Below, in pieces: positions 1 through 64,000 of a stretch of DNA of 64,000 nucleotides. Each line of letters starts with the position of its first letter. The first letter of the stretch is position 1. The notes under the pieces are model-generated. The model was given only the letters and a program-made list of their open reading frames with translations, ran no database searches and had not been told where the DNA came from. The DNA is taken from contig CALXWY010000001.1 in assembly GCA_944392535.1 (NCBI GenBank), positions 186,001 through 250,000 of the forward strand, given 5' to 3'. The translations under genes and the position numbers were made by a program. This DNA comes from an uncultured Alphaproteobacteria bacterium (lineage in GTDB: Bacteria; Pseudomonadota; Alphaproteobacteria; Rs-D84).

Positions 1-95
1 CGCTGATTGGGCGATGCGTTGGCGATACGTGTATCGTGAAATTGCCGGGCGGTGAAAAAGAATATGAAATTTTAGAAGTAAAATTCAAGGACTAA
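1..95 (+). CDS. greA: GreA transcription elongation factor, C-terminal end (partial)
   Basis: Only the last 30 or so codons are in the window, read in the frame starting at base 3 and ending with TAA at 93-95. The translation includes LIGRCVGDTCIV and then PGGEKEYEILEVKF, which matches the C-terminal beta domain of GreA, where a PGG(E)xxYEIL(E)V ending is typical. GreA binds RNA polymerase and stimulates cleavage of backtracked transcripts. mutL starts 8 bases after the stop, so the two are probably cotranscribed. The call rests on a short tail, so a GreB-like protein is possible, but the tail is very GreA-like. Confidence 0.8.
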   Translation, partial: LIGRCVGDTCIVKLPGGEKEYEILEVKFKD

Positions 96-103
96 GTTCA
101 AGT

Positions 104-1864
104 ATGGCGATTCGGATTTTGCCAGATTCTTTGATAAATCAAATTGCCGCCGGTGAAGTGGTTGAACGCCCCGCCAGTGTGGTTAAAGAATTGGTGGAAA
201 ATGCGCTGGATGCGGGGGCAACGCAAATTGTTGTTGACGTTGCGGATGGGGGGCGGACGTTGATTTCGGTGATTGATGATGGGGGCGGAATGACGCGCCC
301 AGATTTAGAAAACTGTATTATGCGCCATGCAACATCTAAATTACCAAGTGATGATTTATTAAATATTAATTTTATGGGATTTCGTGGTGAAGCGTTGCCG
401 TCAATCGCATCTGTTGGGGATATGACAATTGATACATTCAACAGCGCGGAACCGCATGGTTGGCGTCTGGATTGCACAACTGGGGCGGTGCGGCCGTCTG
501 ATTGGGATGGCGGAACGCGCGTTCGGGTGACGAATTTGTTTTCCAGAACGCCGGCACGGTTAAAGTTCTTGCGTGGCGATCGGGCCGAAATGATGGCGGT
601 TGTTGATGTGGTAAAGCGATTGGCAATGTCACGGCCAGATACAGGATTTGTTTTGAATAACAAATGGTATTTTCCAAAAAATCAGGATTTTAACGAAAGA
701 ATTGTTGCGGTTATGGGGGATGATGTACGTGGACGCATGGTGCATTTGGATGTTCAATCAGAATCTGACCCAGATATGAAATTATGGGGCGTAATTTCGG
801 AACCAACATTGCGACGTGCGTCGTCTGTGGATCAATATTTGTTTGTAAATGGACGTGCGGTAAAAGATAAAGTTCTGGTTGGTGCGTTGCGCGCCGCGTA
901 TATGGATGTTATGCATGCACGTGAATTTCCTTTGTGTGCGTTGTATTTAACACTGAATCCACGCAAGGTTGATGTTAATGTTTCGCCCGCCAAGACCGAA
1001 GTGCATTTTCTGGAACCGTCGCATGTGCGCGGATTTATTATAAAATCGTTGCGTGCGGCATTGGCGCGAACAATGATTGAATCTGGGGCGGATAGTGGCG
1101 CGGGGGTGTCAATTCAAAATATGTCCCGTGTGACAAATTTTGCACCATCAAAATCGGTGGTATGTACACATCACCGTGGTCCAGACAGTGCGTTCATGTT
1201 TGTCGCATCGCCACATAAATCCAGTATTAATAATGATACAGATGCGGTTGATGCCGGTGGTCCAGGTGATTGTGCGTCCAGTGGTTTTAATGCCACGGAT
1301 TTACCACTGGGGCGCGTTATTGGTCAAATTGGTAACAAGTATATATTGGCCCAGAGTGGCGAAAATTTGGTGATCGTTGACCAGCATGCTGCACATGAAC
1401 GAATTACGTATGAAAAACTGCGTCGTCATGCGATAAAAGGGCAACCATTATTGACCCCAATCGTTGTATCATTGCGTGGCGAAGATGTAAATGCGGTCTT
1501 GGCGGTCGCAGATGAAATGCGTGCGATGGGATTGCATGTTGATGCGTTTGGGGATTCGGCATTGGCCATATTTGAAAAGCCGGCTGATTGGGATTTTGAT
1601 TGGGGGCAACTGTTTCACAATATCGCAGATGAAGTACGCGCGTATGGACATTCATCGCAATTGGCAGAAAGAATGCATCTGAAATTGGCAAATTATGCAT
1701 GTCATCACAGTGTTCGTGCTGGACAAAAACTGGATATGGCCCAAATGGATGCGCTGTTGCGGGAAATAGAAAATACAACCCGGGGCGGGGAATGTAATCA
1801 TGGGCGGCCGGTATATAAATTTATCCCAATCAGTGAATTTGATTCTTGGTTTGAACGCATTTGA
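104..1864 (+). CDS. mutL: DNA mismatch repair protein MutL
   Basis: 586 residues, close to the usual MutL length. The N-terminal GHKL ATPase is clear: NQIAAGEVVERPASVVKELV near residues 12-31, ENALDAGAT, DDGGGM and a GFRGEAL motif. The transducer domain and a low-complexity linker (about 330-400) follow, then the dimerisation domain. That domain has DQHAAHERITYE, which fits the DQHA(x)2E(x)4E metal site of nicking-type MutL proteins, and a C-terminal CNHGRP, the usual CPHGRP site. So it is probably an endonuclease-type MutL, working with MutS to direct strand removal. The ATG at 104 follows greA closely. Confidence 0.97.
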   Translation: MAIRILPDSLINQIAAGEVVERPASVVKELVENALDAGATQIVVDVADGGRTLISVIDDGGGMTRPDLENCIMRHATSKLPSDDLLNINFMGFRGEALPSIASVGDMTIDTFNSAEPHGWRLDCTTGAVRPSDWDGGTRVRVTNLFSRTPARLKFLRGDRAEMMAVVDVVKRLAMSRPDTGFVLNNKWYFPKNQDFNERIVAVMGDDVRGRMVHLDVQSESDPDMKLWGVISEPTLRRASSVDQYLFVNGRAVKDKVLVGALRAAYMDVMHAREFPLCALYLTLNPRKVDVNVSPAKTEVHFLEPSHVRGFIIKSLRAALARTMIESGADSGAGVSIQNMSRVTNFAPSKSVVCTHHRGPDSAFMFVASPHKSSINNDTDAVDAGGPGDCASSGFNATDLPLGRVIGQIGNKYILAQSGENLVIVDQHAAHERITYEKLRRHAIKGQPLLTPIVVSLRGEDVNAVLAVADEMRAMGLHVDAFGDSALAIFEKPADWDFDWGQLFHNIADEVRAYGHSSQLAERMHLKLANYACHHSVRAGQKLDMAQMDALLREIENTTRGGECNHGRPVYKFIPISEFDSWFERI

Positions 1865-1892
1865 TTTTCGCGCGTTTTTGTAACTATTTTTC

Positions 1893-1921
1893 TTTACAGG
1901 CGCGGCTTTTTTTACTATTCT
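1893..1921 (+). promoter_or_regulatory. Predicted promoter of yajC-secD-secF
   Basis: TTTACA at 1893-1898 and TATTCT at 1916-1921 are separated by 17 bases, in the non-coding gap between mutL and yajC. It would start RNA about 35 bases before the yajC start. Found by eye. Confidence 0.5.
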
Positions 1922-1961
1922 GACACAATAAATTAATAAAAATGTACAAGGAGAAATTTCA

Positions 1962-2276
1962 ATGGAAGAATCAAGCGCAGTTATTGATACAGTTAATACC
2001 ACTGCCCAAGGGGCGGCAACGGCTGGTGATTGGTGGGGTATGCTGTTGTATTGTGTTATAATTTTCGCGATTATATATTTGTTTATGGTGCGACCAAATA
2101 AAAAGCGGATGGCAGAATATCAAAAAATGATTGATTCTTTACAGGTTGGCAACCGCATCATGGCCGGTGGAATTTACGGTACAATTAAAAAAATAAATGA
2201 AAAAACAATAGAAATGGAAGTTGCTGATGGCGTCGTCATAGAAGTTAACAAGGGCGCTGTGGCAACAGTGGAATAA
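1962..2276 (+). CDS. yajC: Sec translocase accessory subunit YajC
   Basis: 104 residues with one membrane segment (about residues 27-46, LLYCVIIFAIIYLFMV) followed by RPNKKR, the hallmark of YajC. The cytoplasmic part has the YajC pattern VGNRIMAGGIYGTI. YajC associates with SecD and SecF in the inner membrane holo-translocon. A strong AAGGAG site precedes the ATG. secD begins 11 bases after the stop, giving the classic yajC-secD-secF order. Confidence 0.95.
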   Translation: MEESSAVIDTVNTTAQGAATAGDWWGMLLYCVIIFAIIYLFMVRPNKKRMAEYQKMIDSLQVGNRIMAGGIYGTIKKINEKTIEMEVADGVVIEVNKGAVATVE

Positions 2277-2287
2277 AGGGTTGGGTA

Positions 2288-3847
2288 ATGTTAAAAAAAC
2301 TGGCAATAATTTTTGTCGCGGTATTTGGGGTTTTGTTGGCTGTGCCAACGCTGGCGCCCAGTTTGGCACCGTATTTTCCATCATGGATTCAGCCAATTCA
2401 ACTGGGGCTGGATTTGAAAGGTGGGGCGCAGTTGCTGTTAGAAGTTGATACAAACACCATGTTCAATGAAAAAGCAGAACAACTGTATGAAGAAGCGCGC
2501 AGTTCATTAATTGATCGCGACAAGGGGGTTATTCGCTTTTCAAATATGCGTAATAATAATGGTGTTGTGTCGTTTGTTGTGCGTGAAGAAAGTGATGTGT
2601 CCAAGGCGCGCGGTCGGTTAAGAAGCGTATTTGGCGATACAGTGGATATCACCACAGACGGACGCAATGTATCGTTGGCATATTCACAGCGTGCCAAGGA
2701 TGAAATGGTGCAAGACGCGTTGTCGCGCAGTATTGAAATTGTGCGCCGGCGCATTGATGCATTGGGGACAAAAGAACCATCTATACAAAGCCAGGGTGGA
2801 AAGTATATCTTGGTGCAATTGCCGGGGGTTAATGACCCAGAACGCATCAAGGAATTAATTGGCCAGACGGCAAAAATGACGTTCCATCTGGTGAATGAAG
2901 ATATTACCCAAGAACAATTGGCATCTGGACATGCGCCCAAGGGAACAGAATTTTTACCACTGATGGATATGCCAGATCAATTAATCCCAGTGTATTCGCA
3001 TGTGGAAGTGTCGGGTGAATCACTGAAAGATTCCCAGGCGGAATTTGACCAAAACAGTATGCCGGTTGTTACAACAGTGTTTGATGCCGCCGGCGCGCGT
3101 AAATTTGCACGTCTGACAACGGACCATGTGAATGAACGTTTTGCAATTGTTTTGGACGATATGGTATTGTCGGCACCAACAATACGTGAACCAATCCCAG
3201 GGGGGCGTGGGCAAATATCTGGGGGATTTACGTTGCAGGGTGCAAAAGATTTGGCGGTTCTGTTACGCAGTGGTGCATTACCGGCGCCGTTACAGGTCAT
3301 AGAAGAACGTACCGTTGGGGCCGGACTGGGGGCGGATACCATAGAAGCGGGTAAAATTGCGTCTGTGGTCGGTGTCATATTTATTATGATATTTATGATA
3401 ATCTGCTATCGCGGGTTTGGTGTTATTGCCAGTTTTGTGTTGTTGGTTAATCTGGCCATGATTATTGGTATAACAGCAGTGCTGGGCGGGGTGTTGACAT
3501 TGCCCGGGATTGCGGGGATTGTGTTGACGCTGGGGATGGCGGTTGATGCAAATATTTTACCGTTTGAACGAATACGCGATGAAATTCGTGCGGGGTCCAC
3601 GCCACTGCGTGCCGTAGAGGCGGGATTTCATCGGTCTATGAAAGCGGTTCTGGATGGAAATTTGACGAATTTGATTTGTTCGTTGGTGTTGTTCCAATTT
3701 GGCGCAGGACCGATTCGCGGATTTGCAGTCACGCTGTCGGTCGGTGTGTTGACAACGTTATTCACATGCGTTTCGTTGTCAAAGGTCATTATTGATTGGT
3801 ACATGAACGGCAAAAATAAAAAAATTGGATTTGTAAAAAGCAAGTAA
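2288..3847 (+). CDS. secD: Protein translocase subunit SecD
   Basis: 519 residues. There is an N-terminal membrane segment, then QLGLDLKGGAQLLLEV (the D1 motif of SecD), a large periplasmic domain with P1-type repeats, and a C-terminal block of membrane segments. That block includes GMAVDANILPFERIRDE, the D4 motif; most SecD proteins have VL where this one has IL. SecD with SecF uses the proton motive force to help pull preproteins across the inner membrane. Start ATG at 2288 follows GGGTTGGGTA. secF follows 11 bases after the stop. Confidence 0.97.
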   Translation: MLKKLAIIFVAVFGVLLAVPTLAPSLAPYFPSWIQPIQLGLDLKGGAQLLLEVDTNTMFNEKAEQLYEEARSSLIDRDKGVIRFSNMRNNNGVVSFVVREESDVSKARGRLRSVFGDTVDITTDGRNVSLAYSQRAKDEMVQDALSRSIEIVRRRIDALGTKEPSIQSQGGKYILVQLPGVNDPERIKELIGQTAKMTFHLVNEDITQEQLASGHAPKGTEFLPLMDMPDQLIPVYSHVEVSGESLKDSQAEFDQNSMPVVTTVFDAAGARKFARLTTDHVNERFAIVLDDMVLSAPTIREPIPGGRGQISGGFTLQGAKDLAVLLRSGALPAPLQVIEERTVGAGLGADTIEAGKIASVVGVIFIMIFMIICYRGFGVIASFVLLVNLAMIIGITAVLGGVLTLPGIAGIVLTLGMAVDANILPFERIRDEIRAGSTPLRAVEAGFHRSMKAVLDGNLTNLICSLVLFQFGAGPIRGFAVTLSVGVLTTLFTCVSLSKVIIDWYMNGKNKKIGFVKSK

Positions 3848-3858
3848 GGGGCAGGGTA

Positions 3859-4731
3859 ATGAAACTGAAATTTATGAAATATCGCAAGTTATCGTATTGG
3901 GTTGCCGGTATTTTAATTGGGCTGTCGGTGTTGTCATTGGCGTTGCGTGGATTGAATTATGGTATTGATTTTGCCGGCGGTATTTCAATGGAGGTTACAC
4001 CCGTGTCGGCGGATTATACAATTGATAAAATGCGGACTGATTTGGAACAATTCAGTCCAGAATTGCAATCAATTGGTGACAGTGGTGCGATTCTGATTCG
4101 TGTCGGTTTGCCAAAGGGGGCAACAGATGCAGAACAAAACCAGCGTGTCACAGAAATAAAAGATATTTTAGGCAACAATGTTGAATATTCCCAAGTTCAG
4201 ATTGTTGGACCAAAAATCGGTGATGAATTGGTGCGTGGCGGAATTTTGGCGATTCTGTTTTCGTTTGTGTTAATGGCGGTATATGTGTGGGTACGGTATC
4301 GTGGTGGATATGCGATTGGGTCGTTCATATCGTTGTGTTTGGATTTTGTTATCATGTTTGGATTCTTTTCTGTGACAGGATTAGAATTTAATCAAACGGC
4401 AATTGCTGTTATTCTGATGGGGGTTGGGTATTCTATTAATGACAAGGTTGTAAATTATGATCGCATAGAAGAAAATATTAAAAAATATCACAAAATGCCG
4501 ATGGATGATTTGATTGATTTATCAGTTAATGAAATGTTACGCAGAACAATTATGACCGGGTTATCTACGATTCTGGCGATGGTTGCGTTGTTCTTGTTTG
4601 GCGGACCGGCGTTGCGTGATTTTGCAATTGCGATGACATTTGCGGTACTGATGGGAACATTTACCAGCATTTATATATCTAATGTCATATTATATCACTT
4701 TAATCTGCGGGACAGTGATAAAGTGAAATAG
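3859..4731 (+). CDS. secF: Protein translocase subunit SecF
   Basis: 290 residues. Features are FMKYRKLSYWVAGILIG at the first membrane segment, LNYGIDFAGGISMEV (the SecF F1 motif), a short periplasmic domain and five further membrane segments with GYSINDKVVNYDRIEEN, the F4 motif (usually VVVFDRIREN). It is the partner of SecD in the membrane. GGGGCAGGGT precedes the ATG. The next gene starts 31 bases downstream and may belong to the same operon. Confidence 0.97.
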   Translation: MKLKFMKYRKLSYWVAGILIGLSVLSLALRGLNYGIDFAGGISMEVTPVSADYTIDKMRTDLEQFSPELQSIGDSGAILIRVGLPKGATDAEQNQRVTEIKDILGNNVEYSQVQIVGPKIGDELVRGGILAILFSFVLMAVYVWVRYRGGYAIGSFISLCLDFVIMFGFFSVTGLEFNQTAIAVILMGVGYSINDKVVNYDRIEENIKKYHKMPMDDLIDLSVNEMLRRTIMTGLSTILAMVALFLFGGPALRDFAIAMTFAVLMGTFTSIYISNVILYHFNLRDSDKVK

Positions 4732-4762
4732 AGTTGTTTTGTGGTAACCAAGGGGGGAAATA

Positions 4763-6268
4763 TTGAAAATCATAAAGTTTTTTATGGCACTGTTTCTGGC
4801 CATTGGTACCACATCGGCGTTCGCGGACAGTTTGTTTTTTGAAGACGAGCCAATACAAGATGGATTGAATGTTTTTGATGTGTCTGAAACCTTTGCAGAT
4901 ATTTATGAAAAACTGGACAGTGTTAAGTGGGCCGGAAAAAACATAAATGTCGCGATTGAAAGTCTGGAAAATTTGAATGAAAATGCCCATATCGCCGCCA
5001 CAGATGAACGCGTTGTGTTGGTGTGGAAAGATGCGATAATTGCAAATTATCCACGGCCTGGGGCCGGTGATTGGCATGGATTTGGTGAAATTACAACTGC
5101 GCTGATACTGAAATTACGTGCGAATGATCCAATATTACATGATGCCAGCGAAAGCGAAATGTACCAGATGGTGGTTGACAGTTTAATGCGTGGAATTGAT
5201 GAAAATGGGCGGTATATATATTCGCGTGCCGCAGAAATTGCCGAAGATGGACGGTTGCTGACCAGTATCGGACTGGAAGGTGCGCGCGATGCGCGCGGAA
5301 ATTATCGGGTAACCGGTATATTCAAAGATTCACCCGCGGATATATCTGGAATTCGTGAAGGTGATTTGATTGTGACCGTGAACGGAACAGATGTCGCGGA
5401 TATGTCTGATGCCGAATTAGCCGCAGTAATATCGGGATTTAATTCAGGAACATCTAAATTAAAAGTTTTGTCACCCAGTGGGGAAAAGGATGTTGTGTTG
5501 CGACGGGCAACAATTATATTGGCGGATGCAGACGTTGTTCATCGCAGTGATTCGGATACAGGTGGAATATTGGAAATTGTTGTACATCAAGTATCTGATA
5601 ATGCCGCTGCAATTATTAACGAAGCATTGGCAACATATCCAGATGTGTCGGGTATCGTATTAGATTTACGGGCGGCGACCGGTGATGACGAACGGGCCGC
5701 AGCAAAATTAGCCGGGTTATTTATTGGGGCAAAGCCTGTTATGCGAATCATTGAAACAGCGAAAAATGAAGTAGAAGTTATACCCGGTGGGGATGCCGTA
5801 ACAGATGTGCCGGTTGTGGTGTTAATGTCTGATATGACGCGGGGAACCGCCGAAGCAATAGTTGCCGCGTTTTATGAAAATGCGCGTGGGGTTTTGGTTG
5901 GTACCCCAACCGCCGGCAGTGCGCGAATCGCAACACGTATAAATTTGGATAATGGTGGCGCACTGGAATTGCTGAATAAATCTATTAAAACAGGGTCGGG
6001 GCGCATAATTGATGGCCGTGGAATTTTTCCGATTGTTTGCCTGTCAAATATTCGTACGGCGCAACAACAAAACGCATTTTTCTTGAATGTCATAAATAAT
6101 GATTTTAATGCCCAGGATTTTAATATGGATGAAGATATTGACCCAGATGTTATTCGGCGGGGGTGTCCTGTTATTACCAGTGGGGCCGATGAAGATGCTG
6201 TTGCTGCGGCTGTGTCGGTAAAGATTTTGACAGATTCCAAGGTTTATAACAAATTAGTGGCAGAGTAA
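4763..6268 (+). CDS. Secreted S41/CtpA-like protein with a PDZ domain, probably not an active protease
   Basis: 501 residues from a TTG start; AAGGGGGGAAA lies just upstream and the first residues form a signal peptide (MKIIKFFMALFLAIGTTSAFA). A PDZ domain covers about 165-245 (SPADISGIREGDLIVTVNG). The C-terminal half has the S41 fold pattern, ending VLVGTPTAG and DGRGIFP. Aligning MSDMTRGTAEAI with the family's NEGSASASEI without gaps puts Gly361 where the catalytic Ser belongs. The catalytic Lys of the usual FGKG is Ser386. Seen: both residues differ. Inferred: a periplasmic pseudoprotease, perhaps a peptide-binding or scaffold protein. It follows secF by 31 bases and precedes a PAP2 phosphatase. 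Confidence 0.8.
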   Translation: MKIIKFFMALFLAIGTTSAFADSLFFEDEPIQDGLNVFDVSETFADIYEKLDSVKWAGKNINVAIESLENLNENAHIAATDERVVLVWKDAIIANYPRPGAGDWHGFGEITTALILKLRANDPILHDASESEMYQMVVDSLMRGIDENGRYIYSRAAEIAEDGRLLTSIGLEGARDARGNYRVTGIFKDSPADISGIREGDLIVTVNGTDVADMSDAELAAVISGFNSGTSKLKVLSPSGEKDVVLRRATIILADADVVHRSDSDTGGILEIVVHQVSDNAAAIINEALATYPDVSGIVLDLRAATGDDERAAAKLAGLFIGAKPVMRIIETAKNEVEVIPGGDAVTDVPVVVLMSDMTRGTAEAIVAAFYENARGVLVGTPTAGSARIATRINLDNGGALELLNKSIKTGSGRIIDGRGIFPIVCLSNIRTAQQQNAFFLNVINNDFNAQDFNMDEDIDPDVIRRGCPVITSGADEDAVAAAVSVKILTDSKVYNKLVAE

Positions 6269-6288
6269 AATAAATACAGGTGGGTATA

Positions 6289-6987
6289 ATGTTTTTGACC
6301 AAAGATAATAAAATAAAATGGAATTGGCTGGCCTGGGGTGCGGGCATTACATTGGCATTGGTTTTTGCGGGTGTGTTCTGGTTTGACAAGCCGGTATATT
6401 TATTCTTGCGCCAATTTGATTTTTGGTTGTGGCATTTGTTTGATAAAATTTTTGATGCGAAAATCTGGATTGCGGCATCTGTTATCGTGCTGGTTGTGTT
6501 TTACATAAGAAAAATTTTCTATTCCAAGCCCAGGTACAGAAACAGTAATAATCAACCAAGTTTTCAAACGTTCTGCAAGGATTTTTGGTATAAAACACGC
6601 AACAGTTATGCTGTATTTGTTTTATCATCTGTGTTGGCGGCCAGTATCGTTGGCAAGGTGTTAAAAATTGTAATAGGGCGTATGCGGCCATTGTTTTTTG
6701 AAGCGTTGGATAAAACAGGATTTGTGCCGTTTTCAACAGATTGGGCGTTTAATTCAATGCCGTCTGGGCATACGTTCGCATCGTTTGCAGGACTGATAAT
6801 GCTGGGGTTGTTGGCACCGAAAATCAAATGGTTTACATGGACGTTGGCAATAATTATTGGGGTTTCACGCGTATGTGTTGGGGCGCATTGGCCGTCTGAT
6901 GTCATATTGGGGGCTTTTATTGGTATGGTGGCCGCAGATTTGGTAAAGTCGCTGTTAAAGCGATATGGCGCGGGCATTATAAAATAA
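6289..6987 (+). CDS. PAP2-family membrane phosphatase
   Basis: About 232 residues with several membrane segments. The three phosphatase motifs are present: KIVIGRMRP (KxxxxxxRP), SMPSGHTF (PSGH), and SRVCVGAHWPSDV (SRxxxxxHxxxD). Such proteins dephosphorylate lipid phosphates on the periplasmic side, for example undecaprenyl pyrophosphate, phosphatidylglycerol phosphate or lipid A. The exact substrate cannot be told here. I chose the ATG at 6289 over the GTG at 6280 because AGGTGGG sits seven bases before it. It follows the S41-like gene by 20 bases. Confidence 0.9.
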   Translation: MFLTKDNKIKWNWLAWGAGITLALVFAGVFWFDKPVYLFLRQFDFWLWHLFDKIFDAKIWIAASVIVLVVFYIRKIFYSKPRYRNSNNQPSFQTFCKDFWYKTRNSYAVFVLSSVLAASIVGKVLKIVIGRMRPLFFEALDKTGFVPFSTDWAFNSMPSGHTFASFAGLIMLGLLAPKIKWFTWTLAIIIGVSRVCVGAHWPSDVILGAFIGMVAADLVKSLLKRYGAGIIK

Positions 6988-7018
6988 ATACTGATTAAGC
7001 ATAACATTTTGGTGTTTT

Positions 7019-7030
7019 TTGTGATAAAAT
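7019..7030 (+). promoter_or_regulatory. Extended -10 element before ftsK
   Basis: The block TTGTGATAAAAT ends only 7 bases before the ftsK ATG at 7038, and there is no Shine-Dalgarno sequence between. If it is the promoter, the ftsK message has almost no leader. No convincing -35 is visible. Confidence 0.4.
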
Positions 7031-7037
7031 AGGCCGT

Positions 7038-9293
7038 ATGGGAAAGCAATCTAATTTTTTACCGCAACGTGTATCTGAGGCAATAAAAAGCATTACAAAG
7101 CGTATCGTTGGGTGTGTGTTGTTGGTGCTGGGGATATGGGCGTTGTGTGCACTGGTGGTGTATAATCCGTATCTTGATGGGTTTGCAACAGCCGCGTCGT
7201 TCGGATCACAATCCATAATGGGTAATGTTATTGGATTTTTGGTGTATGCGGTTGGTTTTGTGCCGGCATTGTTTGCAGTGTTATGTCTGGTGCGCTGGGG
7301 GATTTCATGGGCGGCGGCATGGTTGGAAAATATGGCGCCAGAATATAATTTCTTGCGTTTTGTGGTGGCGATGTTTGTTGGTGCGGCCGGATTGGGAATG
7401 ATTATGCCGTCTGGTACATGGGGCGGGATGATTGGGTATATTGCATCGTCAGATATCGGCGCATTGATTGGTAATTTTGAAATTTTGGTCGGAATAATTT
7501 TGTTGTGCGCATTTTTATTCTTGGCTGGAACTTTGTTACACGTGCGCTGGTCACATATCGTGGCCGTGGGGCGTATGCTGTGGCGTTGGGTGCGTTGGTT
7601 AATGTCGGTTTTCCATCTGGCGCCACCTGTGCAGTATATAGATGATGATGTTCAAAATCAAAGTGACGAAGATGGTGAAGACGAAGAAGAACCGGATGAA
7701 GATAATGCATCTGATGGTCGCGTGCGTGCGCGAATTGCAAAACGGCGTGTGAAACGCGCAAAATCTGGGGCGATAAAGAAAAAAGACGGGCAAATATATG
7801 AACTGCCGGATCCGGAATTTTTGGAACGGTCTAATTTTGGTAAAAATGTTATAACCCCAGAATTAAAACGAAATGCCGCCGCGATGGAAGTGCATTTTGC
7901 AGAATATGGTGTCCAGGGAAAAGTTGTCGGAATAAAGCCAGGGCCGATTGTTACGTTGTATGAATTTATGCCAGAAAGTGGCGTTCGTATGGTGGATATT
8001 AAAAAGACTGTTACAGATATGACACGTGCAATGGCCACAGAAAATATTCGCATCGCGCATATTCCAAATACGCAACTGATTGGTGTTGAAATGGTGAATT
8101 TAACACGCCAGATGGTGCGTTTTCGGTCATTGGTTGATAATGATATTTTTGTTAATTCTAAATACAAAATACCATTGGCATTGGGTGTGGATATTGGTGG
8201 TAACCCAATGTATTTTGATTTGGCAAAAATGCCACATATGCTGATTGCGGGACGTACCGGTTCTGGTAAATCTGTATTCGTTCAGTCAATTATTATGTCG
8301 GTTGTATACCATTTTACCCCAGATAAGTGTAAATTGATGATTATTGATCCCAAGGGCGTTGATTTTGGATTTTGGGACGATATTCCGCATCTGATAACCC
8401 CCATTGTAAAACTAGACCCAGGGGCGGCGGTTAATGCATTAAAGTGGGCCGTACGTGAAATGGAAGAACGGTACAAGCAATTACAATTGGTTAATGCACG
8501 CAATATAGAAAGTTATAACGAAATTGTTGCCAGCAAGCGCGAAAATGGTGAAAAAATTACCCAGCAGGTCGCGGTTGGTACGGATGAAGAAACGGGCGAA
8601 CTGTTGTTTGAAACACAAGAACTGGATTTGTCTGATATGTCTTATATCGTCATTATCATAGACGAAGTTGCGGATTTGATGAGTCTGGCCCGGAAAGAAG
8701 TTGAGGCGTGTGTTCAACGCATTGCACAAAAGGCCCGTGCCGCAGGAATTCACTTGGTTATGGCGACACAACGTCCAGATACGTCGGTTATAACTGGGGT
8801 GATCAAGGCGAATTTCCCAACGCGCGTTTCTTTCCAGGCACGCAGCGCGATTGATTCAATGACAACACTGGGTGAAAAAGGTGCAGAACAATTGTTGTCG
8901 TGTGGTGATATGCTGTTCAGCGAAGCTGGACGTGTCCCGGTTCGTATACATGGTGCGTTCATTTCAGACGAAGAAATGACCCGTGTTGGTGATTTCTTGC
9001 GCAGCGAAGGTGAACCAGAATATGCCGAAGGTGTCACAGACGCAGAGGCAGGCGGGGCAAGCAGCGTTGGGGGTGGCGCAATACCGGGTATGCCGATGTC
9101 AAAAGCAGATAAAGATGCAGATTTGTATACCCAGGCAAAAGAATATGTTTTACGTGATAAAAAACCAACGATTTCATATATCCAGCGGCGTTTAAGAATC
9201 GGGTACAACAAGGCGGCTGGATTCATTGAACAGATGGAGGCCGAAGGTATCATCAGTCCACCAGATGCAAATAATAAACGGCATATTTTGTAA
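7038..9293 (+). CDS. ftsK: DNA translocase FtsK
   Basis: 751 residues. The N-terminal third has four membrane segments (to about 180), then an acidic and basic linker. The motor domain has GRTGSGKSVF (Walker A, near 406) and IVIIIDEVADLM (Walker B), with RIAQKARAAGIHLVMATQRP. The C-terminal gamma winged helix is present (YIQRRLRIGYNKAAGFIEQMEAEGII fits SLLQRRFRIGYNRAARLID). FtsK sits at the septum and pumps chromosome ends so that dimers can be resolved. A hairpin follows the stop directly. Confidence 0.97.
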   Translation: MGKQSNFLPQRVSEAIKSITKRIVGCVLLVLGIWALCALVVYNPYLDGFATAASFGSQSIMGNVIGFLVYAVGFVPALFAVLCLVRWGISWAAAWLENMAPEYNFLRFVVAMFVGAAGLGMIMPSGTWGGMIGYIASSDIGALIGNFEILVGIILLCAFLFLAGTLLHVRWSHIVAVGRMLWRWVRWLMSVFHLAPPVQYIDDDVQNQSDEDGEDEEEPDEDNASDGRVRARIAKRRVKRAKSGAIKKKDGQIYELPDPEFLERSNFGKNVITPELKRNAAAMEVHFAEYGVQGKVVGIKPGPIVTLYEFMPESGVRMVDIKKTVTDMTRAMATENIRIAHIPNTQLIGVEMVNLTRQMVRFRSLVDNDIFVNSKYKIPLALGVDIGGNPMYFDLAKMPHMLIAGRTGSGKSVFVQSIIMSVVYHFTPDKCKLMIIDPKGVDFGFWDDIPHLITPIVKLDPGAAVNALKWAVREMEERYKQLQLVNARNIESYNEIVASKRENGEKITQQVAVGTDEETGELLFETQELDLSDMSYIVIIIDEVADLMSLARKEVEACVQRIAQKARAAGIHLVMATQRPDTSVITGVIKANFPTRVSFQARSAIDSMTTLGEKGAEQLLSCGDMLFSEAGRVPVRIHGAFISDEEMTRVGDFLRSEGEPEYAEGVTDAEAGGASSVGGGAIPGMPMSKADKDADLYTQAKEYVLRDKKPTISYIQRRLRIGYNKAAGFIEQMEAEGIISPPDANNKRHIL

Positions 9294-9320
9294 TAAAATC
9301 CACGTAATGCGGATTTTATT
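9292..9320 (+). terminator. Hairpin after ftsK
   Basis: A perfect 10-base inverted repeat (AATAAAATCC and GGATTTTATT) with a 9-base loop overlaps the ftsK stop region. The T-rich 3' arm may serve as the T-tract; no further T-run follows, so termination may be partial. Confidence 0.5.
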
Positions 9321-9325
9321 TATGC

Positions 9326-9354
9326 TTGGTTAATGGTGGATTTTGTGATATAAT
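9326..9354 (+). promoter_or_regulatory. Predicted promoter of the 9377 outer-membrane gene
   Basis: TTGGTT at 9326-9331 and TATAAT at 9349-9354 with a 17-base spacer, preceded by TGTGA before the -10. The following CAAAAGGAGA is the ribosome-binding site of the gene at 9377. Confidence 0.65.
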
Positions 9355-9376
9355 TTTCACCAAAAGGAGATATGTT

Positions 9377-10588
9377 ATGAAGAAATATCTGTCGTGGCCG
9401 ATGTTGGCGATTGTTTTGTTTGGGGTTGCGCCTGCGGTGGGGGCGACAAATTCTGGGACGCGTGCTGCATCCAGTGCGGATTTAACCGGTATGCCGGCGG
9501 TGCGTGAACGGACCCAGGTTGACTATGAAAAATATGAAACACGTACAACGTCAAAAACATATGATTCGGCGGATGCGAAAAATTTATATTATGTAAAGCC
9601 GGCTGACCGCAGCCAGTTGTATAAGCAATATGCCGGAAATTCAGATGCAACAGTTCGTACGTCGCGCGCAGAAACATATCGCAGTGAATTGCGTCGTAAA
9701 TATTATCTGGCACATCCATTCTTTCAGCCTTTGGGTGGGGATTTTGGTTCTGTGACGGATTTGTCATATACAATGAATTCGTATGATTTCAGTATAACTG
9801 GCAATACGTCGGATCCATCGGCAAAGTGGAATATGGGCCAGTTTTCCATCAAGGAAGATTTCAGTTATGGTATTACGGACCGTATCGCCGTGATGGCAAT
9901 GGCACGTTTTGATATATCTGATTATAAATTTGATTGGTCATTGCCAGATGTCCCAGATGATACAATGAAAGACAATGGTTTTAATATGTTCGGACTGGGG
10001 GCACAATGGCGGTTTGTTGATACAACGAATTGGATTGCAACACTGTCTGGATATTATCAATATCAACACGATATTTCAAATAATGCCATATTGGATATCA
10101 AGGGCGGGTATAAAGTTGGGTCTTCAACTATATATGGATTGGCGCGTGCATGGTATGTCGCGTTTGATGGCGATTCGTATGGTAACGGAATCGTTGGTAC
10201 AACGGATGCAGGTTTGGAATCTACAATATTCTTGGCATACAAAACAAATGTTTCTGATGCATTTTATGCCGAAGGTGGATTGGGAATATTCAGTGTACTG
10301 GATGAAGATTGGACGTTGAATTTTGAAGGTATATTTGGGTATTACGATTGGCATAACCAGGCCAGCTTAAAAGCCGCAATTGGGTGGCAACCAAATGACT
10401 GGTTCGCATTGAATCTGTACGGTAAAATGGCGGTTTATGATTCTGCAAACGGCAAAGATTTAGCACTGTATGCAACAGATACTGCCTTGGACAGCCCGCA
10501 GTTTGGTGATTTTGTCTATGTCGGGTCGGCGCATTTGGATAATTATTCCGAAGCGGTTGTCGGATTACAGGCAATATTTTCGTTTTAA
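9377..10588 (+). CDS. Predicted outer-membrane beta-barrel protein
   Basis: 403 residues starting with a clear signal peptide (MKKYLSWPMLAIVLFGVAPAVGA). The ATG at 9377 has AAGGAGA upstream; reading further upstream in frame would run into the promoter. From about residue 110 the sequence alternates polar and aromatic residues in short strands separated by Gly/Asp/Asn turns (FSYGITDRIAVMAMARF, YGLARAWYVAF), and it ends VVGLQAIFSF, with a terminal Phe as in outer-membrane barrels. I do not recognise a named family. The next gene, also barrel-like, is 70 bases downstream, so they may be functionally paired. Confidence 0.75.
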   Translation: MKKYLSWPMLAIVLFGVAPAVGATNSGTRAASSADLTGMPAVRERTQVDYEKYETRTTSKTYDSADAKNLYYVKPADRSQLYKQYAGNSDATVRTSRAETYRSELRRKYYLAHPFFQPLGGDFGSVTDLSYTMNSYDFSITGNTSDPSAKWNMGQFSIKEDFSYGITDRIAVMAMARFDISDYKFDWSLPDVPDDTMKDNGFNMFGLGAQWRFVDTTNWIATLSGYYQYQHDISNNAILDIKGGYKVGSSTIYGLARAWYVAFDGDSYGNGIVGTTDAGLESTIFLAYKTNVSDAFYAEGGLGIFSVLDEDWTLNFEGIFGYYDWHNQASLKAAIGWQPNDWFALNLYGKMAVYDSANGKDLALYATDTALDSPQFGDFVYVGSAHLDNYSEAVVGLQAIFSF

Positions 10589-10603
10589 TATTTGGTAAAA
10601 CAA

Positions 10604-10625
10604 CGGGCTGTGATGCCACAGCCCG
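10604..10625 (+). other. Strong hairpin between two outer-membrane genes
   Basis: A perfect 9-base stem (CGGGCTGTG and CACAGCCCG) with an ATGC loop lies between the genes at 9377 and 10659. It lacks a T-run on the plus strand, so it may be a 3'-end stabiliser, a weak terminator or an mRNA processing site. No promoter is obvious after it. Confidence 0.6.
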
Positions 10626-10658
10626 AAATATTGTATAAAATAACCAAGGTGAGAGAGA

Positions 10659-11390
10659 ATGCGTAGATTTTTATTTGCTTTGTTTGGCATCGTCATAGGA
10701 ATTTTACCATTGACCTGTGTTAATGATGCGCGCGCAGACGGATTGGATTTTGATACATCTGACCCGTTGTTTATGTTAGCCCAAGGGGATTTGTTATCGG
10801 AAACAACATTGACATATTGGGATAATGTTTTACGTGCCGGCGAGACGTTTTCATATGGCATTAACAGTCGTCTGACAATCGCACTGAATTTTAATTATCA
10901 GCAAGATTTTAATGGCCCGAATGATGGTTTTTCGGCGGTTGATTTAGGGGGCGTTTATCGCGTCAGTACCGCCAGTGGCAATAATGCAAATATTATTTCA
11001 GATGTTTTGTTTGGGTTGAAATTTGGCGGTTCGTCGCATGTGCGAACCCCGGATTTTGCAGATTCTACGTATTATGCAGGATATCGTTTTGGACGGCAAT
11101 GGGCCGGTGTTACATTGGCGGCAACAATAAAGTCCAGTTGGATTTTTGATGATTCAATTGGTATGGCGTATATAGATTTTATGCCCGAAGCATATTTTCG
11201 TATCGCATCTGATTGGCGCTTGGGGGCGAATTTTATGTTGCGCAAAGCCACAGAATCATGGTTTAACCAAGAATGGGTTGGCGGAAAGATTTTGCGCCAA
11301 TATGGACGTACACAGTATATAGGGCATTTAGACTATGAATTTGAAAGCGATGAATTACAAGTTGGTTTGGATGTAAATATATTGTTCTGA
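10659..11390 (+). CDS. Predicted outer-membrane beta-barrel protein, short
   Basis: 243 residues with a signal peptide (MRRFLFALFGIVIGILPLTCVNDARA). AGGTGAGAGAG precedes the ATG. The body has barrel-like alternation (ETFSYGINSRLTIALNFNY, RFGRQWAGVTLAATIKSSW) and ends DELQVGLDVNILF with a terminal Phe. The phrase FSYGIxxR is shared with the preceding protein (FSYGITDR against FSYGINSR), so the two may be distant paralogs. No named family recognised. Confidence 0.75.
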   Translation: MRRFLFALFGIVIGILPLTCVNDARADGLDFDTSDPLFMLAQGDLLSETTLTYWDNVLRAGETFSYGINSRLTIALNFNYQQDFNGPNDGFSAVDLGGVYRVSTASGNNANIISDVLFGLKFGGSSHVRTPDFADSTYYAGYRFGRQWAGVTLAATIKSSWIFDDSIGMAYIDFMPEAYFRIASDWRLGANFMLRKATESWFNQEWVGGKILRQYGRTQYIGHLDYEFESDELQVGLDVNILF

Positions 11391-11396
11391 TTTATG

Positions 11397-11425
11397 AAAA
11401 AATCCTGGTGACGCCAGGATTTTTT
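11397..11425. terminator. Bidirectional terminator between the 10659 gene and rarA
   Basis: A 12-base stem (AAAAAATCCTGG and CCAGGATTTTTT) around TGACG. It gives a T-run on both strands and overlaps the rarA stop codon, so it can end both convergent transcripts. Confidence 0.85.
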
Positions 11426-12707
11426 ATTTCTTTTCGGATTGGATTTTTTGGCGCAGCGCGTCCCAATAATCCAAACGTTTTTTTATTTCGCGTTCAAATC
11501 CGCGTTCAATTGGGTGATAAAACTTTTGGCGCGGCATAGATTCTGGGAAACAATTTTGACCGCTGAATCCAGACGCGGTATCAGGTTCATAAATATATCC
11601 AGCACCATACCCCATATTTTTCATCATACGTGTCGGTGCATTCAAAATATTTTTCGGGGGCATCAAACTGCCTGTGTCGCGGGCAGTGCGATATGCCGCG
11701 GTTTGGGCGCGGTAATTAGCCGTACTTTTCGGCGCTGTCCCCAGGTATATAACCAATTCTGTTAATGCCAGATCCCCTTCGGGACTGCCCATGCGTTCAT
11801 ATATCTGCCATGCGGCCAGTGCAATTTGCATTGCGTTCGGGTCGGCCAGTCCGATATCTTCCATGGCGAAACGTGTCAAACGACGAAACAGATACATCGG
11901 GTCTTGGCCAGATGTCATCATGCGGGCCGTCCAATACAGGGCCGCATCAGTATCACTGGCACGCAATGATTTATGAACGGCCGATATTAAATTGTAATGT
12001 TCATCCCCAGATTTATCAGACAGTGGCGCGCGTTTTTGTATCGCGTTATCCAGTTCTTCGGGTGACAGATTTTTTTTGAATTTTGCGTTGACCAGATATT
12101 CAACCGTATTCAATAAAAATCGGGCATCCCCGTCGGACATCTGGGCCAGGTGTATGCGCGCATTTTCATCCAATGGCAATTTTTTACCAAGAAATTTTTC
12201 AGCACGCGACATCAGAATCATTAAATCTTCGCTGGATAACGGTTGCAGAACACCAACGTGGCACCGCGACAATAATGCGTTGTTCAAATTAAAACTGGGG
12301 TTTTCAGTTGTTGCGCCCATGAATATAACAGTGCCATCTTCAAGATATGGCAGCAATGTATCCTGTTGCGTTTTATTAAAACGATGAATTTCGTCAATAA
12401 ACAACAATGTGCCGCGCCCAATTTCACGATTCATTTTGGCGGCATCCATTGCCTTTTTAATATCTGCGGTTCCGGAAAATACCGCCGACATCGGTACAAA
12501 ATCCATATCAACAGATTTTGCCAACGCACGTGCAATTGTTGTTTTTCCGCACCCGGGTGGACCCCACAGTATCAAATTTGATAATTTATGGTTGTCAACC
12601 ATTCTGCGGACCAGGCCGTTTTCACCCAACAGTTGGGATTGACCGACAATTTCATCAATTGTTGATGGCCGCATTAAGTCTGCTAATGGTCTGTTTTCAG
12701 ATTGCAT
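11424..12707 (-). CDS. rarA: Replication-associated recombination protein A (MgsA/RarA ATPase)
   Basis: 427 residues. The N-terminus (RPSTIDEIVGQSQLLG) matches the RarA start. Walker A is GPPGCGKTTIARALA and the Walker B region is LLFIDEIHRFNKTQQD, both typical of RarA/WHIP. The C-terminal half has the RarA tetramerisation part (ALAAWQIYERMGSPEGDLAL). RarA is a clamp-loader-like AAA+ protein acting at stalled replication forks and ssDNA ends. It is divergent from the MucR-like gene across 76 bases. Confidence 0.95.
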   Translation of the reverse strand: MQSENRPLADLMRPSTIDEIVGQSQLLGENGLVRRMVDNHKLSNLILWGPPGCGKTTIARALAKSVDMDFVPMSAVFSGTADIKKAMDAAKMNREIGRGTLLFIDEIHRFNKTQQDTLLPYLEDGTVIFMGATTENPSFNLNNALLSRCHVGVLQPLSSEDLMILMSRAEKFLGKKLPLDENARIHLAQMSDGDARFLLNTVEYLVNAKFKKNLSPEELDNAIQKRAPLSDKSGDEHYNLISAVHKSLRASDTDAALYWTARMMTSGQDPMYLFRRLTRFAMEDIGLADPNAMQIALAAWQIYERMGSPEGDLALTELVIYLGTAPKSTANYRAQTAAYRTARDTGSLMPPKNILNAPTRMMKNMGYGAGYIYEPDTASGFSGQNCFPESMPRQKFYHPIERGFEREIKKRLDYWDALRQKIQSEKK

Positions 12708-12741
12708 TTGTTTTTTACTGTATTTTTATTTGTCTTTTATT

Positions 12742-12752
12742 TGTGATATAAT
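12742..12752 (+). promoter_or_regulatory. Extended -10 element before the MucR-like gene
   Basis: TGTGATATAAT (-10 TATAAT at 12747-12752) lies in the rarA/mucR divergent gap. There is no good -35 at the proper distance. The downstream AAGGG at about 12770 and a TTG start fit translation of the regulator. Confidence 0.5.
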
Positions 12753-12783
12753 AAATTCTAGTAAATAAACAAGGGTTTATCAA

Positions 12784-13167
12784 TTGGTAAGTACAAATAA
12801 AGATTCTGAATTTGCGTTGGCGGTGGCAAATCTGGCCGCGGCGGCAATGGCGGCAAATCCGGCATTGACGATGGATGATGCAGTGCGCGCAGCACGCGAA
12901 AGTTTGCGTGGTGCGTCCGTCACCCCCCAGCAAATTGCTGCATCGGTTCAGCCTGATAAAATTCAGTGTCTGGAAGATGGTACATGGCATATCATGCTGC
13001 GGCGTTATGTTAAAAGAAAGTTTAATCTTGGCCCACAACAGTATCGGCAAAAATGGGGATTGCCAGACAATTATCCGTTTGTTGCACCAAATTATTCGGC
13101 GCATCGGTCGCGAATTGCAAAAAAACATGGTTTGGGTAAAAACAACCGCAGGGGGCGCAAAAAATGA
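12784..13167 (+). CDS. MucR/Ros-family regulator lacking the zinc histidines
   Basis: 127 residues from a TTG start chosen because CAAGGG lies 8 bases upstream and the family's N-terminal helix begins here. The core CLEDG...YRQKWGLPDNYPFVAPNY is the MucR/Ros signature. MucR proteins bind AT-rich promoter DNA as H-NS-like global regulators. Zinc ligands in the Ros finger are Cys-x2-Cys/Asp, His, His. Here Cys62 and Asp65 are kept, but the histidine positions read Tyr75 and Phe80, so zinc binding is doubtful. Its stop overlaps the next start (ATGA). Confidence 0.85.
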   Translation: MVSTNKDSEFALAVANLAAAAMAANPALTMDDAVRAARESLRGASVTPQQIAASVQPDKIQCLEDGTWHIMLRRYVKRKFNLGPQQYRQKWGLPDNYPFVAPNYSAHRSRIAKKHGLGKNNRRGRKK

Positions 13168-15095
13168 CGGATAAATTCAGAAAAACTGTAAAGGTTCCAG
13201 AAAATGCCGCCGCACGCCTGCGGCGGGCCGCCGAAAAATTGCATCCACGTGAATTTGTACGTGATATGCGTATGTATGGTGAAGATGAAAAGTTGGAATT
13301 CAAAGATGCCGCCGCAATAATGGGACTGGGGTTGGCCAAGGGTATGGCGTGGATGGCCGCTGGGGGGGCACAATTGTTGTTAACCTTGGCGCGTTGGACA
13401 ACAATGGATAATGCATTTCTGCGCAAAATGGAAAATCATTTTGCTGTGATGGATGTTGGAAAAAATAAGCGGGGGCAACCGAAAAAATTATCGTCGTTTG
13501 CAAAAAAATATCCTAATCTGTCGGCGCATATATTGTGGATTTTTGGTCTGGGGCTGGTGTCGGGCGGAACATATGCCGGCGTAAAGTATGTGCCAGATAA
13601 AATTCAAACAGTCAAAGAAGCACGCGCAGAACAAGAGGCCGCAAGACAAGCAGAAGAGGCCGCGCGTGGAACATATCGGGCTTTTTTGAATAAGATGCAG
13701 CCAATTACGCCATTTTTAATCGCAGATTTAATTGCCAAAGAAGGGGTACATATAGATGAAAAAACAGGTTTGCATGTACCGTATCGTGATTCACGTGGAA
13801 TCCCAACAATTGGATTTGGTTCAACCGTGCTGAAAAATGGCCAACGTGTCACAATGAATACCCCACCAATCACAACGGCCGAAGCATATGAAACGGCGCG
13901 GTGGCATCTGGAAGAAGGCGAAACATATTTTGTGTTGTACTGTTATGATACTGCACTGAAAAATGTTGATGTGAATACCACTAATGAAGCGCTGGGGATG
14001 AGTTCTGTTATATATAACGCGTATACTAAATTAATAGAAGAACCCAATGACCGTAATTGCAAAGAACGTTTCGCGCATTTACGTAATCTGCTGGATGAAT
14101 ACGGTTTTGCCGTGCCAGATTCATTGGTGCAACAGTTGTTTGCACAGTATCCGATTCGTGCAGGAACCAGTTTTGGACAAGAATGGATAAATGGGGCCAG
14201 TAAAGATGTTATGGCAAATCGTTTGGGACGATTTTTGTCGGGTGGACGTGGTCTGTATTGGCGGCGATGGCTGGAAGCAGGGTTGTTAACAGGTGATATA
14301 ACGCCGCAAATGCTGCTTAGTTGTCCAGTAAACGGAATGTATGAATTCTTTCGTGTGATGGACGGTAAAAAAAGTGCATTCTTTATCGGCGATATTGAAA
14401 ATCGGCGTGTAAATAAAGATACGTTTTTGAAGTTTAAGCAATGGTTGGCAAATCCCGTCAGTGCAGATGGTTTTGATTTAAGTTCGTGGAAAAAAATTGG
14501 CGACTTTTTGCCAAGTGATGTTTTGGCATATTGTCAGAATGGTGAATGCGAACTGGATAATCCGAATTTTAACAAAAATATGTCTGGGCGTGATGTGGTG
14601 CTGGTCAAAACATATACAATGGGATATGATGCGCAATATAAAAATGCAATGGCGGCATATGTTGCAACAGACTATGATTCGGCAGCCAGCCAGTTTGAAA
14701 AGATGATTACAGAATATCCGAATAATGCGCTGTTGCGTAATGATTTGGCGGCGACATACAATAAAATCGGACGGTTTTCTGATGCGGTTGCCCAGGCGCG
14801 CGAAATACTGCATCGTATTGGTGATAAAAGCCAATATGCCGCGGCACAGTATAATGCGGGGTTTGCGTATGAACAAATGGGGGATTTGGAACGTGCATTG
14901 TTGAATTACCAATTGGCGGTTAAAAATGGTAATGTCAGTGTTGGCCAGGATGTCAGCCGTGTACAAAGAAAAATAAAGTCTGGGAAAACAATTGCGTTTT
15001 ATGATGCACTGGACCAGATTAATGCGGATGGTGAAAAACGCGTGCGCGGGGATATAAACAATATAAAATTAAACAAATCAGAATATATCGCATAA
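13164..15095 (+). CDS. Membrane-anchored GH24-type lysozyme with C-terminal TPRs
   Basis: 643 residues. There is a basic N-terminus, a hydrophobic stretch at about 48-78, a membrane segment at about 122-143 (HILWIFGLGLVSGGTYAGV) and an Ala/Glu-rich helix (150-170). From 185 the sequence has AKEGVH...PYRDSRGIPTIGFG. This fits the T4-lysozyme (GH24) triad: Glu193, Asp209 and Thr215, with the same Asp-Thr spacing as phage lysozymes (6). TPR-like repeats lie at about 505-600. A cell-wall muramidase or transglycosylase-like role in the periplasm is inferred. The ATG overlaps the mucR stop and ybeY-lnt starts 11 bases later. Confidence 0.75.
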   Translation: MTDKFRKTVKVPENAAARLRRAAEKLHPREFVRDMRMYGEDEKLEFKDAAAIMGLGLAKGMAWMAAGGAQLLLTLARWTTMDNAFLRKMENHFAVMDVGKNKRGQPKKLSSFAKKYPNLSAHILWIFGLGLVSGGTYAGVKYVPDKIQTVKEARAEQEAARQAEEAARGTYRAFLNKMQPITPFLIADLIAKEGVHIDEKTGLHVPYRDSRGIPTIGFGSTVLKNGQRVTMNTPPITTAEAYETARWHLEEGETYFVLYCYDTALKNVDVNTTNEALGMSSVIYNAYTKLIEEPNDRNCKERFAHLRNLLDEYGFAVPDSLVQQLFAQYPIRAGTSFGQEWINGASKDVMANRLGRFLSGGRGLYWRRWLEAGLLTGDITPQMLLSCPVNGMYEFFRVMDGKKSAFFIGDIENRRVNKDTFLKFKQWLANPVSADGFDLSSWKKIGDFLPSDVLAYCQNGECELDNPNFNKNMSGRDVVLVKTYTMGYDAQYKNAMAAYVATDYDSAASQFEKMITEYPNNALLRNDLAATYNKIGRFSDAVAQAREILHRIGDKSQYAAAQYNAGFAYEQMGDLERALLNYQLAVKNGNVSVGQDVSRVQRKIKSGKTIAFYDALDQINADGEKRVRGDINNIKLNKSEYIA

Positions 15096-15106
15096 ATGGA
15101 TTTGAC

Positions 15107-17125
15107 ATGAAAGTATATATAAATTATCAAGATAAAAGATGGCGTAAATATAAAATTGATTTTATGCAAATTGCGAATATGGCGGCAATTGATGTATCCC
15201 CAGATGCAGAAGTGTCAATTACACTGACCAATGACGCGGAAATTCAAAAAATTAATAAACAGTATCGTGGTAAAGATGCACCAACAAATGTTTTATCATT
15301 TGAATTGGGGGATGATATTTTATTGGGTGATATTTTTATTTCTTTGGATACAGTTATGCGTGAAGCAAAAAATGAAAATATATCTGTGGCGGAACATACC
15401 GCCCACATGGTTGTTCATGGTATGTTGCATTTACAGGGATATGATCATATAAAAAATTCAGATGCACGCAAAATGGAAAATCTGGAAATAAATATACTGA
15501 AAAAATTAAATATAAAAAATCCCTATGCGCCGGAATCGTGTATATGCAGCGATTTATCATGTTGTCCTGGGGGAAAGTTTTTTGCATTTTTGCATCGGTT
15601 AAAAATTCGTCCAGATGGATTCTGGCAATATATATTAATGGCGTTAATGGGGGCAATTTGCGCGTTTGGTTTTGCGCCGTTTAATTTATGGTGGGCGACA
15701 CTGGGGGCAATATTTGTTGCATACAGATTAATGTTGCGTACACATTCGCGTGGAATATGGGGGGCGTTTGTGCGTGTCTTGCCGTTCAGTGCAATGTATG
15801 CAATTGCGATGTTTTGGTGGGTAACGAATTCAATATATGTTGTGCCAGATTTGGCCGCGCAATTTGCAATATGGACGGTGCCGGCACTGGTTGGAATTGG
15901 TATTGTTGGTGGTTTTATATTTGCAATTCCATTTGTCGTAATCATGCGTATGCGTACAAATCCGGCATCCAGAGTCTTTGTTTTTGCAGCAATTTGGACA
16001 TTGGTTTTATGGTTGCGTGAATGGGCGTTTACTGGATTTCCGTGGAATCCAATTGCGAATATTATGATGCCTTTTCCGATGATTGCGAATTCTATGTCGC
16101 TGTGGGGGGCACTGGGGTTGACGTTTGTGTGTGTTGGAATCATTGCCGCGTTGGCAGAATTATTTGGGCAATGGCGGAATTGGCGTGTCTGGGGTGTCTT
16201 TGCTGTTTTTATATTATTAGGTATCGGCGGTGCCATTTATGGTGCATATAATATGTCACGTTCAAATGTTTCGTGTGATGCGTCGCCGGTTATTCGGATT
16301 ATTCAACCTGCACGCAGCGCGGTACAAAAGGCGTCGCATTCACGTGCAGATGCAATTCGCAATGCAGATACAAATATTGCGTATATGACGGGATTGGCGG
16401 TAATTAATAATAATGCGGACTTGGTTGTGTTCCCAGAAACAGCATATCCGTACGCGGTTTTGAATGGTGACGATATGCCAATGGCAACCCAGGTTGGTGC
16501 CAATATGATTATTGGCGCAACGCATGTTGATGATGGTGGTGTCTATAATTCAATGATTGTTGCCAATCCAAATGGCATGATAAAAAAGATTTACAGTAAA
16601 TCACACTTGGTGCCGTTTGGCGAATATCGCCCGTTTGGTGACATTATCCCAACACCAGGGCAATTATCACAGGGTGCCGGCCCAGAAATTATAAGTGTTG
16701 ATTTAAGTGGCAAGACTTTTTCATTTGCGCCGGCAATATGTTATGAAATTATTTTTTCTGATTCATTGGTACCGGCGGGCGCCAATCCAGACGCAATTAT
16801 AAATATTACAAATGATACTTGGTTTGGTGCAACACCGGGTACGTACCAGCACTTGGATATGGTGCGGCGTTATGCAATTGAATCAGGTTTGCCCATTGTG
16901 CGCGCAAACTATTCGGGAATCAGCGCATTTGTTAATCCAGATGGAACAATTTTGTCGTTAATTCCAATCGCGCAACCTGGATATGCTGATGGGGTCGTAT
17001 GTGGTGCGCACAGTACACCATATCACGCAATTGGGCGTGATGGATGGATGATAATTATACTGGCATTTTCATGTGTATGTGTGATGTTTTTGAACCGTCG
17101 TTGTGAAAAAAATAAACCAGTATAA
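15107..17125 (+). CDS. Fusion of endoribonuclease YbeY and apolipoprotein N-acyltransferase Lnt
   Basis: 672 residues in one uninterrupted frame. Residues 1-140 are YbeY: NVLSFELGDDILLGDI, then HGMLHLQGYDH with His104, His108 and His114 as zinc ligands. A Cys-rich linker (CICSDLSCC, 145-153) leads into Lnt: membrane segments from 170 to 380, then a nitrilase-fold domain with Glu444 (FPETAYP), Lys498 (YSKSHLVPFGEY) and Cys545 (APAICYEIIF). YbeY matures 16S rRNA in the cytoplasm; Lnt acylates lipoproteins from the periplasmic side. Many alphaproteobacteria have ybeY and lnt close together with a corC-type gene between; that gene is absent here. Confidence 0.9.
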   Translation: MKVYINYQDKRWRKYKIDFMQIANMAAIDVSPDAEVSITLTNDAEIQKINKQYRGKDAPTNVLSFELGDDILLGDIFISLDTVMREAKNENISVAEHTAHMVVHGMLHLQGYDHIKNSDARKMENLEINILKKLNIKNPYAPESCICSDLSCCPGGKFFAFLHRLKIRPDGFWQYILMALMGAICAFGFAPFNLWWATLGAIFVAYRLMLRTHSRGIWGAFVRVLPFSAMYAIAMFWWVTNSIYVVPDLAAQFAIWTVPALVGIGIVGGFIFAIPFVVIMRMRTNPASRVFVFAAIWTLVLWLREWAFTGFPWNPIANIMMPFPMIANSMSLWGALGLTFVCVGIIAALAELFGQWRNWRVWGVFAVFILLGIGGAIYGAYNMSRSNVSCDASPVIRIIQPARSAVQKASHSRADAIRNADTNIAYMTGLAVINNNADLVVFPETAYPYAVLNGDDMPMATQVGANMIIGATHVDDGGVYNSMIVANPNGMIKKIYSKSHLVPFGEYRPFGDIIPTPGQLSQGAGPEIISVDLSGKTFSFAPAICYEIIFSDSLVPAGANPDAIINITNDTWFGATPGTYQHLDMVRRYAIESGLPIVRANYSGISAFVNPDGTILSLIPIAQPGYADGVVCGAHSTPYHAIGRDGWMIIILAFSCVCVMFLNRRCEKNKPV

Positions 17126-17250
17126 TATTTTATTTTCATTAATGTTATATGTTACGATATAATACCAATGACGCTGAGGGTTGGCAGTGTTGGTGGCGCC
17201 GTCGGTAACATATTAATCAACGGCATTGGTGGCAACCCAGGCGCCGATGA
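17126..17250. other. Gap between ybeY-lnt and the RHH gene with several complementary segments
   Basis: Non-coding apart from the doubtful small ORF at 17168. Segments that could pair: ATGTTAC with GTAACAT, ACCAATG with CATTGGT, and GGGTTG with CAACCC. They occur in the same order on both sides, so the pairings exclude each other rather than nest. No T-run terminator is visible. Confidence 0.3.
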
Positions 17251-17254
17251 TTAA
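17168..17254 (+). CDS. Possible 28-residue Gly-rich peptide
   Basis: A short open frame starting ATG at 17168 and ending TAA at 17252-17254 encodes a Gly/Val/Ile-rich peptide (MTLRVGSVGGAVGNILING, then about nine residues). A TATAAT (GATATAAT) lies about ten bases before the ATG, so a leaderless message is conceivable. There is no Shine-Dalgarno site. Its stop overlaps the RHH stop on the other strand within a shared TTAA. It may be chance. Confidence 0.2.
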   Translation: MTLRVGSVGGAVGNILINGIGGNPGADD

Positions 17255-17454
17255 TTTTTTAACTGGGTCAGAATCCATACGCGTATCGCAGATGACAGGT
17301 TCGTACCCGGTGCACGCGTGTCATCAATGTCGGTAATGATTGATGCAACAGATTTTTTCTTGTCTTGGGCGATGCGTTGCAGTTCGGCCACAAATTCTGG
17401 TTCCAGTGTAATACTGGTTTGGTGGCCTGATAAAGATACAGATATTTTTTTCAT
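17251..17454 (-). CDS. Ribbon-helix-helix protein (RHH_4 type)
   Basis: 67 residues starting with MKKISVSLSGHQTSITLEPE. This is the RHH_4 pattern common in alphaproteobacteria: a basic beta strand, GHxTSIxLEP, then a helix with ELQRIA, and a tail LSSAIRVWIL. RHH proteins bind DNA as dimers through the beta strand, so it is likely a small regulator. I took the internal ATG (17454) because an upstream in-frame start would extend into the preceding gene. It is the last gene of a four-gene minus-strand cluster, two bases after the SUKH-like gene. Confidence 0.85.
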   Translation of the reverse strand: MKKISVSLSGHQTSITLEPEFVAELQRIAQDKKKSVASIITDIDDTRAPGTNLSSAIRVWILTQLKN

Positions 17455-17456
17455 TG

Positions 17457-17894
17457 TTAAAATTTCCCAGCAACCAGGCAATCGGTCATCGCGCGATACG
17501 GATCATCATATTTACGCAGTATGTCCAAATTTGTATTGCCCAGCATATAACATGTGCCAAAAGAATCAAATGCAAACCAAAACAGATCGTTGCGTCCAAA
17601 CAATGTCTTGGCGTGCATTTGTGGAATACTGATTAGTTCGGAATTTATTGTTACTATATCCGGAATGGGATGTTTTATCCCGCGTGAAACATTCTGGGGG
17701 CCAAAGATATAACCACTGCCTAAATTAATGGCACCACATTGTGTGTACAAATCAATCATAAATTGTGGCAGTATGGCGGCACGCATCTGTTGCAGTGATG
17801 TATTAACCAATGTTATTGCATTCGGCGCAACGCCCGGCGATACCAGCGCATTTTGTGATTTCAATAATGACAAAAATTCAGATAACTGTGTCAT
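17457..17894 (-). CDS. SMI1/KNR4 (SUKH)-like protein
   Basis: 145 residues. The start at 17894 (MTQLSEFLSLL) is preferred to a longer frame that would overlap the upstream gene entirely. The pattern LPQFMIDLYTQCGAINLGSG, followed by an IFGP turn and a C-terminal NDLFWFAFDSFGTCYML, resembles SMI1/KNR4 (SUKH) domains. Those act in many bacteria as immunity proteins against nuclease toxins, or as general adaptors. The similarity is from memory of the fold pattern. It lies between an unknown protein and the RHH regulator. Confidence 0.5.
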   Translation of the reverse strand: MTQLSEFLSLLKSQNALVSPGVAPNAITLVNTSLQQMRAAILPQFMIDLYTQCGAINLGSGYIFGPQNVSRGIKHPIPDIVTINSELISIPQMHAKTLFGRNDLFWFAFDSFGTCYMLGNTNLDILRKYDDPYRAMTDCLVAGKF

Positions 17895-17905
17895 TGATGA
17901 TAAAC

Positions 17906-18415
17906 TTAAACCTCCATCCCGCGTGATGCGGCAATCTGGGCCGCCATTTGGCTTAATCTGTCTGCGGTTGCGTTGCCGCCATCGCCACCAGATACCATAT
18001 GTGCTGGCACGTATACCTTTTTTGCCGGATTGGGCAGCCATATTGTTTTTGCCCCCGATTGGTCAATTATAAATTTATCCAGATTTTGTGAATATGGAAA
18101 CGTCCAGCACATAAATAAATTATCTGTATCTAATCTGCCGCCCCATGCCAATGGAACGCGAAAGCGTATAGATATGTTTTGTGGTATTTGGCGACCGGTC
18201 AGCAGATTTATAAATTCATCTTGGGTTAAATTCATAAATGCCAATTCATCAACCGAATCGGACAATGAACGCGCAAATTCGCGACATAATTTTTTATATT
18301 GTGCAAACCAATCAGGGGCAACGGCAACGTGCGCGGGCTGGACTTCTATGACGGGCATGTCGTCCATATTCATGTCTTTTAATTTCTTTTCAGCCCCGCT
18401 GTGCGTCAGTTGCAT
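17906..18415 (-). CDS. Unknown protein with a degenerate HNH-like segment
   Basis: 169 residues. I do not recognise the family. The stretch RVPLAWGGRLDTDNLFMCW recalls the second half of an HNH nuclease (HxxPlxxGGxxDxDNLxxxC), but the catalytic His is not there. A Gly/Asn-rich tail (GGDGGNATADRL) follows. The start overlaps the stop of the upstream membrane gene by one base (TAATG), showing translational coupling; the SUKH-like gene starts 11 bases after its stop. Inference only: a nuclease-like and immunity-like pairing is possible but unproven. Confidence 0.4.
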   Translation of the reverse strand: MQLTHSGAEKKLKDMNMDDMPVIEVQPAHVAVAPDWFAQYKKLCREFARSLSDSVDELAFMNLTQDEFINLLTGRQIPQNISIRFRVPLAWGGRLDTDNLFMCWTFPYSQNLDKFIIDQSGAKTIWLPNPAKKVYVPAHMVSGGDGGNATADRLSQMAAQIAASRGMEV

Positions 18416-19344
18416 TACCCGATACCTATGTGATTAATAACCGCGTCAATATATTGTGAATATGCATCAAACAGTCCGTTGTCGTCATTGGGTAATGGCG
18501 GATTCGGATGTTGTGACATATATTCCCGCAATTGTGCAATTGTATTAAACATCAATATATCTTGGAATTCAGATGTCTCCGCGTCAGGGGCCGAAATAAC
18601 AAATCCATTTATTATTATATCGTTGTTATCAAGTGTGTCGGAAAATATACCGTCCAGTTTATCAATGACGGTGCGCATTTCTGTGGTCTTGATTCCGATA
18701 CCGCCAATCCACAATGTTTCATTCGTTCCGATGGCCAGTAATGCGATATTTATTCCGTTAATTTTTGGCGACGTTTTTACAGTATAACCCAATGATGTAA
18801 ATATTTCGCGGATTTCGGGCCAATCTTGTTGTGCCGGTGGCGTTGGCGACGGGGTGGAATGCGTGTTTTCGGGTACATACCTTTGTCCTGATTGCATAAT
18901 TCCAGATGGAATGTTCAGACGTGGTGGACGCATGCTGGGCGATGGCGATGTCGTATTTTGTGTCGTGGATGATTCCTGGGGTTGGGCAGGCATTATATCC
19001 AATGTTGATGCATCAGTATTTTGTATGTCATTTGTTGTTGTTTTGGTTGCTTTTGCTTTTTTGTTTTTATCGGATACGTGCATGATTGGCATACGTATTT
19101 TGCGGATGCGGGGGCGGACAATTGCGTACAGCCCCAGTATTGTTACAAACACAATCACCACAATAGATATATAAAATCCAATTTTAATTGGGCTTTGTCC
19201 GGCCTGTAAATATGCCAGGTATTCCCAATGCGCAGCAGAAAATATATTAAATCCAAATGATATATTAAACCAAAAGCATGTTACCAGTGTAATCGCCAGT
19301 AACCATAAAATGCACAGCAATATATAATCAGGTCTGAATTTCAT
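18415..19344 (-). CDS. Membrane protein with a cytoplasmic endonuclease-like domain
   Basis: 309 residues. Two N-terminal membrane segments lie at about 7-30 and 57-78, followed by a basic then Ser/Thr/Pro-rich linker (90-185) and a folded C-terminal domain. That domain reads IREIFTSLGYTVKTSPKING and then GIGIKTTEMRTVID. This layout of a helix, GYxV, GxxI and later IGIK resembles restriction-endonuclease-like (PD-(D/E)xK) folds such as NERD or Mrr domains, but the acidic residue is Asn (GINI). Function unknown. It is the first gene of the minus-strand cluster; the divergent gene at 19388 is 43 bases away. Confidence 0.45.
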   Translation of the reverse strand: MKFRPDYILLCILWLLAITLVTCFWFNISFGFNIFSAAHWEYLAYLQAGQSPIKIGFYISIVVIVFVTILGLYAIVRPRIRKIRMPIMHVSDKNKKAKATKTTTNDIQNTDASTLDIMPAQPQESSTTQNTTSPSPSMRPPRLNIPSGIMQSGQRYVPENTHSTPSPTPPAQQDWPEIREIFTSLGYTVKTSPKINGINIALLAIGTNETLWIGGIGIKTTEMRTVIDKLDGIFSDTLDNNDIIINGFVISAPDAETSEFQDILMFNTIAQLREYMSQHPNPPLPNDDNGLFDAYSQYIDAVINHIGIG

Positions 19345-19387
19345 TTGTCTTTAATTATATCATATTTGTGATAAAGTAGAAAGGGTA

Positions 19388-20068
19388 ATGATTGATACAG
19401 ATTTTATTCTTGAAAATTCAAATGTGTGCGCAATGTGGTGCGCGGCGGATTGCGAACCCACAGATTTGGCGCATGCGGCAAATACCGCCATAGAGCAGGG
19501 GGTGAATACAATATCTGTTGCACCATCGGCGGTCGCGGTTATATGGCCATGGTTGGAAAACAAGAATATTAAAATTTTGGCGCGATTTTATTTGAAATCT
19601 GTGAATTCAGAAACAATGTCTGGCATTACGGCCAATATAAATTCTGTGTTCAAACAGGGGGCCGATGGCGCCCAGATTTTCTTGAATTATAACGATATGG
19701 ACGCGTTCGTATCACAAATTTATGCGATTCGTGACGATTTGTTTTTTAACAAGCGTTTGTTTATCGGGTTTGATATTACATCTGTGCCGCCATGTGATTG
19801 GAATCATGTATGGGACAGTATGCGCCGAATACGCGCAGATGGAATAATATTCGCGTTCACAAATGATACAGGTGATAATTCAAATTTCGTGGGCCAGGTT
19901 TATGGTGCAATGAAGTGCACAGGGAATGAAAATAAAATGTCTGTGCATTTTGCGCCAATGCAAATGCCGGGCCGATTAGAACAGGCGGCGCGTTTGATTA
20001 CGGAACTGTGTCCAGAAATGGTTGATAAAATGAAATTTTTTATCAAAGACAATCCCCGTGCACAATGA
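19388..20068 (+). CDS. Predicted TIM-barrel protein, weakly like deoxyribose-phosphate aldolase
   Basis: 226 residues. The order TDLAHAANTAIEQGVNTISV, then KILARFYLKSV, then GADGAQIFLNYND resembles the DeoC fold (strand, helix, VcV, then a GADEID-like strand), but the two catalytic lysines of DeoC are not evident. So it may be a divergent or non-catalytic relative. AAAGGG lies close before the ATG. Its 3' end overlaps convergently with trmB by about 26 bases, so both ends are tight. Function open. Confidence 0.4.
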   Translation: MIDTDFILENSNVCAMWCAADCEPTDLAHAANTAIEQGVNTISVAPSAVAVIWPWLENKNIKILARFYLKSVNSETMSGITANINSVFKQGADGAQIFLNYNDMDAFVSQIYAIRDDLFFNKRLFIGFDITSVPPCDWNHVWDSMRRIRADGIIFAFTNDTGDNSNFVGQVYGAMKCTGNENKMSVHFAPMQMPGRLEQAARLITELCPEMVDKMKFFIKDNPRAQ

Positions 20069-20684
20069 TGTATTTTGGTGACGCGGTGTTTGCCATGTTT
20101 TTTTGTTGGTATCTGGTGTGAACAGTGTTCATATTTGGTGTTTCAAATTTAAGTTTTGCGATTTGCAACTGGGATAAAATCCAGTCATAATATTCCCAAT
20201 GATCGGTGCCGATAATAATTTCGCCATCTGTGCTTAACCGATTCGCCAATGTGCGTAAAAAGTCGGCATTCAGTAATCGGCGCTTTTCATGTCGGGCCTT
20301 GGGCCATGGGTCGGGATGCAGAATCCATATTTGTTCAAACTGCGAATCGGTTTGACGCAAAAAGTCGCGCACATCATCAGCAAAAATACGAATGTTTTTA
20401 TACTCATCGCGAATCGCACCATTGTCATCTGTGATTGCCGACAACAGTGATGCAACACCATTGATAAATGGTTCGGCACCAATTACGATTTTGGCCGGCA
20501 TTTGCCGGGCAATTTCACGCAAATGTTCACCCGAACCAAATCCAATTTCCAGTATTTTGCCGGTATTTGCCGGCAAATTTGTTGGTGAAATTGTCGGTAA
20601 AACCCGGTCAATCAGCATTGTTTGACGGGCGGATAATTTTTTGCCATGACGGCGGCCAAATGTTCTTAATTCTTGTTTTTCCAT
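20043..20684 (-). CDS. trmB: tRNA (guanine-N7)-methyltransferase TrmB
   Basis: 213 residues. The SAM-binding motif LEIGFGSGEHL (about 44-54) and the diagnostic WILHPDPWPKARHEKRRL, with the C-terminal GTDHWEYYDWIL, identify TrmB. It methylates G46 in the variable loop of many tRNAs, in the cytoplasm. The N-terminal FGRRHGKKLS matches the family's RxxGR(R/K)xG. Its last codons overlap the 19388 gene on the other strand. Confidence 0.96.
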   Translation of the reverse strand: MEKQELRTFGRRHGKKLSARQTMLIDRVLPTISPTNLPANTGKILEIGFGSGEHLREIARQMPAKIVIGAEPFINGVASLLSAITDDNGAIRDEYKNIRIFADDVRDFLRQTDSQFEQIWILHPDPWPKARHEKRRLLNADFLRTLANRLSTDGEIIIGTDHWEYYDWILSQLQIAKLKFETPNMNTVHTRYQQKNMANTASPKYIIVHGDCL

Positions 20685-20730
20685 ATATTTAGTATAAAAT
20701 TCAAAGGTTAATAAAACAAGGATTTATAAA

Positions 20731-21291
20731 ATGACCGATTTTCCAAAATCAATAGATTGTGGTGATTTTCGTCTGGAAAAGGTTGCGCCGACGTTTGATG
20801 TGGCGCGGTATTTATTTGAATTGGTGGATTCACAACGTGAATATATGGCCCAGTGGTTGGAATGGGTGGATAAGTCAAATTGCCCAGAAGATATGTATCC
20901 ACATTTGTTAAAGGCGTCTGGTGTAACCCATCCTGGGTACTATATCATCGTTGATGATAAAATTGTTGGGGCAATTGATTTGGTCAGGGTGGACGAAAAA
21001 CACAAAACGGTTGAGATTGGGTATTGGTTATCGCGTGATTATAATGGGCGCGGGATTATGACGCGTGCGGTGCATGCAATGGAAAAATTGGCGTTTGATA
21101 TGCTGGGGATGCATCGGGTGGAAATTCGTGCAGATGTGCGCAATAAAAAATCATGTGCGGTGGCGGAACGTGCCGGATACGTGTATGAAGGCGTCTTGCG
21201 CGGTGCATATGTTTTACGTGGTGTGCCGACGGACATTGCGGTGCGTTCAAAATTAAAATCAGAATGGGAAAAGGAAAATAAAAATGCGTAA
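20731..21291 (+). CDS. GNAT N-acetyltransferase, RimJ/RimL type
   Basis: 186 residues. GNAT features are EYMAQWLEWVDK, IVGAIDLVRVD, then VEIGYWLSRDYNGRGIMTRAV (the acetyl-CoA motif, RGxxxxA-like) and HRVEIRADVRNKKSCAVAERAGY. This order is that of RimJ/RimL-type enzymes, which acetylate N-terminal amino groups of ribosomal proteins or other amines. The exact substrate is unknown. The stop overlaps the gltX start by eight bases. Confidence 0.85.
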   Translation: MTDFPKSIDCGDFRLEKVAPTFDVARYLFELVDSQREYMAQWLEWVDKSNCPEDMYPHLLKASGVTHPGYYIIVDDKIVGAIDLVRVDEKHKTVEIGYWLSRDYNGRGIMTRAVHAMEKLAFDMLGMHRVEIRADVRNKKSCAVAERAGYVYEGVLRGAYVLRGVPTDIAVRSKLKSEWEKENKNA

Positions 21292-22861
21292 AGGTTTATC
21301 GCCGGAATTAATCGCACGTGTGTTGGGCGGCGCGCCAAAATATACTTTGGCAGAACTGGAAGAAAAATTCCCGCCGCGTAATTTGCCGGATGGTGCGTTT
21401 GTAACGCGCTTTGCACCAAGTCCCACGGGATATATGCATATTGGTGGCCTGTACCAGGCATTGGTTGATTGTAAATTGGCATACGATACGGGCGGGATTT
21501 TTATGCTGCGCATTGAAGATACAGATACCAAGCGTGAAGTGGCAGATGCCGTGAATGTCATTTGTGATTCAATGCGGCAATTTGGTTTGCAATATAATAA
21601 TATGCCGGAATATGGTCCGTATTACCAATCCCGGCGGCGCGATATTTATCACAGTGTGGCGGCCGATTTATTGGCGCGTGGTTTGGCGTATCCGTGCTTT
21701 TTAACCGCGGACGAGATGGCGCGCATTCGCGAAAATCAAAAGGCTGCGGGATTTGCAACCGGCATTTACGGTGAATTTGCGCGCGACCGCGATATTACTG
21801 ATGATGAAATAATTCGTCGTTTGGACGCCGGCGAAGTGCCATCTGTTCGTTTGTATTCAACTGGTAACCCCGAACAACGTATTTTCTGTAAAGATGCAGT
21901 TCGTGGTTCAATTGGTTTTCCGGAAAATAACGAAGATATTGTTTTAATTAAATCAAATGACGGTTTGCCGACATATCATTTTGCGCATCTGTGTGATGAT
22001 CATTTTATGCGCACAACGCATGTTGTGCGTGGCGAAGAATGGTTGCCGTCATTTCCGCTGCATATTCAATTGTTTCGTATGATGGGATGGATGCCACCGT
22101 TATATATTCATACATCCACAATTGATAAAATTGATGCGGATACTGGAAAACAGCGAAAATTATCCAAGCGACACGACCCAGAAGCGAATGTTGCGTTCTT
22201 TCTGGCCGATGGTTGGCCGACCGAGGCTGTGTTGGAATATCTGTTTAATATTGCCGCATCTGGGTATGAAGAGGCAAAGAATAAAGGCCAGGTTAAAAAT
22301 ATTTGGGAATACCAATTGCGGCCAAAGAAAATTCCTATGTCGGGCGCGTTGTTTGATATGAAAAAACTGGAATGGTGGGCGCGTGAATTTATCGGGACGT
22401 TGCCGGTTGATGAATTGGCGCGCCGCGTTCGTGATTGGGCAAATGAATATGACCCAGTGTGGGCGGCGCGAATCGGTGGTAACCCCGAATATCTGAAAAA
22501 CATTTTGGCAATTGAACGCGATAATCCAAAGCGTATTCGCAAAGATTTTATTACATGGAAACAGACTTTGGACGAAGTGTCTTATTTTTGGGACGATTTG
22601 TTTGCGCCGAATACCGAATATGCGTTTAATCACGATTTACTGCGCGCGTTTTTGAAAACATTTGATATTTGCGATGATAAAGACGCGTGGTGGAATAAAA
22701 TTGTTGCGATTGCGGCGGCCACGGGCGTGAAAAATGGTGATGTTGCCATGAATCTGCGTGTGGCGGTAACGGGGCGCACAAATACCCCGGATCTGTATTC
22801 AATTATGCAGGTTATGGGCGCAGATCGGGTTGTGTCACGAATTCAGGGGATGTTAAAATGA
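21284..22861 (+). CDS. gltX: Glutamyl-tRNA synthetase, Clostridia-like long form
   Basis: 525 residues. The HIGH motif is PSPTGYMHIGG and the KMSKS motif is KLSKRHD. Unlike most GluRS, about 40 residues precede the first strand (AELEEKFPPRNLPDGAF). This N-terminal block resembles the form I know from Clostridia (EEKYPKRNL...VTRFAPSPTGFMHIGG). It charges tRNA-Glu and, as GatCAB is present in the window, probably also tRNA-Gln for transamidation. The start overlaps the GNAT stop; the stop overlaps the next start (ATGA). Transfer from Firmicutes is an inference. Confidence 0.93.
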   Translation: MRKGLSPELIARVLGGAPKYTLAELEEKFPPRNLPDGAFVTRFAPSPTGYMHIGGLYQALVDCKLAYDTGGIFMLRIEDTDTKREVADAVNVICDSMRQFGLQYNNMPEYGPYYQSRRRDIYHSVAADLLARGLAYPCFLTADEMARIRENQKAAGFATGIYGEFARDRDITDDEIIRRLDAGEVPSVRLYSTGNPEQRIFCKDAVRGSIGFPENNEDIVLIKSNDGLPTYHFAHLCDDHFMRTTHVVRGEEWLPSFPLHIQLFRMMGWMPPLYIHTSTIDKIDADTGKQRKLSKRHDPEANVAFFLADGWPTEAVLEYLFNIAASGYEEAKNKGQVKNIWEYQLRPKKIPMSGALFDMKKLEWWAREFIGTLPVDELARRVRDWANEYDPVWAARIGGNPEYLKNILAIERDNPKRIRKDFITWKQTLDEVSYFWDDLFAPNTEYAFNHDLLRAFLKTFDICDDKDAWWNKIVAIAAATGVKNGDVAMNLRVAVTGRTNTPDLYSIMQVMGADRVVSRIQGMLK

Positions 22862-23604
22862 CAAAATCAAGACAGGTTACGCGTAAGCAGTTAAAAGAAG
22901 TTAAATCCGATTCGCGTGCGAATCGTTTGTTGCGTATTTTGCGTGCAACGGGGCTGTTTCGCTGGGAACGCCCCAGCACCCATGCCGAAGAAGTGTTAAA
23001 TATATTAACACATGGTATTGGGGTTGGGTTGGCAATTGCGGGATTGACGTTGTTGGTTGTGTTTGCGGCGTTGGCGCATAATCCGTGGGCGGTTGTATCC
23101 TGCGCGATTTTTGGCGCGACGATGATAACGCTGTATTTCGGTTCCACAATGTGCCATGCGACAATCGGACGACGTGGCGAAAGTTTTTTTGAAGTATGGG
23201 ACAGTGTTGCCATTTATGCATTGATTGCCGGTACATATACGCCGTTTTTGTTGGTAAATTTGCGTGGCGGATTGGGATGGACTGTGTTCGGTATTTTGTG
23301 GGCCATTGTGATTTTTGGCGCAATTATGAAAATTCGCAGTCCAAAGCAGCAACCAAAATGGATGGTGGCGCTGTATCTGGTTATGGGGTGGACGTTGCTG
23401 TTCATATTGCCGGCAATGTTGCATAATATCCCGCCGCGTGGGTTGTGGTTTATTCTGGCGGGTGGACTGTCTTATTCGCTGGGGGTCATATTTTACCTGT
23501 GGCGAAAAATGAAGTTTTCGCATGCGGTGTGGCATTTGTTTGTAATCGGGGGCAGTGTGTGTTTCTTTTTCGCCGTGTTGTTTGGATGTATAATTGACTT
23601 TTAA
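22858..23604 (+). CDS. Hemolysin III (PAQR/YqfA-type) membrane protein
   Basis: 248 residues with seven membrane segments. The motif set fits the Hly-III/PAQR family: EEVLNILTHGIGVGLA near the first helix, then STMCHATIGRR, WDSVAIYALIAGTYTPF, and HAVWHLFVIGGSV near the end. These supply the conserved His, Asp and Ser that may form a zinc hydrolase site. Bacterial function is uncertain; hemolysis was reported for one Bacillus member. The first 40 residues are basic and cytoplasmic. It overlaps gltX by ATGA. Confidence 0.88.
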   Translation: MTKSRQVTRKQLKEVKSDSRANRLLRILRATGLFRWERPSTHAEEVLNILTHGIGVGLAIAGLTLLVVFAALAHNPWAVVSCAIFGATMITLYFGSTMCHATIGRRGESFFEVWDSVAIYALIAGTYTPFLLVNLRGGLGWTVFGILWAIVIFGAIMKIRSPKQQPKWMVALYLVMGWTLLFILPAMLHNIPPRGLWFILAGGLSYSLGVIFYLWRKMKFSHAVWHLFVIGGSVCFFFAVLFGCIIDF

Positions 23605-23627
23605 CGGGACAGTATCCAGATTTTATG

Positions 23628-23655
23628 TTGAATAAATTATGTGATTTTGTATAAA
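23628..23655 (+). promoter_or_regulatory. Predicted promoter of the DUF1796-like gene
   Basis: TTGAAT at 23628-23633 and TATAAA at 23650-23655 with a 16-base spacer. It lies in the 86-base gap before the ATG at 23691. Confidence 0.5.
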
Positions 23656-23690
23656 ATACATGGGAATTTTATCCTGATAAGGACACAAGT

Positions 23691-24638
23691 ATGAAATTAC
23701 AAAAGTTTTTTGTAAATCTGTTATGTGCATTTGTTCCGGTTAAAAAGTGGCGCCACAGTATACGCCGGCATTTATTTTATGATAAATTTGCCAGACAAAA
23801 CTATGTGGCATTAAAGCAAGAATGGCTGGCCAGGAATGGTGGCAAAAAATTGTTGCCGGGTCGGTTTGAAAAATATGACTTGGTGTTCGGCATTGGGGCC
23901 ACATGTAACGTTAAGACGTATTTGAATTTTTTTGAATTATCAAAGTTCACAACACCGCTTGATTGGACAGCGGGGGAAACAGTAAATGGTTTTTGGAACC
24001 AATCAAGAATATATAGAGATACAAAATTTACAGAAAAAGTAAAGGCGTTGTGTAATGATTTTGATGGATATTATAATCCATCGGATTTTTATTTAAGAAA
24101 CAAGCCGATGAAAGATGATATCTTTCACCATATGGCTGAAAATATAAGAACAGGTATTTCGTTTGTACATTCTTTTCCGATTGAACAGAGTATGGAACAA
24201 TATATGCCGACGTTTGTTGAAACAATGAAACGGCGATCAAAGCGGTTGATAAAAGCAATAAAAAAATCTGATAAAATTTTGATTGTTTGGCTGCATCGGG
24301 TTTTGGACCAGATAGATGCAATGGATGCCCCAGTTACAGATGCACAAATAACCGATGCCATAAAAAGGTTAAGTAAAAAGTTCCCGGGCAAGTACATAGA
24401 TTTTGTGTTCTTTGAAAACGATGGGTACAAGAACAGGTTTGAGTTTGAAAAATGCGAAATTTCTGTTCCAAAAATCCCAAATTGTCGGGCATATCGTGTA
24501 AAATCAAATCATTATATTCTTGAACCAATTTATACTTACAAATATCATTTCCCAGGTGGCAGATTTGGCCAGCCGTCGTTGGTTATTTCCGAAGCGTTGG
24601 ATAATATCAGTTTAACCGGTAAAAAAATCGTGGATTAA
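23691..24638 (+). CDS. DUF1796-type (putative papain-like cysteine peptidase) protein
   Basis: 315 residues. The stretch LVFGIGATCNVKTYLNFF and then TTPLDW matches the DUF1796 signature (FSLGxxCxxA...PFDW), where the Cys is proposed as nucleophile. Further along come WLHRVL, FFENDG and a C-terminal YHFPGG. The family is often found near surface-polysaccharide genes, and a transfer or modifying role has been suggested. No signal peptide is evident. It has its own promoter and sits alone between hemolysin III and the thrS leader. Confidence 0.65.
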   Translation: MKLQKFFVNLLCAFVPVKKWRHSIRRHLFYDKFARQNYVALKQEWLARNGGKKLLPGRFEKYDLVFGIGATCNVKTYLNFFELSKFTTPLDWTAGETVNGFWNQSRIYRDTKFTEKVKALCNDFDGYYNPSDFYLRNKPMKDDIFHHMAENIRTGISFVHSFPIEQSMEQYMPTFVETMKRRSKRLIKAIKKSDKILIVWLHRVLDQIDAMDAPVTDAQITDAIKRLSKKFPGKYIDFVFFENDGYKNRFEFEKCEISVPKIPNCRAYRVKSNHYILEPIYTYKYHFPGGRFGQPSLVISEALDNISLTGKKIVD

Positions 24639-24643
24639 GTTTG

Positions 24644-24672
24644 TTGACATTTTGTGGTATTAGTATTATTAT
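24644..24672 (+). promoter_or_regulatory. Strong promoter of the thrS leader
   Basis: A perfect TTGACA at 24644-24649 and TATTAT at 24667-24672 with a 17-base spacer. RNA would begin around 24679, only a few bases before the leader ATG at 24683. It is the best -35 match I noticed in the window. Confidence 0.8.
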
Positions 24673-24682
24673 TCAATCTGTT

Positions 24683-24742
24683 ATGAAAAAAATTGGTTTC
24701 TTGTTCGTTACAATAACAACCACAACCCCCACGGGGGTATAA
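24683..24742 (+). CDS. Threonine-rich leader peptide upstream of thrS
   Basis: 19 residues, MKKIGFLFVTITTTTPTGV, ending at TAA 24740-24742. Six of the 19 residues are Thr (codons ACA, ACA, ACC, ACA, ACC, ACG), grouped in TITTTTPT, directly upstream of thrS. This resembles the thrL leader of enterobacterial threonine operons, in which ribosome stalling at Thr codons senses charged tRNA-Thr. I infer a translation-dependent control of thrS. There is no Shine-Dalgarno site, but the promoter places the ATG almost at the RNA start. Confidence 0.75.
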   Translation: MKKIGFLFVTITTTTPTGV

Positions 24743-24817
24743 GATTTCTATTTGCGCATTGGCGCGTTCGGTGTAATAATCAATAACAATTCGTTTAATT
24801 TTTTTATAACAAGGGGA
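24726..24817 (+). promoter_or_regulatory. Possible leader RNA switch between the Thr leader and thrS
   Basis: CCCCC at 24726-24730 can pair with GGGGG at 24733-24737, or its C-run with GGGG of the thrS ribosome-binding site AAGGGGA at 24811-24817. The two pairings exclude each other, which would suit a stalling-controlled switch. A T-run (24800-24805) follows only a weak stem. This is an inference from complementarity. Confidence 0.4.
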
Positions 24818-24824
24818 TTTTATT

Positions 24825-26558
24825 ATGTCTTATCCGATTGAAACGATTCGTCATTCGTTGGCACACGTTATGGCGGCGGCGGTACAAAAGTTGTACCCAG
24901 ATGTTAAATTTGCCGGGGGGCCGGCGATTGAAAACGGCTTTTATTATGATTTTGATACAGAACATCGTTTTTCCGAAGAAGACTTTGAAAAGATAGAACG
25001 CGAAATGCGTGAACTGATTAAATCAAATGGCCGATTTGAACAACGTAATGTCAGTCTGGATGAAGCCAAGCAGATTTTTGCCGCACAACCGTACAAGATG
25101 GAATGGTTGAATGAATACGATGCCGCTGGCGAAGCGTTGTCTGTGTATACTTTCCGCGATTTTGTGGATTTATGTCGTGGGCCACACGTTGAAAGTTCCA
25201 AGGATTTACCACGCGATTCGTTCAAAATTCGTACTGTTGCGGGTGCATACTGGAAAGGTGACGCAAAAAATAAAATGTTGCAACGTATATATGTTGATGC
25301 GTTCGCAACCAAAGAAGAATTAGATGAATTCTTGAAAATGCAAGAAGAAGCCGCCGCGCGCGATAACCGTAAACTGGGCAAGGATATGGATTTATTCCAT
25401 TTTGAACCAGATTATGCCCCGGGTGCGGTATTCTGGCACGACAAAGGGTACAAAATTTATCGCCGTCTGATTGATTATATCCGTCATCGCCAAGAAATGG
25501 CCGGTTATCAAGAAATTTCAACCCCGTCTGTTATGGACAGATCGCTGTGGGAACGCAGTGGACATTGGGCAAAATATGGTGAACATAATTATTCCGGAAA
25601 AACCCAGGATGGAAAAACTTTTTGTGTAAAGCCGATGTCTTGTCCGGGCGGAATGCTGGTCTTTGGCCAGGGTATCAAATCGTACAAAGATTTGCCGTTG
25701 TATTTGGCGGAATTCGGTAAAGTTTGCCGGTACGAGGCCGCTGGTGGGCTGTCGGGATTAATGCGTGTGCGCGAATTTACCCAAGACGATGCGCATATTT
25801 TCTGTACCGAAGAACAATTGGAAGAAGAAGTTGTAAAAATATTACGCTTTATCAAAGATATTTATGGCAAGTTTGGTTTTACAAATATTTCCATGAAATT
25901 GGCAACGCGCAAGGAATCAGAGTTCCGTATCGGGTCTGATGAAATTTGGGACAAGGCCGAAGGCGCGTTAAAGCATGCGTTGGATGCAAATGGTATTGAA
26001 TATGAAATTGCGCCAGGGGATGCTGCGTTTTATGGACCAAAAATTGATAATTATTTGAAAGATGCGCTGGGGCGCACGTGGCAGTGTGGTACCGTGCAAT
26101 TGGATATGAATTTGCCAGAACGATTTGATTTATCATATATTGGTGAAGATGGTGAAAAACATCGTCCGATTATGTTGCACCGCGCAATGTTGGGTTCAAT
26201 TGAACGTTTTATGGGAATATTACTGGAATCTACGGGTGGTAATTTGCCACTGTGGTTATCCCCAGAACCAGTTGTGGTAACACCAATTTCGGAAAAGTAT
26301 CGTGACTATGCAACGGATGTTGTGAACCGTTTGCGGAATGCCGGTGTGTATGCGCGTGCAGATTTACGTGATGAAAAAGTAAACTATAAAATCCGTGAAC
26401 TGTCGCTGGCCAAGACGCCGATTATCGCAATCGTTGGCGAAAAAGAAATGGAAAATAATACCGTGACTTTGCGTCATCTGGGTGTGGAAAAACAAGAAAC
26501 GATGCCTGTGGACGAATTTGTCGCCAGTATGGCCGATGCCGTGAAATTGCCGGCGTAA
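24825..26558 (+). CDS. thrS: Threonyl-tRNA synthetase, without the N-terminal TGS domain
   Basis: 577 residues, shorter than the common 640-residue form. It starts directly with the editing domain, where IRHSLAHVMAAAV supplies the HxxxH site. The class II core has the motif with MSCPGGMLVFGQGIK and YLAEFGKVCRYEAAG, then VREFTQDDAHIFC, and the C-terminal anticodon domain (EPVVVTPISEKYRDYA). The N-terminal TGS domain present in most ThrRS is missing here, as in some other bacteria. It is preceded by a Thr-rich leader. Start ATG at 24825 has AAGGGGA eight bases upstream. Confidence 0.96.
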   Translation: MSYPIETIRHSLAHVMAAAVQKLYPDVKFAGGPAIENGFYYDFDTEHRFSEEDFEKIEREMRELIKSNGRFEQRNVSLDEAKQIFAAQPYKMEWLNEYDAAGEALSVYTFRDFVDLCRGPHVESSKDLPRDSFKIRTVAGAYWKGDAKNKMLQRIYVDAFATKEELDEFLKMQEEAAARDNRKLGKDMDLFHFEPDYAPGAVFWHDKGYKIYRRLIDYIRHRQEMAGYQEISTPSVMDRSLWERSGHWAKYGEHNYSGKTQDGKTFCVKPMSCPGGMLVFGQGIKSYKDLPLYLAEFGKVCRYEAAGGLSGLMRVREFTQDDAHIFCTEEQLEEEVVKILRFIKDIYGKFGFTNISMKLATRKESEFRIGSDEIWDKAEGALKHALDANGIEYEIAPGDAAFYGPKIDNYLKDALGRTWQCGTVQLDMNLPERFDLSYIGEDGEKHRPIMLHRAMLGSIERFMGILLESTGGNLPLWLSPEPVVVTPISEKYRDYATDVVNRLRNAGVYARADLRDEKVNYKIRELSLAKTPIIAIVGEKEMENNTVTLRHLGVEKQETMPVDEFVASMADAVKLPA

Positions 26559-26565
26559 TAAATAT

Positions 26566-26589
26566 ATGGCGCGCTTGTAAACGCGCCAT
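26566..26589 (+). terminator. Hairpin after thrS
   Basis: An 8-base stem ATGGCGCG with CGCGCCAT closes an 8-base loop just after the thrS stop. No T-run follows (TATAATTG), so it is a weak terminator or a stability hairpin. Confidence 0.5.
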
Positions 26590-26614
26590 TATAATTGTAT
26601 GCAAAGGGGGTCAT

Positions 26615-26758
26615 ATGAAAAAAGCAATATTATTGTTGGTGTTGTTTGTTGTGCCAATGGCATTGTCGGCGTGCGCAACAAGTTGTGAAACAGAACCAAT
26701 TGTTGAAGAAAATCATAAACTGATTGTGCCGCCGAATTTTGGACAAATGCCAAAATAA
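26615..26758 (+). CDS. Small lipoprotein (47 residues)
   Basis: MKKAILLLVLFVVPMALSAC is a type II signal peptide with lipobox LSAC. The mature part is only about 28 residues and ends HKLIVPPNFGQMPK. The final PPNFG resembles the PPDF(N)LRPP end of DUF3035-type lipoproteins, but this is a weak likeness. GCAAAGGGGG precedes the ATG. Function unknown; it may be an entericidin-like small envelope lipoprotein. It lies between thrS and the SPOR gene. Confidence 0.6.
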   Translation: MKKAILLLVLFVVPMALSACATSCETEPIVEENHKLIVPPNFGQMPK

Positions 26759-26773
26759 CGTGCGAGATATTCT

Positions 26774-26801
26774 TTGTTATTTGCGCTTTTTGTGGTATAA
26801 T
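26774..26801 (+). promoter_or_regulatory. Predicted promoter of the SPOR gene
   Basis: TTGTTA at 26774-26779 and TATAAT at 26796-26801, 16-base spacer, with TGTGG before the -10. The SPOR gene starts at 26830. Confidence 0.6.
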
Positions 26802-26829
26802 GTACCGTAAAGCATAAGGGGAATCCGCC

Positions 26830-27660
26830 ATGAATAATGATGATAACAATCTGGACCTGTTGGATTTGAATGATGATGCAGATACGTTGGATGACAATCT
26901 GCCGGATGCGGCGCCGTTTACCAATCCGCGCCCGAAAAAGCCGTGGCTGTTGTTAGCGGTTGGGGTGTTGGTAATTATTTTGGCGACGTATATTATTATT
27001 CGCACAATTGGTGGCGATTCTTCATCTTCTATGGAGGTGGATTTAGACGCACCCGCAATCGTCGTAGAAGGACAAGATGGTCCAATCGCGGATGCGGCGC
27101 TTGATGTGCCAAGCGTTCCGGTGGCTGTTGCGCCGGCGCCACAACCCGCGCCGGCACCAAAAAATGATGCACGTGTGCAACCGGCGCCTGTACCAGTACC
27201 AGCACCGCAACCCGTGGTAAAGCCGGTACCACAGCCTGCGCCACAACCGGTGGCCCAAAATGCAACCCCGGGTGTGCCAGTGCGTGTCATAGAAGACAGA
27301 AAAGATGTTACATTTAATCCGGAACGCGTTCAATCGGCGCCGGCACCGGCACCAAAACCGGCCGCCACACAACCGGCACGTCGTGCAGCGCAACCCGCCG
27401 CAACGGCGCCGCGTAATGGTGGTTGGTATGTTCAGTTTGGATCGTACAGCACGCGCGCATCGGCCGAAGCCGGCCAGCGTCAATTACAAAATGGACATCG
27501 CAGTCTGTTTGCAGGACGCCAGTTTGTAATCTTGGCCGCTGTTTTGCCAAATGGATCAACAACGTATCGTTTGCGGGTGGCGTTTGATACATCGGCAAAT
27601 GCAAATGCGTTTTGTCGCAATGCCAAGTCGGATGGTGTTGATTGTTATGTAACAAAGTAA
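26830..27660 (+). CDS. SPOR-domain septal protein
   Basis: 276 residues. An acidic N-terminal segment is followed by one membrane segment (about 41-60, LLLAVGVLVIILATYIIIR). A long Pro/Ala-rich linker (about 95-200) follows, then a C-terminal SPOR domain (GGWYVQFGSYSTRASAEAGQ... to YRLRVAFD). SPOR domains bind denuded septal peptidoglycan. The layout is that of FtsN- or DedD-like proteins. tatA follows 15 bases later, which may be read from the same message. Confidence 0.9.
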   Translation: MNNDDNNLDLLDLNDDADTLDDNLPDAAPFTNPRPKKPWLLLAVGVLVIILATYIIIRTIGGDSSSSMEVDLDAPAIVVEGQDGPIADAALDVPSVPVAVAPAPQPAPAPKNDARVQPAPVPVPAPQPVVKPVPQPAPQPVAQNATPGVPVRVIEDRKDVTFNPERVQSAPAPAPKPAATQPARRAAQPAATAPRNGGWYVQFGSYSTRASAEAGQRQLQNGHRSLFAGRQFVILAAVLPNGSTTYRLRVAFDTSANANAFCRNAKSDGVDCYVTK

Positions 27661-27675
27661 TTTTGGGGGATAAAA

Positions 27676-27900
27676 ATGTTTGGACGATTTGGTTGGGCCG
27701 AAATACTGGTCATTGTTGTATTGGTGCTGATTCTGTTTGGGCATAACAAGATTCCCGGCATGATGAAGAATTTGGCCGATGGTATTAATACATTTAAAAA
27801 AGAGATAAAAAATCGGTCGCAAAAAGATGCGAAAAAGCCGGTAAAGGCCGGGGACGGGGCCAAGAAAAAATCTGTGAAAAAAGCCCCAGCAAAAAAGTAA
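27676..27900 (+). CDS. tatA: Sec-independent translocase subunit TatA
   Basis: 74 residues. One membrane helix (WAEILVIVVLVLILFG) and the amphipathic helix with FGHNKIPGMMKNLADGINTF give the TatA pattern (FGxxKLP...LGxGIxxFK). The tail is Lys-rich. TatA forms the export pore for folded Tat substrates. tatB and tatC are about 9 kb away at 36794-37824, so the tat genes are split. GGGGGATAAAA precedes the ATG. Confidence 0.93.
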   Translation: MFGRFGWAEILVIVVLVLILFGHNKIPGMMKNLADGINTFKKEIKNRSQKDAKKPVKAGDGAKKKSVKKAPAKK

Positions 27901-27920
27901 ATTCCGATTCGTTTTTGTTT

Positions 27921-27949
27921 ATGCGTGGTTGTGTGCCACGCATTTTTTT
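27921..27949 (+). terminator. Terminator after tatA
   Basis: ATGCGTGG and CCACGCAT form an 8-base stem with a 7-base loop, followed by a T-run (to 27949). This is a clear intrinsic terminator. Confidence 0.85.
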
Positions 27950-27959
27950 GTATGCTTGC

Positions 27960-28163
27960 GTATAGTAAAATCACAAGTGATATGGTGTGTTGCCGTATTT
28001 GGGTGTCAAAACCCGTAACATAGCGTCGCGAATGCGATGAAAAGTGTCTCTAACCACAGGGGGGGGGATGGTTCGTGAATAATGCGTTTTTGCAAAATAA
28101 GCACACTAATACTATGTTTTAGTCTTGAACCGCCAGCCACCTGAATGTTTCCGGTGGTTTTTT
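27960..28163 (+). ncRNA. Candidate structured small RNA
   Basis: The stretch between the tatA terminator and the 28185 gene has no good reading frame but several strong inverted repeats. ATAGTA (27962-27967) can pair with TACTAT (28110-28115). Inside lie ATCAC/GTGAT, GGGT/ACCC, CGTCGC/GCGATG and ACCA/TGGT, the last enclosing a run of nine G. The segment ends with a terminator (28137-28163). I do not recognise its class; it does not look like SRP RNA, RNase P RNA or tmRNA. It could instead be a long structured leader of the next gene, which is only 22 bases beyond. Confidence 0.45.
28137..28163 (+). terminator. Terminator before the Cys-rich protein gene
   Basis: CCACC and GGTGG with an 11-base loop, then a six-T run. 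It is a probable intrinsic terminator of the upstream RNA. Confidence 0.6.
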
Positions 28164-28184
28164 GTTGCAAAATGGGGGTTAAAG

Positions 28185-28754
28185 ATGAAAAAGATATTTA
28201 TCGCCATTGTCGCGTGCATGATCTGCAACGTTGGTTGGGGTGCAATAGTGATATGCCCAGGTGACACTTGTCATGCAGGTGAGTGGTCCCCAACAGGTTC
28301 TGCCTATGACTGTCAGGTTTGCCCAGCCAACACATATCAAGATGGCTGTGTTTATCCTGGTAAAGAGTGTACCCCGTGTCCCGCGGGGACCGGCACGATT
28401 GGCGATACGGCGGCCGATCACGACAGTATTGATGATTGTATTCCGATGGAAACAGAAGAAATATCTTGTAATCCGGGATATTATTTACCCGCAAACAGTC
28501 AACAATGCACACAATGTCCACGTAATCATTATTGTCCCGGTGGGACGTTTACAGAAACGACATCTGATTCTGGGATAACACAATGTCCAGATAATATGTA
28601 TTCACCACTGGGGTCAGATAGTGCGGATGATTGTGGGCGCGTGTTACATATTGGCGAATATATTTTATATCTGCGTACGGCAAAACTGACCGTGCCATCA
28701 CTGAATGTCCAGATTGGCAACACGATATATTACGGTGATATGTTCCCCGCGTAA
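28185..28754 (+). CDS. Secreted Cys-rich repeat protein (GCC2_GCC3-like)
   Basis: 189 residues from the ATG at 28185, with AATGGGGG upstream. The signal peptide (MKKIFIAIVACMICNVGWG) precedes Cys-rich segments: CHAGEWSP, CPANTYQDG, CTPCPAGTGTIGDT, CNPGYYLPANSQQCTQCPRN, HYCPGGT and CPDNMYSPLGS. These resemble GCC2_GCC3/ephrin-receptor-like repeats found in secreted proteins. Such repeats are seen in surface or adhesion proteins of some host-associated alphaproteobacteria. The final third (LHIGEYILYLRTAK...) has no Cys apart from its start. Function unknown. Confidence 0.7.
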   Translation: MKKIFIAIVACMICNVGWGAIVICPGDTCHAGEWSPTGSAYDCQVCPANTYQDGCVYPGKECTPCPAGTGTIGDTAADHDSIDDCIPMETEEISCNPGYYLPANSQQCTQCPRNHYCPGGTFTETTSDSGITQCPDNMYSPLGSDSADDCGRVLHIGEYILYLRTAKLTVPSLNVQIGNTIYYGDMFPA

Positions 28755-28770
28755 CTGTATGCGATAAAAA

Positions 28771-28788
28771 GCGCGCCATTTGGCGCGC
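28771..28788. terminator. Hairpin between the Cys-rich gene and the dksA-like gene
   Basis: GCGCGCCA and TGGCGCGC, a perfect 8-base stem with a two-base loop, between two convergent genes. AAAAA flanks it upstream, which reads as a T-run on the minus strand. Confidence 0.6.
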
Positions 28789-28815
28789 ACCTTTGCAAAT
28801 AACGAAACGTGTATA

Positions 28816-29244
28816 TTATTTTCGTTTTTCGTATTCTTCTTGTTCTTCAACTGTCATTGTGGCCAACGGACGTGCCAGCATGCGTGACAGGCCGATTTCT
28901 GTGCCGGATACGACACTGTATCCATATGTGCCATTTTCAATGCGTTCCAGTGCCGCATTGATTTTTTTCAGTAAATTATTATCACGTTCAGACATGCGCA
29001 AATTCATTGTGATATCTTGTTCCAATGATGCGTTATCTGTTTCATCACCGACGCCGTCCGATTCGTTTTTATCGGCCGAACGAACCGCGCTTAATACAGA
29101 CGCAGATTCGTGCATTAATTCGTCCTTTTGTGCGCTTAACAGTTGGTAAAAGTATGCCAATTGCTGGTCACACATATATGGTTCAGACTTTTTCGGTACA
29201 TATTTTGCCGGTAATTCAATGTTTTTATAGTTCTGTGTTGCCAT
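28816..29244 (-). CDS. DksA/TraR-family protein without zinc cysteines
   Basis: 142 residues. A coiled-coil N-terminal part (about 25-105) is followed by RIENGTYGYSVVSGTEIGL and MLARPLATMTVEEQEEYEKR, the C-terminal pattern of DksA (YGYCxxTGxxIGxxRLxARP). The Cys positions are Ser/Ser, and the later Cys of DksA are also absent, as in many alphaproteobacterial forms. DksA binds RNA polymerase through its secondary channel with ppGpp. The lack of the zinc site suggests a redox-insensitive form. trxA lies one base upstream, so both are one operon. Confidence 0.8.
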   Translation of the reverse strand: MATQNYKNIELPAKYVPKKSEPYMCDQQLAYFYQLLSAQKDELMHESASVLSAVRSADKNESDGVGDETDNASLEQDITMNLRMSERDNNLLKKINAALERIENGTYGYSVVSGTEIGLSRMLARPLATMTVEEQEEYEKRK

Positions 29245-29245
29245 T

Positions 29246-29566
29246 TTATGAACCTTTGATTTCGCGTATCCAATTTATTAATGTTTCTTCATCCATCAGG
29301 CCTGTGCGCGCTTCAACCAATTCACCATTGCGAAATGCCAGTACGCTGGGGATGCTGCGTATTCCGAATTTTGCCGGTGTGCGGCGATTTGATTCGTCAA
29401 TTTCAAATTTTACAAAATTTACGTCTGGAACCGTGTCAGATACTGATTCAAATATTGGGCCAAACATACGACATGGTCCGCACCATGGGGCCCAAAAGTC
29501 AACCAATGTCACACCAGAACCAACCATAGTTTCAAATGTTGAATCATTTGCATGTTGTAATGACAT
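29246..29566 (-). CDS. trxA: Thioredoxin
   Basis: 106 residues with the active site WAPWCGPCRM, plus the conserved FVKFEIDE, a cis-Pro in IRSIPSVLAF and the closing GxxxxxxTGLMDE region. It is a cytoplasmic disulfide reductase. AAGGGAGG lies upstream of the ATG. It is the first gene of a two-gene unit with the dksA-like gene, separated by one base. The divergent sufS begins 75 bases away. Confidence 0.95.
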   Translation of the reverse strand: MSLQHANDSTFETMVGSGVTLVDFWAPWCGPCRMFGPIFESVSDTVPDVNFVKFEIDESNRRTPAKFGIRSIPSVLAFRNGELVEARTGLMDEETLINWIREIKGS

Positions 29567-29641
29567 CTTTTCCTCCCTTGGTGGTTGATATTTTTCACGA
29601 GTGTATTATAATCGCCAAAAAAAGCAAGAAGAAATCATAAA

Positions 29642-30751
29642 ATGAATAATATCATATACTTAGATGCCGCCGCCAGTGCATTAAAGTCTGAATCAGTGAT
29701 TCAGCGCCAGGTGGGTTTTTTAACAAATGAATATGCTAATGCTGGGCGGGGGATATGTGCGCGTGCCGCGGCTGTTGATTCGTCGGTTGCCGATGTCCGT
29801 GCAAAAATTGCGAAATTCATTAATGCGCCCGGTCCAGACAATATTATATTTACATCGGGGACAACAGATGGATTGAACCGTGTGGTGCATTTAGTGTGCA
29901 AAATGGATGAATTTGCAAATCGCAGTATTACAGCCGCAGTGTCTGATATTGATCACCACAGTGCGCGTATGCCGTGGATTGCATCGGGGGCAAATATTGT
30001 TTTATGTCCGATGGACGAATCTTGGGCGTATGATGTGTCGCAAATTCCGGTCGCAGACGTTTTTGTTATCACGGCGATGTCTAATGTTATGGGAATGCGG
30101 CAAAATGTATCAGAACTGATTAATGCGGCGCGAAAAAAGAATCCGAATGTAATTACAGTTGTTGATGCGGCGCAATATGTTGTACACGCGGATATTAATG
30201 CATCAGAATGGGGGGCGGATTTTATTTGTTTTTCGGGGCACAAAATCGGTGCAGATACCGGGGTTGGCGTTATGTATATCAAAAATCCAGAACGATTTAC
30301 CCCGGATAAATTTGGCGGTGGTATGGTGGTAAAAATTACAGGTGATACATCGTGGATGTTGGAAAATGCGCCTGAAAAATTTGAGGCCGGTACAATGCCA
30401 TTGACCCAGATTATTGGAATGGGGGTTGCGATTGATTATTGGAAAGCGAATCGCCCAGATACAAATCTGATAGAATATATGCATGATAAATTATCAGAAA
30501 ACCCGAACGTGCACGTGATAACACAACGTGACGCAGCGCTGTTGACGTTTTATCCGAAAAATATGCATGTCTTGGATTTTGGGGCCATGGTTGGTGCGCG
30601 TGGTGTTTGTTTGCGGGTTGGAAATATGTGTGCAGGATGGCTGCATAATGCGATGAAAATCCCAGGAACCGCGCGGATATCGGTCGGGCCATGGAATACG
30701 ATGGATGATGCCCAGAATGCAATTAAAATAATAAATGATATTGTTAAATAA
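29642..30751 (+). CDS. sufS: Cysteine desulfurase SufS
   Basis: 369 residues of the class V aminotransferase fold: IYLDAAASALKSE at the start, IIFTSGTTDGLNRV, SDIDHHSARMPW, and FICFSGHKIGADTGVG, whose Lys binds PLP. The SufS-type nucleophilic Cys is in LRVGNMCAGWLH. It takes sulfur from cysteine for Fe-S cluster assembly. It is somewhat shorter than the usual 405-residue form. sufT and sufE follow, giving an S-T-E trio; sufC and sufB lie 20 kb away. Confidence 0.88.
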   Translation: MNNIIYLDAAASALKSESVIQRQVGFLTNEYANAGRGICARAAAVDSSVADVRAKIAKFINAPGPDNIIFTSGTTDGLNRVVHLVCKMDEFANRSITAAVSDIDHHSARMPWIASGANIVLCPMDESWAYDVSQIPVADVFVITAMSNVMGMRQNVSELINAARKKNPNVITVVDAAQYVVHADINASEWGADFICFSGHKIGADTGVGVMYIKNPERFTPDKFGGGMVVKITGDTSWMLENAPEKFEAGTMPLTQIIGMGVAIDYWKANRPDTNLIEYMHDKLSENPNVHVITQRDAALLTFYPKNMHVLDFGAMVGARGVCLRVGNMCAGWLHNAMKIPGTARISVGPWNTMDDAQNAIKIINDIVK

Positions 30752-30752
30752 A

Positions 30753-31067
30753 ATGACGCCAACAAAAGAAAATATTATTGAAGCACTGCGGACAGTATAT
30801 GACCCAGAAATACCAGTAAATATATGGGATTTGGGATTAATATACGATATCGTAATACATCCAGATAAAATTGTTATCACAATGACGTTTACCAGTCCAA
30901 CATGCCCGATGATGGAAGATTTGTTAAACCAGGTTCGGGATGCTGTGATGACTGTATCGGGTGGGCGCGATGTTATTATTGATTTAGTATGGGATCCACC
31001 GTGGGATTTATCACGTATGTCGGATGCGGCGCGTTTAGAACTGGATTTAACAGAGCAGGGATGGTGA
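30753..31067 (+). CDS. sufT: SufT / MIP18-family Fe-S assembly factor
   Basis: About 104 residues. The DUF59 motif is YDPEIPVNIWDLGLIYDIV, followed by TFTSPTCPMMEDLLNQV and DLVWDPPWDLSRMS. SufT-type proteins assist Fe-S cluster maturation. I place the start at 30753; an in-frame ATG at 30735 would overlap sufS. It ends seven bases before sufE, so sufS-sufT-sufE form one unit. Confidence 0.87.
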   Translation: MTPTKENIIEALRTVYDPEIPVNIWDLGLIYDIVIHPDKIVITMTFTSPTCPMMEDLLNQVRDAVMTVSGGRDVIIDLVWDPPWDLSRMSDAARLELDLTEQGW

Positions 31068-31073
31068 TTCGCA

Positions 31074-31436
31074 ATGCAATATGCAGAAATGAAAAAAATT
31101 TTGGAATCAATTCAAGATCCTGTAATGAAAATGGAAGCAGTCATAGATTTCGGTAATGATATGCCAGATGTGCCGAATTCGGCGGTGTGTACTGAAATCC
31201 AGGGGTGTGCATCGTTTGCGGAAATATGTCGTGATGGAAATAATTTTTATGGTCGTGCCGATTCGGCACTGGTGCGTGGAATTGTTGCGATTTTGGTGGC
31301 AATGGTGAATGGCAAAAGTCCAGAGCAAATAAAACAAATGGATTTGAATGCAGAATTCGCATTGCTGAAATTAAACTTGGGCACGGGGCGATTGGGTGGT
31401 GTGAATTCTATGATTCGTTTTTTACAGAATTTGTGA
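31074..31436 (+). CDS. sufE: SufE-like sulfur-transfer protein
   Basis: 120 residues. The key Cys is in EIQGCASFAEIC (Cys45, family VxGCxSxVW). A Gly-rich C-terminal LNLGTGRLGGVNSMI matches the SufE helix around RxxG. SufE takes persulfide from SufS and gives it to the SufB scaffold. It is shorter than the typical 138 residues, but the core is kept. Third gene after sufS and sufT. Confidence 0.87.
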   Translation: MQYAEMKKILESIQDPVMKMEAVIDFGNDMPDVPNSAVCTEIQGCASFAEICRDGNNFYGRADSALVRGIVAILVAMVNGKSPEQIKQMDLNAEFALLKLNLGTGRLGGVNSMIRFLQNL

Positions 31437-31473
31437 TAATATGAATTGATACAGGTGTAATCTGGGACGCGGG

Positions 31474-31776
31474 ATGAGTGAAGAAGAAAAAATGTTTCAA
31501 ATCGGGTGTTGGGCACTGGTTTTAATCGCGGTTCTGACCGCGATATTACAGGTGTGTTATCGCACCCAGAAGCGTATGTTGAATAATGTTCGTGCGCAAA
31601 TTGTTGAAACGCAACAGGATATTGCCGTTGCCCAGGCAAATTTTGCATCTTATGTGCGACCAGAAATTCTGCGTAATTTGGTAATCAGTATAACCCCAGA
31701 TGCAGAACCAATCAGTTTTCATAAAAATATTTCTGTGGATAAATTGGAAAGTAACCAGGATATATCGGCGCAATAA
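31474..31776 (+). CDS. FtsL-like cell division protein
   Basis: 100 residues with a cytoplasmic start, one membrane segment (about 11-28, CWALVLIAVLTAILQVCY) and a coiled-coil periplasmic helix. It lacks sequence identity typical of named families, but size, topology and position directly before ftsI are those of FtsL, part of the FtsQLB complex. Its TAA abuts the ftsI ATG. Named by context, not by sequence motif. Confidence 0.6.
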   Translation: MSEEEKMFQIGCWALVLIAVLTAILQVCYRTQKRMLNNVRAQIVETQQDIAVAQANFASYVRPEILRNLVISITPDAEPISFHKNISVDKLESNQDISAQ

Positions 31777-33402
31777 ATGTTTGAAATAGGCAGGGATATT
31801 TTCAGTCGCGGTATCAGCGGAAATTCAAATAATAAAACCGCACGCGTACGTCTGCGGGTGGTGTATTATGTGTTGGTTGCAATGTTTGCATTATTCGCGG
31901 TGCGTACGTTATTACTGGGGATTGAGGGTACAGACAGGTCCAGATTGGCCGGGGCCGATGGTGAATGGGTGGCGTCACGCGCAGATATTGTGGACAGAAA
32001 TGGTGATATATTGGCAAAGAATATCGTGTCTGGGCATATTATGTTGCGTCCACCATATGTAAAAAATCCAGATGCGGTTGCAAATGCAATACATAAAGCA
32101 ATGCCATACGAATACCCGTTGGCCAAGGCCTTGGATTTGGTTAATTCAAACAGACGTTTTATGTATTTGAAAAAATTTGCCAGTGATGCACAGCGAAAAA
32201 TTATAGAAGATGCGCGTCTGGAAGGACTAGAAATAGAATCTGTACAGACAAGAAAATATCCAAAACGCCGCTTGTTTTCGCATGCGGTTGGATTTGTCGG
32301 TGTGGATGGACATGGACTGGAAGGGGCAGAATTAATTTATGATGATTATTTGCGCGAAAATACGGATCCGTTGCGCTTGTCGTTGGATTCACGTATTCAA
32401 TCTGTGTTTTACGAGCAGTTGTCATTGGCAATGCAACTATACAAGGCCAAGGGCGCAATGGGATTGTTAATGAATTCACAGACAGGTGAGATGATTGCCA
32501 TGGTTTCGTTGCCTGACTTTGACCCAGAAAATATTGAACTGAATGCGGCGCGTAATCGTATGTTTATGCCACTGCGTGGTGTGTTTGATATGGGGTCTGT
32601 GTTCAAAATATTTAATACGGCGATGGCGATGGAAAATGGAATCAATAAAGAATACTATGTCGCCAAGCCGTTTGATATCCCAGATAAGTATGGACGAACC
32701 GCGGATACGATTTCTGACCATCGCAGTTTTAAGCCGCCACGTCCGTATTTAAGCGTTGAAGAAATTATGATGTATTCTTGTAATGTTGGCAGTGCGCAAA
32801 TTGCGCTGGATTTGCCAGATGGAACCCAACAAGAATTTTTTCACCGGATTCATATGGATGAACCGTTAAGTTTGGAATTTGGTCGTACAGAACGTCCGCT
32901 GATGCCAATCAAGTGGGGGCCGGTTGAACGCGCAACTGTATCGTATGGGCATGGGATTTCTGTTACACCAATGCATTTGCTGTTGGGGGTAAATGCAATG
33001 ATTAATGGCGGAATTTATATATATCCAACAATGTTAAAGCGTGATGTTGGCGCGGTGCGTGGCGCACGTGTGTTGGATGCAAGTGTTTCAGCCAGGTTGC
33101 GGGATATTATGTATATGGTCGCCGAAGAAACCAGTGGACGCAAGGCGCGAATCGCAGGGATTCAAATCGGTGGAAAAACGGCCACCGCAGAAAAGTATGT
33201 TAATGGGCGCGTTGACCATACCAAGAATTTAACCGCATTTGTGGGGATATTTCCCGTGTCGGCGCCACAATATACAATATTGGTTATTCTGGATGAACCC
33301 CAGGCCACACCAGCCGCATCATACGTGCGTACGGCCGCATATAATGCCGTGCCAACAACGGGAAAAATTTTGGACAGTATACTGCCGTTGCTATTTGAAT
33401 AA
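31777..33402 (+). CDS. ftsI: Penicillin-binding protein FtsI (PBP3), with KTA in place of KTG
   Basis: 541 residues. One N-terminal membrane segment (about 25-45) is followed by a non-catalytic domain, then the transpeptidase. Motif one is Ser274-x-x-Lys277 (GSVFK), motif two SCN at 334-336, and motif three reads GGKTAT with Lys467-Thr-Ala469 rather than the usual KTG. The rest, such as AEKYVNG and FVGIFPVSAPQY, is typical. It cross-links septal peptidoglycan. It follows the ftsL-like gene without a gap. Confidence 0.9.
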   Translation: MFEIGRDIFSRGISGNSNNKTARVRLRVVYYVLVAMFALFAVRTLLLGIEGTDRSRLAGADGEWVASRADIVDRNGDILAKNIVSGHIMLRPPYVKNPDAVANAIHKAMPYEYPLAKALDLVNSNRRFMYLKKFASDAQRKIIEDARLEGLEIESVQTRKYPKRRLFSHAVGFVGVDGHGLEGAELIYDDYLRENTDPLRLSLDSRIQSVFYEQLSLAMQLYKAKGAMGLLMNSQTGEMIAMVSLPDFDPENIELNAARNRMFMPLRGVFDMGSVFKIFNTAMAMENGINKEYYVAKPFDIPDKYGRTADTISDHRSFKPPRPYLSVEEIMMYSCNVGSAQIALDLPDGTQQEFFHRIHMDEPLSLEFGRTERPLMPIKWGPVERATVSYGHGISVTPMHLLLGVNAMINGGIYIYPTMLKRDVGAVRGARVLDASVSARLRDIMYMVAEETSGRKARIAGIQIGGKTATAEKYVNGRVDHTKNLTAFVGIFPVSAPQYTILVILDEPQATPAASYVRTAAYNAVPTTGKILDSILPLLFE

Positions 33403-33444
33403 TTTTTGATTATAATTATCACGATAATAAAAAAAGAGTAAATC

Positions 33445-35211
33445 GTGAAGCAAGTAGTAGAAAAGTCTATGCTGGGCCAGGCATGGGCGGTGGCGACGTA
33501 TCAAGGTGAAAATTCGGGGTTATGTCAGGCAGATAATTTATTACAAACTATTTTGATGGCACGCGGTATTACCGATATGGCGGCCATGGAAAAATTCTTG
33601 AATCCCAGTATCAAGGAATATATGCCCGATCCGTCTGGAATGCGGGATATGGATTTGGCCGCGCGGGTAATCACAGATTGTATTTTGAATAATGAAAAAA
33701 TTACAATTTATGGTGACTATGACGTTGATGGAATTACATCAACAGCGATTTTTGTAAAGTTTTTACGTGAAATGGGGTGCGATGTAACGTGGCATTTGCC
33801 AACACGCGAAGGCGAAGGATACGGATTAAACAAATCTGCAATTGCAGATATCGCGGCCAGTGGAACGAACCTGATAATTACTGTGGATTGCGGAATCAGC
33901 GGTCTGGAAGAGGTTGATTTTGCAAAATCAAATGGAATAAAGATTGTCGTAACTGACCATCATTCCCCAGATTCTGTGTTGCCAAATGCGGATGCGGTTG
34001 TTAATCCAAAGCGCGCAGATGACGAATCGGGGTTATCATATTTGGCGGGTGTCGGGGTGGCGTTTTTGACATTGGTTGCCGTGCGACGTGAATTAAAGTC
34101 GCGTGATTTAAGTCAAGAAATGCAATCGCGCATAAATAAAATTAATCTGATGAACTATTTGGATTTGGTCGCGCTGGGCACAATATGTGATACTATGCCG
34201 TTAATAGAACTGAATCGCGCATTTGTTGCAACGGGATTAAAGATTATGGCACTGCGGCAAAATCTGGGGTTGCGTACACTGATGGATGTGGCGGGAATTA
34301 AAAAGCCATCTGTATACGCGGCGGGGTTTGCGTTGGGACCACGATTGAATGCCGCGGGGCGTTTGGATTCTGCGGCGCCGGCGTTGGATTTGCTGTTAAC
34401 AGATAATCCGTTGATTGCAAATGATTTGGCACAGAAATTGCACCATATGAATCAAGAACGGATTGATATACAAAATGCAATAATGATGACCGCAGGCGAA
34501 ATGGCGCAAAAATACTGTGCAGATGGACATTGCAGTTTGTTCGTTTGTGGTGATAACTGGCATGGCGGGGTTATGGGAATCATTGCCGGACGGCTGAAAG
34601 ATAAATTTAATTTGCCGTCATGTGTGGCAACGCGATGTGACGGGGTCATCAATGGTTCAGGACGTTCAATCCCAGGGATTGATTTGGGAAAAATTATACA
34701 TGATGCCTTGGCCGCCGGTATTATATCCGAAGGGGGCGGGCACGCCGCCGCCGCAGGATTTTCTTTGCCGGCTGAAAATGAATTGGCATTTTGTGATTTC
34801 TTGGAACAATCGGTTAAACAACAACTGAACGGGCGGATGCCGTGTAAAGAAGTTGTTGCAGATGCAGAAATGGATGCCGGTGGGGCGACCATGAAACTGG
34901 TGAATAAATTAAGTGCGCTGGAACCATTCGGCCAGGGTAATCCAGAACCTGTGTTGATTTTGCATGGTGCATCTGTGCGATATGCATCTGTGATGGGAAG
35001 TGGGGCGCATTTGCGTGGTTCGGTCGCAACCAGTGCAGGGAATCAATTGGCCTTTGTTGGGTTTAATCTGGTTGGAACTCCGGTTGGTGATTTTTTGCTG
35101 GACGACGCGAATGCAAACACTAAAATAATGATGTTGGGACGTTTGAAAGAAAATGAATATAATGGCCGCGTTAATGCACAGTTCTTTCTGGAAGATATCG
35201 CAATTGGATAA
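33445..35211 (+). CDS. recJ: Single-strand exonuclease RecJ
   Basis: 588 residues from a GTG start. DHH motifs are present: YGDYDVDGITSTAIF, ITVDCGISGLEE, VTDHHSPDSVLPNADAVVNP, and the C-terminal GRSIPGIDLG and GGGHAAAAGFSLP (DHHA1). The order and spacing are those of RecJ, a 5'-3' ssDNA exonuclease for recombination and mismatch repair. nrnA-like gene follows three bases after the stop. The start is TAAATCGTG with weak ribosome site; an alternative start would lie downstream. Confidence 0.95.
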   Translation: MKQVVEKSMLGQAWAVATYQGENSGLCQADNLLQTILMARGITDMAAMEKFLNPSIKEYMPDPSGMRDMDLAARVITDCILNNEKITIYGDYDVDGITSTAIFVKFLREMGCDVTWHLPTREGEGYGLNKSAIADIAASGTNLIITVDCGISGLEEVDFAKSNGIKIVVTDHHSPDSVLPNADAVVNPKRADDESGLSYLAGVGVAFLTLVAVRRELKSRDLSQEMQSRINKINLMNYLDLVALGTICDTMPLIELNRAFVATGLKIMALRQNLGLRTLMDVAGIKKPSVYAAGFALGPRLNAAGRLDSAAPALDLLLTDNPLIANDLAQKLHHMNQERIDIQNAIMMTAGEMAQKYCADGHCSLFVCGDNWHGGVMGIIAGRLKDKFNLPSCVATRCDGVINGSGRSIPGIDLGKIIHDALAAGIISEGGGHAAAAGFSLPAENELAFCDFLEQSVKQQLNGRMPCKEVVADAEMDAGGATMKLVNKLSALEPFGQGNPEPVLILHGASVRYASVMGSGAHLRGSVATSAGNQLAFVGFNLVGTPVGDFLLDDANANTKIMMLGRLKENEYNGRVNAQFFLEDIAIG

Positions 35212-35214
35212 AAT

Positions 35215-36177
35215 ATGAAAAAAAATGATGCTTTTGATATATTGGTCAGCAAAATCAAGAATGCCAAATCAATTATTATTTTTGGTCACAAGAATCTTGA
35301 TGCGGATTCAATGTGTTCTGGATTGGCGTTGGCACAATTGATAAAGTTGAATTATGGCAAAGATTGTTTATGTCTGTATGATGGCAATATGCCGGACAGT
35401 TTGCATAATATACCAATGCGGGAATCTATGCGATATTATGCCAAGGTTGATATACCAGAATCTGTGGATTTGGTCTTTGTGTTGGATTATGGGACAATAA
35501 AAAATCTGGGGGCGTTATCGGAAATTTTGCCCAAATCTAAATTCAAGATAGAATTTGACCATCACAAGAATGATAATTGTGTTGGTGATTTGTGTATAAA
35601 TGATGTTGCCGCATCATCTGTGGGTGAAATTATTTATACTGTTGCAGAAAAATTGGATTGGCGCCGTGACGAAACGGTTAATGATTTGATTGCGCTGTCT
35701 GTTATAACAGATACCGGATTCTTTAAGTATGCGCGGCGCGGCGCGGCGTTACGAATAATGGCAGATTTGGTTGACAGTGGCGTGAATATAGAACACTTGG
35801 CAAATTTGCTGAATAATAAATCCAGAAAAAGTGTATTGACCGAAGCGTCGGTTGCATCACGTGCACAGTTTATGTGGCGCGGGCGGGTCGCAATTGCGGT
35901 TGTTGACAGAAGTGAATATAAAAAACTTGATGGGCGCAGTGATACGATATTAAACCTGTTGGGGCAAATACGTGGTGTGGAATATATTATTTTATTAAAG
36001 CAACAAAAAGAAAATCAGATAAGTGTTTCTTTACGCAGTAAACTGAAACCAATTGACGAAATCGCAACGGCATTGGGGGGCGGGGGACACGCGTATGCCG
36101 CCGGCGCGGTCGTTCAAGACAGTCTGGACAATGTTCGTGCCATGGTTCTGGATTTATTTAAGGAGATGTTAAAATGA
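35215..36177 (+). CDS. DHH/DHHA1 phosphoesterase, NrnA-like
   Basis: 320 residues. Motifs are FGHKNLDADSMCSGLAL (motif I), VLDYGTI, EFDHHKNDNCVGDLCIND and the DHHA1 part GGGGHAYAAGAVV. The family includes NrnA (nanoRNase/pAp phosphatase), exopolyphosphatases and cyclic dinucleotide phosphodiesterases. The length suggests an NrnA-like role in oligoribonucleotide breakdown. It follows recJ by three bases and overlaps lolA by ATGA. Confidence 0.88.
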   Translation: MKKNDAFDILVSKIKNAKSIIIFGHKNLDADSMCSGLALAQLIKLNYGKDCLCLYDGNMPDSLHNIPMRESMRYYAKVDIPESVDLVFVLDYGTIKNLGALSEILPKSKFKIEFDHHKNDNCVGDLCINDVAASSVGEIIYTVAEKLDWRRDETVNDLIALSVITDTGFFKYARRGAALRIMADLVDSGVNIEHLANLLNNKSRKSVLTEASVASRAQFMWRGRVAIAVVDRSEYKKLDGRSDTILNLLGQIRGVEYIILLKQQKENQISVSLRSKLKPIDEIATALGGGGHAYAAGAVVQDSLDNVRAMVLDLFKEMLK

Positions 36178-36791
36178 TAAAAAAAATATTATTTTGTATC
36201 TTTACCATGTTCGTGGCGGCTGGTGCAAATGCGGCGGTTGATAATAATCTGGTGGATGCGGCCGAACGTTATTTGAATTCTATTACTGGGTTGACAGGTA
36301 CATTTATCCAGGTCGCAAATGGTAATCAAGAACGTGGGACGTTTTCAATGCTGCGTCCGGGGCGGGTGCGATTGGATTATGATAATATGCCAGTGCAATT
36401 GATATCTGATGGTGCGGATTTGTATTTTTTTGATCGGTCATTGGACCAAATTACAACCGTGCCGTTGACCAGTACACCGGCCGGAATTTTGGTCAGACAA
36501 AATATAGATTTACAAAATGCAGATATAAATGTTGTTGAAACGGGTCAATCAGGCGATACATTTTCGTTAAAGATGAATCTGAAAGGGCAAGAAGGACTGG
36601 GGAATATGACCGTCGTTTTTGATAATAACCCGGTGAAATTAAATTCTTGGACGGTGGTTGATGCAACCGGGGCAAAAACAGATGTCGCATTTTCAGGATT
36701 AAAATCAAAAACAAATTTCCCGTCTGATTATTTCCAAATTCAGCGCCACAGAACGGTCAGTACCAGTGGCGGTGATGACTTTTATGAATAA
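36174..36791 (+). CDS. lolA: Outer-membrane lipoprotein carrier LolA
   Basis: 205 residues with a signal peptide (MIKKILFCIFTMFVAAGANAA). The family patterns include TGTFIQVANGNQERGTFSMLRPGRVRLDYD, with the RPGRVRLDYD block typical of LolA in alphaproteobacteria, and VDATGAKTDVAFSGLK. LolA carries lipoproteins across the periplasm. tatB starts two bases after the stop. Confidence 0.9.
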   Translation: MIKKILFCIFTMFVAAGANAAVDNNLVDAAERYLNSITGLTGTFIQVANGNQERGTFSMLRPGRVRLDYDNMPVQLISDGADLYFFDRSLDQITTVPLTSTPAGILVRQNIDLQNADINVVETGQSGDTFSLKMNLKGQEGLGNMTVVFDNNPVKLNSWTVVDATGAKTDVAFSGLKSKTNFPSDYFQIQRHRTVSTSGGDDFYE

Positions 36792-36793
36792 AC

Positions 36794-37111
36794 ATGTTTG
36801 GTATAAGTTGGTCAGAATTTTTAGTGATTTTGTTGGTCGGGGTGCTGGTTATCCCGGCGCGTATGTGGCCGGATGTTGCGCGGTTCTTGGCCCAGGCGGT
36901 TACATTTATACGCAAATTAATATGGAAAATTACCGATACGTCAGAACAGATAAAAAAACAAATTGATTTAGAAAAACCGATTGATGATTTAATTCGTACA
37001 ACGTCGTCTGATTTGTTAAATTCTGTGTCCCAGCCGATAAAAAGTACAGCACCAAAGAAAAAGGTGCGGCGTGCACGTAAATCAGTGGTCAAGGATGGTG
37101 ATAAAAAATGA
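36794..37111 (+). CDS. tatB: Tat translocase subunit TatB
   Basis: 105 residues. One N-terminal helix reading SWSEFLVILLVGVLVIPARM followed by WPDVARFLAQAV is the TatB pattern (GxSExLxxLVxALxxxGPxxLP). A basic, charged tail follows. TatB is the substrate receptor partner of TatC. Its stop overlaps the tatC start (ATGA), the usual order. Confidence 0.9.
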   Translation: MFGISWSEFLVILLVGVLVIPARMWPDVARFLAQAVTFIRKLIWKITDTSEQIKKQIDLEKPIDDLIRTTSSDLLNSVSQPIKSTAPKKKVRRARKSVVKDGDKK

Positions 37112-37824
37112 AAAAAATGACCATGATGCAACATTTTACTGAATTACGCCGTCGCATATTGTGGGTGTTTGGAATATTTGTAATTACATTGGTAACCGGG
37201 TGGTATTTGTCGCCGTGGCTGCAAGAACTGTTAACAGTGCCGTTGTTAAATGTATGGCCAGATGGTGAATTACTGTACACGGGATTGGCAGATGGTTTAA
37301 TGATTCGCTTTTCGTTGGCAATGTGGTTCGCGCTGTTGGTTACGTTGCCGTTCGCATTGTGGCACTTGTGGGCTTTTATAGAACCGGGGTTGCATAAAAA
37401 TGAAAAAAGTATTATTTGGCCGATTTTAATTTGTTCACCGATATTATTTTTAATTGGTGCATGTTTCGCATTTTATGTTTTGTTTCCGTTTGTATTTGGA
37501 TTTTTTATCCAATTAAACCAAGAATCAACAGTGCCGTCTGTTTTGTTGCCGGTTGCAAAAGATTATTTGTCATTTGCAATTGGTATGCTGAAAGTTTTTG
37601 GGTTGGCGTTTCAATTGCCGTTGGTGTTGGTATTGCTAAATCGGGTTGGAATATTGTCACGGGCGCGTGCGGTTAAAATGCGGCGTTATATTATTGTGTT
37701 AATCGTTGTTGTGGCCGCAGTCTTAACACCACCAGATGTTGTGTCGCAAATTTTGTTGGCGTTGCCGATGTGGGGACTGTTTGAGGCCAGTTTGCTGTTC
37801 ATGCGTGATGAAAAAAATCAATAG
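37108..37824 (+). CDS. tatC: Tat translocase subunit TatC
   Basis: 238 residues with six membrane segments. FTELRRRILWVFGIF near the start and LPFALWHLWAFIEPGL are TatC signatures (HLxELRxR and FxxxxPGLxxxE). TatC binds the twin-arginine signal peptide. It overlaps tatB. The gene may be the end of a unit starting at recJ. Confidence 0.96.
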   Translation: MKKMTMMQHFTELRRRILWVFGIFVITLVTGWYLSPWLQELLTVPLLNVWPDGELLYTGLADGLMIRFSLAMWFALLVTLPFALWHLWAFIEPGLHKNEKSIIWPILICSPILFLIGACFAFYVLFPFVFGFFIQLNQESTVPSVLLPVAKDYLSFAIGMLKVFGLAFQLPLVLVLLNRVGILSRARAVKMRRYIIVLIVVVAAVLTPPDVVSQILLALPMWGLFEASLLFMRDEKNQ

Positions 37825-37847
37825 TGTGATATTAAATGTTTTTATGA

Positions 37848-37853
37848 TATAAT
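37848..37853 (+). promoter_or_regulatory. -10 element directly before the NlpD-like start
   Basis: TATAAT at 37848-37853, six bases before the ATG at 37860, with ATGATATAATTGTCGT between. There is no ribosome-binding site, suggesting a leaderless mRNA. Confidence 0.5.
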
Positions 37854-37859
37854 TGTCGT

Positions 37860-39146
37860 ATGAAAAAAATCGGATTGATTTTTACGGCGGTGTTGTCTGG
37901 GGTTGTTGTGGCGGCATGTGATTTACAGCCGAAAATTTTATCTTTTCCCGATACAGTTGGCGAATTTATTTCTGCACGATATCCGGCATTGTTGGCAGAC
38001 CCAGAAACGCAACCAGAAATATATAATTCTGCGGCATCAGACTATGGGGTGTATGCGGCACCGACGCTGTATGGGTCGGTGGAAAATACAGACTATGTTG
38101 AATATGCCAGTGTTGATGATTATATCGTGCCACCATCTGTGACGGCACTGTATGGCGATGTTTCAACCGGTGTGGATGTTGGCGAATCGGTTGTCGCAAC
38201 CGCAGATACACAAAAATACGAATATCTGACCGTGCCAATGTATGGCGGCGAAACTGTATTCCAGGATACAGAAATAACGGTGGCACCCGGGGATACATTG
38301 TATTCGGTGGCAAAGAAATATGGAACGTCTGTTGATGAATTGGCCAAGAAAAATAATTTAACAGAGCCGTATAATTTGTCTGTGGGTCAAAAATTAGTTG
38401 TCGCAACCGTCGCAGACAGGCAAACGAATAAAATCATTGTTGAACAACAGAAGACAACCACGCGTGTTGGATTACAGGAAATAACGGTGGCGCCGGGGGA
38501 TACATTGTATTCTTTGTCACGGCGATATTCTGTGCCGGTTAATGATTTGGCGGTTATGAATAACTTAACGGCACCGTTTACATTATCTGTCGGGCAAAGG
38601 TTAAAAGTGCCGGATTTAGAATCGGCACCGATTCGCACTGCAACAGGGACGCCAGTGGCGACATCGTCTGGGGCAACACAGTCTGGTGATGTAAAAACAG
38701 CGGCCCAGCCAAAGGAAAAGATATCATCAGATCCGACGCAAAAATTGCCTAAATTGACGGCGCGTTCATCATCTAAATTTTCGTGGCCGGTTCAAGGTAA
38801 GGTGTTGTCGCACTATGGGGCAAAATCTGATGGGTTGTTTAATGACGGTATAAATATTGCGGCCGCACGTGGCACGGCGGTCAAGGCGGCGGAAAATGGT
38901 GTTATTGCATATGCCGGAAATGAAGTCAAAGGAATGGGGAATTTGATAATTATTCAACATTCTGGTGGTTGGATGACGGTTTATGCACACATGGATTCAA
39001 TGTCTGTGCGGCGTGGGGCCAAGGTATCTGTGGGCCAGAAGATTGGGACTGTTGGTGAAACAGGCAAGGTTGACCAGCCACAGTTGCATTTTGAAATACG
39101 CAAAGGAACCAAGGCGTATAATCCATCATCTTATCTGAAAAACTAA
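37860..39146 (+). CDS. NlpD-like lipoprotein with two LysM domains and a degenerate M23 domain
   Basis: 428 residues. MKKIGLIFTAVLSGVVVAAC has a lipobox. LysM domains lie at about 139-182 and 205-250 (EITVAPGDTLYSVAKKYGTS and EITVAPGDTLYSLSRRY). The last 110 residues are M23/LytM-like: NDGINIAAARGT, then YAHMDSMSVRRG and QLHFEIR. The usual Asp metal ligand (GxDI) is Asn (GINI), so it is probably catalytically inactive like NlpD, which activates amidases at the septum. The strict family name is uncertain. Confidence 0.88.
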   Translation: MKKIGLIFTAVLSGVVVAACDLQPKILSFPDTVGEFISARYPALLADPETQPEIYNSAASDYGVYAAPTLYGSVENTDYVEYASVDDYIVPPSVTALYGDVSTGVDVGESVVATADTQKYEYLTVPMYGGETVFQDTEITVAPGDTLYSVAKKYGTSVDELAKKNNLTEPYNLSVGQKLVVATVADRQTNKIIVEQQKTTTRVGLQEITVAPGDTLYSLSRRYSVPVNDLAVMNNLTAPFTLSVGQRLKVPDLESAPIRTATGTPVATSSGATQSGDVKTAAQPKEKISSDPTQKLPKLTARSSSKFSWPVQGKVLSHYGAKSDGLFNDGINIAAARGTAVKAAENGVIAYAGNEVKGMGNLIIIQHSGGWMTVYAHMDSMSVRRGAKVSVGQKIGTVGETGKVDQPQLHFEIRKGTKAYNPSSYLKN

Positions 39147-39154
39147 AAACAGGT

Positions 39155-39192
39155 GTATATGCATGATTTTATGCATATACAGCGTTTTTTTT
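39155..39192 (+). terminator. Terminator after the NlpD-like gene
   Basis: A perfect 10-base stem GTATATGCAT with ATGCATATAC, six-base loop, followed after AGCG by eight T. Clear intrinsic terminator. Confidence 0.85.
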
Positions 39193-39244
39193 ATGTCGTA
39201 TAAATCTGTGTCTTATTTGCAATTTATGTGGCGCGTTTTGGCGC

Positions 39245-39281
39245 AAAAAAAAATCCCACATTGTACATGGCCATATGGGAT
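39245..39281 (-). terminator. Terminator of tRNA-Lys
   Basis: Read on the minus strand, ATCCCA and TGGGAT form a stem followed by a run of nine T (39245-39253). It lies just downstream of tRNA-Lys. Confidence 0.75.
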
Positions 39282-39298
39282 ATCAATATTTATATATA

Positions 39299-39374
39299 TG
39301 GTGGGCGCGCAGGGACTCGAACCCTGGACCCACTGATTAAGAGTCAGTTGCTCTACCAACTGAGCTACGCACCC
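39299..39374 (-). tRNA. tRNA-Lys (anticodon CUU)
   Basis: 76 bases with an encoded CCA. The acceptor stem GGGTGCG pairs with CGCGCCC (one G-T wobble), the anticodon stem ACTGA/TCAGT encloses loop CTCTTAA with anticodon CTT, and a T-loop TTCGAGT is present. It reads AAG codons. A promoter and a terminator flank it. Confidence 0.97.
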
Positions 39375-39397
39375 GGGTCCAATAATTAACTCTGGTG

Positions 39398-39425
39398 ATT
39401 ATAGACTTTTTTTCAATGATTGCAA
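39398..39425 (-). promoter_or_regulatory. Promoter of tRNA-Lys
   Basis: On the minus strand, TTGCAA (39420-39425) and TATAAT (39398-39403) with a 16-base spacer. RNA would start about 15-20 bases before the tRNA 5' end. Confidence 0.8.
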
Positions 39426-39566
39426 GGCTTTTTGTATGGCGTACAGAATATGCCACAGGGCTTTATCCCCAGGTATCCATACCTATGCAAAGTTTACTTA
39501 TGCTCTGATAGAATTATGGTGTTGACATGAAAAACTTTGATGCAATTAACAAAAAAAGGAGAGAAA

Positions 39567-40175
39567 ATGAAAAAGTTAGCAATATCAACGTTGGCTGTGC
39601 TGATTGCATGTCCGGCCTTTGCAGGAAACTATGGCAGTGGCAGCAGCTGGCAGTTATTCGGATTGGACCCGTATATCGGATTACGTGGCGGTGCCAGTTA
39701 TACAAATTTGAATTATAACTTTAACAACACCAAAGAATCGGTTGGTGATATGGCGTTCCAAGGTCATGTTGCACTGGGGTTGGAAATTTGTGATACAGTA
39801 CGTTCAGAAATTGAATGGTCTATATTCAGCAAAGCCAAAGAATCTAAAGATTTTGGTAATATTGCTGATGTAGAAGTTGGCACAAATATGCAGACACTGT
39901 TATGGAATATGTATTGGGAATTTGGCGGATATCACATTGTACGGCCGTACATCGGATTGGGTGCCGGTGTCGCATTTGTTGATATTGACCGCAATGTTCC
40001 AAATGTCCCAGGCGTAACCGACAGTTCAACCAAGTTTTCAGCAATGGGGGCATTGGGTATAACATTTGATATGGAACGTTTCGCTGTTGATATCGCAGCG
40101 CGCTATAACTATGTTGATATCCAATCAGGATTGCATAACTTTGGTGGTGATATCGGTATCAGATTTATGTTCTGA
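39567..40175 (+). CDS. Small outer-membrane beta-barrel protein (OmpA-like/OMP_b-brl type)
   Basis: 202 residues from ATG 39567, with AAGGAGA upstream. The signal peptide (MKKLAISTLAVLIACPAFA) precedes a repeated beta pattern: DPYIGLRGGASYTNLNYNF, GHVALGLEICDTVRSEIEW, YHIVRPYIGLGAGVAFV and a final IGIRFMF. Such proteins form eight-stranded barrels in the outer membrane and serve as surface antigens in several alphaproteobacteria. A terminator follows at 40186. Confidence 0.88.
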   Translation: MKKLAISTLAVLIACPAFAGNYGSGSSWQLFGLDPYIGLRGGASYTNLNYNFNNTKESVGDMAFQGHVALGLEICDTVRSEIEWSIFSKAKESKDFGNIADVEVGTNMQTLLWNMYWEFGGYHIVRPYIGLGAGVAFVDIDRNVPNVPGVTDSSTKFSAMGALGITFDMERFAVDIAARYNYVDIQSGLHNFGGDIGIRFMF

Positions 40176-40185
40176 TAATACATGA

Positions 40186-40224
40186 AACGGTGTCGTTGGG
40201 GATGATCCGGTGACACCGTTTTTT
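40186..40224 (+). terminator. Terminator after the 39567 gene
   Basis: AACGGTGTC and GACACCGTT form a nine-base stem, followed by T-run. Its T-arm also belongs to a second perfect repeat, GTTTTTTACA/TGTAAAAAAC (40218-40239). Confidence 0.85.
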
Positions 40225-40350
40225 ACACATGTAAAAAACGCGCTATATGCATGATTTGCTGGGATTCCTAGGGATTCAAACCTGGCGAAAAGTAATAATT
40301 TTTATTATAAAATGTTTTTGTAACCATAAAGAAAACAAAAGGAGAACTTT

Positions 40351-40890
40351 ATGAAAAACTTGGTCAAAAAAATGTTAGTGTTGTCGTCCGTGTTGGGCGT
40401 CGCAGTGGTGCTGTCTGGGTGTGCAGGGTGCGGCCATAAAAAACCAGCGCCAAAACCACAAATGCAGCAGCAAACAACAGAAACAGTCGTATTCTATCAA
40501 ACATATGAAGAATCAGACGTCAGTCGCGTTCATGCAAAAATGTATACCCATAACAGTCGCGGTGGCGAATCCAGAATGGGGTATATCAAGTTCTATGAAA
40601 CAGATGCGGGCCTGAAAATGGAAGTGGATTTGAAAGACCTGCGTCCAGGAAAAACGTACACTGTGCGCATACATCAATGCAGCAGCTGTAATAACGACAG
40701 TTTGTGCTGTGACAAATCGCCAATGCAAATTAATTTGCCAACGCTGCGCATAGAAAAGGCCGGTCGTCTGGAAGAATCATTTATTATTCGTGGACTGACC
40801 GCGGAACAATTAAATAATGCCAAAATATATCTGGAACGTGATGGCGGATATAAAGCGGCATGGGGCACATTGGAAAAAAACATGTTGTAA
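40351..40890 (+). CDS. SodC-like lipoprotein lacking most metal ligands
   Basis: 179 residues. The signal peptide has a lipobox (VVLSGC). From about residue 75 the pattern GYIKFYETDAGLKMEVDLKD, LRPGKTYTVRIHQC and CSSC resembles the core of Cu/Zn superoxide dismutase (GxVxFxEtxxGLxxxxxLkgLxPGxHGFHxHE). The first two His of HGFHVHE are Tyr and Arg; only the last His is kept, and later ligands are not evident. Seen: the alignment. Inferred: a non-enzymatic SOD-fold lipoprotein in the envelope. AAAAGGAG precedes the ATG. Confidence 0.6.
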   Translation: MKNLVKKMLVLSSVLGVAVVLSGCAGCGHKKPAPKPQMQQQTTETVVFYQTYEESDVSRVHAKMYTHNSRGGESRMGYIKFYETDAGLKMEVDLKDLRPGKTYTVRIHQCSSCNNDSLCCDKSPMQINLPTLRIEKAGRLEESFIIRGLTAEQLNNAKIYLERDGGYKAAWGTLEKNML

Positions 40891-40907
40891 TTTGATGCGC
40901 ATGAAAA

Positions 40908-40940
40908 ACATCCCGCGTATGCGGGGTGTTTTTTATTTTT
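40908..40940 (+). terminator. Terminator after the SodC-like gene
   Basis: ACATCCCGC and GCGGGGTGT form a stem with one G-T pair and a GTAT loop, followed by TTTTTATTTTT. Confidence 0.85.
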
Positions 40941-40979
40941 GCTTTAAGAAAAAAATCTTATGTGCTAGCCTTGTAATTC

Positions 40980-42545
40980 GTGTGGGCGAGAATATTTTGC
41001 TTTTTACTGATTTGTCTGCTTGCGGGACGCGCATATGGCGCGATGGTGATAGATAGTGTCGTTAATGATGCGTCGTTGAATTTAACAGAAAATACGTTGG
41101 TTACAGGTTCTGGTATTGTGTTTGCGGATGTTATTAATGTGTATAATGGTGTGGTTATTCAAAATGATGGATTGATTGCAACTGATAAGATTAATATACC
41201 AGAAAATTCTGTCGTTTATATTGAAAACAGTGGTCAAATAAATGCCGAATTTTCGTTTGGTAACAATTCACATGTGGTTCAGTTGGTCAAATCTGGGGAT
41301 GATTTGACACGGCTGGGGGTGACGGGTAATTTTGATGTGCAGATTGATAGTGCCACAGGCATTCAAATCGGACGGTTGGCCAGTGTCGCTGATGGGGCCG
41401 GTAATTTAATAATCAAAGATTCAGAATTATTAATTGGCGGGGAAAATGGATATATGTTACCAGATCTGTCTGGTACATCAGTGTATGTTATTGGTGATGT
41501 GATTGTTCGCGCAGAATCTGTGTCTGATTTGATTAATGGTCCGATATTTAGTGGTATTAATGGTGATGGCGATGTATATGTATACGCGAATGACATCAGT
41601 TCGTTATATGCGATACAGTCGTTTGTTGAAAATGATAAACTGTATGCAAAATTGGTGCGCGAAACGGATTATGTAAAAGTTTTGGGTCATAATCGTACGG
41701 GTGCGTTTTTGAATTCTTTGCGTGAACGGGGTAATGATAAAAAGTTGTTTGATATGTTGGATGCCGCAACAACGATGAACGAATTGCAATCTGTGATGGC
41801 GCGTTCTGTACGTTTGAATCCATCCAGAATGATGCGCCCGGTTCGTGTATTGAATGATTTTGAATTGATTAATTACAGTATGGATATAAACGATGTTGTT
41901 TTTCGTCCATCCGTCATATTCACGGATGATTTTCTATCTTATGGTATTAATATTAATACGAATGTCCGTATTGGTAAAAACAGTTTGATTGGTTTGTCTT
42001 TCAGTGGTTCAGAAATAAAATACAGCGATGATATAAATGATTTTAAGTCTTATGTATATGGCGGAAATGTGCACATGCATCATTTTCATGACAGTTTATT
42101 CTTTCGTGTATTGGGTGGTGTTAAAATCGCGATGTTTGATTCTGGGCCGGTATTGCATGATGACGAGGTTACAGAAAATCCACGCGGATTTTTGGGATAT
42201 GGTATTACAGATATTGGTATAAAATTTCTGTTGTCTGATTCTGTTGGGATATCGCCATTTGTTCGGGCTGGGGCCGAATATACAACGATGCTAGATACAT
42301 ATGATATTGAACCAATTGCCAGTGTTGGCGCCGATGTTGCGTTCATCGTATCGGGCGCAACCATAGATTATAATTATGCAGTGCGTTTTATATCAGAATT
42401 TAATGGGGCGTTTGGTATGACGTTACGTATGAATGCCCAATCAATTGCAGATAATGCAGGTATAACCGTAGATACGGGTCTGGTTTACAGTCCAGATTTT
42501 GGTTATGGGTTAAATGTTCGGTTGGGCGGTGGATTCAGTTTCTAA
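40980..42545 (+). CDS. Autotransporter-like protein with outer-membrane barrel
   Basis: 521 residues from GTG at 40980. The signal peptide (MWARIFCFLLICLLAGRAYG) precedes a repetitive beta-helix-like passenger (FADVINVYNGVVIQNDGLIA, ENSGQINAEF). After about residue 240, SLRERGNDKKLFDMLD and LQSVMARSVRLNPSRMMRPV resemble the helix-containing junction of autotransporters. The C-terminal 240 residues are barrel strands (GKNSLIGLSFSGSEIKYS, FFRVLGGVKIAMF) ending GGGFSF. It is a surface protein; ligand unknown. The start is uncertain since no Shine-Dalgarno site is clear. The 3' end overlaps miaB convergently by 36 bases. Confidence 0.75.
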   Translation: MWARIFCFLLICLLAGRAYGAMVIDSVVNDASLNLTENTLVTGSGIVFADVINVYNGVVIQNDGLIATDKINIPENSVVYIENSGQINAEFSFGNNSHVVQLVKSGDDLTRLGVTGNFDVQIDSATGIQIGRLASVADGAGNLIIKDSELLIGGENGYMLPDLSGTSVYVIGDVIVRAESVSDLINGPIFSGINGDGDVYVYANDISSLYAIQSFVENDKLYAKLVRETDYVKVLGHNRTGAFLNSLRERGNDKKLFDMLDAATTMNELQSVMARSVRLNPSRMMRPVRVLNDFELINYSMDINDVVFRPSVIFTDDFLSYGININTNVRIGKNSLIGLSFSGSEIKYSDDINDFKSYVYGGNVHMHHFHDSLFFRVLGGVKIAMFDSGPVLHDDEVTENPRGFLGYGITDIGIKFLLSDSVGISPFVRAGAEYTTMLDTYDIEPIASVGADVAFIVSGATIDYNYAVRFISEFNGAFGMTLRMNAQSIADNAGITVDTGLVYSPDFGYGLNVRLGGGFSF

Positions 42546-43853
42546 AGGGGTATCGGTTACGATTTCGCCGCGCAGTGATGCCTTGTTGGCGGCGGTTATT
42601 TTTATGTTCGCCAATTGCGGTGCGTCGGATGCGGGGATGTTTACAATGCACTGCTGCATATATGGTGTACGATAAATTGTATATTTACCGGTTTTATCGG
42701 CCCCTTCGGATAAACAGGTTAATTCACGCCCAATGCATGATTCGTTAAAATCGCGCTGGATTTCATTTAATAATTCGTCCAGTTTGTACAGGCGTTCTGA
42801 TTTTGTTTTGTCGGGGATCTGATTCGGCATTGTTGCCGCCGCAGTGTGCGGGCGGGGCGAATATTTGAATGAAAAAGAATTTATGTATTTTATGCGTTTT
42901 GCAATTTTCAATGTCTGTTCAAAATCCGAATCGGTTTCGCCGGGAAATCCGACAATAAAGTCACTGGATATCTGAATATCTGGGCGCGCAGCACGTAATT
43001 TGTCAACTATATCTATATATAGATTCAGTGTATACGGGCGATTCATTCTTGTCAATACATCGGGGGAGCCGCTTTGTATAGGCATGTTCAAAAAAGGCAA
43101 TAATTTCGGTTCTGTGCGAAACATGTCTATTAAATCATCTGTCATTTCGGTTGGATAACTGGATGTAAAACGAATGCGATGTATCGCGTCCAATTTGGCC
43201 ACTTGGCGAATTAAGTCAGACAGGCGATATGTTTTGCCGTCTTCGTCCGTGTATTTATATCCATTTACGTTTTGACCCAGAAAACATATCTCGGTCGCGC
43301 CGGTGTTTGCGGCGTGAATTGCATCGTGTACGACATCGTTAAACGGACGCGATATTTCACGACCACGTGTATACGGCACAATACAGTATGTACAGCAATG
43401 ATTGCAGCCTTCTTGGATGGGGATATATGCCACCGCAGGTGACGTATCCATTTGTGGCATTTCATCAAATTTTTCCAGACCGCCCAAATCAATATTAAAC
43501 AGTCGTGCGTCTGGATTTTCCAAAATTTCCGGTAATTTATGATAACTTTGTGGACCCAAAACAAAATTTAATTCTGGCACACGACGAAATGCATCCGCGC
43601 CCGATTCGCGTGCCACGCATCCCACGATACCCATTATGGCATCGGGCTTTTTTTCTGTGCGAATACGCCCCAGGGCACTGAATACTTTGTCCGTTGCCTT
43701 GGCGCGCACGGCGCATGTGTTTAATATAATTATGTCCGCATCGGTGTAATCGTTGGTCTGGGTGTATCCACGGCCACGCAGCATGGATGCGATGCGTTGT
43801 CCGTCATAGACATTCATTTGACAACCGAATGTATGAATGAAAAATTTTTTCAT
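42510..43853 (-). CDS. miaB: tRNA-2-methylthio-N6-dimethylallyladenosine synthase MiaB
   Basis: 447 residues. FIHTFGCQMNVYDGQRIA starts the N-terminal UPF0004 domain with its Cys ligands (GCQMN, LNTCAVR, GIVGCVA). The radical-SAM motif is CNHCCTYCIVP and the C-terminal TRAM domain is present. MiaB adds a methylthio group to A37 of tRNAs reading UNN codons. A 61-residue unknown gene lies two bases upstream of its ATG. Confidence 0.97.
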   Translation of the reverse strand: MKKFFIHTFGCQMNVYDGQRIASMLRGRGYTQTNDYTDADIIILNTCAVRAKATDKVFSALGRIRTEKKPDAIMGIVGCVARESGADAFRRVPELNFVLGPQSYHKLPEILENPDARLFNIDLGGLEKFDEMPQMDTSPAVAYIPIQEGCNHCCTYCIVPYTRGREISRPFNDVVHDAIHAANTGATEICFLGQNVNGYKYTDEDGKTYRLSDLIRQVAKLDAIHRIRFTSSYPTEMTDDLIDMFRTEPKLLPFLNMPIQSGSPDVLTRMNRPYTLNLYIDIVDKLRAARPDIQISSDFIVGFPGETDSDFEQTLKIAKRIKYINSFSFKYSPRPHTAAATMPNQIPDKTKSERLYKLDELLNEIQRDFNESCIGRELTCLSEGADKTGKYTIYRTPYMQQCIVNIPASDAPQLANIKITAANKASLRGEIVTDTPLETESTAQPNI

Positions 43854-43855
43854 TT

Positions 43856-44041
43856 TTATTTTTGCTTTTGTTTTTCGGCGCGCATGCGTTTTGATTTTAT
43901 CGCCTGTAAGTGTTTTTGATATGCGTCTATTTCTGTGGGGCGCAGCGTTCTGTATGGAACGCGAACTGTGCCGTATTCAACACCGGTTATTGGATCGTCT
44001 TTGACGATTGTTACAATGGAAAAAGTTTGTTCGTCTGACAT
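43856..44041 (-). CDS. Small unknown protein between gatB and miaB
   Basis: 61 residues starting MSDEQTFSIVTIVKDDPITG and ending KRMRAEKQKQK, with a basic tail. The ATG at 44041 is preferred since GGGGG lies four bases before it; the earlier ATG would place that site inside the coding region. No known family. Its position between gatB and miaB (17 and 2 bases) makes an operon with both likely. Confidence 0.6.
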   Translation of the reverse strand: MSDEQTFSIVTIVKDDPITGVEYGTVRVPYRTLRPTEIDAYQKHLQAIKSKRMRAEKQKQK

Positions 44042-44058
44042 TTTATCCCCCATTATTT

Positions 44059-45582
44059 TTATGATAATTTTTTACGCAGTATTTCATTTACAACGGCAGG
44101 ATTTGCTTTGCCACCGGTTGATTTCATAACAGCACCAACAAAGAAGCCGAGCAGCCCTGTCTTGCCAGATTTATATTGTTCAACCTGGGGTGCGTTGTTG
44201 GCAATTACGTCATCTATAACTGATTCAATTGCGGCGGTGTCCGTAATTTGCTGCATACCGAATTTTTCGGCAATCGCGCGCGGGGTGCCCGTTTCGCCAT
44301 CCAGCATTTTGATAAATATTTCTTTGGCTTGTTTTCCGTTGATTGTGTTTTCGGCAATCATGTCAACTAATTCAGCCAAATCAGATGGGGTGATAATCCG
44401 CGCTGTGCCGCACTCAGATGTATCCAGCGGGTTTTTTGTATCCCAATTTTCGGGGTGTGCGAACAATTCAGAAATCATCCAATTTGCGATGGATTTTGCG
44501 CGTTTTGGGTTGTTACCAACCGCCGCATCAAACCATTTTGATATATCTGTTGTTTCGGTCAGACGCGCGGCATCATATTCAGACAGCCCGAAATCATGCA
44601 CATAGCGCGCGCGGGTCGCCGCCGGCAGTTCTGGCATGGTACTGCGTATGCGTTCTATTGTTTCTTGGCTGATTTCCAGTGGCAGCAGGTCTGGGTCAGG
44701 AAAGTAACGATAATCCAACGCGTCTTCTTTGCTGCGCATAACGGATGTTGTTCCATCAGCCTGGGAATAGCGCATTGTGTCCTGGGACACTGTGCCACCA
44801 TTTTCGTATATTTCAATTTGACGGCGCGCTTCGTATTCAATGGCTGATTTTATGAATTTGAACGACACCATGTTTTTTGTTTCGGTGCGTGTGCGGAATT
44901 CGGTGGAACCAACAGGACGTACAGACACGTTAACGTCGGCACGCATGGATCCTTCTTCCATATTTGCCTTGGACACGCCCAATGCACGGGCGATTTCACG
45001 AATTTCACGCAGATAACGTTCGGCTTCGTCCGGGGATGATATATATGAATTATTTTCCGGGTTCTTTGTATCCAAGAATGTCACAATTTCCAACAGTGCA
45101 ACACCAGTGCGATTGTAATCTGCAAAAGATTTTGTCGGATGTACGTCGTGTTTCAGTTTCCCGGCGTCTTGTTCCAGGTGTGCGCGTTCAATTAAAATCT
45201 TTTTCGGATTGCCATCGTCGCCCATAATTTCAACCCAGCCGCGACCAACAATTGGTGGAACTTCGGGTGGTTGGGATATCTGATATCCCTGGGGCAGGTC
45301 AGGGTAAAAATATTGTTTACGGGCAAATATACTGCGGCGCGATATTTCGGCATTCAGCCCCAGTCCCATTTTAATCGCCTGTTCAACGCAGTATTCATTT
45401 AATACCGGCAACATGCCCGGCATGGCGACATCAACCATTGAAACCTGGGTATTGGGGGAAATTGACGGGTTATAGTCCGCAGATGCACCACTGAACAGTT
45501 TGCTGTGGGACAGTACTTCTATGTGTGTTTCCAGTCCGATAACCAATTCCCAATCTGTTGTTTTGCCCTTTATCGTAAACAT
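44059..45582 (-). CDS. gatB: Aspartyl/glutamyl-tRNA amidotransferase subunit B
   Basis: 507 residues from ATG 45582 (AAGGAAAA upstream). The start MFTIKGKTTDWELVIGLETH and then VSMVDVAMPGMLPVLNE, RKQYFYPDLPQGYQISQ, EIVTFLD and the C-terminal YqeY-like part (FVGAVMKSTGGKANPAVVN) identify GatB. The enzyme converts Glu-tRNA-Gln and Asp-tRNA-Asn. It lies after tRNA-Phe, which is transcribed the opposite way between gatA and gatB. Confidence 0.97.
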   Translation of the reverse strand: MFTIKGKTTDWELVIGLETHIEVLSHSKLFSGASADYNPSISPNTQVSMVDVAMPGMLPVLNEYCVEQAIKMGLGLNAEISRRSIFARKQYFYPDLPQGYQISQPPEVPPIVGRGWVEIMGDDGNPKKILIERAHLEQDAGKLKHDVHPTKSFADYNRTGVALLEIVTFLDTKNPENNSYISSPDEAERYLREIREIARALGVSKANMEEGSMRADVNVSVRPVGSTEFRTRTETKNMVSFKFIKSAIEYEARRQIEIYENGGTVSQDTMRYSQADGTTSVMRSKEDALDYRYFPDPDLLPLEISQETIERIRSTMPELPAATRARYVHDFGLSEYDAARLTETTDISKWFDAAVGNNPKRAKSIANWMISELFAHPENWDTKNPLDTSECGTARIITPSDLAELVDMIAENTINGKQAKEIFIKMLDGETGTPRAIAEKFGMQQITDTAAIESVIDDVIANNAPQVEQYKSGKTGLLGFFVGAVMKSTGGKANPAVVNEILRKKLS

Positions 45583-45594
45583 TTTTATTTTTCC

Positions 45595-45623
45595 TTGCTT
45601 TTTGTGTTTTGGTATCTTATTAT
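45595..45623 (+). promoter_or_regulatory. Promoter of tRNA-Phe
   Basis: TTGCTT at 45595-45600 and TATTAT at 45618-45623 with a 17-base spacer, ten bases before the tRNA 5' end. It overlaps the 5' leader of gatB on the other strand. Confidence 0.8.
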
Positions 45624-45633
45624 TGCTTTCGCT

Positions 45634-45709
45634 GGCCAGATAGCTCAGTTGGTAGAGCAAGGGACTGAAAATCCCTGTGTCAGTGGTTCGATTCCACTTC
45701 TGGCCACCA
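45634..45709 (+). tRNA. tRNA-Phe (anticodon GAA)
   Basis: 76 bases with encoded CCA. The acceptor stem GGCCAGA/TCTGGCC, D-arm GCTCAGTTGGTAGAGC, anticodon stem AGGGA/TCCCT with loop CTGAAAA (GAA) and T-loop TTCGATT are all regular. It lies opposite to the gat genes, four bases beyond the gatA stop. Confidence 0.98.
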
Positions 45710-45713
45710 TTTT

Positions 45714-47180
45714 TTATTTCCCCATTATTTTTGTTGGACGATTATCAATGCCGGCGCACTGTTCTATGTGCTTGGCCAATTGCATGACGCGCATGTCGTC
45801 AAATTTACGCCCGATTGTTTGCATCCCCAGTGGTAACCCATTATTCGCAATTCCAGCCGGTACATTGCATGCCGGAATGCCGGCCAGGTTCATTGCAACG
45901 GTAAATAAATCCAGTGCATAATATTCCAGGGGCGATAAATCTGAATCTAATGGTAATGCCGTACCGGCACCAGATGGACACACAATTAAATCGCATTGTT
46001 CAAATGCGCGGTCAAATGCGTCGGCAATCAATCGGCGAACGCGGGCGGCCTGCATAAAATAGACTTCGTACGATTCGCTGGACAAAACGGCCGTGCCGAT
46101 AATGATACGGCGTTGGACTTCGGTTCCAAATCCGGCGGCACGTGTTTTTTTGTATGTGTCAATCAAGTCGTCGCCATCAACACGCAGACCATAACGCATG
46201 CCATCATAACGTGCCAGATTGGATGAAGCCTCGGCCGGGGCAATGATATAATATGCCGCCAACGCGTCCAGAATATTCGGGATGGATACTTCAATAATTT
46301 CTGCGCCCAATGATTTCAGGTCTGCAATTCGCGCATCAAATATGCGTTTCATATCGGGCGAAATTTCAACATTTGAAAATTCTTTTATCACGCCGATACG
46401 TAATTTTTTACCGTCACCCAAAATTGGTTCAAGCGGTGTATGTGCATGAAATCCGGCATCCGCGCTGGTTGAATCCTTGGGGTCATGACCCGCCATTGCG
46501 CTTAATAACAATGCCGCATCATCCACCGTGCGTGCAATTGGGCCCGGGGTGTCCAGGCTGGACGCAAATGCAACACAACCCCAACGGCTGCACAGACCAT
46601 ATGTTGGTTTCATTCCAACCAATCCAGTAATTGATGCCGGAAATCTGATTGAACCGCCCGTGTCTGTACCCGTGCCACCCATGGCCAGGCCAGATGCAAC
46701 CGCACTGGTTGTGCCGCCGGATGAACCGCCGGCCGTTAATTTGCGTTCCAATTGCCACGGGTTAATCGGTGCGCCAAAGTAACTGGTTTTGCTGAATGTC
46801 CCCATGGCGAATTCGTCCAGGTTGGTTTTGCCCAATAATACTGTGCCGGCGTCTATGAATTTTTGCGAGACTGTTGATTCATATTGTGGGATAAAGTTTT
46901 CCAGCATGTGTGATGCCGCGGTTGTGCGAATGTCGCGGGTTGCAAATAAATCCTTCATCCCGATTGGAATGCCGTCCAAGGGCAGGGGATTTCCCGCCGC
47001 ATATCGTGCGTCAGACGCAGCCGCATCCGATAACGCGCGTTCAGGTGTGGTTGTGATATAGCAATTTAATTCCGCACCATATTTTTCAATGCGTTCTAGA
47101 TGTGCGCGCGTCAGTTCTGTCGCGCTGATTTCGCGTGAGTTTAATTTTTTTAATGCTTCTGTTATTGTTAAATCAATCAT
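45714..47180 (-). CDS. gatA: Aspartyl/glutamyl-tRNA amidotransferase subunit A
   Basis: 488 residues of the amidase-signature family. Ser-Ser-Lys features are PIGMKDLF (Lys), and GSSGGTTSAVASGLAMGGTGTD with two Ser. It supplies ammonia for GatB by hydrolysing glutamine. Start MIDLTITEALKKL is family-typical. Two unknown genes lie between gatC and gatA, which in other bacteria are adjacent. The stop is four bases from the opposite tRNA-Phe. Confidence 0.97.
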   Translation of the reverse strand: MIDLTITEALKKLNSREISATELTRAHLERIEKYGAELNCYITTTPERALSDAAASDARYAAGNPLPLDGIPIGMKDLFATRDIRTTAASHMLENFIPQYESTVSQKFIDAGTVLLGKTNLDEFAMGTFSKTSYFGAPINPWQLERKLTAGGSSGGTTSAVASGLAMGGTGTDTGGSIRFPASITGLVGMKPTYGLCSRWGCVAFASSLDTPGPIARTVDDAALLLSAMAGHDPKDSTSADAGFHAHTPLEPILGDGKKLRIGVIKEFSNVEISPDMKRIFDARIADLKSLGAEIIEVSIPNILDALAAYYIIAPAEASSNLARYDGMRYGLRVDGDDLIDTYKKTRAAGFGTEVQRRIIIGTAVLSSESYEVYFMQAARVRRLIADAFDRAFEQCDLIVCPSGAGTALPLDSDLSPLEYYALDLFTVAMNLAGIPACNVPAGIANNGLPLGMQTIGRKFDDMRVMQLAKHIEQCAGIDNRPTKIMGK

Positions 47181-47196
47181 CGTGATTCTGCTTTTG

Positions 47197-47817
47197 TTAA
47201 CGTGTTTTGATTTGTTGTAATTTATGTTCGCTTATGGCGCGTTTTATTATCCCGGGGCGGAACATAGATAATATCCTTGCATATTCGTTAAACAATTTTT
47301 GATCCACAGGTGTCGGAAAATTAATTGCATTAAGTGTCATATTATATAAATTGTAATCTAGTAAAAGTATACCGTATTCTTGTTCCAAAATTTCATGCAA
47401 GTCGGCAGATTTATTCCGCATGAATTTGTCATGGTATGAATTATGCATCTGTTCGCGAATAAATTTGCCATTACGCCCCAGTTTTGCCGTTTTGCTTAAA
47501 ACAGTGCCTTCGTGCAGTGGCCTGTTTGGACGGGCGATATGGTAGTCAATCAGCATAATTGCCGCCTTGCGCGCAGCGTTGCGTTTAACATGGCGCATAA
47601 AACTAAAATACAATTGGCTAATTTCAAATTCGTATTCCCAATTACCATTTGCCACCGGGTCAGAATTTGTGTGTTTTGAATGAACAAAATTCTGTACACA
47701 TTTACCATATTTTTGATTTACAGCGGCGACAGATGCATCGTACTGCGTGCGCAATGCCGCCATAGACTTATCTATTTCATTTATTTGTTTTATGGCACGT
47801 TGGCTAAGCTTTTGCAT
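47197..47817 (-). CDS. Unknown helical protein between gatC and gatA
   Basis: About 206 residues from ATG 47817 (MQKLSQRAIKQINEIDKSM); an in-frame start 16 codons upstream is possible. AGGT precedes the ATG. Mostly helical, basic and without Cys clusters; no known family. It sits 16 bases upstream of gatA and almost touches the 131-residue gene, so it is likely translated with the gat genes. Confidence 0.55.
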   Translation of the reverse strand: MQKLSQRAIKQINEIDKSMAALRTQYDASVAAVNQKYGKCVQNFVHSKHTNSDPVANGNWEYEFEISQLYFSFMRHVKRNAARKAAIMLIDYHIARPNRPLHEGTVLSKTAKLGRNGKFIREQMHNSYHDKFMRNKSADLHEILEQEYGILLLDYNLYNMTLNAINFPTPVDQKLFNEYARILSMFRPGIIKRAISEHKLQQIKTR

Positions 47818-47833
47818 ACTGATACCTGTGGGG

Positions 47834-48229
47834 TTATTTTGTTTTTTCTTTATACTTATTTGCAAAGAATTTCATGCCGATATTTTTTATAACAAATTCA
47901 TCATGGCATTTGCCTGATTTTATGTTTTCCAGGCAACTGTAACGGTCACACTTGCTGTCCATGCCAAGATTATAGTGCACCTGCATAAAAGAATTTACTT
48001 TTCTGTCCTGGTATGTGCAGTTTCGCGTTATTTCCACGGCGTTATCAAAAGATTGATGTGCCACCGCACGCAAATTACTGATACAACAATCATCGGGTAT
48101 GTTGGTATGCGCACTGAAAGATTTTATGTATTTTACGGCGCAATCATGTGGTATTGCGCCACATGTCACAGCCTTGGCATTGCCGGCGTACAAATCATGA
48201 ACAAGTAAAATAGTCGTTTTTTGCGTCAT
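47834..48229 (-). CDS. Unknown Cys-rich protein between gatC and gatA
   Basis: 131 residues. It has nine Cys, with CAV, CCISN, CTYQ, CDRYSC and KCHDEF. There is no signal peptide. AAAAGGAAAA precedes the ATG. I do not know the family; pairs of Cys could bind metal or form disulfides. It follows gatC by 17 bases and ends close to the next unknown gene. Confidence 0.6.
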   Translation of the reverse strand: MTQKTTILLVHDLYAGNAKAVTCGAIPHDCAVKYIKSFSAHTNIPDDCCISNLRAVAHQSFDNAVEITRNCTYQDRKVNSFMQVHYNLGMDSKCDRYSCLENIKSGKCHDEFVIKNIGMKFFANKYKEKTK

Positions 48230-48246
48230 AATTATTTTCCTTTTGA

Positions 48247-48540
48247 TTATTCGTCCATTACTTTGGGCACAGCAAAATAACCGCGTGACACACCAGATGT
48301 ATCAGGGTCGTTTGCCAGAACGGCATCACGAATATTGCCATCTGTGACCGTGTCAGCGCGCAGTGGTAACTTATGTTCAGACGGGTTTAACAGTGGTTCA
48401 ACACCATTAGTATCAATTTTTTGCAGTTTGTCCAGCCATTCAACAACAGAATCAATATTCATCTGTTCCAGTTTTTCATCAGAAATATCAATTCGTATTA
48501 AATCAGCGAATTTTTTTAATTGTTGCTTGCTAAATGCCAT
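48247..48540 (-). CDS. gatC: Aspartyl/glutamyl-tRNA amidotransferase subunit C
   Basis: 97 residues. The pattern LKKFADLIRIDISDEKLEQM, then LDKLQKIDTNGVEPLLNP and LRADTVTDGNIRDAVLANDP, ending GYFAVPKVMDE, is typical of GatC. It stabilises the GatA-GatB complex. It is the first gene of the run and divergent from ruvX, whose start is 42 bases away. Confidence 0.95.
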   Translation of the reverse strand: MAFSKQQLKKFADLIRIDISDEKLEQMNIDSVVEWLDKLQKIDTNGVEPLLNPSEHKLPLRADTVTDGNIRDAVLANDPDTSGVSRGYFAVPKVMDE

Positions 48541-48581
48541 GTCGTATCCTATTCTTAAACAATATCAAGGGAAATTATACA

Positions 48582-49037
48582 ATGATTTTGCCGAATTTCA
48601 ACGATTTTCCGCGCAGTGGGCGCATTATGGGCATAGATTGGGGTGCGCGGCGCACCGGCGTTTCCGTATCTGATGCGACGCGTGATTTTGTCTTTACGCG
48701 GCCCCCGATTTTGTCGGGGCGGGGCGGGGTGTCTGTGGCACGTCAGGTTGCCGATTTGGCGCATGATGAATGTGTTGTTGGAATTGTCTTTGGATTGCCG
48801 GTGCATGCCGATGGCACACCGTCAGATACAACAGATGCAGTTCGTGCGTGTGTGGCGGAATTGTGCACATACACAGATTTACCGGTTGCGTTTATTGATG
48901 AAACACTGACGTCACGTGCCGCCCAAGATGACATGGGGCGGGTGCGCGTATCAGATATTAAACGTGATTTGGATTCACAGTCTGCACGGATTATTTTGGA
49001 AAATGCAATTGCCATTATACGGCGATTAAAATCGTAA
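48582..49037 (+). CDS. ruvX: Holliday junction resolvase RuvX (YqgF)
   Basis: 151 residues. The start (MILPNFNDFPRSGRIMG) leads into IDWGARRTGVSVSDATRDF, the first acidic motif. VGIVFGLPVHADGTPSDT and VAFIDETLTSRAAQDDM, with a final DSQSARIILENA, match the YqgF nuclease fold with its three carboxylates. It acts in the cytoplasm, possibly in 16S rRNA maturation. The start follows an AT-rich leader. Confidence 0.93.
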   Translation: MILPNFNDFPRSGRIMGIDWGARRTGVSVSDATRDFVFTRPPILSGRGGVSVARQVADLAHDECVVGIVFGLPVHADGTPSDTTDAVRACVAELCTYTDLPVAFIDETLTSRAAQDDMGRVRVSDIKRDLDSQSARIILENAIAIIRRLKS

Positions 49038-49045
49038 AAAATACC

Positions 49046-49073
49046 AAAAACGGTGCATACAGCACCGTTTTTT
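49046..49073. terminator. Bidirectional terminator between ruvX and the AI-2E-type gene
   Basis: AAAAACGGTGC and GCACCGTTTTTT form a stem with loop ATACA. T-runs occur on both sides; its end touches the stop of the convergent gene. Confidence 0.85.
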
Positions 49074-50118
49074 ATTCTTCACTTTTATCAGGAATATTCC
49101 CGTCGGCAGACAGCAATATTGCAATCCAGCGTGTGGAATCAAATTGTGCCGTAATAATAAATATTGCCACCAGTAATGGAACACTGAAAAACATTCCGGC
49201 AATCCCCCAAATTGTGCCCCAGAATACCAGGTTGATTAATATCGCCAATGTGGACAGATTTAATGTCTTGCCGGTGAATTTTGGTTCCAAAATATTGCCG
49301 AATATTACTTGTAATGCAATCAAACCAACCGCGGTCAGTAATGGTTGTTGTAATGACGGGGCGGTTACCAATGAATATAATATCGGTAATGCGCATGCCA
49401 CAATTGCGCCGATTGTTGGAATATAACTGGTTACGAATACTATGAATGCCCATATGCCGGCAAATTCAACCCCAATCATTTGCAACCAGAAATACGACAG
49501 CACACCCGTGATACCAGACAGCACAGTTTTCATAAACAAATATTTTTTCATGTTGTCATCAATACTGTCTACGATAAAGCGTGCTTTTTTGTATTCTTTT
49601 TTATTTGGAATTAATGCGGAAAATTTTTTGTTAAATGTGCTTTGTTCAATGAACATAAACAGCATATAGACGATAATCATTCCAGTTGATGTTACAATGC
49701 CTGCGACAGATGAACCGATGTTGGTGGCAATATTTGCGATGTTGGGTAACATGCTGGCATCAAATGTTATGCCCAGTGAATTTGACAGATAATTGCCGAA
49801 TTTAACAAATTGTTCTTGCAGTCCAGGCAACGCCGCAACCAGTTCTTTGTACATAGGCTGAATCTGGGTGGCAAGAAAATATATTAACCCACACATTGCC
49901 AATACGGCCAATATGTTAGATGTCCAATCGTACACACGTGCCGCAATCGGACGCGATGCACGTGAATTTTCATCGTTTAATGGAAAAATTTTTCGTACGT
50001 ATGTCGCAATTGCGTTTATCAAATACCATAAAAATGTCGCCACCAACAGCGGTATAAATATTGACCGTCCCAACCATAAAATTAGCACCAGACCAATAAT
50101 CCAAATCAAATTATTCAT
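49072..50118 (-). CDS. AI-2E/PerM-family transporter
   Basis: 348 residues with about eight membrane segments. Characteristic parts are LGITFDASMLPNIANIATN, TGMIIVYMLFMFIEQS, then ITGVLSYFWLQMIGVEFAGI, IVFVTSYIPTIGAIVACALP and FGNILEPKFTGKTLNLS, typical of AI-2E/PerM transporters. The substrate in this family ranges from AI-2 export to other solutes and cannot be told here. Confidence 0.9.
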   Translation of the reverse strand: MNNLIWIIGLVLILWLGRSIFIPLLVATFLWYLINAIATYVRKIFPLNDENSRASRPIAARVYDWTSNILAVLAMCGLIYFLATQIQPMYKELVAALPGLQEQFVKFGNYLSNSLGITFDASMLPNIANIATNIGSSVAGIVTSTGMIIVYMLFMFIEQSTFNKKFSALIPNKKEYKKARFIVDSIDDNMKKYLFMKTVLSGITGVLSYFWLQMIGVEFAGIWAFIVFVTSYIPTIGAIVACALPILYSLVTAPSLQQPLLTAVGLIALQVIFGNILEPKFTGKTLNLSTLAILINLVFWGTIWGIAGMFFSVPLLVAIFIITAQFDSTRWIAILLSADGNIPDKSEE

Positions 50119-50165
50119 ATATCAACACCCTTGGTTTATGTTGAAAACGTGCATCCAGCGCGTTT

Positions 50166-51083
50166 TTAGTTCACAGTCCCAGTTACAGGAACAGTGTCTG
50201 TTATGTTCATGGTTATATCGTTGTTTCCGTATGTCGTATTGATGATTATTATGCACAGTGCAACCAATAATATTATGTTCATAATGATTGCAAACCACGC
50301 ATATTTTCCCCCAATGTGTTTGGTAAAATTCTTTTGTCCTGATACACGTATCCATATTGCGGATATTACCGCCATTGTTAATGTTAATGCGATGGCATTC
50401 AATCCAAAAAACAGCCCAGACAGTAAAATCACAACAATCAACGACGTAATTGTTTTGATGCGTCCAGATACAATCCATTCAGTTAATTTTGTGTACCATG
50501 ACGATTTTATGTGCACCTTGCGCGATGGTGATTTTTCATTATCGGGTAATAAATATCCGGGAACCCATACCAATGAAAAGCACATTGGCATAGTACATAT
50601 GATTTGCCACGACTTTAATCCCATTGCACGCCCGCGGCGGAATTTGGCATATACATTTGATAAGAACAGTCCGCACAAATACAGATAAAATATCGCAACG
50701 ACCGACATTATGGCGACGAATGATGCGCTGGCGTGTGTTTCTATCAGCATTAATTTGAACATAATTTCATTTGCGTGTGTCACAATCAGGGCGGTTGATA
50801 TGGCAAATGCAACCGACACAATCACGTTTTGTGCATTGTTCAGGGCAATAAAACTGAATCTGTCCAGGCCATCACGTGGCATTGCACGAAACATCAAAAA
50901 CGCTGAAATGATAAATACGACAACCAATGAAGTATTAAAAATGCTGTTGGATATAGGCATGCTTTGTGATATATACCCCAATACAGCCCCAACCAAAACA
51001 AATAATAAAAAAGAGCATAATGCAAATTTTAATGGGTTCCATAAAATCCATGATATCATTGATTGTGAACGTTGCTTTGACAT
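50166..51083 (-). CDS. Unknown polytopic membrane protein
   Basis: 305 residues with about eight membrane segments. Basic MSKQRSQSMISW leads into the first helix; motifs such as WSLVWVPGYLLPD-like CFSLVWVPGYLLPDNEKS are seen. I do not recognise a family. It lies 24 bases after sufC, and before the AI-2E-type gene, all on the minus strand. A link with the suf genes is possible but based on position only. Confidence 0.5.
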   Translation of the reverse strand: MSKQRSQSMISWILWNPLKFALCSFLLFVLVGAVLGYISQSMPISNSIFNTSLVVVFIISAFLMFRAMPRDGLDRFSFIALNNAQNVIVSVAFAISTALIVTHANEIMFKLMLIETHASASFVAIMSVVAIFYLYLCGLFLSNVYAKFRRGRAMGLKSWQIICTMPMCFSLVWVPGYLLPDNEKSPSRKVHIKSSWYTKLTEWIVSGRIKTITSLIVVILLSGLFFGLNAIALTLTMAVISAIWIRVSGQKNFTKHIGGKYAWFAIIMNIILLVALCIIIINTTYGNNDITMNITDTVPVTGTVN

Positions 51084-51107
51084 GTTTACATCCTTTGATT
51101 TTTATCA

Positions 51108-51788
51108 TTATTGTATCATAATTTTCCCGTGGGACAAAGTTGTTATGTCTGTTGGTTTAATCATTTCAGTAAATGTCGGTTGATGACTGATAATCAAAAA
51201 TGTTGTATCAGGCATATCATTGATTGTTTGTGCAATTTGCCCGCGAACATTGGCGTCAGCCCCAGAATCTGGTTCGTCCAGAATGGCCAGTTTTGGATTT
51301 GTCATTACCAATTGCAGCAACATCAGGCGTTTGCGTTCGCCGCCAGAAAAACCAACATTTATACTGCGGTTCAGCCAGTCTTTGGGAATGTCCAGTTTTT
51401 CACGTGCCATATCCAGTTTAGATAAAAATTCGCCCATGGATAAATCGTGCCCAGTGTCAAAGTGTTTGTGCGATGCCATGGAATGTTTCAAAAAACTTAG
51501 TACAGTTAATCCTGGAATTTCTGGGACATTTTGTGCACCGATAAATATGCCCAGCAACGCACGTGTGGTTGTTGTTTCTGATGTAATATCGCGGCCATCA
51601 AATATTATATTGCCACTGGAAATTGTATATCCAGGCATTCCAGCAATCGCACCCACCAATGTGGATTTACCAGAACCATTATGACCCGCCAACAGGTGAC
51701 GTGCACCATGGGCAATGTTCATATTTATATCTGTTAACAAATTTTTCCCATCCAGTGACACAGATAAATTTTTTATTTCTAGTATCAT
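51108..51788 (-). CDS. sufC: Fe-S assembly ATPase SufC
   Basis: 226 residues of the ABC ATPase fold. Walker A GHNGSGKSTL, signature NVGFSGGERKRLMLLQL, Walker B LAILDEPDSGAD and the H-loop ISHQP are present. SufC works with SufB in the cytoplasm. It is 14 bases downstream of sufB. No sufD is seen nearby. Confidence 0.95.
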   Translation of the reverse strand: MILEIKNLSVSLDGKNLLTDINMNIAHGARHLLAGHNGSGKSTLVGAIAGMPGYTISSGNIIFDGRDITSETTTTRALLGIFIGAQNVPEIPGLTVLSFLKHSMASHKHFDTGHDLSMGEFLSKLDMAREKLDIPKDWLNRSINVGFSGGERKRLMLLQLVMTNPKLAILDEPDSGADANVRGQIAQTINDMPDTTFLIISHQPTFTEMIKPTDITTLSHGKIMIQ

Positions 51789-51802
51789 TTTGTTTCCTGT
51801 TT

Positions 51803-53155
51803 TTATTTATGCGATAACGCCATTTGTATTAACTGTTTGGATTCAACCAAAAATTCCATTGGCAATCGTGCGATTATTGGCGCCGCATCTGCGCCGATAA
51901 TTAATGCAGTTGCGACATCTTCGGATATGCCGGCACGCATTAAAAAATTCAACTGGGATACGTCAATTGCACCGGTGGATGCTTCGTGACTTTGGGTGTT
52001 GTCGGCATTGCTGTGAATAATTGTTGGTAATGTATTCGCAATTGCATTTTTACCGATTAATCGTGTGTCGCATTTAGATGCATTTTTGCCGCCATGACCA
52101 GAAAAACTGACCATGCTGCGAAATGTTTGCCGTGACCAGTCGGTGGCAACACCGTATGAAACAATGTTTGAAACAGTATTGTTGCCCACATGAATCATTT
52201 TAGTACCGGTGTCAGCCTGTTGTGCGCCGCGTGTAATGGCCAGCGAATAAAAGTCACTGGATGCGCCATCGCCATATAAGATGGTTGATGGGTATTTCCA
52301 TGTCATTGCCGAACCAATTTCAACCTGGGTCCAATCCAGACGTGCGTTTTTATCACAGCGTCCGCGTTTTGTAACAAAGTTTAATATTCCGCCACTGGAT
52401 ATTTTTTTACCATGTTCAGAATCGTTGGATGTGCTGGGGGTGCCCGCATACCAGTTTTGTACAGTTGCATATTTTACAATTGCGTTATCGCGGACGATTA
52501 TTTCAACAACCCCACTGTGCAGTTGATGGTTGGGGCGGCGGGGGGCACTGCAACCTTCCATATAACTTAATTCAGCGCCACAATCGGCAATAATTAATGT
52601 ACGTTCAAATTGTCCGATTTTTGCGGTTTCTATGCGAAAATAACTGGCCAAATCAATGGGACATTTGGTGTTTGGTGGAACGTACACAAATGTGCCGTCT
52701 GAAAATACAGCGGCGTTCAGTGCGGCAAAAAAATTATCGTTTGATGGGACAACTGTGCCCAAATATTGTTTTACTAAATCAGGATATTTTTGAACCGCAT
52801 CTGACATCGGCAAGAATATTATCCCAAGTTTGTTCAGTTCATCTGTATAGGATGTGTGTACAGAACGACTGTCAATCACAGTATCTGTGGCCATACCCAA
52901 CAGTGCCCGTTGTTCATTTTCCGGCAGTCCCATTTTTTCGTATGTTTCACGCAGGTCAGAATTATCAATTGGGCGCTGTTCGTTGTAATAGTTCAGTGTG
53001 TCGTAATCTATTGGGGCATAGTCTATTTCCGCCCAATGCGGTTCAGCCATTTTTTTCCATGCGTGCAATGCATCAATACGCCATTGGCATAACCATTCTG
53101 GTTCATTGCGCCGGCGCGATATGTCGTGAATAAGTTCTTCGGATAAATGTGGCAT
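51803..53155 (-). CDS. sufB: Fe-S scaffold protein SufB
   Basis: 450 residues. It reads EPEWLCQWRIDALHAWKKM at the start, KLGIIFLPMSDAVQKYPDLV, FVYVPPNTKCPIDLASYFRI and the C-terminal QSHEASTGAIDVSQLNFLMR. This is SufB, not SufD. In the E. coli protein a key Cys lies in GANCGAHT (Cys405); here the same place reads GKNAIANT with Ala371, and the following His is Asn374. Many other bacteria also lack this Cys. No SufD is present in the window. Confidence 0.93.
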   Translation of the reverse strand: MPHLSEELIHDISRRRNEPEWLCQWRIDALHAWKKMAEPHWAEIDYAPIDYDTLNYYNEQRPIDNSDLRETYEKMGLPENEQRALLGMATDTVIDSRSVHTSYTDELNKLGIIFLPMSDAVQKYPDLVKQYLGTVVPSNDNFFAALNAAVFSDGTFVYVPPNTKCPIDLASYFRIETAKIGQFERTLIIADCGAELSYMEGCSAPRRPNHQLHSGVVEIIVRDNAIVKYATVQNWYAGTPSTSNDSEHGKKISSGGILNFVTKRGRCDKNARLDWTQVEIGSAMTWKYPSTILYGDGASSDFYSLAITRGAQQADTGTKMIHVGNNTVSNIVSYGVATDWSRQTFRSMVSFSGHGGKNASKCDTRLIGKNAIANTLPTIIHSNADNTQSHEASTGAIDVSQLNFLMRAGISEDVATALIIGADAAPIIARLPMEFLVESKQLIQMALSHK

Positions 53156-53159
53156 TTTG

Positions 53160-53705
53160 TCAGTCGCTTGTTTGGGTGGCCAGTTGTCGGGCCTGGGTGA
53201 AAAATGTCAATGATTGTCCCAACAGGCCGTCTGTGAATGTTGCCGCCAATATTCCGTCTGGATCGGTTGTTGTCAAATGGTGTAAAAACGCATCCGCACG
53301 ATTCATATAGTTATCAACACTGCGGGCAACTTCGGTATCCAGTTTAATACAACGGCGCAATTTTTCCAATGCAAATGGATTTTTTGCATATTCGTCCATT
53401 ATCCCACCCAGTGCACGCCACAGTGGGTGTTCTGATGTGTTGCGTGGCATGACATCAATCGCCGCCATGATTGGTATCAGATTTTGCAGCAAGTCTTGGT
53501 ATATCATTTCGGCATTTTCGGCAACCGCATTTGTCGCAGACTTGTTTTTCAGTACTGATTGAATTTTTACAATCAAATTGTATTGATGGGTCAGGGTTTT
53601 AGACATATCACGAATACGCATGTTTGTTCGGTATGTGTAATATAACATGCCAATCCCAAGAACAGTGATTAAGCCCATACAAACTAAGATTATGGTATCG
53701 TGCAT
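53160..53705 (-). CDS. Unknown membrane-anchored protein upstream of sufB
   Basis: 181 residues from ATG 53705 (CAGGAG upstream). One membrane segment (MHDTIILVCMGLITVLGIGM) is followed by a soluble helical part with LTHQYNLIVKIQSVLKNK. No family recognised. Its stop is four bases before the sufB start, so cotranscription is likely. It is divergent from the TcpQ-like gene. Confidence 0.55.
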   Translation of the reverse strand: MHDTIILVCMGLITVLGIGMLYYTYRTNMRIRDMSKTLTHQYNLIVKIQSVLKNKSATNAVAENAEMIYQDLLQNLIPIMAAIDVMPRNTSEHPLWRALGGIMDEYAKNPFALEKLRRCIKLDTEVARSVDNYMNRADAFLHHLTTTDPDGILAATFTDGLLGQSLTFFTQARQLATQTSD

Positions 53706-53791
53706 AAAACAACTCCTGTGCAAAATTATTATGGTTCAGTATAGCATAATTTTGCCGATTCGCATGATTTTATCTTTTATGCGTTTTAGTC

Positions 53792-53820
53792 TTGCACAGA
53801 TTCGGTCAAGTTGATATAAT
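53792..53820 (+). promoter_or_regulatory. Promoter of the TcpQ-like gene
   Basis: TTGCAC at 53792-53797 and TATAAT at 53815-53820 with a 17-base spacer. It lies 40 bases before the ATG at 53864, which has AGGAAAGGAAG upstream. Confidence 0.8.
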
Positions 53821-53863
53821 AATTATAATAAATATGATGAAACACTCAGGAAAGGAAGCTTTT

Positions 53864-54814
53864 ATGTTCCGCAAGATTTTGATTGTTGCAATGTTTGCAA
53901 CGGCGGCTGGGTATTGCTTTGCCGCAGAAACGTTGCCCCAGGTTGTCACGTCAGAGGTTTTTTATACCCAGACCACAGATGTTGATGTGTCCCAAGATGT
54001 CCAGGAAAATGCAAATGCAAATACCGTAACTGCGCAATCGGTGCCTGTGTGGCCAATTGCTGGTTCTGATGCAGATGTTCAAATTACATGTGAAGATGGC
54101 GCGTGCAGTGGCGGGGACAGCAAAAAAGACAACATTCGCATCGTTTCAAAAATTGGCGCGGACCTGGTTGTTGAAAATAATTTTAATCTGGGGGCATCAG
54201 ACGGTGATTTTACTGGATGGTCTGGTGGGGCGAATATGCTGCATGGTACGCAAATTCCGGTGGGATTTGACGATGAATGTAAAAACGGTTCGGAAATGCC
54301 ATTGCTGCATCGTGAAATGCTGGAAGATGATGGTGGAACTGTGCTGACCGTGTCGCGCAGCAGTCGGCGTGATTGTACCCAATATCGTGATGGATATGAA
54401 GCGTTCGTTGCAAAAATGGGTATGGATGCCACAGAGGTGGCCAATGCAAATGCGAATATTTCCAGTGACCTGAATGGGGTGACAACGGATAATCCGTTGG
54501 ATGCGGAAATTGCGGTGGATATATCTGCGGATGCCGAAGCGCCAATTGTCTTGACGGACCAGGTGCGTTCGTGGGTCGTTGCAAATGGCCAGACATTACG
54601 CCAAGTGTTACAAGATTGGTGCAACAAAGAAGGTTGGGATTTGGTTTGGGCAACATCGCGTGAATACCCGATTGAGGCCAGCGCCGTATTCAAGGGACGC
54701 TTTGTTGATGTGGCGTCTGCGCTGGTGCGTAATTTTGCCCGTGCAACACCGATTCCGTATGCTAAATTTTATAAAGGAAATCGTGTTCTGGTGATATCAA
54801 CATCCGAAGAATAG
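53864..54814 (+). CDS. TcpQ-like type IVb pilus assembly protein
   Basis: 316 residues with a signal peptide (MFRKILIVAMFATAAGYCFA). The last 85 residues, SWVVANGQTLRQVLQDWCNK, EGWDLVWATSREYPIEASAV and FKGRFVDVASALVRNF, match the TcpQ domain, which helps the secretin of type IVb pili (toxin-coregulated pilus) to assemble. The middle has paired Cys. The secretin gene follows 37 bases later. No pilin or ATPase gene is seen in the window. Confidence 0.75.
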   Translation: MFRKILIVAMFATAAGYCFAAETLPQVVTSEVFYTQTTDVDVSQDVQENANANTVTAQSVPVWPIAGSDADVQITCEDGACSGGDSKKDNIRIVSKIGADLVVENNFNLGASDGDFTGWSGGANMLHGTQIPVGFDDECKNGSEMPLLHREMLEDDGGTVLTVSRSSRRDCTQYRDGYEAFVAKMGMDATEVANANANISSDLNGVTTDNPLDAEIAVDISADAEAPIVLTDQVRSWVVANGQTLRQVLQDWCNKEGWDLVWATSREYPIEASAVFKGRFVDVASALVRNFARATPIPYAKFYKGNRVLVISTSEE

Positions 54815-54851
54815 TTGGTTGTATTTCAGATTGCCGTAGGAGAATATAATT

Positions 54852-56480
54852 ATGACCAAACAGATAAAACTTTTTGTTATGTGCAGTGCAATGTGTGCCA
54901 TTTTGGCCGGCTGTGCACGGGAAGAATCTGCCAAGGTTGCGGCATCTGTGGACCAGGACTTTATTAATGCATATGATGCGTTTGAATTGGCCAAAACACC
55001 ACGTGCCCAGGTGGCAAACGGTGATACGGTTTCTATGTCCGAAGGGGTTTGGTTGGGGGCGTCATCAACACTGTTGGAACATCGGAATAATTTACCGTCA
55101 CAGTTTGAAACAAATACGGGAATAACGATTTTACTTAACGAACCTGTCAGTTTACAGGTGTTGGCAAATAATATAACATCTATCACCGGCATACCGGTTA
55201 AAATAGACAGCCAGATTGATTCGGATAAATTAAAAAAGACGATAAATATTGCCTATACAGGACGTCTGTCGGGGCTGTTGTCCCAGATTGCCACAGATTT
55301 GGACCTGTTGTGGTATTATGATAAATCGTCAATCGTATTTTATGAAACAGAAACAAAAACGTTCACGCTGTATGCGCTGGGGACCGACGTATCATATCAA
55401 ACGGCGGTTGAAACAGATGATGGGAATGCGGTTTCACTGGAATCAACACTGAAAGAATGGGACGAAGTTGAAAATGCAATTGAAACAATTATCGGTGATG
55501 TTGATAATGCCAGTTTCACTGTATCGCGCAGTTTGGGTACGATTACTGTAACGGCGCCACCATCAATTCTGAATCGTGTTGGCGAATATATTGAACGCCA
55601 AAATAAACGCTTGTCACAGTTGGTAACGATTGATGTAAAGGTGTTACAGGTATCAATATCAAATGATTCGGCGTTCGGATTAAATCTGGCGGCGGCAATT
55701 AATTCGGCGTCTGGACTGAATATCGTTGCCAATCCAAAGAATAATTTGACCAGTACCGAAGCCAGCAGTATGAACATCGCCGTGTTGTCAAATGCGGTGT
55801 CGGCGGTTACCGGGGCAACACATCTGGAAGATGGCGATGTGGTATCTGGGGCGTATACACAAGACCAGATTCAAAATGGTTCATTATCTGGATTGGCGGG
55901 GACGGATGCGTTGATTCAAGCACTGGCAAAACAGGGCAAGGTATCATTGGTTACCAATGTCGGTGTTACAACGCGGAATAATCGCGTTGCGCCGGTGAAT
56001 AATACACGTACAACCGGATATATTAAGCGTTTTGAATCGCGTAACTTTACAACGGTTGAATCCAGTACGGTTGATCAAGACGATTTGGAAACAGGTTTTT
56101 CAATGCAGTTATTGCCGAATGTTTTAGAAAATGGCAAAATATTGCTGCTGTTCAGAATGTCGGTGCGTGAATTGTTGCGTATGTCAACCCAGACGATTGG
56201 TGAAGTTACCCTGCAATTACCAGAGGTTGAAGAACGCAGTTTCATGCAAGAAGTAATTATGGAATCTGGCCAGATGTTGGTGGTGTCTGGGTTTGAAAAA
56301 CAGGGTAACACGGATACGCGCTATGGGCTGGGTGATCCGGACTTTATGGCACTGTCGGGGTCACGCGAAACATCGGCAACGCGTGATGTGTTGGTGGTTA
56401 TATTGACGCCACAAGTGTTGGTCAGCCCAATGGATGCAGAACGCAGTATCCAACAGCATTGGGGGGCACCGTTGAATTAG
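54852..56480 (+). CDS. PilN-type type IVb pilus secretin
   Basis: 542 residues of an outer-membrane lipoprotein (MTKQIKLFVMCSAMCAILAGC). An N-lobe precedes VTIDVKVLQVSISNDSAFGL (secretin core), and ETGFSMQLLPNVLENGKILL with EVTLQLPEVEERSFMQEVIM and SGQMLVVSGFEKQ. These are secretin motifs, as in PilN of R64 and BfpB. It forms the outer-membrane ring. With the TcpQ-like protein it is a two-gene unit and ends in a clear terminator. Confidence 0.88.
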   Translation: MTKQIKLFVMCSAMCAILAGCAREESAKVAASVDQDFINAYDAFELAKTPRAQVANGDTVSMSEGVWLGASSTLLEHRNNLPSQFETNTGITILLNEPVSLQVLANNITSITGIPVKIDSQIDSDKLKKTINIAYTGRLSGLLSQIATDLDLLWYYDKSSIVFYETETKTFTLYALGTDVSYQTAVETDDGNAVSLESTLKEWDEVENAIETIIGDVDNASFTVSRSLGTITVTAPPSILNRVGEYIERQNKRLSQLVTIDVKVLQVSISNDSAFGLNLAAAINSASGLNIVANPKNNLTSTEASSMNIAVLSNAVSAVTGATHLEDGDVVSGAYTQDQIQNGSLSGLAGTDALIQALAKQGKVSLVTNVGVTTRNNRVAPVNNTRTTGYIKRFESRNFTTVESSTVDQDDLETGFSMQLLPNVLENGKILLLFRMSVRELLRMSTQTIGEVTLQLPEVEERSFMQEVIMESGQMLVVSGFEKQGNTDTRYGLGDPDFMALSGSRETSATRDVLVVILTPQVLVSPMDAERSIQQHWGAPLN

Positions 56481-56486
56481 TATTAA

Positions 56487-56510
56487 AAAATCCCGCGATT
56501 GCGGGATTTT
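56487..56510 (+). terminator. Terminator after the secretin gene
   Basis: AAAATCCCGC and GCGGGATTTT, a perfect 10-base stem with GATT loop and T-run. Confidence 0.9.
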
Positions 56511-56626
56511 TATCAGATTTTGATATTGTGGCATATGCATACTTGTTTCATGTTGTGTGGTGGGGACGGGCGTCAAAAAAATCACTTGTAAGCGGTGGAT
56601 TAATGTGGTGTGTTGGTGGTAAATTA

Positions 56627-56654
56627 AATACCCGCACAGAAATGTGCGGGTATT
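56627..56654 (-). terminator. Terminator after rpsT
   Basis: AATACCCGCACA and TGTGCGGGTATT, a perfect 12-base stem with a four-base loop, just past the rpsT stop on the minus strand. The 116 bases between this and the secretin terminator show nothing clear. Confidence 0.75.
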
Positions 56655-56671
56655 ATTATTCAAAAATTTTA

Positions 56672-56932
56672 TTATGCCATTTTTGATAATTTTTTGGTCA
56701 AACGCGAAACCTTGCGCGCGGCACGCTTTTTCGGCATAATCTTGCCAACAGATTTCATAATCTTGCTTTCTGCATTACGGACAGCCGTTGTTGCCGCCGC
56801 TTTATCCCCAGATTCAATTGCCTTTAACGCCTTTTTCGTTTCAGTTTTTACCGCACTGCGACGCGCGTTGTTTATTGCGTTTTTGGTTGCAGTGACCAAA
56901 ATTCTTTTCTTAGATGACTTATGATTTGCCAC
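56672..56932 (-). CDS. rpsT: 30S ribosomal protein S20
   Basis: 86 residues with MANHKSSKKRILVTATKNAI, NNARRSAVKTETKKALKAIE and KRAARKVSRLTKKL, the S20 pattern. AAGGAAAAT lies upstream of the ATG. It binds the lower part of 16S rRNA. A terminator follows at 56627-56654. Confidence 0.97.
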   Translation of the reverse strand: MANHKSSKKRILVTATKNAINNARRSAVKTETKKALKAIESGDKAAATTAVRNAESKIMKSVGKIMPKKRAARKVSRLTKKLSKMA

Positions 56933-57005
56933 GTTATTTTCCTTTTATTTAACAATGTTTTTTGATATTTTATAGAAAACAAACATAAAATCAAGGAAAA
57001 ATAAA

Positions 57006-57614
57006 ATGATAGTGGATAATATCGTCATATTTTATATTGGCGCATTGTTGATTTCGTACCTGTTGGGGTCGGTGCCAATGGGATTGATTTTAACCAGGTT
57101 GGCAGGGCGGGGTGATTTGCGCCAGGTTGGCAGTGGTAATATCGGTGCAACAAATGTATTGCGTGTCGGTGGATTGCGAATGGCCGGGTTGACATGGATT
57201 CTGGATATGGTCAAGGCAATTGCCGCCGTTTTAATTGGTAATGCGGTTGGTGGTACGGTCTTGGGCGCGTGGTGCGGTTTTGTCGCAATTGTTGGGCATT
57301 GCTATCCAGTGTGGTTAAAATTTCGCGGTGGCAAGGGGATTTCGTCGCTGTTTGGGGTGTTGCTGGTCACCAGTCCGTTGGCATTCGTTTTTTGTGGAAT
57401 TGAATGGCTGATTGTCGCGTTAACATCGGGGTATTCTTCGTTGGGGGCGGTTGTAGCGTTCTGTTTGATGCCGGTATTTGGTTTTGTTATTGATACACAT
57501 ATTGGTTGGGCGTTTTTGGCGATTGCGTTGTTGTGTCTGTGGCGACACCGGGTGAATATAAATCGTTTGTTGCACGGAACAGAATCAAAAATAGAATGGA
57601 AATGGAAAAAATAA
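57006..57614 (+). CDS. plsY: Glycerol-3-phosphate acyltransferase PlsY
   Basis: 202 residues with several membrane segments. LLGSVPMGLILTRLAGRGDL, QVGSGNIGATNVLRVGG, and GHCYPVWLKFRGGKGISS are the three PlsY motifs. It transfers acyl groups from acyl-phosphate to glycerol-3-phosphate. The ATG follows AAGGAAAAATAAA. It is divergent from rpsT over 73 bases. Confidence 0.95.
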   Translation: MIVDNIVIFYIGALLISYLLGSVPMGLILTRLAGRGDLRQVGSGNIGATNVLRVGGLRMAGLTWILDMVKAIAAVLIGNAVGGTVLGAWCGFVAIVGHCYPVWLKFRGGKGISSLFGVLLVTSPLAFVFCGIEWLIVALTSGYSSLGAVVAFCLMPVFGFVIDTHIGWAFLAIALLCLWRHRVNINRLLHGTESKIEWKWKK

Positions 57615-57715
57615 TCTTGGTGCTGCGTAAATCGCGGCATCTGATTTTATATATTATTTCTTTATTTTTGGGCGATTTTATGCTATAATAAAGTACAATC
57701 AATATGGGGACGGGA

Positions 57716-58585
57716 ATGAAAAAAATTCTGTGTTTAGTTATGCTGGCTGGATTTGTAATGCCGGCGTTCGCGGCGACGTCGTCGGCCCCGGCGCGACGTT
57801 CTGTGGCCAGTCAAATGGTTATGGCGGCACCACGCGCCACGGCATCAACAAATCAGATAACCGCAATGGCAAATGCAAATAATGCGTCGTCTGCAAAATT
57901 GGCAACAACGCCAGATATCGTGCCAAGTGCGGTGCGCGTTGATGCGGATCCCAGTGTGGATGATGATACCGTAACGGATAATCGTGAAAAAGAAAAATTG
58001 GCATGTATCAGCAATAATATCGGAATTGGTAACACATTTGTCTGGGCGTCCAGATACAGCAATACAAATGACTATGCCGCAATGGTGGAAGATGTGGAAA
58101 ATCCGGAAAATAATGTTTGCTTTGTATTAGTAGAAGTAAAATCAAATGACCCAAAAATTAGTGTTTCTGATGTCCCTGGTAAATATTTCGTAATGGGGAA
58201 TGATATTACGTGTGGCGATTGGGCCGATGTTGATACACTGCGCCAGCGTATATTGGATGCCAAGAAATCTGTGCGTACATGGGCAACCGTGGGCGGTGTT
58301 GTCGGTGGTGCCGGAATTGGTGTCGGTGCAATGGAATTATTTGGTAATCGCTGGATCGGTGGCGCCGTAGAAGGCCAGGCCGCCATGGATGATGGGCAAT
58401 TGTTATTATCCCAGTTATTGGTTATGCGGGATTCTGGTGACCCAGAATATGACGATTTTGTGGAAAATTTGACCGTGTTGCAGCAAGAATGCAACAGTGA
58501 TGTTTGGATGGCCGGGGGCAAGCCCGCAGAATGTGATGAATTTGACTATGAATTCATATTAAATGGTCTGAAACAAATTGAATAG
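57716..58585 (+). CDS. Unknown secreted protein with a C-terminal Gly-rich segment
   Basis: 289 residues. The signal peptide (MKKILCLVMLAGFVMPAFA) is followed by an Ala/Ser-rich region (20-80), then a Cys-containing part. TVGGVVGGAGIGVGAMELFG (about 195-215) looks like a glycine-zipper membrane segment, followed by a Cys-containing tail (QECNSDVWMAGGKPAECDEF). I do not recognise a family. The ATG at 57716 has GGGGACGGG just upstream; GATATAAT-like TATAAT lies at 57684. A terminator follows. Confidence 0.6.
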   Translation: MKKILCLVMLAGFVMPAFAATSSAPARRSVASQMVMAAPRATASTNQITAMANANNASSAKLATTPDIVPSAVRVDADPSVDDDTVTDNREKEKLACISNNIGIGNTFVWASRYSNTNDYAAMVEDVENPENNVCFVLVEVKSNDPKISVSDVPGKYFVMGNDITCGDWADVDTLRQRILDAKKSVRTWATVGGVVGGAGIGVGAMELFGNRWIGGAVEGQAAMDDGQLLLSQLLVMRDSGDPEYDDFVENLTVLQQECNSDVWMAGGKPAECDEFDYEFILNGLKQIE

Positions 58586-58614
58586 TTTTATGCGTACATT
58601 ATATATATGTATAT

Positions 58615-58637
58615 AAAAACGCCGATTCGGCGTTTTT
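58615..58637 (+). terminator. Terminator before dprA
   Basis: AAAAACGCCG and CGGCGTTTTT, a perfect 10-base stem with ATT loop. Confidence 0.85.
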
Positions 58638-58681
58638 ATACTTTTAATATGTATGTATTTTTTCTTATAGTGGTCTATGTG

Positions 58682-59701
58682 ATGCAGGATGATTTGTTTT
58701 ATAAGTTATTGTTGCTGCGCAGTCCGGGAATCGGCCCGGTGCGATATACGGAATTAATATCGCAATTCGGGGATGTTGAATCGGCGGCCCGTGCGGCCGG
58801 GGCGGCCAATAATGCGATTCGGGATTCGGTTATGCGTGAAATGGAACGCGCAAGTGATTTGGGTATAAATTATATTTGTGACGATTCGGTTTACTATCCG
58901 CAAATGTTAAAAAAAATTAAAAATCATCCGCCGGTGTTAACTGTACGTGGAAATCTGGATGCATTGACGCGGCCAACAATCAGCATCGTTGGCACACGAC
59001 ACGCAACCGCCGCAGGAATGAATTTTGTGTCCAATATTGCCCAAGCGTTTGCACAACATGGAAATGTGGTTGTGTCGGGCATGGCAATGGGTACAGATAC
59101 GGCCGCGCACCGTGGTGCGTTAAGTTGTCCTGGAAATGCGCAAACAATCGCGGTCGTTGCCGGTGGTGTTGATTATATTTGGCCATTGGAAAACGAATCG
59201 TTGTATTGGGAAATTGTTTCGCGCGGCGCAGTGGTCAGTGAAATGCCAGTTGGGTTTACACCAGTTGCAACGAATTTTGTTCAACGTAATCGCTGGGTCG
59301 CAGGAATCGGAGAACAATTGATTATCAGCGAGGCAGATGTTAATTCAGGCAGTATGAAAACAGCGCGATTCGCATCTGAATTTAATCGCAAAATTTGGGC
59401 AATCCCATCGCATCCGTCGGATTCACGCGCCTTTGGGCCAAATTCTTTGATTCAATCAGGGGTGGCAAAACTGTGTATGGGAATATCAGATTTTTTTGAA
59501 CAAAATAAAAATAATGTAAAAAAAGAAAAAAAATTCGATTCGGAAAATTTGCTGTTGGATGCGTTGGGAACAATTCCTGTGTCAGAATCTGTATTGGCAG
59601 AAATTGTCAAAAAATCTGTTTCGGAAATAAAAGCAGATTTAGTCATCTTGGAATTGCAGGGATTGGTGCGTAAATCCAATGGTGGATATGTCCGTGCGTG
59701 A
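58682..59701 (+). CDS. dprA: DNA processing protein DprA
   Basis: 339 residues from ATG 58682. A SAM-like N-terminal part (LLLLRSPGIGPVRYTELISQ) precedes the Rossmann fold: ISIVGTRHATAAGMNFV, VVSGMAMGTDTAAHRGAL, GGVDYIWPLEN and FVQRNRWVAGIGEQLIISEA. A DML1-like winged helix ends it. DprA loads RecA on ssDNA during transformation. Upstream ATGs give unlikely hydrophobic extensions. Confidence 0.93.
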   Translation: MQDDLFYKLLLLRSPGIGPVRYTELISQFGDVESAARAAGAANNAIRDSVMREMERASDLGINYICDDSVYYPQMLKKIKNHPPVLTVRGNLDALTRPTISIVGTRHATAAGMNFVSNIAQAFAQHGNVVVSGMAMGTDTAAHRGALSCPGNAQTIAVVAGGVDYIWPLENESLYWEIVSRGAVVSEMPVGFTPVATNFVQRNRWVAGIGEQLIISEADVNSGSMKTARFASEFNRKIWAIPSHPSDSRAFGPNSLIQSGVAKLCMGISDFFEQNKNNVKKEKKFDSENLLLDALGTIPVSESVLAEIVKKSVSEIKADLVILELQGLVRKSNGGYVRA

Positions 59702-60028
59702 ATAAATTCATGTCTATACAGTGTATATACAACGCGCGGAAAACAGCCAAAAAAACGAATCGTTGTCAAAAAGTAAATGTTGAAAAATTGTTTAACAATT
59801 GGTTGCAAATACGAATTTATCTTTTAACTTAACAGACGTATCCAAAACGATTGATGAAACATTCAATCACCAAAAGCGAGAGGGGTTATAACGTAGGAAC
59901 ATAACATAAACACTAAATTTTTATGACACCGTATGGTTCAGTAAAATTTAGCGTTTATGCGGGGGTGGTTTTTATACTCTTGCACAGGCGGATGACTTTT
60001 TTGAGGGGACAGGAAAAGGAGAAACGAT
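59702..60028. other. Gap upstream of dnaA with a long hairpin
   Basis: There is no supported gene. CATAAACACTAAATTTT (59905-59921) and AAAATTTAGCGTTTATG (59943-59959) form a 17-base inverted repeat with one mismatch. Inside, TGA and ACC pair with GGT and TCA around GTAT, with one bulged base. A second perfect repeat, AATTGTT/AACAATT, is at 59786-59800. No match to TTATCCACA was seen, so I cannot call it an origin. A TATACT lies near 59975. Confidence 0.7.
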
Positions 60029-61315
60029 ATGCAGGCAGCGGCACAAAAAATAATGACAAACTTGGAACAAATCAAGGGGGCCATTGCCGCGAAAATGGAT
60101 TCTGCAAGTTTTACTTCTTGGATTGCGCCATTGCAATTTGATGTGTGTGATGATGTTTTGGTATTGGGCGCACAAAATCAATTTTCAGCAGACTTTATAG
60201 CCAGTGTTCATATGGGGGTTTTGACGTCTGTCGCGGCCCAATTTGGTTTGGGGGTAAAATTATCTGTGCGTGGCGCGGCGAATGTGGCCCCGATTGCAAA
60301 TGATAATAACGCCCAGGCATATGCGCCTGTGGCCGGGGTTTCGTCGGTGCATGTGGCCAATCAAGATGCGTTCGCGGCATTCGTATGCGCAGATGAAAAC
60401 ACGTTCGTTGTGTCGGCGTGCAAAAAACTGGCGGCGGGTATGGTTCCATTCTCGCCGTTGTTTATTTATGGCCCGGCAGGATGTGGAAAATCTTTATTGG
60501 CTGAATGCGTTGAACGTGCGGCGGCTGGACGTGTGATAAAAATGTCAGGCGGGCAATTTGTTTCTGAATTCACACGCAGTTTGCATGACAGAACAGTATT
60601 TGCATTCAAAGACTTTTGTCGTAACTGTGATACATTTATCTTGGATGATGTTCAAATGTTGGCAGGCAAGCGTGCAACATGTGAAGAATTTATTCAATTA
60701 ATTCTTGATTTGCGTGCCGCCGGCAAGAATGTTGTTCTGACGGCGAATGCGGCACCAAATAATTTGAACGGATTTGATCGTCGGATGCAATCATTGATGG
60801 CATCTGGGCTGGTGGCGGATGTGGTGGCACCAACAATGAATGTACGTCGCGTTATGTTGATGCGTGCGGGGGTTGCCGCTGATATGGCAGATGCAATTGC
60901 ATCGCGCGTTGCGTCTGATGGGCATTTGGTCGCCGGTGTGGCGATGAAAATTAAAACGTATGCCGAACTGATGGGTGAAACTGTGACAATGGATGTTGTG
61001 CAACGTTTGTTGTCTGATTCTTTGCAGAAGGCAAAAACACCAATTGCAATGGTTAAATCAATGTGTGAAAAATTGGCGGTGTCGTATGATGCGGTATGTG
61101 GCAAAGGGCGCAGTCGGGCAATCGTTTTGGCACGTCAAATGATGATGGCGGTATTAAAAGATGCGACAAATTTGTCACTGGCGGAAATTGGGCGTGTTTG
61201 TGGTGATCGGGATCATGCAACTGTTCTGTACGCCATTTCACAAATTGAAAAATTAAAGAAAACAGACTTGGTTTTGGCGGCGCAAATTTCGCAAATGGTT
61301 GCAGAATATAAATAA
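60029..61315 (+). CDS. dnaA: Chromosomal replication initiator DnaA
   Basis: 428 residues. An N-terminal domain (SASFTSWIAPLQF) is followed by a linker and an AAA+ domain: LFIYGPAGCGKSLLAE (Walker A), FILDDVQMLAGK (Walker B). The C-terminal domain ends IGRVCGDRDHATVLYAISQI, which is the DnaA DNA-binding signature. AAAAGGAGAAACG precedes the ATG. It binds oriC and controls initiation. The long hairpin 70 bases upstream may be part of its leader. Confidence 0.95.
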   Translation: MQAAAQKIMTNLEQIKGAIAAKMDSASFTSWIAPLQFDVCDDVLVLGAQNQFSADFIASVHMGVLTSVAAQFGLGVKLSVRGAANVAPIANDNNAQAYAPVAGVSSVHVANQDAFAAFVCADENTFVVSACKKLAAGMVPFSPLFIYGPAGCGKSLLAECVERAAAGRVIKMSGGQFVSEFTRSLHDRTVFAFKDFCRNCDTFILDDVQMLAGKRATCEEFIQLILDLRAAGKNVVLTANAAPNNLNGFDRRMQSLMASGLVADVVAPTMNVRRVMLMRAGVAADMADAIASRVASDGHLVAGVAMKIKTYAELMGETVTMDVVQRLLSDSLQKAKTPIAMVKSMCEKLAVSYDAVCGKGRSRAIVLARQMMMAVLKDATNLSLAEIGRVCGDRDHATVLYAISQIEKLKKTDLVLAAQISQMVAEYK

Positions 61316-61356
61316 AAATAATTTACGCGTATTAAAGGGCGGAACTTAATTCACTG

Positions 61357-61385
61357 TTGGAAAGACTGATATTTTGTGATAAAAT
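61357..61385 (+). promoter_or_regulatory. Promoter of the 61423 gene
   Basis: TTGGAA at 61357-61362 and TAAAAT at 61380-61385 with a 17-base spacer, TGTGA before the -10. Confidence 0.65.
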
Positions 61386-61422
61386 GCAAGTAACAGTTGT
61401 GTTGGTGATGGAGCAGGGAGTT

Positions 61423-62859
61423 ATGAAAAAAATTTTACTATCTGTTATATCGGTATGTTGTTTGGCTGGGGCGCCAATGCATGCAGATGCGGCGTGTGGC
61501 GACAATTCTGTTCGTTTTTCCGGATTCAAAGGACCAGATGATAACGAATATATATATGCATTGACGTCAGATTTTGACAAGGTAAATTCTGGATATCCTG
61601 GGGCAAATAATTTTACAACCAGCGGTTCGGTATGGGAATGTGGCAGCAACAGTTGCGCACACGGTTCTGGTATAATTGCGCCGGCGGGACACGCATGGGA
61701 TAACCACAGGCAGAGAGGTGAAAGATTCTATTGGTGCAATAATGCATTTGGTGATTCATGGCAAGAATATGATTTGATTCCATGCGACGATAGTTTCTAT
61801 GAAAGTTTAGCAAAAAATCCATCGTTGGAAAATCTGAATATTGATATGAATGGTACATCAGATGAGATGATTTATCGCATTGATTCTGACCGTGGTAAAA
61901 CCACTGTTTTTTGCTATACAAATCCAGAACGGGTTGCGTGTGTAACAACAGATGGGGCGCAGTGGTTTAACGGCGAATGTCAATGTCTGGAATTAAATGG
62001 CGTGGCGCGTGAATGGAACGGGACAACCTGTGTCGCAAAGCCGAACGCAACAGGAATTTCAGACGGCAACAACACAGCCGGGCAAGACAATGCACAGGAT
62101 GCCGGGCAAGAATCGGTTGTTGCGGGTGCTGGTGCACAATCTGGGGATACATTGAATCAAACAGAAAGATGCATTCGCAGTCGCTGTGGCGGGTTGACGG
62201 GAAATACATACAGCCAGTGTATTACGTGTTGTTACGTACCGGCATCTGTTGCAGTATGGAACAGTGACACACGTATTTGTGAATGTGTGGACAATCAACA
62301 GACGTTTAATCCGTCATCGTTACAGTGCGAAACAGCAAGCGTGGCACAATCAACGGGTGTCTTTGAATGTGATGCAACAATTTTGTCGCAAATAAGTAAT
62401 TACGCATCACAATATGCCGGTGATGTGACGATTACAACCCAGATAAACAATATTTTAACGTATTGCAGTGGCAGTACCCCGTCGCAAATTGTGTTTAATA
62501 ATATGTATAATCAATTGTTGTCTTTGATTGGGCGGGCGGATGATGCGGCCGCCGCGGCACAACAAAATGCCCAAATAACAGCGTCGCAAAATAAAATCAA
62601 AAGCGCATATGCGTGGTTGACAGAACAACAAGAAACACTGGATGTCAGCAAGTGGCGCAATGCCGAAGGAAACTTTAACACATCGCGTTTGTTATCTGAT
62701 TCTATTGCTGGGGTCGTTCTGGGGACGGCAGGTGGGCTGATAACCAGTCATGTTGTTAAAAATGGACAGATAGAAAACGGCTTTGAAGATTTGCAATGTA
62801 CGGTTGGTGGACAAGTTGTTGCCAACTGGAATGACCAGTTCCGCGTCGGTATCCAATAA
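61423..62859 (+). CDS. Unknown secreted Cys-rich protein with a C-terminal Gly-rich segment
   Basis: 478 residues. The signal peptide (MKKILLSVISVCCLAGAPM) precedes Cys-rich parts (CGSNSCAHGSG, CTNC-like CITCCYVPASV, CECVDNQQTF). The final 80 residues have SIAGVVLGTAGGLITSHVVK, a glycine-zipper-like membrane segment, and end near CTVGGQ. This end resembles the Gly-rich segment of the 57716 protein, so the two may be members of one clade-specific secreted family. The ATG has GGGAG upstream. A terminator follows. Confidence 0.6.
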   Translation: MKKILLSVISVCCLAGAPMHADAACGDNSVRFSGFKGPDDNEYIYALTSDFDKVNSGYPGANNFTTSGSVWECGSNSCAHGSGIIAPAGHAWDNHRQRGERFYWCNNAFGDSWQEYDLIPCDDSFYESLAKNPSLENLNIDMNGTSDEMIYRIDSDRGKTTVFCYTNPERVACVTTDGAQWFNGECQCLELNGVAREWNGTTCVAKPNATGISDGNNTAGQDNAQDAGQESVVAGAGAQSGDTLNQTERCIRSRCGGLTGNTYSQCITCCYVPASVAVWNSDTRICECVDNQQTFNPSSLQCETASVAQSTGVFECDATILSQISNYASQYAGDVTITTQINNILTYCSGSTPSQIVFNNMYNQLLSLIGRADDAAAAAQQNAQITASQNKIKSAYAWLTEQQETLDVSKWRNAEGNFNTSRLLSDSIAGVVLGTAGGLITSHVVKNGQIENGFEDLQCTVGGQVVANWNDQFRVGIQ

Positions 62860-62876
62860 GATGGGGAAAACAAAGA

Positions 62877-62902
62877 ATGCCGGACCAAAGTCCGGCATTT
62901 TT
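62877..62902 (+). terminator. Terminator after the 61423 gene
   Basis: ATGCCGGAC and GTCCGGCAT, a perfect nine-base stem with CAAA loop, then TTTTATTTT. Confidence 0.9.
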
Positions 62903-62905
62903 ATT

Positions 62906-63313
62906 TTATCTTTGTGCCATGTTAACGAAACGTAATAATTTTTGACGAATTGCCATTTGACGGCGCAGGTCTTGGCGTGATGCATGGTTCAAATGCGACA
63001 TAAAATCTGGCCGGGCATCAATTTCGTTTGTTGGGAACAAATACGCCACAGGGGTGTTTGTATATTTATCCAGATATTCAACAATTGTGCACGCCAGACG
63101 TTCACCCATAACGGGGCGCAGGTGTTCATACGCCAGTGTCATGTTATGTGCCGCCGGGTTTGGAAAGTCCGTGCTGGAAAAAAAGCTGCCACTGTTGGCG
63201 ATGCGCTGGCCATTTTTATTAACCACTGTCAACGGTGTGCATGGGCACAGGTCAAATAATTGTGAATTTGCAAATGTAGAAAACTGTACAATATATGTGT
63301 TCTTTTTTTTCAT
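62906..63313 (-). CDS. Unknown basic protein
   Basis: 135 residues starting MKKKNTYIVQFSTFANSQLF. There is no signal peptide and no recognised motif. The C-terminal part is Arg-rich (SRQDLRRQMAIRQKLLRFV). AAAGGATAAC precedes the ATG. It lies after parE on the minus strand with a 68-base gap. Function unknown. Confidence 0.55.
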   Translation of the reverse strand: MKKKNTYIVQFSTFANSQLFDLCPCTPLTVVNKNGQRIANSGSFFSSTDFPNPAAHNMTLAYEHLRPVMGERLACTIVEYLDKYTNTPVAYLFPTNEIDARPDFMSHLNHASRQDLRRQMAIRQKLLRFVNMAQR

Positions 63314-63381
63314 ATCGTTATCCTTTTACGGGGTAAATATAGGACGAAAAGAACAATTGTCAATCGTAAAAATGGTGTTTT

Positions 63382-64000
63382 TTATACGAACAAGTCTTTG
63401 ACAAACTGGGCATGTTCGGTGATGAATTTGAATCGGAATTCAGGTTTTTTACCCATTAATTCAGAAACAATTGTACGGGTTTTTTCTGTATCTTCGGCAC
63501 CATCGTCTGTGCGTGGGGGTAATTCAACGCGAATCAAGCGCCGGGTTTTTGGTGACATTGTTGTTTCTTTTAACTGGTTGGGCATCATTTCCCCCAATCC
63601 TTTGAATCGGGAAATTTCCACTTTTTTATTTTTATATTTCGTTTCTTTTAATTTTTCTAGATCTTCGTCAGAATCAACATATACCGATTCGGTCCCACAG
63701 GTCAGTTTATACAACGGGGGACATGATAAATACAGATGACCGCCATATATCAGTTGGGGCATTACTTGGTAAAAAAACGCCATCAGTAATGATGCAATAT
63801 GACTGCCATCAACGTCGGCATCGGTCATTACAATGATTTTTTCATAGCGTAATTTTGATTCATCCCAATCCTTGGCCGTGCCGGCACCGATTATATCAAT
63901 CAATTCATTTAATTCTTTGTTTGCGCTGAACCGTTCATCAGAATTTGATACGACATTTAATACCTTGCCACGCAGTGGCATAATTGCCTGGGTCGCGCGG
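63382..64000 (-). CDS. parE: DNA topoisomerase IV subunit B, C-terminal part (partial)
   Basis: The gene runs off the window end; at least 205 codons are present. The frame continues upstream of MPLRGKVLNVV into RATQAI. TOPRIM motifs include IIVMTDADVDGSHIASLLM and the ending SRFKGLGEMMPNQLKETTM. These match ParE rather than GyrB, where the C-terminal FKGLGEM(M/N)P is shared, but LKETTMSPKTRRLIRVELPP fits ParE of alphaproteobacteria. ParE is the ATPase and TOPRIM subunit of the decatenase. Confidence 0.85.
   Translation of the reverse strand, partial: RATQAIMPLRGKVLNVVSNSDERFSANKELNELIDIIGAGTAKDWDESKLRYEKIIVMTDADVDGSHIASLLMAFFYQVMPQLIYGGHLYLSCPPLYKLTCGTESVYVDSDEDLEKLKETKYKNKKVEISRFKGLGEMMPNQLKETTMSPKTRRLIRVELPPRTDDGAEDTEKTRTIVSELMGKKPEFRFKFITEHAQFVKDLFV

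Follow-up and report, generated by a model that had tools for sequence, protein, structure and literature searches.

In the thr, his and phe (pheST, with pheM) attenuators of Gammaproteobacteria, a short ORF carrying codons for the cognate amino acid serves as a ribosome-stalling sensor, and it is combined with a U-tract terminator and an antiterminator. T-box riboswitches sense tRNA charging at synthetase genes. The thrS gene of E. coli has an autogenous operator, a tRNA-like structure that is bound by threonyl-tRNA synthetase (ThrRS) via its N-terminal domains. Few cases are known in which a leader peptide controls a synthetase gene, and these normally have an ordinary 5′ region and a terminator behind the leader. 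In bacilli, a His leader peptide belongs to hisS*/hisZ and was predicted with premature terminators in Firmicutes (PMC2965389). Leaderless short ORFs with runs of cysteine codons are found at cysteine genes of mycobacteria and, as summarized in later papers, have a translational output (Canestrari 2020, cited in PMC9031893 and PMC13236596). Both the sensor logic of leader peptides and, for mycobacterial cysteine genes as described in those summaries, the leaderless cognate-codon ORF are therefore already known. In the open-access literature, no published leaders of the type described below were found for thrS, serS or hisS of Alphaproteobacteria.

The window analysed here is a stretch of 64,000 nucleotides from a Candidatus Enterousia-like alphaproteobacterium of the GTDB order Rs-D84 with a genome of 0.95 Mb. 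Enterousia has been placed in this order (PMC12306168). An earlier note, made from the letters of the window alone, had described a near-consensus promoter and a Thr-rich frame ahead of thrS, and both are confirmed (Table 1): the frame holds six Thr codons, and the thrS ATG follows 82 nt past its stop. The ORF is thus short, enriched in cognate codons and directly upstream of its gene, as are those of the thrL, hisL and pheM attenuators. A domain search of the thrS product finds tRNA_SAD, tRNA-synt_2b and HGTP_anticodon, and no TGS. The locus has in common with the E. coli thrS operator that thrS is predicted to be controlled in a proteobacterium; in contrast to that operator, TGS is missing and a Thr-codon ORF is present. 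No large conserved 5′ structure was found. The N-terminal TGS domain of ThrRS is likewise missing in the loci examined from family f1 and in several further lineages of Rs-D84, whereas f6 and part of f4 keep it. As for the surroundings, gltX (21284) is a neighbour within the window, and an ORF of 315 aa without a Pfam match (23691–24638) lies between a haemolysin-III-like gene and the first thrS promoter, P1. In relatives such as L006 and L190, the apparent end of the haemolysin-III-like gene stands directly 5′ of P1.

Table 1. Features of the thrS leader region, with positions in the window.
Feature	Positions	Strand	Sequence and properties
Promoter P1	24644–24672	+	TTGACA 24644–24649, 17-nt spacer, TATTAT 24667–24672; 11/12 consensus bases
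Leader ORF	24683–24742	+	MKKIGFLFVTITTTTPTGV; ATG 24683, stop TAA 24740–24742; no Shine-Dalgarno; conserved Thr run
Hairpin 1	24725–24738	+	ACCCC-CACG-GGGGU; ACC, the last Thr codon, opens the 5′ arm; the stop codon comes right behind the 3′ arm
Linker	24745–24753	+	TTTCTATTT; between the hairpins; strongly conserved at thrS and at serS leaders (serS loci L119–L121)
Promoter P2 (predicted)	24752–24780	+	TTGCGC-17-AATAAT, extended −10 TGT 24772–24774; expected start ~24787
Hairpin 2	24754–24765	+	GCGC-AUUG-GCGC; 5′ arm overlaps P2 −35 box; covarying arms
thrS, threonyl-tRNA synthetase	24825–26558	+	577 aa, ATG 24825, without N-terminal TGS domain

The DNA 5′ of thrS was read in 88 genomes of the order Rs-D84. 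Each of the 58 loci read from the window's genus carries a Thr-run leader ahead of thrS, as do 75 of the 87 complete loci of the order, with representatives in families f1, f2, f3, f4 and f6 (L080, at a contig end, falls outside the 87; its genome carries the leader at the end of another contig, L261). The ORFs are about 14–21 codons long, and routine gene calling is likely to overlook frames this short. In the 73 loci that were aligned, the last two codons before Pro always encode Thr and the third-last does so in 70, where ACT (35), ACA (20), ACC (8) and ACG (7) are all in use. Synonymous variation among ACA, ACT, ACC and ACG occurs at each of these Thr codons except the one inside the hairpin. 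Since the Thr codons vary while Thr is kept, it is the amino acid and not the DNA that is conserved. The frame is thus kept across the order, and the lack of conservation that the earlier note had named as an argument against leader control is not observed. In the same survey of 88 genomes, genus g4 of f4 lacks the leader, and so do a g25 locus (L066), loci in the f1 genera g19 and g20, and a few further loci. Its absence from one f4 genus and several other members indicates that it is not indispensable. One of the g19 loci without a leader (L057) has an apparent opposite-strand tRNA gene and a single promoter directly 5′ of thrS. A search with a covariance model for the leader matched 5 of 385 alphaproteobacterial genomes, all of them inside Rs-D84, and pattern matches place the leader in Candidatus Enterousia and other Alphaproteobacteria MAGs.

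A second characteristic of the leader is its position relative to P1. In nearly all loci of the five families, 6–10 nt separate the end of the P1 −10 box from the leader AUG, and the promoter spacer is mostly 17 nt. The exceptions are L027, where the ATG is 12 nt away but a TTG in the same frame lies at 6 nt, and L065, in which no convincing P1 is seen. Transcription usually starts 6–8 nt past the −10 box. Given this spacing, the leader mRNA should begin at the AUG or within about 5 nt of it, and hence be leaderless or nearly so; in the window, promoter geometry places the expected start at ~24678–24681, 2–5 nt 5′ of the AUG. No Shine-Dalgarno sequence fits the leader AUG in the loci of the order. 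Leaderless translation looks ordinary in the window's genome, because the promoter-to-ATG pattern is common there (78 matches against 27 for a reversed control) and often stands 5′ of long ORFs. The leader resembles the mycobacterial polycysteine ORFs, as these are described in the citing papers, in its consecutive cognate codons upstream and in an AUG at the mRNA 5′ end, the latter by promoter geometry only. It differs from them, on the same description, in having synthetase genes as targets, a conserved hairpin within the ORF and no masking of the ribosome-binding site.

The earlier note had also reported a C-run (24726–24730) and a G-run (24733–24737), which are present as described, and had proposed that the C-run pairs either with this local G-run or with the GGGG of the thrS Shine-Dalgarno sequence. 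The local pairing holds, as hairpin 1 has a predicted pairing probability of ~1.0 in nearly all loci. The pairing with the Shine-Dalgarno sequence is unsupported and not kept; it is peculiar to the window, since the sites of most relatives are of the AAGG type. The consensus of hairpin 1, ACCCC-N4-GGGGU, amounts to codons for Thr-Pro-x-Gly-Val with the stop codon next to them. In L081, the hairpin reads ACCCC-GUAA-GGGGC with the stop codon in the loop, and in L088 it reads ACCC-GAAA-GGGU, the peptide ending in TTTTRKG. That hairpin 1 is kept where the peptide changes argues for an RNA feature that does not depend on the peptide. Because its 5′ arm begins at the last Thr codon, this arm would be covered by a ribosome stalled at most positions of the run.

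Leaders of related design precede two further synthetase genes. The serS leader of the window's genome is MTKIFLSFDTLSSPFGVRI, and related ORFs occur in six other loci (families f1, f3 and f6); in serS leaders, among them MTKIFLSFDTLSSPFGVRI, MKFVFLSLRHSSSPFGVRI and MKFKVIVFLSSSSPVGE, Ser codons run into the hairpin. The serS leader is missing from most other Enterousia species that were read. The hisS leader of the window's genome is MIYKTFVFVALHHARRAVCL, with related ORFs in ten other loci and ends such as ...LHHARRAVCL, ...VHHAHGGVHF and ...HHAHMGVCF. In most hisS leaders His-His runs lead into a longer hairpin, and the stop codon is TAG in 11 of 11. P1 lies 5–9 nt 5′ of the start codon in each of the serS and hisS leaders, and in most the 5′ arm of the hairpin begins with the final cognate codon or right beside it. 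Downstream, three serS leader loci also have hairpin 2 and a P2 of the form TTGCGN-16/17-TATAAT, and most hisS leaders have an extended −10 element, TGATATAAT, about 20 nt past the stop. At hisS, TTTCTAGCG or a similar sequence takes the position of the thrS/serS linker TTTCTATTT.

No leader was found in the upstream regions read of ileS, valS, leuS, metS, proS, glyS, pheS, aspS and lysS, nor in those of two synthetases that matched the Tyr/Trp family. The exchange of the codon run for the cognate amino acid at thrS, serS and hisS is the strongest evidence for a sensor of tRNA charging, and as a matter of sequence comparison the cognate leaders at serS and hisS argue strongly for such a sensor. 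The earlier note had proposed that a leader peptide controls thrS in an alphaproteobacterium. Comparison strongly supports this prediction, through the Thr codons conserved across the order, the serS and hisS cognates and the confinement to this order within the class. The bacillar hisS*/hisZ leader likewise brings His codons before a gene of the histidyl-tRNA synthetase family, although no sequence relation to the Rs-D84 leaders was seen (PMC2965389). Sensing of tRNA charging at synthetase genes is also shared with T-box riboswitches; unlike these, the window gives no T-box match in Rfam.

Between the leader and thrS, the linker is followed by hairpin 2 and a second promoter, P2. The arms of hairpin 2 change in a compensatory manner (GCGC/GCGC, GCGG/CCGC, GCGA/TCGC, GCAC/GTGC and GTGC/GCAC), and an exact partner arm is found in 61 of 71 loci, compared with a mean of 24.6 and a maximum of 37 when arms are permuted among loci. 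P2 has the form TTGCGN-16/17-TATAAT in most thrS loci and lies directly 3′ of the leader. In the window's subgroup its −10 box is AATAAT, and a TGn extension is then present in nearly all. The −35/−10 spacing stays constant at 16–17 nt, whereas hairpin 2 lies at varying distances from TATAAT. P2 is also kept in L066, where the leader is lost. Together, the fixed spacing and the retention in L066 point to a real promoter. Hairpin 2 as a terminator was considered and rejected, as it has no U-tract and it is the −35/−10 spacing, not the distance of the hairpin to TATAAT, that is constant. Among leader-bearing loci, no clear P2 was found in L081, L083 and L085; in L083 and L085 there are small hairpins resembling hairpin 2. 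P2 should give thrS transcripts without the leader, so that the leader directly controls only the P1 share, and P2 would dilute any control of P1. The earlier note had regarded a transcription start downstream of 24683 as evidence against leader control. This objection applies in half, as such a start is predicted from the conserved P2. We regard the leader, its cognate codons, its leaderless geometry, both hairpins, P2 and the distribution of the leader as established by the compared sequences.

Based on these features, it is reasonably likely that a ribosome senses the charging of tRNA-Thr on the thrS leader, such that stalling blocks hairpin 1, hairpin 1 restrains P1, and P2 is basal. The P1 transcript would start at the leader AUG or within a few bases of it, and ribosomes would load on its 5′ end. 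When charged tRNA-Thr is scarce, the ribosome would stall in the Thr run and cover the 5′ arm of hairpin 1; when it is plentiful, the ribosome would complete the leader and depart, and hairpin 1 would form. Hairpin 1 would restrain P1 transcription ahead of thrS by a pause or by termination without a U-tract, and ribosome stalling on the Thr codons would raise thrS expression. P2 would supply basal, leader-independent thrS mRNA. The same device would serve serS with Ser codons and hisS with His codons. The sensor is well supported by the comparison, from which we infer the output step, along with translation of the leader and stalling on it, the direction of control, the effect of hairpin 1 on RNA polymerase and the role of P2. 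A fast ribosome trailing the polymerase closely would melt hairpin 1 too, which makes the timing required for the switch conjectural.

The analogy to thrL and pheM drawn in the earlier note stands for the sensor and does not extend to the output. Like the thr, his and phe attenuators, the thrS leader has a short cognate-codon ORF, a predicted stalling sensor and a first hairpin that overlaps the control codons. Unlike them, it is leaderless or nearly so, its stop codon lies beyond hairpin 1, a second promoter follows the leader, the targets are thrS, serS and hisS, and no U-tract terminator or antiterminator is present. No U-tract follows hairpin 1 (mean 3.4 U in the next 8 nt, maximum 4), and no plus-strand terminator-like site lies between the leader and thrS in the window. 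No antiterminator was found, the best downstream partner of the G-run reaching 7.2 compared with 7.6 for shuffled sequence, and the consensus fold consists of two separate hairpins without a mutually exclusive antiterminator pairing. A pairing of the G-run with the UUCUA linker, put forward by RNAalifold, was rejected because it is weak, mostly G-U and no stronger than in shuffled sequence. There is no conserved pairing between the leader and the thrS start region or ribosome-binding site, and Rfam returns nothing above threshold in the window's leader. With no terminator, antiterminator or masking found, the comparison does not bear out textbook attenuation, and we infer the effect of hairpin 1 on the polymerase.

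Hairpin 1 is directly followed by P2 at most of the thrS and hisS loci and at several serS loci, and a polymerase held by a hairpin pause ~11 nt beyond hairpin 1 would sit on the −35 box or spacer of P2. It is conceivable, although we consider it unlikely, that hairpin 1 pauses the P1 polymerase on P2 and thereby blocks P2, and that stalling frees P2, so that both promoters are controlled. Such interference would account for a terminator being unnecessary; however, polymerase pausing remains hypothetical, and the three leader-bearing loci without a clear P2 do not fit. The wider version, in which thrS, serS and hisS throughout the lineage have leaderless, terminator-free attenuators whose hairpin halts the polymerase atop a downstream promoter, one codon run gating two promoters, is to us just as doubtful.

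Once the ribosome has left the leader, Rho could also terminate P1 transcription within the 80 untranslated nt ahead of thrS, unless a stalled ribosome prevents it. This gap, the missing intrinsic terminator and the Rho RNA-binding domain found by domain search in the window's genome, G000, and in six of eight other genomes speak for Rho-dependent attenuation. We think it distinctly improbable, since the domain was not found in two Enterousia genomes that bear the leader, G059 (listed as 100% complete) and G021 (94%), and since the conserved hairpin 1 would be left without a clear reason. G059 and G021 may have lost Rho.

Translational attenuation of the mycobacterial polycysteine type, in which stalling unmasks the thrS ribosome-binding site, would share the design of a leaderless cognate-codon ORF as far as it is set out in PMC9031893. 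It is very unlikely here, since accessibility of the thrS start is unchanged when the leader is masked up to hairpin 1 (mean 0.48 to 0.50, 75 loci) and no start-region pairing is conserved. Still less probable is that hairpin 1 or hairpin 2 is an unusual intrinsic terminator, or that a stalled ribosome sets the stability of the leader mRNA. A strong GC hairpin does stand beside regulatory codons, with the U-rich linker UUUCUAUUU 4–6 nt later; but these U residues are not adjacent to the stem, and several of these loci do have typical terminators, marked by long T-runs, immediately 5′ of P1. Finally, a functional micropeptide or sequence-dependent arrest peptide, suggested by the hydrophobic, Phe-rich N-terminal half of most leaders and the conserved Thr-Pro-x-Gly-Val end, deserves almost no credence, since the N-terminal sequence is not conserved, Pro-x-Gly-Val is encoded by the hairpin and lost in L081 and L088 where the hairpin is kept, and Thr is replaced by Ser or His in the serS and hisS leaders.

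Outside the order, a Thr-run ORF with an ACCCC-NNN-GGGGG(U) hairpin was seen in 11 Bacteroidota contigs (L153, L157, L160, L161, L168, L197, L202, L203, L208, L216 and L223), mostly directly 5′ of thrA (aspartokinase/homoserine dehydrogenase). Ten of them end in TTTP[L/W]GV, no U-tract is evident, and no Rfam family scores above threshold. The tail of the Millionella leader, TATAGTTTCTATTTTGC, is nearly equal to the Enterousia linker.

In Rs-D84, an order of gut bacteria with reduced genomes, three synthetases with leaderless or nearly leaderless leaders and no recognisable terminator raise the question of how the stall is relayed. The leader system is compact (~100 nt), modular across amino acids and could be rebuilt as a reporter in a laboratory strain. 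Reduced Rs-D84 genomes are missing amino-acid biosynthesis pathways (PMC12306168), which fits sensing at the synthetase gene. For three of their charging enzymes, cells of this order probably gauge the amino acid by the stalling of a ribosome.
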